From assembly GCA_002050465.1 (NCBI GenBank), contig MWYX01000023.1, positions 1-39,313 of the forward strand: a DNA stretch of 39,313 bases, written 5' to 3'. The DNA is from Chitinophagales bacterium 65-1 (lineage in GTDB: Bacteria; Bacteroidota; Bacteroidia; Chitinophagales; Chitinophagaceae). This document shows positions 1 through 39,313 of this stretch, one piece after another. The notes under the pieces were generated by a model. The model searched no databases and was not told where the DNA came from. It saw only the letters and a list, made by a program, of their open reading frames with translations. The translations under genes and the position numbers were made by a program. The stretch's first letter is position 1; each line of letters opens with the position of its first letter.

Positions 1-110
1 GGTGATATGGCAGTATTTTGTAAGAAAGAAAACCAGGTTTTCAGAAATAGTTACAACAAAAGATAATATATAATACCAATCTGTTATTTTTGCAATGCAA
101 ATTTTAAAAC

Positions 111-317
111 ATGGAACACGAAGAAGTTGTAGATAATTCACATAAAGATTTTGCTCATAACTGGGTTCTGTCTTCAAGATTTTTATTTTACTGCCTTTTC
201 TTTTTAATTATTGCCTTTAGCTTTGGCGGTTGTTACAGCTTGTATAAACACAGGTATCATGGTACACCCGAAGTAACAGTTCCCGGCAATACTTTGTACA
301 ATCCGAAGTACAAATAA
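111..317 (+). CDS. Small single-pass membrane protein, unknown function
   Basis: This 68-residue frame is not a family I recognise. It has an acidic, His-containing N-terminus (about residues 1-17), one hydrophobic segment at about residues 23-43 that should span the membrane, and a short basic, Tyr/Pro-rich tail that ends at TAA. A TATTTTTG sequence at 85-92 resembles the Bacteroidota -7 element and lies just upstream. Codon use looks ordinary for the window, and a promoter for the tRNA genes begins right after its stop. It is probably a real small gene, but nothing in the sequence gives a role. Confidence 0.5.
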   Translation: MEHEEVVDNSHKDFAHNWVLSSRFLFYCLFFLIIAFSFGGCYSLYKHRYHGTPEVTVPGNTLYNPKYK

Positions 318-318
318 T

Positions 319-350
319 TTTGTATAAATAGCTTGTATTGATTATTTTTG
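319..350 (+). promoter_or_regulatory. Bacteroidota-type promoter for the tRNA unit
   Basis: TTTG at 319-322 (-33 element) is followed after 20 bases by TATTTTTG at 343-350, a full match to the TAnnTTTG -7 element known from this phylum. It starts 2 bases after the stop of the small membrane-protein gene and points at the tRNA-Gly and tRNA-Leu genes. Confidence 0.6.
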
Positions 351-386
351 CCGTCCGTTTTTAGTAACCATAGTTCTTATTTTTTT

Positions 387-470
387 GCGGAAGTGCTCTC
401 CCGATAATTATCGGGATGGTAGAGAATCCCGTCGTTGGCGGGACCAAGGTTTGGGGTTGGTCAAGTTCTT
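387..470 (+). pseudogene. Decayed tRNA-Gly-like copy invaded by palindromes
   Basis: The run TTCTTAT, T-tract, GCGGAAGT, GCTC at 374-398 repeats the 5' end and upstream flank of the real tRNA-Gly (465-491). TGGTAGAG at 417-424 matches the D-arm of that tRNA. Between these two blocks lies a perfect 18-bp palindrome, TCCCGATAATTATCGGGA (399-416). Where an anticodon arm would sit there is another stem, TCCCG/CGGGA (427-431 and 439-443). No 3' acceptor strand complementary to GCGGAAG follows and no normal T-arm is visible, so it should not make a tRNA. It looks like a partial tandem duplicate that later received palindromes. Confidence 0.55.
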
Positions 471-479
471 ATATTTTTT

Positions 480-552
<73 letters not shown>

Positions 553-557
553 CTTAG

Positions 558-580
558 TTCCCGCTTTGGCGGGAATTTTT
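558..580 (+). terminator. GC-rich hairpin with T-tract between two tRNA genes
   Basis: TTCCCGC (558-564) and GCGGGAA (569-575) form a perfect 7-bp stem with a TTTG loop, followed by TTTTT. It has the form of an intrinsic terminator. Because TCCCG...CGGGA palindromes recur elsewhere (399-416, 427-443, 1943-1957), it may equally be a dispersed repeat that allows partial read-through into tRNA-Leu. Confidence 0.5.
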
Positions 581-586
581 AGTGTT

Positions 587-672
587 ACCCGGGTGGTGGA
601 ATTGGTAGACACGCAGGACTTAAAATCCTGTTTGCAGTAATGCAAGTGACGGTTCAACTCCGTTCCCGGGTA
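587..672 (+). tRNA. tRNA-Leu (anticodon TAA)
   Basis: This is an 86-base class II tRNA. ACCCGGG (587-593) pairs with CCCGGGT (665-671), with discriminator A672. The anticodon stem CAGGA/TCCTG holds the loop CTTAAAA, giving anticodon TAA. A long variable arm (TTTGCAGTAATGCAAG region) and a GGTTCAACTCC T-arm follow. CCA is not encoded. Confidence 0.95.
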
Positions 673-676
673 CAAG

Positions 677-703
677 CCTCAACAGTATTTGTTGGGGTTT
701 TTT
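677..703 (+). terminator. Intrinsic terminator of the tRNA unit
   Basis: CCTCAACA pairs with TGTTGGGG (one G-T wobble) around a 5-base loop, followed by TTTTTT. It lies directly after tRNA-Leu and before the convergent metX. Confidence 0.75.
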
Positions 704-744
704 ATTCTTTTCTGATTGATTCTTGATGGAGAAATTATATTTGG

Positions 745-1761
745 TCAGTTTGTTTTCAGGAAATCACCAATAAGATTTTCAATTTGCTCAAATTCTAACA
801 AAAATCCATCGTGCCCATAATTTGAATGTATAGTTGTAAACGCTGCATCGGGAATATTATCAGCGATAAATTGTTGTTCTGTTACAGGGAAAAGAATATC
901 AGTTGTTATACCAATTACAAAGGTTTTTGCTTTAACCCTTTGCAGTGCCGATTCCAGGCTTTCCCTGTTTCGTCCTACATTATGAGAATCCATTCCCTTG
1001 CTAAGAAAATAATAACTGAATGCATTAAACCGCTTAGCTAATTTTTCTCCCTGGTAACGCTGGTAAGAAGATGTTTTAAAATTCTCAATCTTTTCCGCTG
1101 TATCTGCCTGGCTTGCATTATAAGTAATATAGTTTCTATAGGAGATAAGTGCTATACTCCTCGCCACTTTCATTCCATTAATACCAGCATTATCTTTTCT
1201 TTCTTTCCAGGTTGTATCACATTCAATGCTTAAACGCTGTGATTCATTAAAAGCAATTCCCCATGCAGAATGAACTGCATTGGTTGCAATTGGAAAAATG
1301 AATTCAAATAATTCCGCTTCCTCCACAGCCCATTCTAATAATTGTTGTCCACCCATTGAGCCTCCAATGCCAACATGAATTTTGTTTATTCCCAGAAACG
1401 GTCTCAACAGCTGATAAGCTTTAACCATATCCTTAACTGTAAAGAAAGGAAAGTCGTGATAGTAAGATTCATTCGTTTCCGGATTTATATCCAGTGGGCC
1501 AATACTACCGTAACAGCTACCCGGCATATTTACACATACAATAAAATATCTGGCCGGATCAAATAGTTTTTCGTTTCCAATTAATCCATGCCACCATTCA
1601 GTTGCATCACTATTAGCAGTAAGGGCATGAAAAATCCATACAACATTATCTTTTGTTTTATTTAACTGTCCATGGGTTGTATATGCAAGATGAAACCCAG
1701 GAAGAGTAACTCCAGATTCAAGGGTAATAATGCTATCCGATTTAAAAATGCTGTAAGCCAA
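745..1761 (-). CDS. metX: Homoserine O-acetyltransferase
   Basis: This cytoplasmic alpha/beta-hydrolase enzyme acylates homoserine to O-acetylhomoserine, the activated substrate for direct sulfhydrylation to homocysteine. The 338-residue product has the nucleophile elbow GGSMGG (about residue 132-137), the family's WWHGLIG region near the N-terminus, and late catalytic Asp and His in DILFPV and YGHDGF. Length and both ends fit the family. Upstream on the same strand lie a SAM-I riboswitch and a terminator, so expression should fall when S-adenosylmethionine is plentiful. Its natural partner is the sulfhydrylase at 36143-37312. Acetyl rather than succinyl specificity is assumed from the MetX family and cannot be read with certainty from the sequence. 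Confidence 0.93.
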   Translation of the reverse strand: MAYSIFKSDSIITLESGVTLPGFHLAYTTHGQLNKTKDNVVWIFHALTANSDATEWWHGLIGNEKLFDPARYFIVCVNMPGSCYGSIGPLDINPETNESYYHDFPFFTVKDMVKAYQLLRPFLGINKIHVGIGGSMGGQQLLEWAVEEAELFEFIFPIATNAVHSAWGIAFNESQRLSIECDTTWKERKDNAGINGMKVARSIALISYRNYITYNASQADTAEKIENFKTSSYQRYQGEKLAKRFNAFSYYFLSKGMDSHNVGRNRESLESALQRVKAKTFVIGITTDILFPVTEQQFIADNIPDAAFTTIHSNYGHDGFLLEFEQIENLIGDFLKTN

Positions 1762-1865
1762 TTTTATGTATTTATATACGGATAATTTTCCGTGGTAAAG
1801 TATTTTAATTTTTTTAGTGATGAGCTTATCAAAGAAGATGGGATAAAATTTATCCGGCAGCCACT

Positions 1866-1901
1866 AAAATAAAAAAGCTCATCTGTAGTCAGACGAGCTT
1901 T
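1866..1901 (-). terminator. Riboswitch-controlled terminator upstream of metX
   Basis: On the minus strand AAAGCTCGTCTG and CAGATGAGCTTT form a 12-bp stem (one G-T pair) with a 4-base loop, followed by a T-rich run. The 5' arm and loop contain TCTGACT (plus strand 1887-1893), which can instead pair with AGTCAGA at the 3' edge of riboswitch helix P1 (plus strand 1930-1936). That gives a 7-bp antiterminator mutually exclusive with both P1 and the terminator. Confidence 0.85.
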
Positions 1902-1934
1902 AAATATTAAAAACGATTTTATTGCTATATCTGA

Positions 1935-2046
1935 CTTATCTGTCCCGACCTTCGGGATGGAATTGGCACCTTTCATCTATTTATTTAAAAACATTGCAGG
2001 TTGTCAAGGCTTCAACGGGCCATTACCCTCTGCCTTTCTTGATAAG
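1935..2046 (-). promoter_or_regulatory. SAM-I (S-box) riboswitch
   Basis: Read on the minus strand, CTTATC (2046-2041) and GATAAG (1940-1935) form P1. Between them come the conserved S-box blocks AAGAAAGGCAGAGGG, TGGCCCG, TGAAGCC, CAACC and AAGGTGCCAATTCC, in the canonical order. The P4 helix is CCCGA/TCGGG. The aptamer binds S-adenosylmethionine. With the terminator at 1866-1901 it should shut off metX when the ligand is present. Every conserved block can be identified, so the call is firm. Confidence 0.95.
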
Positions 2047-2102
2047 TGATGTAAAGAACTGCTGTAAAAATAATACGATTATCTATTTGTGCGAAATATT
2101 TT

Positions 2103-2134
2103 TTTGGCTGATTGAACATTGATTACTTTCTTTG
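2103..2134 (+). promoter_or_regulatory. Candidate promoter of the his operon
   Basis: TTTG at 2103-2106, a 20-base spacer and TTTCTTTG at 2127-2134 fit the phylum's TTTG/TAnnTTTG promoter with one mismatch. Transcription would then start close to the leader ATG at 2143, leaving almost no 5' untranslated region. Confidence 0.35.
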
Positions 2135-2142
2135 TACTAATA

Positions 2143-2202
2143 ATGAAACAACTTCTTCACTTACATCATCATCATTTTCTGCCGCAGGGTAGGCTGTGTT
2201 GA
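2143..2202 (+). CDS. hisL: His-operon leader peptide
   Basis: The 19-residue frame reads MKQLLHLHHHHFLPQGRLC and ends in TGA. Five of its residues are His, four of them consecutive CAT codons. It is followed 24 bases later by a hairpin with a T-tract and then hisG. This is the classical layout of histidine attenuation: ribosomes stall on His codons when charged tRNA-His is scarce and prevent terminator formation. The peptide and terminator are plain in the sequence. I could not identify a convincing antiterminator pairing by eye. Confidence 0.88.
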   Translation: MKQLLHLHHHHFLPQGRLC

Positions 2203-2226
2203 TCTGTATGTGTTAAACATATTTTC

Positions 2227-2260
2227 AAAAGGGCTTACTGAAAAGTGAGCCCTTTTTATT
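2227..2260 (+). terminator. his attenuator terminator
   Basis: AGGGCTTACT and AGTGAGCCCT form a 10-bp stem (one G-T pair) with loop GAAA, followed by TTTTTATT. Its position between the His-codon leader and hisG makes it the expected attenuator. Confidence 0.85.
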
Positions 2261-2262
2261 TG

Positions 2263-2291
2263 CCCTCTAAATCTTCCTAAAAGGGAGATTT
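2263..2291 (+). repeat. Dispersed palindrome, family A copy 1 (hisG leader)
   Basis: CCCTCT, then AAATCT (2269-2274) pairing with AGATTT (2286-2291) around a TTCCTAAAAGGG core. The same consensus recurs inside hisF (8087-8111, opposite orientation) and after cysJ (32683-32715). This copy lies between the attenuator and hisG and is non-coding. Confidence 0.65.
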
Positions 2292-2349
2292 ACGAAGAAA
2301 TTAAAAGATGAAAATTTGTATTTAATTCTGAATATTAATAAGAAATGTA

Positions 2350-3201
2350 ATGCTAAAAATTGCTATTCAAAAATCGGGACGGCTTTACGAAGATTCAATA
2401 AAGCTTTTGAAAGAATGCGGTATTGAATTAAATAACGGCAATAAGCAATTGAAAACAGTTGCTTACAATTATCCTGTAGAAGTTTATTTTTTAAGGGATG
2501 ATGATATTCCGCAATACATATATGATGGGGTAGCTGATGTAGGTTTTGTAGGAGAAAATGTTCTTATTGAGAAAGGGAAAGATATTGAGATGATCTATCG
2601 GCTTGGTTTTGGAAGATGCAGGCTTAGTATTGCAGTTCCAAAAGCCATGACATACAATAACCTTAGCGATTTGGATGGATTAAAGATTGCTACTACCTAT
2701 TCTTCATTATTACAAAAGTTTCTTACAGAGAAAAATTTGAATGCAGAAATTCACGAGATAAGTGGTTCTGTTGAAATAGCCCCGGGTATTGGATTAGCTG
2801 ATGCTATTTGCGACCTGGTAAGCAGTGGAAGTACACTTTTTACCAATGGGTTAAAAGAGGTAGAAGTTCTTCTAAATTCTGAGGCCGTATTAGCTGCAAA
2901 CAAAAATTTATCTGAAGAGAATCAAGGAATTCTTGAAAAATTATTGCTGAGAATTAATGCTGTTAAAACGGCAAAGAATAATAAATATATTTTATTAAAT
3001 GCACCCAATCATCAGCTACAAAATATTGCAGCCGTATTGCCTGGTATGAAAAGCCCTACTGTTGTGCCTTTGGCAGAGGAGGGGTGGAGCAGTGTTCAAA
3101 GCGTGGTTAATGAAAATGTTTTCTGGGATGTGATAGAAAAATTGAAAGCTTTGGGTGCACAGGGGATTTTAGTTGTACCAATTGAAAAGATGATAATATA
3201 A
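2350..3201 (+). CDS. hisG: ATP phosphoribosyltransferase, long form
   Basis: This enzyme catalyses the first step of histidine synthesis, joining ATP and PRPP to give phosphoribosyl-ATP. At 283 residues it is the long HisG form, which needs no HisZ partner: a catalytic periplasmic-binding-like domain (about 1-205, starting KIAIQKSGRLYEDS) and a C-terminal regulatory domain (about 210-283) that in this family binds histidine for feedback inhibition. The phosphate-binding stretch near 'VSSGSTLFTNGL' (about residues 157-168) is present. It is the first gene of an eight-gene operon and ends 1 base before hisD. The start at ATG 2350 agrees with the family N-terminus. Control is expected through the upstream attenuator. 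Confidence 0.96.
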   Translation: MLKIAIQKSGRLYEDSIKLLKECGIELNNGNKQLKTVAYNYPVEVYFLRDDDIPQYIYDGVADVGFVGENVLIEKGKDIEMIYRLGFGRCRLSIAVPKAMTYNNLSDLDGLKIATTYSSLLQKFLTEKNLNAEIHEISGSVEIAPGIGLADAICDLVSSGSTLFTNGLKEVEVLLNSEAVLAANKNLSEENQGILEKLLLRINAVKTAKNNKYILLNAPNHQLQNIAAVLPGMKSPTVVPLAEEGWSSVQSVVNENVFWDVIEKLKALGAQGILVVPIEKMII

Positions 3202-3202
3202 T

Positions 3203-4483
3203 ATGCGAATATTTTTAAACCCTTTAAGAGAAAAGTGGAATGAAATAATTCAGCGTCCGCAGATTAATAATGCCTCGCTTAAAAAGACTGTTGCAGAGAT
3301 TCTGTATGATGTAAAGCAGAATGGCGATGGAGCAATAAAAAAATATTCGTTGCAATTTGATGGAGTAGAATTAAGCGAATTGAAAGTAGGTAAGGAAGAG
3401 ATACAGGAAGCGGTGTTAACTATAGATGATGAATTAAAAAGCGCTATCGGGCTGGCCAAAAATAATATTGAAAAGTTTCATTTATCACAAAAAGAAGAAA
3501 TCAGTATTGTTGAAACCTCTATTGGAGTAAGTTGTTGGAGAAAGTCTGTCGCAATTGAAAAGGTAGGTTTATACATTCCCGGAGGAACAGCGCCTTTGTT
3601 TTCCACTTTGCTTATGCTGGGTATTCCTGCACTGATTGCAGGTTGCAAAGAAATTATTGTTTGTACTCCAGCCGATAAAAATGGGAAGGTAAACCCTGTT
3701 ATTTTATATGTTGCTCATCTGTTGGAATTAAAAAATATTTATAAGATCGGAGGGGTACAGGCCATTGCTGCCATGGCTTATGGTACGGAAACAGTATCAC
3801 CTGTATATAAAATATTCGGACCAGGTAATCAATATGTAACTGTTGCAAAGCAAATTATCAGCGGTGAAGGTATTGCTATTGATATGCCTGCAGGCCCCAG
3901 CGAAGTTGCTGTTTATGCAGATGCAAGTTGTAACCCCTCCTTTGTAGCTTCAGATCTTTTAAGCCAGGCTGAACATGGCGGGGATAGCCATGTATTATTA
4001 GTTGCTGCTTCCCTGGAAATAGTTGATAATATTAAAGCAGAAATAGATTTGCAACTTCTTTCATTATCAAGAAAAGTTATAATTGAAAAAGTTTTAGCCA
4101 ATAGCCGGTTAATACTGATTAAAAATATTGATGATGCTTTTGAATTATTAAATGAATATGCTCCTGAGCATTTGATAATTGCTTCTGATAATGCTGAATT
4201 ATTATCACAGCAAGTAATTAATGCCGGCAGTGTGTTCCTTGAGAATTATACTCCGGAAAGTGCAGGTGATTATGCATCGGGAACCAACCATACGTTGCCA
4301 ACTAATGGATATGCAAAAGCTTACTCAGGTATATCATTGGATAGCTTTGTAAAGAAAATTACTTTTCAGCGTTTAAGTAAAGAGGGATTAAAAAATATTG
4401 GAAATACAGTAATGTCTATGGCACAAGCCGAAGGATTAGATGCACATAAAAATGCTATATCAATTCGTTTAAAAAATTTATAA
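3203..4483 (+). CDS. hisD: Histidinol dehydrogenase
   Basis: A zinc enzyme that oxidises histidinol to histidine in two NAD-dependent steps, the last of the pathway. The 426-residue length is normal. Recognisable segments are EKVGLYIPGG (near residue 120), the GPGNQYVTVAKQ nucleotide-site motif, AGPSEV, the SQAEHGGDSH zinc/active-site region and EYAPEHL. The last is followed by the conserved GDYASGTNHTLPT stretch. It starts 1 base after the hisG stop, so it is in the same transcript, and hisC starts 4 bases after its own stop. Confidence 0.97.
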   Translation: MRIFLNPLREKWNEIIQRPQINNASLKKTVAEILYDVKQNGDGAIKKYSLQFDGVELSELKVGKEEIQEAVLTIDDELKSAIGLAKNNIEKFHLSQKEEISIVETSIGVSCWRKSVAIEKVGLYIPGGTAPLFSTLLMLGIPALIAGCKEIIVCTPADKNGKVNPVILYVAHLLELKNIYKIGGVQAIAAMAYGTETVSPVYKIFGPGNQYVTVAKQIISGEGIAIDMPAGPSEVAVYADASCNPSFVASDLLSQAEHGGDSHVLLVAASLEIVDNIKAEIDLQLLSLSRKVIIEKVLANSRLILIKNIDDAFELLNEYAPEHLIIASDNAELLSQQVINAGSVFLENYTPESAGDYASGTNHTLPTNGYAKAYSGISLDSFVKKITFQRLSKEGLKNIGNTVMSMAQAEGLDAHKNAISIRLKNL

Positions 4484-4487
4484 GGCA

Positions 4488-5537
4488 ATGAATTTTGAAT
4501 TAGAGAAATTGGTAAGATGTAACATAAGCAAGTTAATCCCTTACTCATCCGCCCGCCATGAGTTTATCGGCGAAGCATCTGTATATCTTGACGCAAATGA
4601 AAACAGCTTTGGCTCTCCTCTGAAAGAAAATTTTAACCGGTATCCTGATCCGCTACAATGGCAATTAAAATTGGAATTATCAAAAATTAAAGAAGTTTCT
4701 CTGGAAAATATTTTTATTGGTAATGGCAGTGATGAGGTGATTGATCTGGCTTACAGAATATTTTGTAACCCAGGGAAGGATAATGTAATTATATGCCCGC
4801 CAACTTACGGTATGTATGAAGTAAGCGCAAATATTAATGATGTTGAAATAAAAAAAGTCATCCTTAAAGAAAATTTTCAGTTAGATGTGGATGGTATATT
4901 AAATGCAACAGATGAAAATACAAAGATCATTTTTATATGTTCTCCCAATAACCCAACAGCTAACAATATGAGCAGGAATGATATTGAGAAGCTACTTACT
5001 AATTTTGCTGGTATGGTGATCATAGATGAAGCATATATAAATTTTTCAACACAAAAAACATATATACAGGAACTCACGAGCTATGAAAATTTAATTGTAA
5101 TGCAATCACTTTCAAAAGCATGGGGATTAGCTTCATTGCGGCTGGGACTTGCTTTTGCTTCGTTGCAGGTAATTGAATTGTTCAATAAAGTAAAGCCTCC
5201 TTACAATATCAATAAGGCATCACAACAGTTTGCTATAGAAGCATTACAAAACACTTTGCAGGTAAAGGAGTGGGTAAAACAGATACTTGAACAAAGAGAA
5301 TTTCTTAAAAGACAATTATTGAACTTTTCTTTTGTAAAGAAGGTTTATGAAAGCGAAGCAAATTTTTTATTGGTAAAAGTTGAAGATGCTGGCGATTTGT
5401 ATAATTATTTAGAGGCGAATAAAATCATTGTAAGAAATAGGAGCAGAGAAGTTTTATGTGATAATTGCTTACGAATCACTGTAGGTACTCCAGAGGAAAA
5501 TCTTGAATTGATAAAAATATTAAATACATATGATTAG
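4488..5537 (+). CDS. hisC: Histidinol-phosphate aminotransferase
   Basis: A PLP-dependent fold-type I aminotransferase that converts imidazole-acetol phosphate to histidinol phosphate using glutamate. The 349 residues include NGSDEVIDL (cofactor phosphate region), SPNNPT, the PLP-stacking DEAYINF segment, and the Schiff-base lysine in [15 protein letters not shown] (about residue 210). [10 protein letters not shown] near the C-terminus carries the substrate-carboxylate Arg. The gene overlaps hisB by 8 bases, suggesting translational coupling. Confidence 0.96.
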
Positions 5538-6735
5538 TAAAGATGTAACTGGAAAAAGTGTAAATCTCAATCCTTCACCAGCTGGCGGAGGGCAGAGGGT
5601 AAAGGTTTTATTTATTGATAGGGATGGAACATTAATAAAGGAGGCGCCGCCAACTTATCAGCTTGATTCATTTCCTAAGCTTGAATTTTATCCACACATG
5701 TTTGAATACATGACAAAAATTGCAAAGGAGTTTGATTATGAATTGGTAATGGTAACCAACCAGGATGGGCTTGGCACTGGTGTTTTCCCTGAAAATACTT
5801 TTTGGCCGGTTCATGATTTTATAATGACAGCTTTGGAAAATGAAGATATTTATTTTGATAAGGTGTTTATTGATCGAACTTTTCCTCATGATAATGCGGC
5901 TACAAGAAAGCCGGGAACCGGGATGCTGTTGGCATATTTGAACAGTGAAGATTATGATATAAAAAATTCCTTTGTAATTGGTGACCGCATTACGGATGTG
6001 TTACTTGCAAAAAATCTTGGGTGTAAGGCAGTATGGCTAAACAACCATGATGATCTTGGCGCAACAGAAGTAAAGGAGACTGCAAAACAAATATCAGAAA
6101 CAATAGCCCTGGAAACAATTTACTGGAAAGACATTTATGAATTTTTAAAACTCCCTCCACGTACAATTCATCATGGAAGAAAGACCAATGAAACAAAGAT
6201 TATTATAGAATTAAATTTAGATGGAATGGGAAATGCGAATATTAAAACAGGGCTTACATTCTTCGATCATATGCTTGAACAAATTGCAAGGCATGGTAAT
6301 ATAGATCTGAATATAAGTTGCAATGGAGATCTCCATATTGATGAGCATCATACCATTGAAGATGTTGGTATTGCCTTAGGAGAATCCATGGCAAAGGCGG
6401 TAGGTGACAAGAGAGGAATAGAACGTTACGGATTTTTATTACCAATGGATGATTGCCTTGCACAGGTAGCTCTGGATTTTGGTGGAAGAAGCTGGCTGGT
6501 ATGGGATGCAGAATTTAAAAGAGAGAAAATAGGAGAGGTGCCAACTGAAATGTTCTATCATTTCTTTAAATCATTTAGTGATGCTGCAAAATGCAATCTC
6601 AATATAAAAGCAGAAGGAACAAATGAGCATCATAAAATAGAATCCATTTTTAAAGCATTTGCAAAAGCCATTAAAATGGCTGTAAAAAGGGATGTAAAAA
6701 ATAACTCACTTCCATCTACAAAAGGTATGCTGTAA
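5530..6735 (+). CDS. hisB: Bifunctional histidinol-phosphatase / imidazoleglycerol-phosphate dehydratase
   Basis: A two-domain enzyme. The N-terminal HAD phosphatase has the DxDGT nucleophile motif in [10 protein letters not shown] (residues 30-34), and its late HAD signature is GDRITDV. The C-terminal IGP dehydratase (from about residue 205) has the metal-binding [22 protein letters not shown] and, later, [14 protein letters not shown] motifs. The family normally starts only a few residues before LFIDRDG. Here the only usable ATG (5530, overlapping hisC) adds about 24 residues, of which roughly 14-23 ([10 protein letters not shown]) are encoded by a palindromic repeat at 5570-5599. Both catalytic domains are intact. 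The last base of its stop starts hisH (TAATG). Confidence 0.96.
5570..5599 (+). repeat. Palindromic repeat inside hisB
   Basis: CCTTCACCAG (5572-5581) pairs with CTGGCGGAGG (5582-5591) with one mismatch and one wobble, followed by GCAGAGGG. It is translated in frame as part of the unusual HisB N-terminal extension, directly before the first conserved residues. Confidence 0.6.
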
Positions 6736-7328
6736 TGGAAATTGCTATCATAAAATATAATGCTGGAAATATACAAAGCGTGCAATATGCGTTGCAGCGG
6801 GTAGGCTACAATGCTATTGTTACAGATAATCATAATGTTATCAAAAATGCTGATAAAGTAATTTTTCCCGGCGTCGGAAATGCTTATTCCGCAATGCAAA
6901 GTCTTAAAGAGAACAGGTTGGATGATGTTATCAAACAACTTACACAACCTGTTTTAGGAATATGTGTTGGCATGCAATTGTTATGTAAACATTCTGAAGA
7001 AAATAATGCAACCGGCCTGGGGATTATAGATCTTGCAGTGAAGAAATTTGTTTCTGAAGAAAGACATTTTAAGATTCCACACATAGGATGGAATAACATC
7101 TATAATGTATCATCAGCTTTATTTGACGGTGTGAAAGAAGACTCATTTGTTTACTACGTACACAGCTATTACGTTGAACATGGAATTGAAACGATAGCAA
7201 CAACGGATTACATTTTTCCTTACAGCGCCGTTATCCAAAAGAACAATTTTTACGGAGTTCAATTTCATACAGAAAAGTCTGCAGAAATTGGAGACAGAAT
7301 TTTATTAAACTTTTTAAAGATGAAATGA
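6735..7328 (+). CDS. hisH: Imidazole glycerol phosphate synthase, glutaminase subunit
   Basis: A class I glutamine amidotransferase that supplies ammonia to HisF. The 197-residue protein carries the catalytic Cys in GICVGMQLL (about residue 76) and the His/Glu pair in YGVQFHTEKS near the C-terminus, with the oxyanion-region FPGVGN early on. It begins on the last base of the hisB stop (TAATG), so translation is probably coupled. The next gene, hisA, starts 1 base after its stop. Confidence 0.96.
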   Translation: MEIAIIKYNAGNIQSVQYALQRVGYNAIVTDNHNVIKNADKVIFPGVGNAYSAMQSLKENRLDDVIKQLTQPVLGICVGMQLLCKHSEENNATGLGIIDLAVKKFVSEERHFKIPHIGWNNIYNVSSALFDGVKEDSFVYYVHSYYVEHGIETIATTDYIFPYSAVIQKNNFYGVQFHTEKSAEIGDRILLNFLKMK

Positions 7329-7329
7329 G

Positions 7330-8052
7330 GTGGAAATAATACCTGCAATAGATATTATAAACGGAAAGTGTGTAAGGCTTACTAAAGGCGATTTTACAAA
7401 GAAAAAAATTTACAATGAGAGTCCATTAGATGTTGCTAAAACTTTAGAGGATGCAGGTTTACGCCGATTGCACGTAGTAGACCTTGATGGAGCTAAAGCA
7501 GGAAACATGCGAAATTTAAGCGTACTGGAATTAATTACATCTAAAACAAAGCTGGTAATTGATTTTGGAGGGGGTATAAAAAATATTGAAGATATAAGTA
7601 ATGTTTTTAATGCAGGGGCCTCTATTATAACACTAGGAAGTGCAGCAGTAAGAAGTCCTGAAATTGTAGAAGAATGGGTACTGGAATTTGGGGCTGATAA
7701 AATTTTAATTGGTGCTGATGTGCTGGATGAAAAAGTAAAGGTTAGCGGATGGCTTGAAGATGGAGGCATAACCGTTTTGGAATTTATTGGTAAAATGCTG
7801 GCTTTAGGCGCTCAAAATATTTTTTGTACTGATATCTCTAAAGATGGTGTAATGCAGGGGCCATCTTTTGAATTGTATAAAAACATTATGAAGCAATTCC
7901 CTTTGATACATTTGATTGCGAGTGGAGGTGTAAGTTCTATTGAAGATGTAATGGGTTTAAAAAATATTGGTTGCAAAGGAGTAATCATCGGCAAAGCTAT
8001 TTATGAAGAAAAAATAACATTAAAAGAATTAGCAAGATTAGATTCAAATTAA
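7330..8052 (+). CDS. hisA: ProFAR isomerase
   Basis: A TIM-barrel Amadori isomerase that converts ProFAR to PRFAR. The 240 residues begin [16 protein letters not shown], with the catalytic Asp near residue 8. They contain the family phosphate-binding segments DFGGGIK and ASGGVSS and the second catalytic Asp in TDISKDG. The start codon is GTG at 7330. No in-frame ATG precedes it, and GTG gives exactly the family N-terminus. Its TAA stop overlaps the ATG of hisF by one base. Confidence 0.95.
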
Positions 8053-8873
8053 TGAAAAGCGATTCAACCAGTAATAACTTTCAATGCCTCCCTTTAGGGA
8101 GATTTAGAGGGTGTCGGTTAACAAAAAGAATTATACCATGTTTAGATATAAAGGATGGCAGAACCGTTAAGGGTATCAATTTTGAAAATATACGTGATGC
8201 CGGCGATCCTGTTGAATTGGCGAAATTTTATTCACAACAGGGCGCCGATGAATTGGTTTTTCTTGATATTACAGCTACCATCGAGAAAAGAAAAACGCTT
8301 GTTGACCTTGTAAAAAAACTGGCTTCCAATATTAATATCCCCTTTACAATAGGAGGTGGAATTACCTCAATAGAAAATGTTTCAGAACTTTTACAGCATG
8401 GAGCAGATAAAGTATCAGTAAACACAGCGGCATATAAACGGCCTGAACTTATTACAGAAATAGCAGATGATTTTGGAAGCCAGTGTGTGGTTGTAGCAAT
8501 TGATGCAAAGAGGGAAAAGGATGGAGAATGGTATGTTTATTTAAATGGGGGCAGAACAAAAACCGAAAGCAATGCAATTAAATGGGCCAGGGATGCAGTT
8601 AAGCGTGGTGCAGGTGAAATTCTTCTCACTTCGATAAACCATGATGGAACAAAAAATGGTTTTGCCTTAGAAATAATTTCTTTATTAACCGCAGCGCTGC
8701 CTGTTCCTGTTATTGCTTCAGGAGGTGCAGGAAGAATGAATCACTTTAAAGAAGTATTTCAAAAAGCACATGCTGACGCGGCTTTGGCAGCGAGTATTTT
8801 TCATTATAAAGAAATAGAAATACCAGCATTAAAAAAATATTTGAAAGAGAATAATATAAACGTAAGAATATGA
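8052..8873 (+). CDS. hisF: Imidazole glycerol phosphate synthase, cyclase subunit, with repeat-derived N-terminus
   Basis: A TIM-barrel cyclase that with HisH makes imidazole glycerol phosphate and AICAR. The family core starts [19 protein letters not shown] and includes the catalytic Asp residues near PCLDIK and TSINHDG, plus the phosphate sites IGGGI and ASGGAG. HisF is normally about 251-256 residues and starts right at that Leu. Here the protein is 273 residues, because translation must begin at ATG 8052, coupled to the hisA stop by TAATG. The extra 22 residues include a segment encoded by a family A palindrome at 8087-8111. No ATG, GTG or TTG occurs in frame at the usual start point. Its stop overlaps the start of hisIE (ATGA). 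Confidence 0.96.
8087..8111 (+). repeat. Dispersed palindrome, family A copy 2, inside hisF
   Basis: CTCCCT/AGGGAG is the core, followed by ATTTAGAGGG. It is the reverse-complement form of the copies at 2263-2291 and 32683-32715. Here it is translated in frame as CLPLGRFRG just upstream of the conserved HisF start. Confidence 0.7.
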
Positions 8874-9472
8874 AAGATAAACCTGATTTTAGCAAATATA
8901 TCGATGGATTAATTCCTGCGATTGTGCAGGATACAAATACTAACGTTGTATTAATGCTAGGCTTCATGAATGAAGAAGCCATGAATAAAACCCTGGTAAC
9001 AAAGCTTGTGACCTTTTATAGCAGAACAAAACAATCCTTATGGACAAAGGGCGAGACCAGCAAAAGTTACCTGCATCTTACAGATATAAAAATTGATTGC
9101 GATAATGATACTTTTTTAATTAAGGCTACGCCTGACGGGCCTGTTTGTCATACCGGTGCTGATACTTGCTTTAATCAGAAAAATACAAATGACAGTTTTC
9201 TATATGAGCTGGAAAATATTATTGATGACAGAAAAATACATCCCGATGAGAACTCTTATACAAGTTCATTATTTAAAAACGGGATAAATACAATTACACA
9301 AAAAGTAGGGGAGGAGGCAGTAGAATTAATTATAGAAGCAAAGGATAATAATGCAGAGAAATTTAAGAATGAAGCTGCAGATCTGTTATTCCATTATCTT
9401 GTTTTATTACGGGCAAAAGATGTTGCGCTAAATGATATTATCGCTATTCTTAAAGAACGCCATTTAAAATAA
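8870..9472 (+). CDS. hisIE: Phosphoribosyl-AMP cyclohydrolase / phosphoribosyl-ATP pyrophosphatase
   Basis: A fusion of two early pathway steps. The N-terminal HisI domain (about 1-105) has [20 protein letters not shown], which matches the zinc and magnesium site, and the Cys in [12 protein letters not shown]. The C-terminal HisE domain (about 115-200) has the MazG-like [15 protein letters not shown] and [13 protein letters not shown] helices. The 200-residue length is typical of the fusion. It is the last his gene and ends 2 bases from the convergent thrC stop, with no terminator visible between them. Confidence 0.96.
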
Positions 9473-9474
9473 TT

Positions 9475-10770
9475 TTATTTAGTCAGCAAATAATCTTTCA
9501 AGGCATCATACTTTGCTTCTATTTTTATGCTGTGCTTTTTCATTTTAATCAAATCGTTTATTTCACCAGGCATAGGCACCGTTTGCTGAATGATTGGTTC
9601 CACCACATCATAAAATTTTACGGGATGTGCTGTTTCAAGAAATATTCCCTTGTGCAAGGGATTGTCCTGTAAATATTTTTTTAATGCGAGGTAAGCGACT
9701 GCCCCATGTGGGTCTAGTAAATACTTTTTATTTAAAAAAACCTCTTTCAAAACAATCTTTGTTTCTTCATCGGAAATACTATAACTGCTCATTATATTTC
9801 TAAGAGAATTAAACTTTTGATCAAATAGCTCTAATATTCTTACAAAGTTGCTGGGGCTACCTACATCCATAGCATTTGATAGGGTTGTGATGGAGGGCTT
9901 GGGCAAATAATTTTCTGTTTTTAAATATTCAGGCACTACATTATTTGCATTGCACGCCGCTATAAAATGTTGCGCAGGCAAACCTGAAAGATGCGCCAAT
10001 ATTCCTGCGCAGATATTTCCAAAATTGCCACTGGGGACGCTAATTACAGGAAGATTTTTTTCTTTCCATTGTTGGTATGCAAAAAAATAATAAAATTGTT
10101 GCGGCAGCCAGCGTGCTATATTTATTGAGTTTGCAGAGGAGAGTAATATTTTTTTATTTAAGCCCTCATCTGCAAATGCCTGTTTTACCATTAGCTGGCA
10201 CTCATCAAATGTTCCATCAATTTCTAAAGCTGTTATATTTTTCCCAGGCGTAGTTAATTGTAATTCCTGTACAGTGCTCACTTTTCCTGATGGGTAAAGA
10301 ATAATTACATCAACTCCATCTACATCATAAAAACCGTTTGCAACAGCTCCACCTGTATCACCTGAAGTAGCTACCAACACGGTTATATTTTTATCATTAT
10401 TCTTTACAAAATAGCTAAGGCAGCGGCTCATAAACCTTGCCCCAACATCTTTAAAAGCTAGAGTAGGTCCATGAAATAATTCAAGAGAGAAAATATTATC
10501 TTCTACGTTGACTAATGGAAATTCAAAATTGATCGTTTCCGATACAATTCTTTCCAATTCATTTTTGTGAATTACATCCCCTATGTATGGCTGAATAACC
10601 ATAAATGCAATTTCTTCTTTTGAATATTTGTCAATATTTCTAATAAAATCTTCAGAAAGCTGGGGGATGCTTTCAGGAAAGTACAATCCTTTATCAGGCG
10701 CCTGCCCTTTGACGGTTGCTTCTTTAAAATTTACTTTAGGGGAAATATGGTTGGTGCTGTAATAAAGCAT
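9475..10770 (-). CDS. thrC: Threonine synthase
   Basis: A PLP enzyme that converts O-phosphohomoserine to threonine, the last step. Landmarks are the cofactor lysine in LAFKDVGARF, the phosphate-binding SGDTGGAV and the SGNFGNICAG loop. I place the start at ATG 10770 because MLYYSTNHISPKVNFKEA matches the family N-terminus. An in-frame ATG seven codons upstream (10791) is possible. The last of the minus-strand thrA-thrB-thrC group, it is separated from thrB by an intergenic palindrome (10794-10857). It faces hisIE tail to tail. Confidence 0.95.
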   Translation of the reverse strand: MLYYSTNHISPKVNFKEATVKGQAPDKGLYFPESIPQLSEDFIRNIDKYSKEEIAFMVIQPYIGDVIHKNELERIVSETINFEFPLVNVEDNIFSLELFHGPTLAFKDVGARFMSRCLSYFVKNNDKNITVLVATSGDTGGAVANGFYDVDGVDVIILYPSGKVSTVQELQLTTPGKNITALEIDGTFDECQLMVKQAFADEGLNKKILLSSANSINIARWLPQQFYYFFAYQQWKEKNLPVISVPSGNFGNICAGILAHLSGLPAQHFIAACNANNVVPEYLKTENYLPKPSITTLSNAMDVGSPSNFVRILELFDQKFNSLRNIMSSYSISDEETKIVLKEVFLNKKYLLDPHGAVAYLALKKYLQDNPLHKGIFLETAHPVKFYDVVEPIIQQTVPMPGEINDLIKMKKHSIKIEAKYDALKDYLLTK

Positions 10771-10793
10771 GAATGTAATTTTTGATGACATGT

Positions 10794-10857
10794 TCGTGAG
10801 ACGTAAGATGTGAAACGTAAGAGATCAGTTTCACGTTTCACGTTTGACGTTTCTCGA
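10794..10857 (-). repeat. Family C inverted repeat, copy 1 (thrB/thrC junction)
   Basis: TCGTGAGACGT at one end and ACGTTTCTCGA at the other bracket a degenerate GTGAAACGT-type inverted repeat. The element runs into thrB and provides its final codons and TGA stop. Related copies lie at 17197-17286, 21580-21643 and 28809-28867. Confidence 0.75.
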
Positions 10858-11785
10858 TTAATAACTCCTCACAAATACTTATTCCCTCATTATTTATTGT
10901 TGTAACATAAGTATGATGTGCTAAACCAATGCTATCATAAATACCTCTCATTATTAATTCTACGTCTCTAGCAATATTTTCTTCTTTGCATAACATGAAT
11001 ATAGAAGGGCCGGAGCCGGCAATGCCGCCACCTAATGCCCCTGCCTGTGCACAGTTTTTCTTTACCTCATCAAATCCAGGAATTAAAATGCTTCTTACAG
11101 GTTCTATTATTACATCTTCCAGGCTGCGACTTATTAATCCATAATCGCTCTGCATAAAACCTGTAACCAGGCCTGCAATATTTCCCCATTGCTTAATAGC
11201 ATCTTTTAATAAAACTTCTTTGCGAAGGATTTCTCTTGCATCAGATGTTTTTACTTCGATTTGCGGATGCACAATAGCAACATACATTGGTGGTGCAGGC
11301 AAAGCAATTATATCTAAGGGGAAAATAGAACGGATCAGTGTTACACCTCCATAAATACAGGGAGAGATGTTATCAGCATGTTTTACTCCTGAAGCAAGTT
11401 TTTCTCCGGCCATTGCAAAACGAACAAGGTCTTCTTTAGAAAATCTATTTCCGAGTAAGTGATTGGCAGCAACAACAACTCCTGCAGCGCTTGCAGCGCT
11501 GGAACCCAGGCCACTGCCAGGCTTTATACGTTTCTCTATTATTATGTCAAATCCAATTTGGTTATCAAGCTCTTTCATTAATTCTAACAAGGCAACACCG
11601 GCAACATTTTTTTCAGGAATTAGAGGGAGGTTGTAAATATCATTGTGTTGAATACGAATGCCGGGATTTTCACAAAGAGTGATCTGCATTACGTCCTGCG
11701 GATCATTTAATGCCATACCTAAAACATCAAAGCCACAAACTAAATTGGCAATGGTTGCAGGTGATTTTATTTTTACGGAGCTCAT
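10838..11785 (-). CDS. thrB: Homoserine kinase
   Basis: A GHMP-family kinase that phosphorylates homoserine for ThrC. The ATP-binding motif is PGSGLGSSAASAAG (about residues 88-101), and the C-terminal GGGIAGSGPSIFML loop is present. At 315 residues it is of normal size. The last residues (EKRQT) and the stop are encoded by the family C repeat. Four bases separate its start from the thrA stop, so the two are in one transcript. Confidence 0.95.
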   Translation of the reverse strand: MSSVKIKSPATIANLVCGFDVLGMALNDPQDVMQITLCENPGIRIQHNDIYNLPLIPEKNVAGVALLELMKELDNQIGFDIIIEKRIKPGSGLGSSAASAAGVVVAANHLLGNRFSKEDLVRFAMAGEKLASGVKHADNISPCIYGGVTLIRSIFPLDIIALPAPPMYVAIVHPQIEVKTSDAREILRKEVLLKDAIKQWGNIAGLVTGFMQSDYGLISRSLEDVIIEPVRSILIPGFDEVKKNCAQAGALGGGIAGSGPSIFMLCKEENIARDVELIMRGIYDSIGLAHHTYVTTINNEGISICEELLIEKRQT

Positions 11786-11789
11786 TGAT

Positions 11790-14261
11790 TTAATTAGTGG
11801 GAGCAGCAGCTCTTATTATATCTGCAAATACACCCGAAGCTGTTACTTCTGCACCCGCACCTGCGCCTTTAATTACGAGCGGTTGTTCAGCATACCGGTC
11901 AGTATAAAAAAGAACGGCATTATCCTTTCCATACAAGTGATAAAAGTCATGTTGCGGATCAATATGCTGCAGGCCTACAGCAGCTTTCCCAGTATCCCCT
12001 GAAAAGGAGCTGTGGTAGGATGCTACAAACTTTAACTTTTTTCGGGCCTGCTTTGCTTCTTCAGCTAAGTTTTTAAAATGGTTCTCATGCTTTTCCATTT
12101 CTTTATAAAAATTTTCAACATCACCTTCCATACAGGAAGATGGCAGAAATGAATTATTACTGATGTCTTCCATTTCCATTTTTTCTCCGGTTTCCCTGGC
12201 CAGTATCATTATTTTACGCATTACATCTGTTCCGCTTAAATCCAGTCTTGGGTCAGGCTCTGTATATCCTTCTGCCTGTGCCTGTCGCACAACCGATGCA
12301 AAACTTTTTTCACCCGTATAGTTATTAAAAACAAAGTTAAGTGTACCGCTTAAAACTGCTTCAATCCTGTTTACCCTATCGCCACTTCTCAGTAAGTCAT
12401 TTAATGTACCTATTACCGGTAAACCTGCGCCCACATTGGTCTCAAAAACAAACACCGCATTAAATTCTCTGGCCAGGTCTTTTAATTTTTTATAATATTC
12501 ATAAGAAGATGAGCAGGCAACTTTATTGCACGCAACTACTGAAATACTTTTTTCTAAAAAATGCGGGTAAGATTTTGCCACATCATTATTAGCCGTAACA
12601 TCAATAAAAACCGAGTTCCTTAAATTCTTTTTTTGAATAGAAGAAATAAAGTTTTGCATATTCATGCTATCACCGCTTTGCAAAAGTTCTTTCCATTTTG
12701 ATGCATCGATCCCATTATCATCAAAGAACATTTTTTTACTATTAGCAATTCCTGCAACCCGAACCTGCAATCGTAAATGGTGATGCAGATATTGTATTTG
12801 CTGTTGTAACTGCGCTAATAGCTTGCTTCCCACATTTCCTGTACCGGCTATGAAGAGATTGATTTGCTTGTACGTTGTTTCAAAAAATTCTTCATGTAAA
12901 ACGTTGATTGCTTTTTTAACATCCTGGGTAGCAATTACAGCCGAAATATTTTTTTCAGAAGATCCTTGGGCTATAGCTCTTATGTTTACACCATTTCTTC
13001 CTAACACACCAAACATTTTACCACTTATCCCGGGATGATTTTTCATATTGTCACCCACAAGAGCAACGATAGCCAGGTTTTTTTCTACAACAAGAGGTTC
13101 AACTTTTTTCAGTTCAATCTCATAAGCAAATGCTTTATCCACTGCTGCTTTTGCTTTATCAGCATTCGGGTCTTCAATGCCCACACAAATTGAATGCTCT
13201 GAAGAACTTTGAGTAATAAGAATAACATTTATTTTTTCATCTGATAAAGCTTCGAATAATCGTTTTGAAAATCCCGGGATACCAATCATTCCGCTGCCTT
13301 CAAGACTCATTAACGCAAGTTTATTTATGCTGGAAATGCCACGAATACTTCCTCCATTTTTAGATGAAACATTTTGGATTAATGTTCCTTGTTCGTATTG
13401 AGCAAATGTATTTTTGATCCATACCGGAATTCGTTTGCTCATTACAGGCTGTAGGGTAGGCGGATAAATTACTTTAGCGCCAAAATGAGAAAGTTCCATA
13501 GCCTCCTGGTAAGATATTTGCTGAATGATTTTTGCATTGGTAACCAGCCTGGGATCAGCAGTCATCATTCCCGAAACATCAGTCCAGATTTCTAATACTG
13601 AAACACTTAAAGCTGCTGCAATAATTGCTGCAGTATAATCTGAACCACCTCTTCCCAATGTTGTTGTATTGCCAATTTTATCTGCTGCAATAAAACCAGG
13701 AAGAATACAAATGGGAGTTTCCAGTGAGAAAAAGAAAGACTGAATATTTTTATTTGTCGATATAAAATCAACATTGGCTGAGCAGAATTGAGAATCAGTT
13801 ATGATAAGTTCTCTTGCATCTTTCCATGTATTTTCTATGTCAAGTGATCTTAACTTTTCTGAAAATATTTGGGAAGATAATAACTCACCATTACTGATAA
13901 TAGAATCTTTAGTGCGCAGTGATAATTCTTTTAATAAAAAAACACCGTTGGAGGTATCTTCAATCTCATTGAATCTTTTTTTCACCATGCTTAATACGCC
14001 GCTTTGCCTCTCTATGGGCATTAACTCTTTTACAGTTGAAAGATGCCTGTGTTCAAGTTGATGAAGTTTTTCTTTATAGGAAGAATCCGCATTGGAGGCC
14101 AGTTTTGCTACCTCTAATAAAGCATCGGTAGTGCCACCTAATGCAGAGACAATTATAATTATATTGTTATTTTTTTTAACAGCATGCTGTACAATTGTGA
14201 TCACTTTATTTATATTATCAGCATTGGCAACAGAACTACCTCCAAATTTTAATACCTGCAT
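11790..14261 (-). CDS. thrA: Bifunctional aspartokinase / homoserine dehydrogenase
   Basis: Catalyses the first and third steps of the aspartate pathway. The N-terminal kinase starts MQVLKFGGSSVAN and includes TLGRGGSDYTA (about residue 205). Central ACT-type regulatory domains include the GDNMKNHPGISGKMF segment. The C-terminal dehydrogenase begins near FIAGTGNVGSKLL (about residue 470) and ends with GAGAGAEVTASGVFADIIR. The 823-residue length is normal for ThrA. The feedback ligand, usually threonine, is assumed from the family. It follows a Thr/Ile-rich leader peptide (14338-14424). Confidence 0.96.
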   Translation of the reverse strand: MQVLKFGGSSVANADNINKVITIVQHAVKKNNNIIIIVSALGGTTDALLEVAKLASNADSSYKEKLHQLEHRHLSTVKELMPIERQSGVLSMVKKRFNEIEDTSNGVFLLKELSLRTKDSIISNGELLSSQIFSEKLRSLDIENTWKDARELIITDSQFCSANVDFISTNKNIQSFFFSLETPICILPGFIAADKIGNTTTLGRGGSDYTAAIIAAALSVSVLEIWTDVSGMMTADPRLVTNAKIIQQISYQEAMELSHFGAKVIYPPTLQPVMSKRIPVWIKNTFAQYEQGTLIQNVSSKNGGSIRGISSINKLALMSLEGSGMIGIPGFSKRLFEALSDEKINVILITQSSSEHSICVGIEDPNADKAKAAVDKAFAYEIELKKVEPLVVEKNLAIVALVGDNMKNHPGISGKMFGVLGRNGVNIRAIAQGSSEKNISAVIATQDVKKAINVLHEEFFETTYKQINLFIAGTGNVGSKLLAQLQQQIQYLHHHLRLQVRVAGIANSKKMFFDDNGIDASKWKELLQSGDSMNMQNFISSIQKKNLRNSVFIDVTANNDVAKSYPHFLEKSISVVACNKVACSSSYEYYKKLKDLAREFNAVFVFETNVGAGLPVIGTLNDLLRSGDRVNRIEAVLSGTLNFVFNNYTGEKSFASVVRQAQAEGYTEPDPRLDLSGTDVMRKIMILARETGEKMEMEDISNNSFLPSSCMEGDVENFYKEMEKHENHFKNLAEEAKQARKKLKFVASYHSSFSGDTGKAAVGLQHIDPQHDFYHLYGKDNAVLFYTDRYAEQPLVIKGAGAGAEVTASGVFADIIRAAAPTN

Positions 14262-14337
14262 ATATTTCTTTAATATTATTAAAAATATTTTTGTTATTTA
14301 AAAAAAGCTAAAAAAGCCCAATGGTGGTATGAAATGT

Positions 14338-14424
14338 TTAACCCTTGCGGGTTGTAATAATAGCTGTAAAAGAAGCGAAGGCTATCACTGCAGTTAAAGA
14401 ATCAATATGAGTCTGGTGTATCAT
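14338..14424 (-). CDS. thrL: thr-operon leader peptide (Thr/Ile-rich)
   Basis: On the minus strand, 77 bases before thrA, an ATG-started frame encodes 28 residues with five Thr and five Ile, ending FTAIITTRKG-stop. The near-terminal run of Ile-Ile-Thr-Thr codons is what a threonine/isoleucine attenuator uses in enterobacterial thrL. The last codons form a small hairpin, AACCC-GCAA-GGGTT. Two T-tracts follow (plus strand A-runs at about 14303-14318), preceded by TTGGGC. I could not draw a strong terminator stem by eye. The leader reading is supported by composition and position, while the mechanism is inferred. Confidence 0.72.
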   Translation of the reverse strand: MIHQTHIDSLTAVIAFASFTAIITTRKG

Positions 14425-14538
14425 CAGGTTTCGAAAATAAACAAATTGATTGAGATTATAAAATGTAAACGAAATTTTTGAGTATTTTCAATCTTTCAAC
14501 GGCGGCTGCTTTTTATATTCGTATTAATTTTTCAGAAC

Positions 14539-17118
14539 ATGGATAACCAGGCTTTAAGAGGACTGCAGCATTTTAAGAATTATGTTGGAATTAAATTTCA
14601 GCTTTATAACAGCTTATTCACTTCATTGCCTTTTCACCGCATTGAAAAAACGGGTATTCTTTTATCATTGTTTTTAAATAATTGCGAAGAAGGATATAAT
14701 AAGAAGCTTAGTCCCACCGAAATTATTGAGGATTTTTTTGCAAAACATACAACCTATAAAACGCAGCAGGAAAAAACTGACATTCTTTTCAGGTTTATAC
14801 AGTTTGTAGAAAGGCAGGTGGTTTTATTTGATGCCCTGGAAGATGCAGCCTTTACACAAATACATGACACCAGCGGTTTAGGTACACTGAAGCAACTGGA
14901 ATTGGAAGTACTTCAAAATAATAAAAAAGAAGCGCTTGCAAAAAAACTGAAGGATTTTTGTATAAGGATGGTTCTAACTGCACATCCTACGCAGTTTTAT
15001 CCTGGTTCGGTATTAGGTATTATAAATGATCTTTCAAAATCACTTGCCGAAAATAATACCGCACAGATAAATATGTACCTGCAGCAACTTGGTAAAACGC
15101 CATTCTTTAAAAAAGAAAAACCTTCGCCTTATGATGAGGCTGTAAGCCTTCTCTGGTACCTTGAAAATGTTTTTTATGCAGCAGCAGGCAGAATAATTTC
15201 GTTTATTAAAAATCAATTTCCCGATGCTGTTAATGTAAATAACCCTATCATTAATATGGGGTTTTGGCCCGGCGGAGACAGGGATGGAAATCCGTTTGTA
15301 ACAACAGAGATTACTTTAAAAGTTGCAGATGCATTAAGGGGCGGAATTATAAAATGCTATTACCAGGATATTCGAAGATTAAGGCGCAGACTTACTTTCA
15401 CGGGAGTAGATGTTATCCTGTTAGAATTAGAAAAGCAATTGTATGATAATATTTTCATTCCCGAACAGCGTACAACACTATCTAAAGAAGATATTCTTGC
15501 ATCGTTAAACAGCATAAAAGAAATTCTTATTTATCAACATAATGGATTATTCCTTCACCTGGTTAATAATCTCATTAATAAGGTACATGTTTTCGGTTTA
15601 CATTTTGCAGCGCTGGATATCCGCCAGGAAAGCTCAGTTCATAATACAGTGATAGAACAAGTTGCAGCAGCAGGTAAAATCTTTCCCTTAGAATATTCAA
15701 CATTAAGCACAGAAAGAAAGATTGAACTTATATCGTATAATGAGAGCGTTCTTTCTGAAACTAAATTCCAGGATGAACTTGCAGATGATACAGTTAATAC
15801 AATAAAGGCTGTTAAATTAATTCAAACATATAATGGGGAAGCAGGTTGTAACCGGTATATCATCAGCCAGTGTAAAAGTGCATTGAATGTAATGGAAGTA
15901 TATGGTTTATTTGTTTTATGCGGATGGAGAAAAGATGAGATAAATATTGATATTATCCCCCTGTTTGAAACAATAGATGATCTGCAAAATGCAGGAAACA
16001 TAATTAAAACTTTATATGAGAATAATGAATATAAAAGGCATTTAAAAAGAAGGAATAATCGCCAGACGATCATGCTTGGATTTTCCGATGGCACTAAGGA
16101 CGGTGGTTATTTAATGGCTAACTGGAGTATTTACAAGGCAAAAGAACAGCTTACAACAATCTCAAAAGAATATAATATTGATGTAATCTTTTTTGATGGA
16201 AGAGGTGGCCCGCCTGCAAGAGGGGGTGGTAAAACACATAGGTTTTATGCATCTATGGGAAAAAATATTTCCAACAAAGAAATTCAACTAACTATACAGG
16301 GGCAAACCGTTAGTTCAAACTTTGGAACTATTGATTCTGCCCAGTTTAATATTGAGCAATTGATACATGCAGGTATTTCGAACGAACTTTTTTCAGGTCG
16401 CAATATTACGTTGCTTGAGGAAGAAGAAGCTTTACTTCAGGAGTTATCCAATGAAAGCTTAAATGCTTACAATAAACTGAAAAATCATCCTGATTTTGTT
16501 GATTACCTTTCGAATATCAGCCCAATTAATTTTTACAGTGAAACGAATATAGGCAGCAGGCCTGCAAAACGCGGTGGTTCAAATAAATCAGATCTGAAAA
16601 ATCTGCGTGCTATTCCATTTGTTGGAGCATGGAGCCAGATCAAGCAAAATGTTACCGGCTTTTATGGTGTAGGTACTGCGGTACAAAAACTGGAAAAGGA
16701 AGGAAAATTTAGTAAGGTAAAAGCATTATATCAAAACTCGTTATTTTTTAAAACACTTACTGATAATTGTGAAATGGCAATGAAAAAATGTTTCTTCCCT
16801 TTAACTGAATATTTGTCTAAAGACGAAAAATATGGTGAGATATGGAACATGATCTACCATGAATATTTATTAACAGAGAAATATCTTTTTCAACTTAGCG
16901 GAAAAAACGAATTAATGGCTGATTATCCGGTAGAGCAATTATCCATAAGTATGAGAGAAAAAATTGTTTTACCATTGGTAACCATCCAGCAATTTGCTAT
17001 TTGCCGTATTCGTGAAATAGAGAGAGAGATGGAAAATAATCCATTAAAAGAAACATATAAAAAGCTGGTGATACGTTGTTCATTCGGTATTATCAATGCC
17101 GGAAGAAATTCTGCATAA
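14539..17118 (+). CDS. ppc: Phosphoenolpyruvate carboxylase
   Basis: Carboxylates PEP to oxaloacetate, replenishing the TCA cycle and the aspartate used by the adjacent thr and met genes. The 859-residue protein has VLTAHPTQ (catalytic His, about residue 150), GGDRDGNPFVT, FFDGRGGPPARGGG (the glycine loop) and SRPAKRGG followed by LRAIPFVGAWSQ. It ends INAGRNSA, close to the usual C-terminal Asn-Thr-Gly-like tail. TAHPTQ replaces the more common TAHPTE. The gene is divergent from the thr operon. The 277-base gap to thrA holds the thr leader and no other gene. Confidence 0.95.
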   Translation: MDNQALRGLQHFKNYVGIKFQLYNSLFTSLPFHRIEKTGILLSLFLNNCEEGYNKKLSPTEIIEDFFAKHTTYKTQQEKTDILFRFIQFVERQVVLFDALEDAAFTQIHDTSGLGTLKQLELEVLQNNKKEALAKKLKDFCIRMVLTAHPTQFYPGSVLGIINDLSKSLAENNTAQINMYLQQLGKTPFFKKEKPSPYDEAVSLLWYLENVFYAAAGRIISFIKNQFPDAVNVNNPIINMGFWPGGDRDGNPFVTTEITLKVADALRGGIIKCYYQDIRRLRRRLTFTGVDVILLELEKQLYDNIFIPEQRTTLSKEDILASLNSIKEILIYQHNGLFLHLVNNLINKVHVFGLHFAALDIRQESSVHNTVIEQVAAAGKIFPLEYSTLSTERKIELISYNESVLSETKFQDELADDTVNTIKAVKLIQTYNGEAGCNRYIISQCKSALNVMEVYGLFVLCGWRKDEINIDIIPLFETIDDLQNAGNIIKTLYENNEYKRHLKRRNNRQTIMLGFSDGTKDGGYLMANWSIYKAKEQLTTISKEYNIDVIFFDGRGGPPARGGGKTHRFYASMGKNISNKEIQLTIQGQTVSSNFGTIDSAQFNIEQLIHAGISNELFSGRNITLLEEEEALLQELSNESLNAYNKLKNHPDFVDYLSNISPINFYSETNIGSRPAKRGGSNKSDLKNLRAIPFVGAWSQIKQNVTGFYGVGTAVQKLEKEGKFSKVKALYQNSLFFKTLTDNCEMAMKKCFFPLTEYLSKDEKYGEIWNMIYHEYLLTEKYLFQLSGKNELMADYPVEQLSISMREKIVLPLVTIQQFAICRIREIEREMENNPLKETYKKLVIRCSFGIINAGRNSA

Positions 17119-17138
17119 TCAGGAAGTTTAAAAGAAAA

Positions 17139-17162
17139 GGCCCTCCATAGACATGGACGGCC
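17139..17162 (+). other. Hairpin after ppc
   Basis: Nested inverted repeats GGCC (17139-17142)/GGCC (17159-17162) and CCAT/ATGG around AGAC lie 21 bases past the ppc stop. There is no T-tract, so a terminator role is uncertain. Confidence 0.4.
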
Positions 17163-17196
17163 GAAACGATTGCTACTATATGAAAAAAATTTTGAA

Positions 17197-17286
17197 TCGT
17201 GAAACGGTAAACGTGAAACTTGACTACCGGCAGGCAGGCATGAGAAGTATTACCTCTTTTCATGTCTCACCTTTCATGTTTCACGA
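17197..17286 (+). repeat. Family C inverted repeat, copy 2 (ppc/porin gap)
   Basis: The outer arms TCGTGAAAC (from 17197) and GTTTCACGA (to 17286) are perfect. The inner arms are degenerate TGAAA/TTTCA runs, interrupted by an ACCGGCAGGCAGGC segment. It fills most of the space between the convergent ppc and porin genes. Confidence 0.7.
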
Positions 17287-17302
17287 TTTCACTCTCATGT
17301 TC

Positions 17303-18412
17303 TTAAAATTTATATACAGCTGCGATTAAAAAATTACCATTTGTTTTTATAGCTGCACCATTTGATTTTGTATAAATTGCTTTGCTGGCATTTTCAAATC
17401 TAACCTCGGGAATAATCACGAGGTTATCAATTCTGAAGTTTGCTGAGAGCGTTGTCTCAAAAACACTGCCGCCACCCGCAATGGCTGCAAATACATTTTG
17501 CTGTTTTTCATCACTGAAATATTCTGTTCGAAGGGTAACTCCAAAAAGACTGGTTGGATCATAATTAAAATAAAGTCCACTGCACCACCAGTTTTGCGAA
17601 TCACCATATTTGCCAGCCTGCTGGTATTTATTAAAAGCTATACTTCCAATATAAAGCATATTGAATTTGTCATTAAACTTTTGTGTAAGAATGGCTTCCA
17701 GCTGAGATACTTTAGCAGTATCAAACGGGCGCTTGCCTGCAAAATAATTTATGTAACCCTTGAATTTATCATCAGGAGCAAAAGAATATTGCGCCAGTAA
17801 ATATTTTTTCCCATTGTTTAATGTTTTATAGTCGTTAGGATTGGCAACACCTAACATAAATCCATGTTTTCCAAATGTGCCTTCAGCCTTTATTCCTGTA
17901 TGAAAAAATGGACCCCAGGTAAACATGTATGACATACTATAGTTGCGGTTAGCATCCGGCTCAAATATTTCGTTATTAAAATGGGTAGCCCAGTCACCTG
18001 CAGTAAATTTTATATTCTTCCAGGGCGAATAAGAAACATACAATTGCCTGATAGCAGCACGGGTACCTGCATCGTTATAAGAAAATTCTTCAGCTCTTCT
18101 GCCAAAAGCAAGTTCGGCCACCATATCTAATTTACCGGTGGTGTGCTGAAGCTTTACTCTTGCTGCACCCAACTCAAAAGAATTATGTGAATTGGTAAAG
18201 CTTGTTTTATTATTAGCTGACTGTTTATTAAAATCATATTTATAATAAACATCAACTGAGCCGGAGATGACTGTTTGCGGTTTTGGTTCTTCCGGGGTAA
18301 CTGTTTCTGCTATTGCAGAATCCGGGATGATAACCAATAGTTTGTTTGTTTGTGCAGCAGTAAAATAATTAATTGCCAAAGCGATGGAACACATCAAAAT
18401 TTTTTGTAACAT
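17303..18412 (-). CDS. Outer-membrane beta-barrel (porin-like) protein
   Basis: The 369-residue product starts with a signal peptide (hydrophobic residues to about 20, cleavage near AQT), then a short Pro/Glu-rich linker (TPEEPKPQ). The rest consists of alternating amphipathic strands such as SGSVDVYYKYDF, ARVKLQHT and FNYDPTSLFGVTLRTEYF, ending in an aromatic VYKF typical of outer-membrane barrels. It resembles the 'putative beta-barrel porin-2' group. It lies just after amtB on the same strand, suggesting outer-membrane passage of a nitrogen source, but substrate and function are inferred only from position. A strong hairpin separates it from amtB. Confidence 0.75.
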   Translation of the reverse strand: MLQKILMCSIALAINYFTAAQTNKLLVIIPDSAIAETVTPEEPKPQTVISGSVDVYYKYDFNKQSANNKTSFTNSHNSFELGAARVKLQHTTGKLDMVAELAFGRRAEEFSYNDAGTRAAIRQLYVSYSPWKNIKFTAGDWATHFNNEIFEPDANRNYSMSYMFTWGPFFHTGIKAEGTFGKHGFMLGVANPNDYKTLNNGKKYLLAQYSFAPDDKFKGYINYFAGKRPFDTAKVSQLEAILTQKFNDKFNMLYIGSIAFNKYQQAGKYGDSQNWWCSGLYFNYDPTSLFGVTLRTEYFSDEKQQNVFAAIAGGGSVFETTLSANFRIDNLVIIPEVRFENASKAIYTKSNGAAIKTNGNFLIAAVYKF

Positions 18413-18429
18413 TGTTTTAGATTTAAAGA

Positions 18430-18494
18430 TTAAAAAGAAAGGGTATTGCTGATTAACTTTTCTCAGAAGTTAATCAACTCAGCAGTACCCTTTT
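18430..18494 (-). terminator. Terminator overlapping the end of amtB
   Basis: Plus-strand arms at 18438-18459 and 18467-18494 pair over about 20 bases (AAAGGGTA, TGCTGA and TTAACTT blocks with small bulges). On the minus strand a T-rich run follows. The 5' arm is coding: it encodes the last residues of AmtB (about KGTAELINF) and the stop sits near the loop. Confidence 0.75.
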
Positions 18495-19866
18495 CTTCTG
18501 CGGTTACTGCACTTTTATTTTTTACTAATAAAGTTCCCTGTGAATATTTTTCATTGTGCTGACTTGCATCAAGCCCTAATTCTTCATCAGCAGAGCTGAC
18601 CCTGATAGGTTGTATAAAATTTATAATTTTAAAAATGATGAAAGAAGCTACGAAGCTATAGGTTACCACTATTGCCAAACCCTTTAATTGGGTAAACAGG
18701 AAAGCGGGGTTGCCGTAAAATAATCCATCAGCCCCTGCAGGATTCACTGCTTTTGTAGCAAAAATTCCCGTCATTATCATACCCACAATACCACCTATCC
18801 CATGGCAAGGGAAAACATCAAGCGTATCATCTAATTTTGATTTTGATTTAAAGTAAATTGCAATATTTGAAGCCAGTGCAGCCACAACACCAACAAAAAT
18901 ACTTTGCGGAATAGCCACAAAACCTGCAGCAGGAGTTATTGCAACAAGTCCAACCACTGCACCGATACAAAATCCCAACACAGAAGGTTTTTTCCCTTTT
19001 AAAACATCAAAGAACATCCATGATAAGCCTGCCGCAGCCGCAGCTGTATTTGTTGTTGCAAATGCAGATACACTAAGGCTGTTGGCCCCTAATGCCGAGC
19101 CTGCATTAAAGCCAAACCAGCCAAACCATAGTAATCCTGTGCCAATAAGAACATAAGGAATATTGGCAGGTGGAATTTCTTTATGCTCAAGATGCGATTG
19201 ACGGCGTTTTAATACCAAAGCGCCTGCTAAAGCTGCACAGCCGGCAGATATATGCACTACAGTACCACCTGCAAAATCAAGTACCCCCCATTTAAACAGG
19301 AAACCATCAGGATGCCAGGTCCAGTGTGCAATTGGAGCATATACCAGCAAACTGAATAACACTATAAATAAAATATAAGAGGTAAAACGGATCCTTTCAG
19401 CAACAGCTCCAACCACAAGGCCGGGTGTTATTATAGCAAACATAAGCTGGAACAATGCAAAAAGTGTAAGTGGAATTGATGGCGCTAAACTCCAGGGAGC
19501 ACCTGAGCTAATTCCTTTAAAAAATAAATGTGTAGTGGGATTACCAATTATACCGTTATAGCTTTCTCCGAAACATAAACTATATCCTACCACAACCCAT
19601 AGAATACTAACCACACCTGCAGCTACAACACTTTTGATCATGGTAGATATTACATTTTTACGGTGTACCATGCCGCCGTAAAAAAAAGCGAGTCCCGGCG
19701 TCATCAAAAAAACAAGGGCAGTTGCAACGATGATCCATGCAATATCTGCATTATTGTATTTGCCTGCATCATCAAAATTTGGTAGCGAAGGGATAAAAAT
19801 TGCCGCTATTGCAAAAAGTAACAATATAGTAAAGGGTGCTGCATCTCTGAATGTAGTTTTTTTCAT
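18463..19866 (-). CDS. amtB: Ammonium transporter (Amt family)
   Basis: An inner-membrane channel-type transporter, trimeric in this family, for ammonium uptake. The 467 residues form about 11-12 hydrophobic helices. Conserved segments are MTPGLAFFYGGMVHRKN, the GGTVVHISAG helix with the first pore His, GWFGFNAGSA, and FPCHGIGGIVGMIMTG with the second pore His. The first helix may be an uncleaved or cleaved signal. No glnK/PII gene is adjacent, unlike many bacteria. The neighbours gltD and gltB assimilate the ammonium via glutamate. The 198-base AT-rich region behind its start presumably holds its promoter, but I could not place one with confidence. Confidence 0.95.
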   Translation of the reverse strand: MKKTTFRDAAPFTILLLFAIAAIFIPSLPNFDDAGKYNNADIAWIIVATALVFLMTPGLAFFYGGMVHRKNVISTMIKSVVAAGVVSILWVVVGYSLCFGESYNGIIGNPTTHLFFKGISSGAPWSLAPSIPLTLFALFQLMFAIITPGLVVGAVAERIRFTSYILFIVLFSLLVYAPIAHWTWHPDGFLFKWGVLDFAGGTVVHISAGCAALAGALVLKRRQSHLEHKEIPPANIPYVLIGTGLLWFGWFGFNAGSALGANSLSVSAFATTNTAAAAAGLSWMFFDVLKGKKPSVLGFCIGAVVGLVAITPAAGFVAIPQSIFVGVVAALASNIAIYFKSKSKLDDTLDVFPCHGIGGIVGMIMTGIFATKAVNPAGADGLFYGNPAFLFTQLKGLAIVVTYSFVASFIIFKIINFIQPIRVSSADEELGLDASQHNEKYSQGTLLVKNKSAVTAEEKGTAELINF

Positions 19867-20064
19867 AATTAATAGTTATTTTTCTCTAAATTATACTATT
19901 AATTATAAAATGTAACCCTTTACATCATATATAATATTATGTAATATAAACTAATATACGTATATCTATTTGATTTTTATAACTTTGTAGTATTTATATA
20001 ATTTTTCCACATTTAATTCAGGATAAAAATATATCATATAATATATTTATTAATATGATTATAA

Positions 20065-21558
20065 TTACAGAGCAACTTGAATCAGATTTCTATCACGACT
20101 TTCTAATAAGGAATTACCCATCAAATATTGGTCTACACTTCGGGCACATTCTCTTCCCTCCGAGATAGCCCAGACAACAAGGGATTGGCCACGGCGCATA
20201 TCGCCTGCAGTAAATATTTTGGGAATATTTGTACTATAATTTTTTTCGGAAGCTTTTATATTGCCTTTTTCATCTAATTCTATTTCCAATTGATTTAATA
20301 ATCCCTCGTGTTGCGGATGTACAAATCCCATCGCAAATAAAGCAAGTTCACATGGGATTTCCGCTTCACTGCCTGCTATTTCTACAAATTGAGCAGGCTT
20401 ATTATCTTCAATAAACTTCCATTCCAGATCAATAATTTTTAAAGCTTTAAGATTCCCATTTTCATCTCCAATAAATTCTTTTGAAGCAATAGCCCAATGG
20501 CGTTGTACTCCCTCTTCATGAGAGCTTGTTGTTTTTAAGATCATAGGATAATTTGGCCATGGCATAAAAGGAGTACGATCTTCAGGTGGTTTTGGTAGTA
20601 ATTCAAATTGAGTAACAGATAATGCTTTGTGACGATTAGAAGTTCCTACACAATCACTTCCTGTATCGCCACCGCCAATTACTACAACATTTTTATTTGT
20701 AGCAAAAATATCTACCTCACCCTTGCCCTCTCCACTCGTGGAGAGGGAACCTGATACCCTTTTGTTTTGCTGCGTTAAAAAATCCATAGCAAAATGAATT
20801 CCCTTTAAATCTCTTCCCTGGATATTTAAATCCCTTGGAATCGTAGAACCACCAGCTAATACAATTGCATTATATTCTCTTAGCAGGTCGTTTATATTTA
20901 TATCTACACCAACTTCAGCATTACATTTAAAAACTATACCTTCTTCTTCCATTAGTTTTATTCTTCTGTCTACTACCCATTTTTCTAATTTGAAATCAGG
21001 TATTCCATATCTTAATAGCCCTCCCGGGGCATCATCTCTTTCATATACCACTACTGTATGACCTGCATAATTTAATTGCGATGCTGCAGCCATGCCTGCA
21101 GGCCCTGACCCTACGATTGCTATTTTTTTACCTGTCCTGATATGAGGAATTACCGGTTGTACAAAGCCATTATCAAATGCAATCTCTATAATATGCTTTT
21201 CAATTTCTTCAATAGTAACAGCAGGCGCATTAATACCTAATACACATGAAGTCTCACAAGGCGCAGGGCAAATCCTTCCGGTAAATTCAGGAAAATTATT
21301 TGTTGATGAAAGTATTTCGTATGCTTCTTTCCAGCTTTTGCGATAAACGGCATCATTAAATTCGGGGATCACATTTCCTAACGGGCAGCCACTATGGCAA
21401 AAAGGAACACCGCAATCCATACAGCGGGCAGATTGATTATTAAGTTTTTCATCAGAATATCTTTCAATAAATTCATTGTAATCATTTACTCTTTCCTGCG
21501 GTGGACGCTTTGCCGGTAGTTCTCTGGGAAACTCTATAAAACCTGTAAGTTTACTCAT
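20065..21558 (-). CDS. gltD: Glutamate synthase small subunit, with repeat-encoded insertion
   Basis: The FAD/iron-sulfur subunit that passes NAD(P)H electrons to GltB. The 497 residues have N-terminal cluster cysteines (CMDCGVPFCHSGCPLGN, then CPAPCETSC), the FAD motif GSGPAGMAAA (about residue 150), and the NAD(P)H motif VVVIGGGDTGSDC. Between NKRV and the NAD(P)H motif, about residues 269-282 (GSLSTSGEGKGEV) are encoded by a palindromic repeat at 20715-20754 and are not part of the family sequence I know. It lies 52 bases downstream of gltB, within one transcript unless the family C repeat between them terminates or processes it. Confidence 0.95.
   Translation of the reverse strand: MSKLTGFIEFPRELPAKRPPQERVNDYNEFIERYSDEKLNNQSARCMDCGVPFCHSGCPLGNVIPEFNDAVYRKSWKEAYEILSSTNNFPEFTGRICPAPCETSCVLGINAPAVTIEEIEKHIIEIAFDNGFVQPVIPHIRTGKKIAIVGSGPAGMAAASQLNYAGHTVVVYERDDAPGGLLRYGIPDFKLEKWVVDRRIKLMEEEGIVFKCNAEVGVDININDLLREYNAIVLAGGSTIPRDLNIQGRDLKGIHFAMDFLTQQNKRVSGSLSTSGEGKGEVDIFATNKNVVVIGGGDTGSDCVGTSNRHKALSVTQFELLPKPPEDRTPFMPWPNYPMILKTTSSHEEGVQRHWAIASKEFIGDENGNLKALKIIDLEWKFIEDNKPAQFVEIAGSEAEIPCELALFAMGFVHPQHEGLLNQLEIELDEKGNIKASEKNYSTNIPKIFTAGDMRRGQSLVVWAISEGRECARSVDQYLMGNSLLESRDRNLIQVAL
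20715..20754 (-). repeat. Palindromic repeat (family B) inside gltD
   Basis: CCCTCTCCAC (20726-20735) and GTGGAGAGGG (20738-20747) form a perfect 10-bp inverted repeat with a 2-base loop, flanked by CTCACCCTTG and AACCTGA. The reading frame runs through it without a stop. Confidence 0.8.
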
Positions 21559-21579
21559 TCGAATTCATTAAATATTTTT

Positions 21580-21643
21580 TTCGTGAAACGTGAAAGACGA
21601 AAAGTGAGAATTATTTCACGTCTGTCGTCTCACGTTTCACGAA
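21580..21643 (-). repeat. Family C inverted repeat, copy 3 (gltB/gltD junction)
   Basis: The 14-base arms TTCGTGAAACGTGA and TCACGTTTCACGAA are perfect. The middle adds AGACGAAAAGTGAGA-like and TTTCACGTCTGTCG runs. The element encodes the last ten residues and the TAA stop of GltB. Confidence 0.85.
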
Positions 21644-24600
21644 TATGTATTCCTTCAGCGCTTTCTTATAATCCTTTGGAAAAACCTTTACAAAATTTTT
21701 CAATTGATTTTCAAAATCATTGAGTACAAATTTTGCTACTGTACTGTTTGTATATTGATAATGCTTATTGATCATTTCGTGTAATAATTTTTCATCATCA
21801 TCCTCAATTCTATCAAGATCTACCATTATTTTATTGCACATTGAATCCAGCTTCCGTTGAACATCATATACATAAGCTATACCGCCACTCATCCCGGCTG
21901 CAAAATTTCTTCCTGTTTCACCAAGGATGATAACATATCCGCCAGTCATGTATTCACAGCCATGGTCGCCCACACCTTCTACTACTACGTTACAGCCGGA
22001 ATTACGCACAGCAAATCTTTCACCTGCTTTACCCCTAATGAATACTTCACCGGATGTAGCACCATATAATGCAACATTGCCTACAATAATATTTTCTTCA
22101 GGAAGAAAGGTTGCTTTTTTTGAAGGATATATAATAAGTTTTGCGCCGCTTAATCCCTTACCAAAATAATCATTCGCATCCCCTTCCAATTCAAAGGTTA
22201 AACCCCTTGTATTAAAAGCTGCAAAGCTTTGGCCTGCAGTTCCTGTAAATTTAAAATGTATTGAATCATCTGGTAATCCGTTTGCTTTATATCGTTTTGT
22301 AATTTCATTTGATAAAATTGTTCCTGTTGCCCTGTCGGTATTTTTTAAAGAAAATTCTGCATATATCTTTTGTGCGTTCTCTAATGCAGGTTGTGCAGTT
22401 TTTAATAATTCCCAATCAAGCACTTCACTTAAGCCATGGTCCTGATCTTCCTTTTTATATAAGCCGGTATATTCTGATGCAGGCTGTTTATATAAGATGG
22501 GAGATAGATCTAGATTACTGTATTTCCAGTGAGTAATATTTTCTTTTTTCTCTAAAAAATCAACCTGGCCAACCATTTCATTGATAGTTCTGAAACCCAG
22601 TTCCGCCATGATCTCTCTTAACTCCTGCGTTAAAAATTTAAAAAGATTAACTACATGATCCACCTCGCCGGTAAATAGTTTACGCAATTCCTTATCCTGC
22701 GTTGCAACTCCAACAGGGCAGGTATTCAAATGACATTTGCGCATCATAATACAACCTTCTACTATTAAAGCAGCAGTAGCCACTCCCCATTCTTCCGCAC
22801 CAAGTAAAGTGGCAATCGCAATATCACGTCCCGTTTTTAATTGCCCGTCAGTTTGCACAACAACCCTGCTTCTTAGTTTATTTTTTACCAGTGTTTGATG
22901 TGTTTCCGCAACACCTAATTCCCACGGCAAACCTGCATGTTTTATTGAGCTTATTGGTGAAGCGCCGGTTCCTCCATCATGACCGGAAATTAATATTACA
23001 TCAGCTTTTGCTTTGGCAACACCTGCAGCAATGGTTCCTACCCCTGCTTTGGAAACCAACTTTACATTTATCCTTGCTTTCCTGTTTGCATTTTTAAGAT
23101 CAAAAATTAATTGTGCCAGATCTTCAATGGAATAAATATCATGATGCGGCGGCGGCGATATCAATCCAACACCTGGGGTAGCATGACGAACTCTACCTAT
23201 CCACTCATCAACTTTATCCCCGGGTAATTGCCCTCCTTCTCCCGGCTTTGCACCCTGTGCCATCTTGATCTGCAATTCATCTGCTTCCGTTAAATACAAG
23301 CTGGTTACGCCAAATCGTGCCGATGCAACCTGCTTTATCGCACTTCGCATTGAATCACCATTAGGTAATATTTCATAACGGCTTTCATCTTCCCCGCCTT
23401 CCCCCGTATTGCTTTTTCCGCCAAGCCTGTTCATTGCAATAGCCAACGTAGTATGTGCTTCCCATGAAATAGAGCCAAAGGACATGGCGCCTGTTGCAAA
23501 GCGTTTGTAAATATTTTCCGCAGGTTCTACATCATCAATTGAGATGGATGAACGATTGTATTTGAATTGAAATAAGCTTCTTAATGTTACTGCTTTTTCG
23601 CCCTGATCGTTTACAAGTTTTGAATATTTTTTGAAAATATTGTAATCATTTAATCTTGTAGAATATTGCAAGAGATGAATGGTCTGCGGATTAAATAAAT
23701 GGAACTCACCTTTTCTTCTCCATTCATAATTACCTCCCACCTGCAAGCCATTTACAGGCATACTGGATTTACTAAAAGAGAAAAAATGCTTAGACAAAGT
23801 TTCTTTAGCAATCTCATCAAGCCCCATTCCTTCGATCCTTGAAATTGCTCCTGTGAAATACTTATCAACTACAGATTTATTTAAACCAATAATTTCAAAA
23901 ATTTGCGCACCCTGGTATGACTGCAATGTTGAGATGCCCATTTTTGAGAATACTTTAAGCAAGCCCTCGCAGGTAGCTTTTATATAATTTTTTCTTAGCT
24001 CTTCCCACGACATATCTGTTTGCAGGGAACCATTAGATTTCATGTTTCGAATGGTTGCTAATGCCAGGTAAGGATTAATTGCCGTTGCCCCAAAAGCAAC
24101 CAAACAGGCAAAATGGTGAACTTCCCATACATCACCGGCTTCAATCACCAAACCAACCTGGCCCCGTAACCCCTTTCTTATTAAATGATGATGAACAGCT
24201 GCTGTTGCAAGTAAAGACGGAATTGGCGCATGCTCCGAATCTATTGCCCTGTCTGATAATATCAAAACTTCAAATCCCTCTTCTACCGCATCAACTGCGT
24301 ACCTGCATAATCGATCCAAACCTTTTTGTAACGAGCCCGTTTTACCATCTGCAATAAAATAGGTTTGCAATGTTTTTGCCTGGAAGATGCCTGTATCAAT
24401 GCTTCGTAATTTTTCCAGTTCTCCACTTTTTAGAACAGGATGCTTTAATGCCACACTATGACAATGCTTTGGGTCTTCATCCAAAAGATTTCCATTATTG
24501 CCTACAAAAGTTGCAAGACTCATTACCAATTGTTCACGAATAGGATCGATGGGTGGATTGGTGACCTGTGCAAATAATTGTTTGAAGTAACTGCTTAAAT

Positions 24601-26131
24601 GTTGAGGCTGATCACTAAGAATTGCCAGGGGTACATCGGTTCCCATTGAGCCCACAGGCTCTTTTCCCTGCAAAGCCATAGGTGAAATAATTAAATTTAT
24701 GTCTTCTCTGCTATATCCAAATGCTTTTTGATATTTTAGTACAGATTGGTCCGAAAGGTGCGTAAATGTAACTCTTGGCTCATCCAGTTCATCAAGTTGT
24801 ATTTTATATTTATTCAACCATTCACCATATGGCTTTTGTGAGCATATTTGTTGCTTTAATTCTTCATCGCTTATAATTCTACCATGTTCAAGATCTACGA
24901 TAAACATTTTACCTGGTTGAAGTCTTCCTTTTTCTTTAATACGTTCAGGAGCTATTGGCAGCACTCCGGTTTCAGACGCCATAATAACCCTGTCATCAGT
25001 TGTAAGGCAATAACGTGAAGGACGCAGACCGTTTCTATCTAATGTAGCGCCAATTATTTTTCCATCTGTAAAACTAATTGACGCAGGCCCATCCCATGGT
25101 TCCATAAATGAAGCGTGAAATTCATAAAATGCTTTTTTCACAGGGTCCATTAGTTCATTGCCATCCCATGCTTCCGGTATCAGCATCATCATAACATGAG
25201 GTAACGAACGTCCGCACAAGGTGAGCAATTCAATCATATTATCCAGACTTGCAGAATCGGATTGACCTTCTTCTACCACCGGTAAAAGCAATTCCATTTC
25301 TTCCTTTGTAAAATAGGGCGAAGTAAAATTTCTTTCGCTCGTTTTAAGCCAGTTTAAATTTCCCTGTAATGTATTGATCTCCCCGTTATGTGCTATATAG
25401 CGGAAGGGCTGAGCCAGTTTCCAGGAAGGAAATGTATTTGTGGCAAAACGTGAATGGATCAAACCAAATGCAGAAACAATTCTTTTATTACCCAGGTCAG
25501 GAAAATAGTTTCTTAATTGTAAACTGGTAAGCTGGCCTTTATAAATAACTGTTTTGTAAGATAAGGAAGCAACATAAAAACCGACAGCGTCTTTTCTAAC
25601 CGTATTATTTATTGTTTTCGTTGCATAATTCCTTAATACAAATAATTTGCGTTCAAAATCATCAGGATTATTTATATGATCGGGAGATGCAATAAAAACC
25701 TGTTCAATTTCCGGTTCTGCAGAGAGCGCAGTAACTCCAACATCTTCTGAGTTTACAGGCACCCTTCGATAACCCAAGATTTCTAATCCGACTTTTTCTG
25801 CAGAACGATTAAAGATATCACGGCACTCTTCTTTCAAACGGATATCTTTTGGAAAGAATAAAACGCCCACACCATATTTTCCATATGATGGCAAATGAAT
25901 CCCAAGTTTTATACATTCATCAAAAAAGAATTCATGAGGCGTTTGGATAAGGATGCCGGCACCATCACCTGTATTATTTTCGCAGCCGCATGCACCGCGA
26001 TGCTCCATATTTTCAAGGATAGTTAAGGCCTCAGAAACTATCTGGTGACTTTTATTACTTTTTATATTAGCAACAAAGCCGATACCACATGAGTCATGTT
26101 CAAATTGAGAAGAGTATAATCCTTTTGCCAT
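21611..26131 (-). CDS. gltB: Glutamate synthase large subunit
   Basis: Makes two glutamates from glutamine and 2-oxoglutarate. The chosen start ATG 26131 gives MAKGLYSSQFEHDSCGIGF, placing the N-terminal-nucleophile Cys (in SCGIGF) after a short propeptide. An in-frame ATG 13 codons upstream (26170) is less likely. The order is an Ntn glutaminase domain (to about residue 430), a central domain, and an FMN-binding synthase barrel with GEGGEDESRY and PGEGGQLPG. The [3Fe-4S] cysteines follow in CIMMRKCHLNTCPVG, and the C-terminal domain is a glycine-rich beta-helix. The final residues (FVKRETTDVK) come from the family C repeat. Size, about 1506 residues, is normal. Confidence 0.95.
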   Translation of the reverse strand: MAKGLYSSQFEHDSCGIGFVANIKSNKSHQIVSEALTILENMEHRGACGCENNTGDGAGILIQTPHEFFFDECIKLGIHLPSYGKYGVGVLFFPKDIRLKEECRDIFNRSAEKVGLEILGYRRVPVNSEDVGVTALSAEPEIEQVFIASPDHINNPDDFERKLFVLRNYATKTINNTVRKDAVGFYVASLSYKTVIYKGQLTSLQLRNYFPDLGNKRIVSAFGLIHSRFATNTFPSWKLAQPFRYIAHNGEINTLQGNLNWLKTSERNFTSPYFTKEEMELLLPVVEEGQSDSASLDNMIELLTLCGRSLPHVMMMLIPEAWDGNELMDPVKKAFYEFHASFMEPWDGPASISFTDGKIIGATLDRNGLRPSRYCLTTDDRVIMASETGVLPIAPERIKEKGRLQPGKMFIVDLEHGRIISDEELKQQICSQKPYGEWLNKYKIQLDELDEPRVTFTHLSDQSVLKYQKAFGYSREDINLIISPMALQGKEPVGSMGTDVPLAILSDQPQHLSSYFKQLFAQVTNPPIDPIREQLVMSLATFVGNNGNLLDEDPKHCHSVALKHPVLKSGELEKLRSIDTGIFQAKTLQTYFIADGKTGSLQKGLDRLCRYAVDAVEEGFEVLILSDRAIDSEHAPIPSLLATAAVHHHLIRKGLRGQVGLVIEAGDVWEVHHFACLVAFGATAINPYLALATIRNMKSNGSLQTDMSWEELRKNYIKATCEGLLKVFSKMGISTLQSYQGAQIFEIIGLNKSVVDKYFTGAISRIEGMGLDEIAKETLSKHFFSFSKSSMPVNGLQVGGNYEWRRKGEFHLFNPQTIHLLQYSTRLNDYNIFKKYSKLVNDQGEKAVTLRSLFQFKYNRSSISIDDVEPAENIYKRFATGAMSFGSISWEAHTTLAIAMNRLGGKSNTGEGGEDESRYEILPNGDSMRSAIKQVASARFGVTSLYLTEADELQIKMAQGAKPGEGGQLPGDKVDEWIGRVRHATPGVGLISPPPHHDIYSIEDLAQLIFDLKNANRKARINVKLVSKAGVGTIAAGVAKAKADVILISGHDGGTGASPISSIKHAGLPWELGVAETHQTLVKNKLRSRVVVQTDGQLKTGRDIAIATLLGAEEWGVATAALIVEGCIMMRKCHLNTCPVGVATQDKELRKLFTGEVDHVVNLFKFLTQELREIMAELGFRTINEMVGQVDFLEKKENITHWKYSNLDLSPILYKQPASEYTGLYKKEDQDHGLSEVLDWELLKTAQPALENAQKIYAEFSLKNTDRATGTILSNEITKRYKANGLPDDSIHFKFTGTAGQSFAAFNTRGLTFELEGDANDYFGKGLSGAKLIIYPSKKATFLPEENIIVGNVALYGATSGEVFIRGKAGERFAVRNSGCNVVVEGVGDHGCEYMTGGYVIILGETGRNFAAGMSGGIAYVYDVQRKLDSMCNKIMVDLDRIEDDDEKLLHEMINKHYQYTNSTVAKFVLNDFENQLKNFVKVFPKDYKKALKEYIFVKRETTDVK

Positions 26132-26351
26132 AATTATTGTAAAATATATACCATAATAATCTTTTGGCATACAGTTGCCTATGTTTCTAAAGTATCTTTA
26201 AAATATTGCAGGCTGAAATTAAATGTATACTCATATTACAGTGGACAACAACATACATATCATTTAAAATGCAGGATAAGCAAGGGTTTTACATTAAGGT
26301 AATTACAATGCCCAAGCGAATACCAATATAATTTTATGACTTTTTAATGTG

Positions 26352-26380
26352 TTGTTTATAAAATTGATACCCTACTTTTG
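26352..26380 (+). promoter_or_regulatory. Promoter of the sulfate-assimilation operon
   Basis: TTG at 26352-26354, an 18-base spacer and TACTTTTG at 26373-26380 (a perfect TAnnTTTG). The -7 element lies inside the palindrome at 26368-26387, so a protein bound there would block RNA polymerase. Transcription should start about 20 bases before the Cys-rich leader ATG. Confidence 0.65.
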
Positions 26381-26387
26381 TAGTAGA
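26368..26387 (+). promoter_or_regulatory. Palindromic operator candidate, copy 1
   Basis: TACCCTACT-TTTGT-AGTAGA: CTACT and AGTAG are inverted repeats spaced by 5 bases. The identical 15 flanking and arm bases recur at 30152-30171 with a different spacer, which argues for a protein site. The regulator is not encoded in the window. Rrf2-type repressors such as CymR control sulfur genes in other bacteria, but assigning one here is a guess. Confidence 0.6.
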
Positions 26388-26406
26388 CTAATAAATTGAT
26401 ATTCAG

Positions 26407-26469
26407 ATGAAAAAATTTTTTGCAATAACCTCTGTTTGCAATTGCTGTTTTACGATGTGCTATTGCTGA
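26407..26469 (+). CDS. Cys-rich leader peptide of the sulfate-assimilation operon
   Basis: An ATG-started frame in a different phase from cysH encodes MKKFFAITSVCNCCFTMCYC and stops at TGA, 68 bases before the cysH ATG. Five of the last ten residues are Cys (four TGC codons, one TGT). It follows the only good promoter by about 20 bases. By analogy with His and Thr leaders in this same window, and with cysteine-codon upstream frames described for sulfur genes in mycobacteria, it could sense charged tRNA-Cys. The stretch after it is T-rich (two long T-runs at about 26478-26510), but I see no strong hairpin. It could also be a chance frame or the remnant of a secreted-protein signal. Confidence 0.6.
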   Translation: MKKFFAITSVCNCCFTMCYC

Positions 26470-26537
26470 TACTTGCTGTTTTTTTATCCGTAATTTTTTT
26501 TGATTTTTTTTATTCCAGTGGACAAAAATACCCTTTC

Positions 26538-27875
26538 ATGTTTGATTTTTTGAAAAAGCCGGTCTCCAAAGTAGCAGATAAAGCCCAAACCTTAAGCATA
26601 GAAGAGATGCTGAAATATGTTGTAGAAAAGTTTAAGGAGGAAGTTATCTTTTCTACAAGCTTTAGCTATGAAGACCAGATAATAACTCATAAAATATTAA
26701 GTGCCTCTCTTCCTATCCGGATTTTTACATTAGATACAGGAAGGCTTTTTCCCGAAACTTATTCTGTCTGGAATGCTACAAATGAAAGATACAACACTCA
26801 TATTAAAGCATTCTACCCCGATCATTCATTGATTGAAAAATTTGTTGCAGAAAAAGGGCCTGATTCTTTTTATGAATCAGTTGAGAACAGAAAAGGTTGT
26901 TGTTATATAAGAAAAGTAGAACCATTAAAAAGAGCTTTAAAAGGCAATGCTTTATGGATAACAGGTCTTCGTGCAGAACATTCATCTGACAGGCATGATA
27001 TACCACAGGTTGAATGGGATGAAACTAATAACGTTATAAAATACCATCCACTTCTTAACTGGACTTTTGATGAAGTAAAAGACTATATCAGCAAAAATAA
27101 AATACCTTATAATCCATTACATGATAAAGGTTTTGTAAGCATTGGATGTGCTCCCTGTACAAGGGCCATAAAGCCGGGTGAAGATTTCAGGGCAAAAGCC
27201 CAAACCTTAAGCATAGAAGAGATGCTGAAATATGTTGTAGAAAAGTTTAAGGAGGAAGTTATCTTTTCTACAAGCTTTAGCTATGAAGACCAGATAATAA
27301 CTCATAAAATATTAAGTGCCTCTCTTCCTATCCGGATTTTTACATTAGATACAGGAAGGCTTTTTCCCGAAACTTATTCTGTCTGGAATGCTACAAATGA
27401 AAGATACAACACTCATATTAAAGCATTCTACCCCGATCATTCATTGATTGAAAGATTTGTTGCAGAAAAAGGGCCTGATTCTTTTTATGAATCAGTTGAG
27501 AACAGAAAAGGTTGTTGTTATATAAGAAAAGTAGAACCATTAAAAAGAGCTTTAAAAGGCAATGCTTTATGGATAACAGGTCTTCGTGCAGAACATTCAT
27601 CTGATAGGCATGATATACCACAGGTTGAATGGGATGAAACTAATAACGTTATAAAATACCATCCACTTCTTAACTGGACTTTTGATGAAGTAAAAGACTA
27701 TATCAGCAAAAATAAAATACCTTATAATCCATTACATGATAAAGGTTTTGTAAGCATTGGATGTGCTCCCTGTACAAGGGCCATAAAGCCGGGTGAAGAT
27801 TTCAGGGCAGGCCGGTGGTGGTGGGAAGATAGTGATAAAAAAGAATGCGGGTTACATGTTCATGTTGTTGATTAA
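26538..27875 (+). CDS. cysH: Adenylylsulfate reductase with internally duplicated core
   Basis: Reduces APS (activated sulfate) to sulfite with thioredoxin-type electrons. Each core has the family STSFSYEDQ substrate segment, the cluster cysteines KGCCYIRK and GCAPCTR, and GLRAEHSSDR. Two Cys pairs are the [4Fe-4S] signature of APS rather than PAPS reductases, consistent with no APS kinase in the cluster. The core (205 residues) occurs twice in tandem. Only the second is followed by the C-terminal RWWWEDSDKKECGLH with the catalytic Cys, so the first copy lacks it. The normal family length is about 235-250 residues and this protein is about 445. I start it at ATG 26538 (MFDFLKKPV). An in-frame TTG at 26436 would add a hydrophobic segment from a T-rich leader and is unlikely. 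Confidence 0.93.
   Translation: MFDFLKKPVSKVADKAQTLSIEEMLKYVVEKFKEEVIFSTSFSYEDQIITHKILSASLPIRIFTLDTGRLFPETYSVWNATNERYNTHIKAFYPDHSLIEKFVAEKGPDSFYESVENRKGCCYIRKVEPLKRALKGNALWITGLRAEHSSDRHDIPQVEWDETNNVIKYHPLLNWTFDEVKDYISKNKIPYNPLHDKGFVSIGCAPCTRAIKPGEDFRAKAQTLSIEEMLKYVVEKFKEEVIFSTSFSYEDQIITHKILSASLPIRIFTLDTGRLFPETYSVWNATNERYNTHIKAFYPDHSLIERFVAEKGPDSFYESVENRKGCCYIRKVEPLKRALKGNALWITGLRAEHSSDRHDIPQVEWDETNNVIKYHPLLNWTFDEVKDYISKNKIPYNPLHDKGFVSIGCAPCTRAIKPGEDFRAGRWWWEDSDKKECGLHVHVVD
26580..27194 (+). repeat. Tandem duplication unit 1 in cysH
   Basis: A 615-base unit (205 codons) beginning AAAGCCCAAACC and ending GATTTCAGGGCA. By eye it differs from unit 2 only at 26839 (A; Lys codon) and 26990 (C; silent). 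Confidence 0.95.
27195..27809 (+). repeat. Tandem duplication unit 2 in cysH
   Basis: The second 615-base unit, directly abutting unit 1 in the same frame. It carries G at 27454 (Arg codon) and T at 27605, and it joins the single catalytic C-terminal tail. Confidence 0.95.
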
Positions 27876-27899
27876 TACTTAGAAAGATTAAAAAATAAG

Positions 27900-28808
27900 A
27901 TGAGTAAATATCATTTAGATTATTTAGGACAGCTGGAATCAGAAGCTATTCATATTATGCGTGAAGTGGCAGGCCAATTCGAGCGGCCGGCATTACTGTT
28001 CTCTGGGGGAAAGGATTCGATCACATTGGTACACCTTGCACTAAAAGCATTTAGGCCAGGAAAATTTCCATTCCCTTTAGTGCATATTGATACCGGTCAT
28101 AACTTTCCTGAAGCACTAAACTTTAGAGATGATCTCGTAAAAAAAATTGGCGAAAAGCTTATCGTTCGCAAAGTGGAAGATACGATTAAAGAAAAAAATC
28201 TTACTGAACAGCAAGGAAAATTCGCCAGCCGAAATGCCCTGCAAACCTATACCCTGCTTGATATTATAGAAGAATTCAAATTTGATGCACTTATAGGCGG
28301 TGCAAGAAGAGATGAAGAAAAAGCAAGAGCCAAAGAAAGAATATTTTCTGTAAGAGATGAGTTTGGACAATGGAATCCAAAGCTTCAGCGACCGGAATTA
28401 TGGAATACATACAATGGTAAAATACACAAAGGAGAAAATGTTCGTGCATTTCCTATCAGCAACTGGACAGAACTTGATGTTTGGAATTATATACGCAGCG
28501 AAAAAATTGAACTGCCATCCATTTATTTCTCACATGAAAGAGAGGTACTGGAACACGAAGGTCAATTGGTGGCGGTATCTGAATATATTAAACTGGCAGA
28601 AAGCGATATAATATTAAAAAGAAAAGTACGATACAGAACAGTAGGGGATATGACATGTACAGCAGCCGTAGAATCAAATGCCACGGGTATTGATGAGATC
28701 ATTAATGAAATTATTGCAACCAAAACAAGTGAAAGAGGCGAAACAAGAATTGATGATAAGGTTTCAGAAGCAGCGATGGAAGACAGGAAAAAGAGTGGAT
28801 ACTTTTAA
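27900..28808 (+). CDS. cysD: Sulfate adenylyltransferase subunit 2
   Basis: The PP-loop subunit of ATP sulfurylase, which makes APS from sulfate and ATP with CysN. The 302-residue protein has the pyrophosphatase-loop SGGKDSITLVHLA (about residues 36-48), the following HIDTGHNFPEAL, the GGARRDEEKARAKERIFS segment, and the basic C-terminus KVSEAAMEDRKKSGYF typical of CysD. It starts 24 bases after cysH. A family C inverted repeat begins on the base after its stop. Confidence 0.96.
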   Translation: MSKYHLDYLGQLESEAIHIMREVAGQFERPALLFSGGKDSITLVHLALKAFRPGKFPFPLVHIDTGHNFPEALNFRDDLVKKIGEKLIVRKVEDTIKEKNLTEQQGKFASRNALQTYTLLDIIEEFKFDALIGGARRDEEKARAKERIFSVRDEFGQWNPKLQRPELWNTYNGKIHKGENVRAFPISNWTELDVWNYIRSEKIELPSIYFSHEREVLEHEGQLVAVSEYIKLAESDIILKRKVRYRTVGDMTCTAAVESNATGIDEIINEIIATKTSERGETRIDDKVSEAAMEDRKKSGYF

Positions 28809-28867
28809 TCGTGAAATGTGAAAGGTGAAACGTGAGATTTTCACGTCTGCCGTTTCACGTCTCACGA
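28809..28867 (+). repeat. Family C inverted repeat, copy 4 (cysD/cysN gap)
   Basis: Arms TCGTGAAATGTGAAAGG and CGTTTCACGTCTCACGA enclose TGAAACGTGA/TCACG inner arms around a short T-rich centre. It starts exactly after the cysD TAA and ends 27 bases before the cysN ATG. Confidence 0.85.
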
Positions 28868-28894
28868 CAAATTATAAAGGGGTTAAAAAAAATT

Positions 28895-30136
28895 ATGGAC
28901 ATTCTAAGATTTATTACTGCAGGAAGCGTTGACGATGGAAAGAGTACTTTGATTGGCCGTTTATTGTATGACAGTAAATCTATTTTGATTGATCAGCTGC
29001 TGGCTATTGAAAAACAAAGTAAGAATAAAGAAGAAGGTGAGATTGATCTTGCATTGCTTACCGATGGTTTGCGTGCAGAAAGAGAACAGGGAATTACCAT
29101 TGATGTTGCTTATAAATATTTTTCTACACCTAAACGTAAATTTATTATTGCGGATGCACCAGGGCATATTCAGTACACACGTAATATGGTTACAGGTGCA
29201 TCTAATTCAGAGATGGCAATTATTCTGGTAGATGCAAGAAACGGAGTTGTAGAGCAAACACGTCGCCATTCTATTATTACTTCTTTGCTTAATATTCCGC
29301 ATGTGGTGGTTGCTATTAACAAGATGGATTTGGTAGATTATTCTGAAGATGTTTACAACAATATTGTAATTGATTTTGAAGAAGTAGCTAAATCTCTGGC
29401 ACTAAAAGATGTAAAATATATTCCTATAAGTGCATTAAACGGGGATAATATTGTGGAAAGATCTGAAAATTTTTCGTGGTATGAAGGTGAATCTTTATTA
29501 CATCATTTGGAAAATATTGAGCTCGAATCTGACATAAATCTTACAGATGCAAGATTCAGCGTACAATATGTTATTCGTCCGCAAGTAACTGAATTACACG
29601 ATTACAGGGGCTATGCCGGTAAGATAATCAGTGGAATTTATCGCAAAGGGGATAAAATAATTGTTCAGCCATCCGGATTAGAAAGTTCAATCAAAGCAAT
29701 TGAGATCGGTGGCAAAGAGATCAATGAAGCGTTTGCTCCACAAAGTGTAGTACTACATCTCGAAGATGATATAGATGTGAGTCGTGGAGACATGATCGTT
29801 CATCGTGATCATCCACCGGCAATTGAACAGGAATTTGATGTGCTGTTGTGCTGGATGGGTAATAAACCTTTAGTTGCGGGTAATAAATATTTTTTGCAGA
29901 TCAACAGTAAAGTGGTGAGAAGTGTAGTTAAAGAGATCGATTATAAATTAAACGTAAACACTTTGCAGAAAGAGTATGCTCCTAAAAAAGCCGAACTGAA
30001 TGATATTATTAAAGCAACAATAAAAACAGCATCTCCTGTTGCATTTGATTCTTATAAAAAATTGAGAGAGAATGGGGGAGCGATTTTAATTGATGAAACA
30101 AGTTGTGTTACGGTGGGGGCATGTATGATTCAATAG
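28895..30136 (+). CDS. cysN: Sulfate adenylyltransferase subunit 1 (GTPase)
   Basis: The regulatory GTPase of ATP sulfurylase, related to EF-Tu. From ATG 28895 the product starts MDILRFITAGSVDDGKSTLIGRLL with the P-loop. It has the switch II DAPGHIQYTRNM, NKMDLV (guanine specificity) and, further on, two beta-barrel domains. There is no fused APS-kinase (CysC) domain, as expected with an APS reductase. An upstream in-frame ATG (28832) would translate the family C repeat and is rejected in favour of the family N-terminus. Confidence 0.96.
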   Translation: MDILRFITAGSVDDGKSTLIGRLLYDSKSILIDQLLAIEKQSKNKEEGEIDLALLTDGLRAEREQGITIDVAYKYFSTPKRKFIIADAPGHIQYTRNMVTGASNSEMAIILVDARNGVVEQTRRHSIITSLLNIPHVVVAINKMDLVDYSEDVYNNIVIDFEEVAKSLALKDVKYIPISALNGDNIVERSENFSWYEGESLLHHLENIELESDINLTDARFSVQYVIRPQVTELHDYRGYAGKIISGIYRKGDKIIVQPSGLESSIKAIEIGGKEINEAFAPQSVVLHLEDDIDVSRGDMIVHRDHPPAIEQEFDVLLCWMGNKPLVAGNKYFLQINSKVVRSVVKEIDYKLNVNTLQKEYAPKKAELNDIIKATIKTASPVAFDSYKKLRENGGAILIDETSCVTVGACMIQ

Positions 30137-30151
30137 TTTTTTTTGATCTTT

Positions 30152-30171
30152 TACCCTACTAATTTAGTAGA
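30152..30171 (+). promoter_or_regulatory. Palindromic operator candidate, copy 2
   Basis: TACCCTACT-AATTT-AGTAGA, sharing all bases outside the spacer with the cysH site. It ends 2 bases before the ATG of the next gene. Binding here could block an internal promoter or translation, or act as a roadblock. A TTTG lies at 30142-30145, but no convincing -7 element follows. Confidence 0.55.
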
Positions 30172-30173
30172 TT

Positions 30174-31016
30174 ATGTTTGAAAAAGGAAAAGTAATACTG
30201 GCAGGCGCGGGTCCCGGTGATCCTGAATTGATCACTATGAAAGCTATACAATGGCTGCAACAGGCTGATATAGTTCTTACTGATCGTTTGGTGAGTGAAG
30301 AAATATTGGATATGTATGTGAGCAAAAATGCAGAGGTTATTCATGTTGGTAAACAATGTAAGCGAGGAGTTTCTACGCCACAGCAAACCATTAATCAGTT
30401 GTTAGTTGAGCATGCATTGAAGGGAAAATTAGTTGTGCGTTTAAAAGGGGGTGATGTTTCTATATTCTCCAATATAATGGATGAGCTGGAAACGCTTGTT
30501 GCCCATAATATTCCTTATGAGATTGTTCCTGGTGTAACTGCTGCTTTCGGAGCAGCTGCATATGCAGGTATTCCGCTAACTGCAAGAGGTTATGCTACTG
30601 CTGTTCGGTTTCTTACTTATTATAAATCAGATGTTTTAACAGAAGAATATTGGCAAGAATTAGCCAACACAAATGATACATTGGTTTTTTATATGTCCTC
30701 TGAAACATTGGAGAATGTTGTTAATAAGCTAAAAGAGAAAAATATAGCTGCAGATAAACTGCTTGCAGTAATTGAACAGGCTACAACACCTTTTCAAAAA
30801 GTGCACATTAGTAATTTATATAAATATGAAGAAACATTAAAAGGCCACACTTTTATTTCTCCTTCATTAGTGATCATCGGAAAAGTAGTATCACTGCAAA
30901 AACAATTTGCATGGCTTGCCAACAGCAACAGTAGTGAATATTATTTTAAGCCTATCACTAGCCCTGTAATTCCTATTGCTGACAATCAAAAAGAAAAACA
31001 TGTTAGCAGAGCATAA
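30174..31016 (+). CDS. cobA: Uroporphyrinogen-III C-methyltransferase
   Basis: Methylates uroporphyrinogen III twice with SAM to give precorrin-2, the first step to siroheme, the cofactor of the sulfite reductase two genes on. The 280 residues show VILAGAGPGDPELIT (SAM-site loop), VVRLKGGDVSIF, and the EIVPGVTAAFGAAAYAGIPLTARG block characteristic of SUMT. It lacks the CysG dehydrogenase/chelatase half, which is instead fused to a transporter at 34506-36020. Its 3' end overlaps cysJ by 17 bases. Confidence 0.94.
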   Translation: MFEKGKVILAGAGPGDPELITMKAIQWLQQADIVLTDRLVSEEILDMYVSKNAEVIHVGKQCKRGVSTPQQTINQLLVEHALKGKLVVRLKGGDVSIFSNIMDELETLVAHNIPYEIVPGVTAAFGAAAYAGIPLTARGYATAVRFLTYYKSDVLTEEYWQELANTNDTLVFYMSSETLENVVNKLKEKNIAADKLLAVIEQATTPFQKVHISNLYKYEETLKGHTFISPSLVIIGKVVSLQKQFAWLANSNSSEYYFKPITSPVIPIADNQKEKHVSRA

Positions 31017-32682
31017 ATTAAAAACATTACTCAATCTCATTAGCAATTCAACAAGCGAAGAGCTTATATGGATGAATGGATACTTGAATGGTATTGTATT
31101 AACACAAAATGTAAAAGAAGAAATTCAGAAAAATAGTGGCGTGAATAAAATCACGATTGCATACGGAACAGAAACAGGTAATTCAAAAAAACTGGCTACC
31201 GAGTTTGCTGCAAAAGCAAAGAAGCAGGGCATTCATGCTAAGGTGCAGAGCATGGAGCAATACCGGCTGAATGATCTTTCCAAAGAAGAATATTTTTTAG
31301 CTGTTATCAGTACTCACGGAGATGGAGAACCGCCTGCTGCTGCAAAAAGATTCTATGAACATGTTCATCAAAATGGATTTAAGCTGGATAAATTAAAATA
31401 TAGTGTGCTTGCTTTAGGCGATACTTCGTATCCTTTGTTTTGCAAAGCTGGTGAAGATGTAGATGAGCAACTGAATAAGCTCGGGGGAAAACGTATTGCG
31501 CCTTTACAAAAATGTGATATCGATTTTGATGCAGAAGCAGAAGAATGGTTCTCAAATATATTCAGATCATTAAATGAAGATAGCACAACAGCTCCTCCAC
31601 CAGCTATTATAAAAAAATCAAAAGGCAAAAAAAATTATGCAGGCACATTGCTGTCGCATATCAATCTTAATGATACAGGTTCTGCAAAAGAAACTTATCA
31701 TATTGAAATTGCTGCAGAAGATGTTAGCTATCAGCCTGGTGATTCTATTGGCATTATCCCGGAAAATGATAAAGCAATTGTTGAGGAGATCATTACATTA
31801 ACAGGTATTGATGCAACAACGAATATTAATTATAAAGAGGAATTAGTTTCTGTATATGAGCTGCTTTATAAAAAATTGAATATCGTTTACCTGCCCGAAC
31901 GTTTTGTAAAACATTATGCCTCTATAGTAAAAAAAGATATTCCTATACAAAGAATTGACCTGCTACTATTGCTGAAAAATTATCCTGTAAAAAATGCTGG
32001 AGAATTCTTAGAGGTTATTAAAATTTTAGAACCTATCACTCCAAGATTATATTCTATTGCCTCTTCACCGGAAGCTCATGCAGGCGAAGTGCATATAACT
32101 GTTGCAAAAAACTCTTTTGCAATAAATAAGGAAACTAAATACGGACTTGCATCTGAGTTTTTATCTCAATTTAATGCAGATGATAAACTGAAATTTTACG
32201 TACATCCAAATAACCAGTTCCGTTTGCCTGAAGAGGATAAAAATATAATCATGATTGGACCTGGAACAGGCATAGCGCCATTCCGTTCTTTTATTGCAGA
32301 AAGAGATGCAACAGGCGCAACAGGAAAGAACTGGCTATTTTTTGGGGAACAACATTTTACCACTGATTTTTTTTACCAAACCGAAATACAGAACTGGTTT
32401 GAGACAGGTTCTCTTACAAAAGTAAATACAGCCTTTTCAAGAGATCAACAGGAGAAAATTTATGTACAGCATAAAATGTCACAGCATGGAGCTGAATTTT
32501 TTGAATGGTTGAATGCGGGAAGCTATGTGTATGTGTGTGGCGCAAAAGAGCCAATGAGTGTTGACGTTGAACATGCATTATTGCAAATAATAGAACAGTT
32601 TGGTGAGCGGTCCAGGGAAGATGCAGTTAAATATCTTGATGATATGAAAGAAGATGGCAGATATGTTAAGGATGTGTATTAA
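31000..32682 (+). CDS. cysJ: Sulfite reductase flavoprotein (diflavin reductase)
   Basis: Carries electrons from NADPH through FAD and FMN to the CysI hemoprotein. From ATG 31000 (MLAEHKLK) the product has a flavodoxin domain with TIAYGTETGNSKKLA (about residues 46-60) and STHGDGEPP. Then come a ferredoxin-reductase FAD domain with RLYSIASSP, and an NADPH domain with GPGTGIAPFRSF, WLFFGEQH and YVCGAKEPM. It ends in the diflavin C-terminal DDMKEDGRYVKDVY. An in-frame TTG at 30976 is a less likely start. It overlaps the preceding gene, consistent with coupling. Confidence 0.94.
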   Translation: MLAEHKLKTLLNLISNSTSEELIWMNGYLNGIVLTQNVKEEIQKNSGVNKITIAYGTETGNSKKLATEFAAKAKKQGIHAKVQSMEQYRLNDLSKEEYFLAVISTHGDGEPPAAAKRFYEHVHQNGFKLDKLKYSVLALGDTSYPLFCKAGEDVDEQLNKLGGKRIAPLQKCDIDFDAEAEEWFSNIFRSLNEDSTTAPPPAIIKKSKGKKNYAGTLLSHINLNDTGSAKETYHIEIAAEDVSYQPGDSIGIIPENDKAIVEEIITLTGIDATTNINYKEELVSVYELLYKKLNIVYLPERFVKHYASIVKKDIPIQRIDLLLLLKNYPVKNAGEFLEVIKILEPITPRLYSIASSPEAHAGEVHITVAKNSFAINKETKYGLASEFLSQFNADDKLKFYVHPNNQFRLPEEDKNIIMIGPGTGIAPFRSFIAERDATGATGKNWLFFGEQHFTTDFFYQTEIQNWFETGSLTKVNTAFSRDQQEKIYVQHKMSQHGAEFFEWLNAGSYVYVCGAKEPMSVDVEHALLQIIEQFGERSREDAVKYLDDMKEDGRYVKDVY

Positions 32683-32715
32683 CCCTCCAAACCTCCCTAA
32701 AGGGAGGCTTTGAAA
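32683..32715 (+). repeat. Dispersed palindrome, family A copy 3 (cysJ/cysI gap)
   Basis: CCTCCCT (32692-32698) and AGGGAGG (32701-32707) with a 2-base loop, flanked by CCCTCCAAA and CTTTGAAAG. It begins on the base after the cysJ stop. Confidence 0.75.
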
Positions 32716-32746
32716 GCTCTTTTATGATGGAAGATTAAATAATGAT

Positions 32747-34465
32747 ATGCCAGTAGAAAAGCAAAATAAAGATTCAATGACCGATCGCCCTCTCTATCGG
32801 AGAGGAAGGGAGGATGAGGCCTCACCGATAGAAAAGATAAAAACAGAAAGTAATGGTCTTCGTGGAACTATTACTGAAAGTTTGCAGGATGAAATCACAG
32901 GAGCTATTCGTGAAGATGATCAATCATTGATAAAATTTCATGGCATGTACCAGCAGGATGACCGTGATCGCCGTGAAGAAAGAGCTGAAAAAAAACTGGA
33001 CCGCTTATACAGTTTTATGATCCGGCTTCGTTTGCCGGGAGGCTTATTAACTGCTGACCAATGGATAGCTATGGATGAAATTGCCGGTGAAAATTCTACC
33101 GGCGTAATCAAAATAACTACACGGCAAACAGTTCAGCTGCATGGAATTTTAAAATCAAAAATAAAACCAACCATTAAAGCTTTTAATGCGGCAAAACTTG
33201 ATTCAATTGCTACTTGTGGCGATATTAACCGTAATGTACTATGCAGCGCCCATCCAAAGCAATCAAATATTCATTCAGAAATATTTGCTTATGCAGATAA
33301 GATAAGCACGATGCTAATGCCAAAGACAAGAGCATGGTACGAGATATGGCTTGATGAAAAAAAAGTATTAGATAAAAAAGAAGAAGAAGATCCTTTGTAC
33401 CGGGAGAGTTATATGCCGCGAAAATTTAAAATTGCAATTACAATTCCTCCCAATAATGATGTTGATGTTTTTGGAAATGATATTGGATTGATTGCCATCA
33501 TTGAGAATGATACATTAAAAGGTTTCAACATTGCAATAGGCGGCGGCTTATCAACTACACACGGCAATCCTGAAACCTATGCAAGGCTGGCAACAGTGAT
33601 AGGTTTTACAGATACTGAAGAAAAAACGCTTAAAGCAATTTACGAGATACTTACTGTACAAAGAGATTATGGAAACCGGACTGATAGAAAATTAGCAAGA
33701 TTAAAATATACCGTTGACAGGTTAGGTGTAGATGGGTTTAAACAAGAAGTTGAAAAGCGTGCTGGCTTTAAACTTGAAGAAGCAAAACCTTATAACTTTA
33801 ACAGTCGTTGTGATTATTATGGATGGTACCAAAACCATGAAGGCTTGTGGTATTATACAGTTTTCGTTGAGAACGGCAGGCTGTTGGACGATGAGAATAT
33901 TGCATTAAAATCAGCCTTGCTTGCTGTGGCAAAAACAGGCAAAGCAATTTTTAGATTTACAGCCAATCAAAATGTCATCATCAGTGATATAAATGAAAAA
34001 GATAAAGAATTAATTGATCAAATATTAAAGAAATATAAAATTATTGAGCATACTCATCAAGCATCTCCTGTTCGTAAAAATGCTATGGCCTGTGTAGCAT
34101 TGCCAACATGCCCGCTGGCCCTGGCAGAAGCACAGCGGTACATGCCTTCACTTCTTACTAAAATAGAAACTTTGCTTGCGAAATATCAGTTAGGTAATGA
34201 AGACATTATTATACGTATGACCGGCTGCCCCAATGGTTGTGCCAGATCATACATTGCAGAGATAGGTTTTGTAGGAACATCGCCTGGCAAATACAATTTG
34301 CATTTAGGAGGAGATCATGAAGGGAGCCGCTTAAATAAAATTTATAAAGAAAGTCTGGAAGAACCTGAAATTTTAAACAGCCTTGATGAATTGTTTGCTG
34401 ACTTTAAAAAAGAAAGAAACGGCGCTGAAAAATTTGGTGACTATTCTTTCAGAAAATATTTTTAA
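32747..34465 (+). CDS. cysI: Sulfite reductase hemoprotein
   Basis: Six-electron reduction of sulfite to sulfide at siroheme and a [4Fe-4S] cluster. The 572-residue protein has the family start SPIEKIKTESNGLRGT only from residue 26, then KFHGMYQQDDRDRR and TTRQTVQLHG. The cluster/siroheme cysteines are ACVALPTCPLA and MTGCPNGCARSY. About residues 12-25 (TDRPLYRRGREDEA) come from a palindromic repeat. An internal ATG at 32777 would still include it. It receives electrons from CysJ, and its siroheme needs the two flanking gene products. Confidence 0.95.
   Translation: MPVEKQNKDSMTDRPLYRRGREDEASPIEKIKTESNGLRGTITESLQDEITGAIREDDQSLIKFHGMYQQDDRDRREERAEKKLDRLYSFMIRLRLPGGLLTADQWIAMDEIAGENSTGVIKITTRQTVQLHGILKSKIKPTIKAFNAAKLDSIATCGDINRNVLCSAHPKQSNIHSEIFAYADKISTMLMPKTRAWYEIWLDEKKVLDKKEEEDPLYRESYMPRKFKIAITIPPNNDVDVFGNDIGLIAIIENDTLKGFNIAIGGGLSTTHGNPETYARLATVIGFTDTEEKTLKAIYEILTVQRDYGNRTDRKLARLKYTVDRLGVDGFKQEVEKRAGFKLEEAKPYNFNSRCDYYGWYQNHEGLWYYTVFVENGRLLDDENIALKSALLAVAKTGKAIFRFTANQNVIISDINEKDKELIDQILKKYKIIEHTHQASPVRKNAMACVALPTCPLALAEAQRYMPSLLTKIETLLAKYQLGNEDIIIRMTGCPNGCARSYIAEIGFVGTSPGKYNLHLGGDHEGSRLNKIYKESLEEPEILNSLDELFADFKKERNGAEKFGDYSFRKYF
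32781..32820 (+). repeat. Palindromic repeat (family B) inside cysI
   Basis: CCTCTC (32789-32794) and GAGAGG (32800-32805) around TATCG, followed by AAGGGAGGATGAGG, resembling the element in gltD (CCCTCTCC...GGAGAGGG with a CTCACC/GGTGAG flank). It lies in frame in the CysI N-terminus. Confidence 0.65.
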
Positions 34466-34505
34466 GATATCATAATAAATCATTCCGGGTATAAAAAAAT
34501 TATGT

Positions 34506-36020
34506 GTGATAGATAAAAAAGAAAATATAGCAATTAAAACGAGTAATGACTTGTTCCCCGTTTTTTTAAAGCTTGAAAATCTTCGGCTGCTTATAATAGG
34601 AGGGGGGAAGGTTGCTTTGGAAAAATTGCATACAGTGTTACAAAATTCACCTGCCACACAAATTACAATGGTAGCTGTTGAGTTCGCCGAACCTACCCGT
34701 AAGGCAGCTTTACACCATCAAAATGTAACATTGGTTGAAAGAGCCTATGAGGCTTCTGATCTTGATAATGCGGATGTAATAATAATTGCAGTGGGCAATC
34801 CACAAACCAGTGAGCAGATCACTATTGGTGCACGTATAAAAGGGAAACTGGTTAATGTAGCCGACAAACCTGAATTATGTGATTTTTATCTTGGCTCCAT
34901 TGTTAAAAAAGGCAATCTCAAAATTGCTATATCAACTAATGGAAAATCTCCAACCATTGCCAAACGTTTAAAAGAAACGTTTAATGATTTATTACCGTCA
35001 GAACTTGATGAAGTATTAGATAATATGGAAGTGATAAGAAGTAAAATGAAAGGAGATTTTGCAACTAAAGTAAATAAGCTTAATAAGTTAACAAAAGTAC
35101 TTTATATAAATAATGGCTCGGAAACTTTTGCAGGAGAAAAGCGTTGGCGCAGGATTGCTACGTATTCCGTGCTTGCTTTCTTTTTTATGTTATTAGGACA
35201 CATTGTATTGTCATACATTCCTTTTGATGATCTGCAGAATAGTTTTGCAAATATTACCCGCAATCTTGATAGGGATTTTTACATTATGATAATAGCAGGT
35301 TTCGTAGCACAACTTATAGACGGGGCTCTGGGTATGGGTTATGGTGTTACCTGTACTACTTTTCTTTTATCAATTGGAATAAATCTTCCTGCTATAAGCG
35401 GCAGCATTCATACAGCAGAAATGTTTTCCAGTGCTGCCTCCGGATATAGCCATTATAAATTCGGTAATGTAAATAAAAAATTATTCAAGGCATTATTGAT
35501 ACCCGGCATAATAGGTGCAATTATGGGAGCATGGCTGTTATCTAAATTCGGAACTGAGCATGCGGGGTATATCCGGCCTATATTGGCTTCTTATACTTTA
35601 TTTTTAGGATTAAGAATTTTATTAAATGCATTCAAAAAAAACAAAGCAGCCACGAAAGTAAAACGGGTGGGATGGTTGGCGGGTGCCGGTGGATTTTTAG
35701 ATTCCTTTGGCGGAGGTGGCTGGGGGCCTTTGGTTACCAGTACTCTTATATCAAAAGGCCGGACGCCTAAATATGTGATCGGGACAGTAAGTGTTACTGA
35801 ATTTTTTGTTACCCTGGCAAGCGCTTTAACATTTTTCACACTGATAGGTCTTAGTCATTGGCAGGTTATAGTAGGATTAATAATAGGCGGTGTTGCTGCA
35901 GCACCAATAGCTGCAAGGCTTTCAGGAAAGCTGCCACTTAAGGCCATGTTTATTTCTGTAGGGGCATTAGTTATAATATGGAGTATCCGAATTTTATTGA
36001 AAGCGTTGGATGTTTTTTGA
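34506..36020 (+). CDS. Siroheme synthase (precorrin-2 dehydrogenase) fused to TauE/SafE-type transporter
   Basis: The N-terminal part (about residues 1-215) resembles the CysG/Met8 N-terminal module that oxidises precorrin-2 and inserts iron. It has NLRLLIIGGGKVALEKLHTV (NAD-binding), NVADKPELCDFYLGSIVKKGNLKIAISTNGKSPTIAKRLKE, and a short helical tail. The C-terminal part (about 225-504) has eight or so hydrophobic helices with GALGMGYGVTCTTFLL and GGFLDSFGGGGWGPLVTS, the repeated signature of TauE/SafE (TSUP) anion transporters. The start is GTG 34506, since no in-frame ATG precedes the conserved region. One chain thus couples siroheme production with sulfite or sulfate-type anion transport, the substrate being inferred from context. 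It lies 40 bases after cysI. Confidence 0.9.
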   Translation: MIDKKENIAIKTSNDLFPVFLKLENLRLLIIGGGKVALEKLHTVLQNSPATQITMVAVEFAEPTRKAALHHQNVTLVERAYEASDLDNADVIIIAVGNPQTSEQITIGARIKGKLVNVADKPELCDFYLGSIVKKGNLKIAISTNGKSPTIAKRLKETFNDLLPSELDEVLDNMEVIRSKMKGDFATKVNKLNKLTKVLYINNGSETFAGEKRWRRIATYSVLAFFFMLLGHIVLSYIPFDDLQNSFANITRNLDRDFYIMIIAGFVAQLIDGALGMGYGVTCTTFLLSIGINLPAISGSIHTAEMFSSAASGYSHYKFGNVNKKLFKALLIPGIIGAIMGAWLLSKFGTEHAGYIRPILASYTLFLGLRILLNAFKKNKAATKVKRVGWLAGAGGFLDSFGGGGWGPLVTSTLISKGRTPKYVIGTVSVTEFFVTLASALTFFTLIGLSHWQVIVGLIIGGVAAAPIAARLSGKLPLKAMFISVGALVIIWSIRILLKALDVF

Positions 36021-36052
36021 TTATTATAGCCGCATAAAAACTTTTCTATTGA

Positions 36053-36060
36053 TACCTTTG
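36053..36060 (+). promoter_or_regulatory. Possible -7 promoter element before metZ
   Basis: TACCTTTG matches TAnnTTTG, but no TTG/TTTG lies at the right distance upstream. It may drive separate expression of the sulfhydrylase gene with a leader of roughly 75 bases. Confidence 0.3.
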
Positions 36061-36142
36061 CAAAAAATTATTGGTTAAGATTACATGGAAAGTAATTATG
36101 AATAGATAATAAAAGATTTTTTGCATACAATTAATACTGATT

Positions 36143-37312
36143 ATGAAACTACATCCTGTTACAAAGGCGATAAGATTACAAACAGAGCGTACCAATGAAG
36201 GCGAGCATTCTACTCCATTATTCTTAACAAGCAGCTTTTGTTTTGATAACGCAGAAGATATGAGAGCTGCTTTTGCAGATGAAACCAATGACAATATTTA
36301 CAGCCGTTTTAGCAATCCCAGCGTAAATGAATTTATTGATAAAATGGTTATGCTGGAAGGAGCGGAGGCAGGTGTAGCCACTGCAACAGGAATGAGTGCA
36401 GTATTTGCCGCTTTTATGGCGTTATTAAAAAAAGGGGATCACCTTTTATCGTGTAATGCCGTTTTTGGAAGCACCCATAATATCATAAATAAATATTTAC
36501 CAAACTATGGTATTGAATGCAGCTATGTAAGTGCAGATAAACAAGAAGAATGGGAAGCCGCTATTAAGCCTAATACAAAAATGATATACCTGGAAACGCC
36601 CACAAATCCTGGGCTTGATATTGTTGATCTGGAGTTTGTGGGTGCAATGGCAAAAAAACATGATCTTATTTTAAATGTTGATAATTGTTTTGCAACCCCA
36701 TTAAACCAACGACCGGTTGATTATGGCGCACACCTTGTTTTACATTCTGCAACCAAGTGGATTGATGGACAGGGAAGAGTATTAGGAGGTATAATAGTTG
36801 GTAAGAAAGAATTGATACAGGACATTTATTTATTTGCCCGTAACACAGGCCCTGCCTTATCGCCATTTAATGCATGGGTGCTAAGCAAGAGTTTAGAAAC
36901 CCTGGATGTACGCATGGAACGTCATGCAAAGAATGCATTGCAAATTGCAACTGCATTGGAAAATCATCCTAAGATATCATGGTTAAAATATCCATATTTA
37001 AAAAGTCATCCGCAATATAATATTGCACTTAAGCAAATGAAAAATGGGGGCGGCATAGTTTGTTTTGAATTGAAAGGCGGCCTGGAGAGCGGTAGAAATT
37101 TTTTGAACAATCTGCAAATGCTATCTGTTACTGCTAATTTAGGTGACACAAGAAGTATTGCCTCTCACCCCGCAAGCACTACACATGGCAAACTTACCGA
37201 AGAAGAAAGACAGGAAGTGAATATTACTCCCGGGCTCATTCGTATTTCTGTCGGGTTAGAATATGCAGATGATATTCTAAATGATATTTTGCAAGCGTTG
37301 GAAAAATGCTGA
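36143..37312 (+). CDS. metZ: O-acyl-homoserine sulfhydrylase (MetZ-like)
   Basis: A PLP enzyme of the Cys/Met metabolism family that combines an acylhomoserine with sulfide to give homocysteine. The 389 residues show the family SRFSNPSVNEF, the GMSAVFAAFMALLKKGD phosphate-site region, ETPTNPG, and the cofactor lysine in HSATKWIDGQGRVLGG (about residue 205). The SATKWIDGQGR form is that of MetZ-type sulfhydrylases, though cystathionine gamma-synthase activity cannot be excluded. Lying after the sulfide-producing genes and with metX as supplier of O-acetylhomoserine, direct sulfhydrylation is the likely route. Confidence 0.88.
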   Translation: MKLHPVTKAIRLQTERTNEGEHSTPLFLTSSFCFDNAEDMRAAFADETNDNIYSRFSNPSVNEFIDKMVMLEGAEAGVATATGMSAVFAAFMALLKKGDHLLSCNAVFGSTHNIINKYLPNYGIECSYVSADKQEEWEAAIKPNTKMIYLETPTNPGLDIVDLEFVGAMAKKHDLILNVDNCFATPLNQRPVDYGAHLVLHSATKWIDGQGRVLGGIIVGKKELIQDIYLFARNTGPALSPFNAWVLSKSLETLDVRMERHAKNALQIATALENHPKISWLKYPYLKSHPQYNIALKQMKNGGGIVCFELKGGLESGRNFLNNLQMLSVTANLGDTRSIASHPASTTHGKLTEEERQEVNITPGLIRISVGLEYADDILNDILQALEKC

Positions 37313-37684
37313 TCGTTATTTTAGGGAAGAAAAATCTTTTGTTTACCAGCATTGTTATTTCATGGCATCATGGTGAAGTTACCCTGAGTTACTGTCCCAG
37401 CGGGGTTTTCATTTCCATAAAATGGAATCCATAATTAATAATTTGCGGAAATGAAACCCCGATGTTTGCTGAGCATTTAAATTTGATGTCAACCTTTACA
37501 ATAATTTAAAGTGCTTGCTGCCTCGGGGTTTCACGGTTAATATATTTAACTGTAACTGAATGCTGTGAAAATTTCGAGGAGACTTAATTTTCAACTGAGC
37601 ATTTGTACCGGGCTGGATGTTCAATGAATTCCCTGCCTTCTCAAATACTCGAACGTTGTACGCAACCCTTAGGCAACATTCCGT
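37313..37684. other. Intergenic region without a gene, with small repeats
   Basis: This gap separates the metabolic block from the restriction-modification-like pair. I see no credible reading frame. It contains the inverted repeat at 37401-37461, a third CGGGGTTTCA at about 37524-37534, and otherwise unremarkable AT-rich sequence. It may be the scar of an insertion. Confidence 0.5.
37401..37461. repeat. Inverted repeat CGGGGTTT(T)CATTTCC
   Basis: CGGGGTTTTCATTTCC (37401-37416) and GGAAATGAAACCCCG (37447-37461) are reverse complements apart from one missing A. They enclose 30 bases. There is no T-tract, so a plain terminator is doubtful. Confidence 0.7.
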
Positions 37685-38467
37685 TTAATAAGTAAGCAAC
37701 AGACGGTCAGACACGTTTTCATCTTCCAAGGTTTGACCTTCTAATTGAAAACGACGCAACATTGACCGACCACAATCAACAAATATTTCATTCTCAAAAA
37801 GTCCATCAGGAATAGGCAAATCACATAAGTAATTACCCGACTTTTTATTTCCATCAATGCTCAAAGCAACACGGACACCTTTTGATTTGACTTTATCAAT
37901 TTCTTTCAACAAATCTCCAAGACGAAAATCTTGTGCCCCATACAAAATGCCTTGACTATGTGAATAAGGAGGATCACAATAAATCAAATCACCTTCCTTT
38001 GCTTGTGCAAAGGCTTCTTTGTAATCTAAATGTTCAAAGGACACATTTTTTAATCTTGACTTCCAATCTTTAATACGAACAGCAAAACTTTCAACAGGTA
38101 TTGGAACATGGACACCGCAAGGTGTTGACATATAACCATCAGCTTTTCTAAATCTTACAATACCACCATAACATGACCTCGTTAGAAAAACAAAATCTGC
38201 TCCGTTAGGATTTTTATTGTATGCGGCTAAGACACTTTGATAAACTTCTTCTTTAGTTTCTTTGCCAATTCTATTTCTTCGTTGTGCATACCAATCAAGC
38301 AACCCTTTTGGATCGGTTGCTAATTTCTGCCAAATCTCAATTAATGGTTTGAAAGTATCAGATCCTAAACCATTGTTAGGGGCAACAGTCGCAAGGATTG
38401 CACCGCTTCCAAGAAAAGGTTCTATGTAACGTTTTATATCAGTCGGAAAATATCTTGTTATCTCCAC
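37685..38467 (-). CDS. Dam-family DNA adenine-N6 methyltransferase, probably N-terminally truncated
   Basis: The 260-residue product has the SAM-binding motif IEPFLGSGA (residues 15-23) and the catalytic motif IYCDPPYSHSQG (about residues 162-173), the order of D12-class (Dam-like) adenine methyltransferases. The usual N-terminal K-W-x-G-G-K motif is absent. From the GTG start at 38467 the frame is open for only seven more codons (INKQKFA) to a TAA at 38489-38491, which spans the edge of a ~100-bp repeat element. The missing segment was therefore probably replaced by the element. It lies downstream of a probable nuclease gene on the same strand. Recognition sequence unknown. Confidence 0.85.
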   Translation of the reverse strand: MEITRYFPTDIKRYIEPFLGSGAILATVAPNNGLGSDTFKPLIEIWQKLATDPKGLLDWYAQRRNRIGKETKEEVYQSVLAAYNKNPNGADFVFLTRSCYGGIVRFRKADGYMSTPCGVHVPIPVESFAVRIKDWKSRLKNVSFEHLDYKEAFAQAKEGDLIYCDPPYSHSQGILYGAQDFRLGDLLKEIDKVKSKGVRVALSIDGNKKSGNYLCDLPIPDGLFENEIFVDCGRSMLRRFQLEGQTLEDENVSDRLLLTY

Positions 38468-38490
38468 AGCAAACTTTTGCTTATTGATTT

Positions 38491-38593
38491 ATTGGGCGTT
38501 CCCCTGCGGGTCGGGCTTTCCGTTCCAAGTCCTCACGCTGACGCACATGGCTAACGCTTCGTTGCGGGCTTTCCACTTCAATCCCTAACGCAA
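38491..38593. repeat. ~100-bp structured repeat element between nuclease and methyltransferase genes
   Basis: It starts ATTGGGCGTTCCCC and ends CAATCCCTAACGC. The outer GCGTT (38496-38500) pairs with AACGC (38587-38591). Inside are two direct copies of CGGGCTTTCC (38512-38521 and 38565-38574). It is GC-rich compared with the rest and resembles a repeat type I associate with Bacteroidota genomes, from memory. It fills the space from the nuclease stop to the methyltransferase frame. Confidence 0.6.
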
Positions 38594-39301
38594 TTAGACC
38601 AAAACATCAAATTTCTGATGCTCTAATAAAGTTTCGTATTGTTTATTAAGAGCTTCATAATCCAAAAACTTTAGTCTTTCCTGAATTTCTTTGAAAGAAG
38701 AATATTTTATTTTTTTTTCATATTCTGTCCTTCGAGTTTTATCTGCTACTATTATCATTCTAACAAAAAAATCCTGAAGATCATTAAATTTTAAGAGCGA
38801 ATTTTGAATATCCGTTGAATGTTCTACTTCAAAAAAAGAATTGGGCATCTTTCGGTCATTAAACCAAATAACATCTATTGTTGAACTTCGCTGAATTAAA
38901 TTAGGATAAGAAAATTTTGGCAGTTCTTCTAAAGTTTTTAAATCTGATAGCTTAACATCAATGAATTTTTTGTTTTTATCTTGATGTGGAATAAACGTAT
39001 CAAAATGTTTTAATCTTCCAATTGTTAGTAGCAAGCCCTGATAGTAGCTATGGTTAAATTCTATAACTTCTTTTGAGTTTTTATTTCTTTCGGTTTCAGC
39101 GATAATTCCACGAGTTTCTATTTGTTTTTTATTCTGAAGTAATCCATACAAGCCCGGTTTTATTTTATAAATTTCAGGATTTTGCTGTACAATTCTTCTA
39201 ATAGTTGCAAAGGGAGTTTTTGTTCCCCAGGCGCAATCTTTGATTTTAAAAACTTCCTGATTAAGTTGACCTAAAGTTGCAACGCCCCCTAATCTCTCCA
39301 T
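38594..39301 (-). CDS. Probable restriction endonuclease with winged-helix N-terminus, possibly cut by the window edge
   Basis: The 235 visible residues begin with a helix-turn-helix-like region: GGVATLGQL, KTPFATIRRIVQ and KPGLYGL (about residues 5-53). A second domain holds IDVIWFND and FEVEHSTDIQNSLLKF (about residues 144-172), which resembles a PD-(D/E)xK-type nuclease core with the last Lys replaced by Glu. A nuclease next to a methyltransferase suggests a type II restriction-modification pair. The frame stays open through the last 12 bases of the window (V-I-Q-T before the first Met), so the true start may lie outside. Function rests on motif and context. Confidence 0.65.
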   Translation of the reverse strand: MERLGGVATLGQLNQEVFKIKDCAWGTKTPFATIRRIVQQNPEIYKIKPGLYGLLQNKKQIETRGIIAETERNKNSKEVIEFNHSYYQGLLLTIGRLKHFDTFIPHQDKNKKFIDVKLSDLKTLEELPKFSYPNLIQRSSTIDVIWFNDRKMPNSFFEVEHSTDIQNSLLKFNDLQDFFVRMIIVADKTRRTEYEKKIKYSSFKEIQERLKFLDYEALNKQYETLLEHQKFDVLV

Positions 39302-39313
39302 TGTCTGTATTAC

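Follow-up and report, generated by a model that had tools for sequence, protein, structure and literature searches.

The doubled cysH gene in the draft genome of Chitinophagales bacterium 65-1, a probable false tandem duplication

The cysH locus as assembled

The window analyzed here, a stretch of 39,313 bases, is the entire contig C7 of the draft genome (G000) of Chitinophagales bacterium 65-1, which comprises 1,957,690 bases in 68 contigs, is 79.5% complete, and has draft genomes of Chitinophagales and Chitinophagaceae as its closest named relatives. On its forward strand lies a cysH open reading frame with a doubled core (26538-27875), which starts with ATG at 26538, ends with a stop codon at 27873-27875, and encodes a product of 445 amino acids. 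A single-copy N-terminal leader of 14 codons (26538-26579), similar to that of relatives, is followed by unit 1 (26580-27194), a core of 205 codons with CC and CxxC cluster motifs; unit 1 runs directly into unit 2 (27195-27809), which is the same core, and the frame closes with a single-copy C-terminal tail (27810-27872) that reads GRWWWEDSDKKECGLHVHVVD and carries the catalytic Cys. The two units, 615 bp each, stand head to tail with no gap at the junction (27194/27195), and the frame is uninterrupted through both. They differ at two positions and no more: A in unit 1 and G in unit 2 at 26839/27454, which changes AAA (Lys) to AGA (Arg), and C in unit 1 and T in unit 2 at 26990/27605, which is silent (GAC/GAT). 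A chance origin is dismissed because the match extends over 615 bp with 99.7% identity. The in-frame tandem duplication described in an earlier note on this DNA, with its coordinates, its two differences and its 445-residue frame, is thus present in the assembled sequence, which by itself does not show that the organism carries it.

The gene sits in an ordinary sulfate assimilation cluster, in which it is followed on the same strand by cysD and cysN (27900-28808 and 28832-30136), encoding subunits 2 and 1 of sulfate adenylyltransferase, a uroporphyrinogen-III C-methyltransferase gene (30174-31016), a cysJ-like sulfite reductase flavoprotein gene (30976-32682; best model TIGR01931, 564 bits, below the cut-off of 668), and cysI (32747-34465), encoding the sulfite reductase hemoprotein. 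Before cysH, in divergent orientation, is the gene for the large subunit of glutamate synthase.

Identity of the enzyme and distribution of its tail

The identification as APS reductase made in the earlier note agrees with the scores of core 2 plus tail against TIGR02055 (APS reductase; 249.3 bits, cut-off 235.3), PF01507 (PAPS_reduct domain; 158.8 bits, cut-off 22.5) and PRK02090 (266.1, cut-off 154), and by these scores above curated cut-offs the gene is predicted to encode an assimilatory APS reductase, CysH. It resembles the assimilatory [4Fe-4S] CysH family (TIGR02055, PF01507, 2GOY) in its core, its cluster motifs, its KECGLH tail and its gene neighbourhood, and differs in possessing, as assembled, a tailless extra core before the complete enzyme, its relatives being single-core. 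One set of CC...CxxC cluster motifs is present in each unit; among 28 close relatives, the first motif takes the form CCx[IL]RKV in 25 and the second the form IGCxPC in all 28.

The observation that the first unit lacks the C-terminal ECGLH tail was correct and can be extended. All 28 close relatives have R[AS]GRWWWE and then KECGLH after the core, and unit 1 lacks both, so that the GRWWWE stretch before the tail is missing as well; the KECGLH tail with the catalytic Cys belongs to unit 2 and not to unit 1. This count leaves aside the more distant loci L025-L032, and also L035 and L036, which represent genes already counted as L004 and L005. Among the eight distant loci, tails were compared for six: five terminate in ECGLH or ECGLN and carry a GRW or ARW stretch of another form, and that of L025 reads NRWEGQKKTECGLH. 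The tail that is missing from unit 1 aligns with positions 244-260 of the chain of 2GOY, the solved enzyme of P. aeruginosa, including Arg245 and Cys256, and the position aligned with Arg245 is within the GRWWWE stretch. We take these two residues of 2GOY to serve in substrate binding and catalysis. Unit 1 has no aligned relatives in an alignment of the double protein. No other cysH was found in this draft genome, at its 79.5% completeness. If the double enzyme is real, its work would most likely be done by core 2 with the tail.

Search for the double core in relatives

Matches to CysH were found in 34 of 59 genomes in one search (this genome included), in 12 of 20 genomes of the genus, and in 248 of 394 genomes of the family (this genome included). 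Match counts per genome are complete for all family genomes with a match, and seven of the 248 have two: this one, G001, G108, G165, G242, G244 and G322. None of the other six is a double form, since in none do the two matches lie head to tail; those of G242 are pieces of one broken gene. The open frame of 585 in G273 is due to an upstream extension of a single core. Thus the form of about 445 residues, for which the earlier note proposed a search of related genomes, is absent from all 247 other family genomes with a match, none of which has a head-to-tail double cysH in one frame. The same junction was found in no viral contig, and no report of a doubled CysH or a tandem-duplicated APS reductase was found in the open-access literature searched.

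At the first differing codon relatives have Lys, Asn, Pro, Glu and others, and at the second a mixture of GAC, GAT, AAC and others; because they vary at both codons, neither copy can be assigned as ancestral at the two sites. Two side observations concern the distribution of cysH in general. Eight of the 20 genus genomes have no CysH match, and several of these are 98-100% complete; therefore assimilatory sulfate reduction seems to be patchily distributed across the genus. G244 (79% complete, 5% contamination) has two separate full-length copies of cysH, on its contigs C826 and C295.

Junction homology and reading frame

There is no microhomology at the junction of the cysH repeat: the unit ends with A but is preceded, left of unit 1, by T, and it begins with A but is followed, right of unit 2, by G. 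Both fully readable junctions of this genome, that of cysH and that of a second repeat on contig C14 (below), have zero shared bases, a result expected by chance at about one-third of blunt junction pairs (9/16 squared). For Salmonella, a genome-wide study (PMC3411829) reports that of eight duplications tested five were verified, all with junction homology of at least 11 bp; candidates with 7 bp, 9 bp and, in one case, 17 bp of homology were not, and short homology is taken there as a sign of chimeric reads. By the yardstick of Table 1 of PMC3411829, the cysH repeat lacks the breakpoint homology that spontaneous duplications usually have.

The reading frame points slightly the other way. That both repeats should be intragenic and in frame has a joint chance of 0.018 for random pieces of such lengths, and of 0.034 for random real duplications that spare gene integrity; frame retention thus shifts the odds towards a real duplication by only about 1.9-fold.

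Further backward junctions in this assembly

A repeat scan of 957,690 bases of this genome in 49 stretches (49.9% of the genome) revealed a second head-to-tail repeat, on contig C14 (L066), with units of 708 bp (10567-11274 and 11275-11982) that have one difference and are in frame. It lies within a gene for 1597 amino acids that matches FTSW_RODA_SPOVE in three stretches and a Transpeptidase domain; with the repeat, most of the FtsW/RodA domain would occur twice in one protein. In 4 of 19 genus relatives the homologous stretch is uninterrupted, with open frames of 1157-1379 amino acids and one match each; in G009, a further genus relative, it is in two pieces.

Of the 136 contig ends 66 were examined, and two of these are formed by 127 bases that occur again, without a mismatch, in the same contig. 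The last 127 bases of contig C4 (L137:874-1000) repeat exactly a sequence that lies 500 bp earlier, at a junction that passes out of frame from one gene into the preceding one, which it enters midway, and the first 127 bases of contig C31 (L079:1-127) are an exact copy of 5028-5154, 5027 bp further on, with the first frame of the contig broken off there. At the start of contig C2 (L045:1-58) there is a 51-base exact copy of sequence 5361 bp further on. The equal lengths of 127 bases suggest a graph assembler with k = 127 and unresolved backward junctions in the same direction. Similar, unrelated junctions, of the kind that an artefact would lead one to expect, thus occur elsewhere in the assembly (the C14 repeat and the ends of C4 and C31), and the second head-to-tail repeat together with the two backward-jump contig ends indicates a fault of the data set.

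To the control sequences the closed relative G023 contributed 400,000 bases, G010 132,694, G001 178,287, and a set of 36 gene flanks 143,687; once two overlaps are removed, this makes about 847 kb, all from genomes assembled by other means than this one. They contain no head-to-tail repeat. Gapped direct repeats of at least 100 bp occur six times in the two draft relatives, once in G010 and five times in G001, several of them at contig starts, and the contig tips of these two genomes (18 starts and 9 ends) have no exact copy longer than 39 bases. The comparison of head-to-tail repeats, two against none where the amounts of sequence are similar, does not reach significance on its own and is based on the sample of 49.9% of the genome. 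The case for an artefact draws its weight from the pattern of four backward junctions and from the k-mer equivalence.

K-mer equivalence of the repeat and two single-copy variants with one junction

Each of the stretches identical between copies exceeds 127 bases: they measure 259, 150 and 204 bases in the cysH repeat and 525 and 182 bases in that of C14. For both repeats, at k = 55, 77, 99, 127 and 141, the duplicated sequence yields exactly the same k-mers as two single-copy haplotypes together with a single junction fragment, and neither set has a member that the other lacks. The k-mer sets being identical, short reads can distinguish the single from the double form solely by depth and pairing, and the two differences between the units are no argument against an assembly error. 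The contrary contention of the earlier note, that they speak against a simple one, is not supported, because two strain variants and a chimeric junction give identical k-mers. The equality is a proof of possibility and no proof of occurrence. The same note took the near-identity of the units to mean a very recent event; this is one reading of the 0.3% difference, and ordinary strain variation is the other.

Origin of the repeat

The assembly error that the earlier note had mentioned as a possibility is now held to be the most likely explanation, given the other backward junctions, the k-mer equality, the homology-free breakpoints and the lack of a double form in any relative: the cysH repeat is probably a false tandem duplication that arose from a chimeric junction, and a double-core enzyme probably does not exist. 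In the scenario that we infer, cysH in the organism would be a normal single-core gene, present once and about 240 codons long, and a library chimera (formed, for example, by self-ligation) would link the last base of a 615-bp piece to the first, so that the chimeric fragment or read would supply the assembler with an edge returning from 27194 to 26580. Two cysH variants differing at two sites would be present in the sampled population, giving two graph branches per site, and the assembler would pass through the loop twice, taking a different variant on each pass. The chimeric read might be dispensed with if two overlapping strain-variant contigs had been concatenated end to end and their overlap not removed, which would fit the blunt, homology-free junctions and the differences of 0.1-0.3%. 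This is the least probable of the explanations, however, as there are no runs of N in 957,690 bases of this genome and no exact overlaps of 20-600 bases between any two of 66 contig tips, and the two 127-base contig ends place the junctions in the graph itself.

A real duplication of some kind, mostly without new function, is clearly less probable than a false one. In the form that is rather unlikely but not far-fetched, a tandem duplication without new function would be fixed or present in part of the population, core 1 would be a passive N-terminal extension, core 2 with the tail would constitute a complete APS reductase, and the 615-bp copies would be unstable and lost by recombination. Duplications are frequent in growing bacteria according to PMC3411829, the frame is kept in both repeats of the genome, and core 2 with the tail exceeds the thresholds of TIGR02055 and PRK02090; moreover, as this is the only cysH found in the genome, the doubled form must work if it is real. 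Against such a duplication are the lack of homology at the junction, the other backward junctions in the assembly, and the absence of any counterpart in relatives. A real double-core APS reductase under selection, whose two cores would each bind cluster and substrate and be served in turn by one C-terminal tail, is very unlikely: the CC and CxxC motifs for the cluster are retained in both units, whose protein sequences differ by a single Lys/Arg change, but core 1 has neither the catalytic Cys nor the GRWWWE stretch present in 28 of 28 close relatives, and the arrangement is absent from relatives and undescribed in the open-access literature searched. It is equally improbable that two putative [4Fe-4S] cores share one tail in a lineage with several homology-free, in-frame duplications of core genes (cysH and the FtsW/RodA-transpeptidase gene).

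Comparison with known systems

An APS reductase core joined to another domain in one chain has precedents in the plant and algal APR enzymes fused to a thioredoxin-like domain and in the ATPS-APR fusion of Heterocapsa, as described in PMC2275785; the partner in those fusions is a different, useful domain, whereas in cysH here it is a second copy of the core. The repeat is direct and head to tail like the spontaneous tandem duplications of bacteria in PMC3411829, but those verified in that study have at least 11 bp of junction homology and the cysH repeat has none. It resembles the false duplications of assemblies treated in PMC9516828 in being a near-identical copy that differs by putative population variants and is missing from relatives, although the false duplications of that account concern vertebrate haplotypes and the case here is a short loop, head to tail, in the draft genome of a bacterium.

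If the doubling is real, two cores with one tail would provide a natural test of whether a tail can serve a second active site. If it is an artefact, as is probable, it is a warning that two differences between copies do not prove a duplication in a draft genome to be real, because strain variants and one chimeric junction give the same k-mers. False in-frame fusions of this kind would reach protein databases as new domain architectures.
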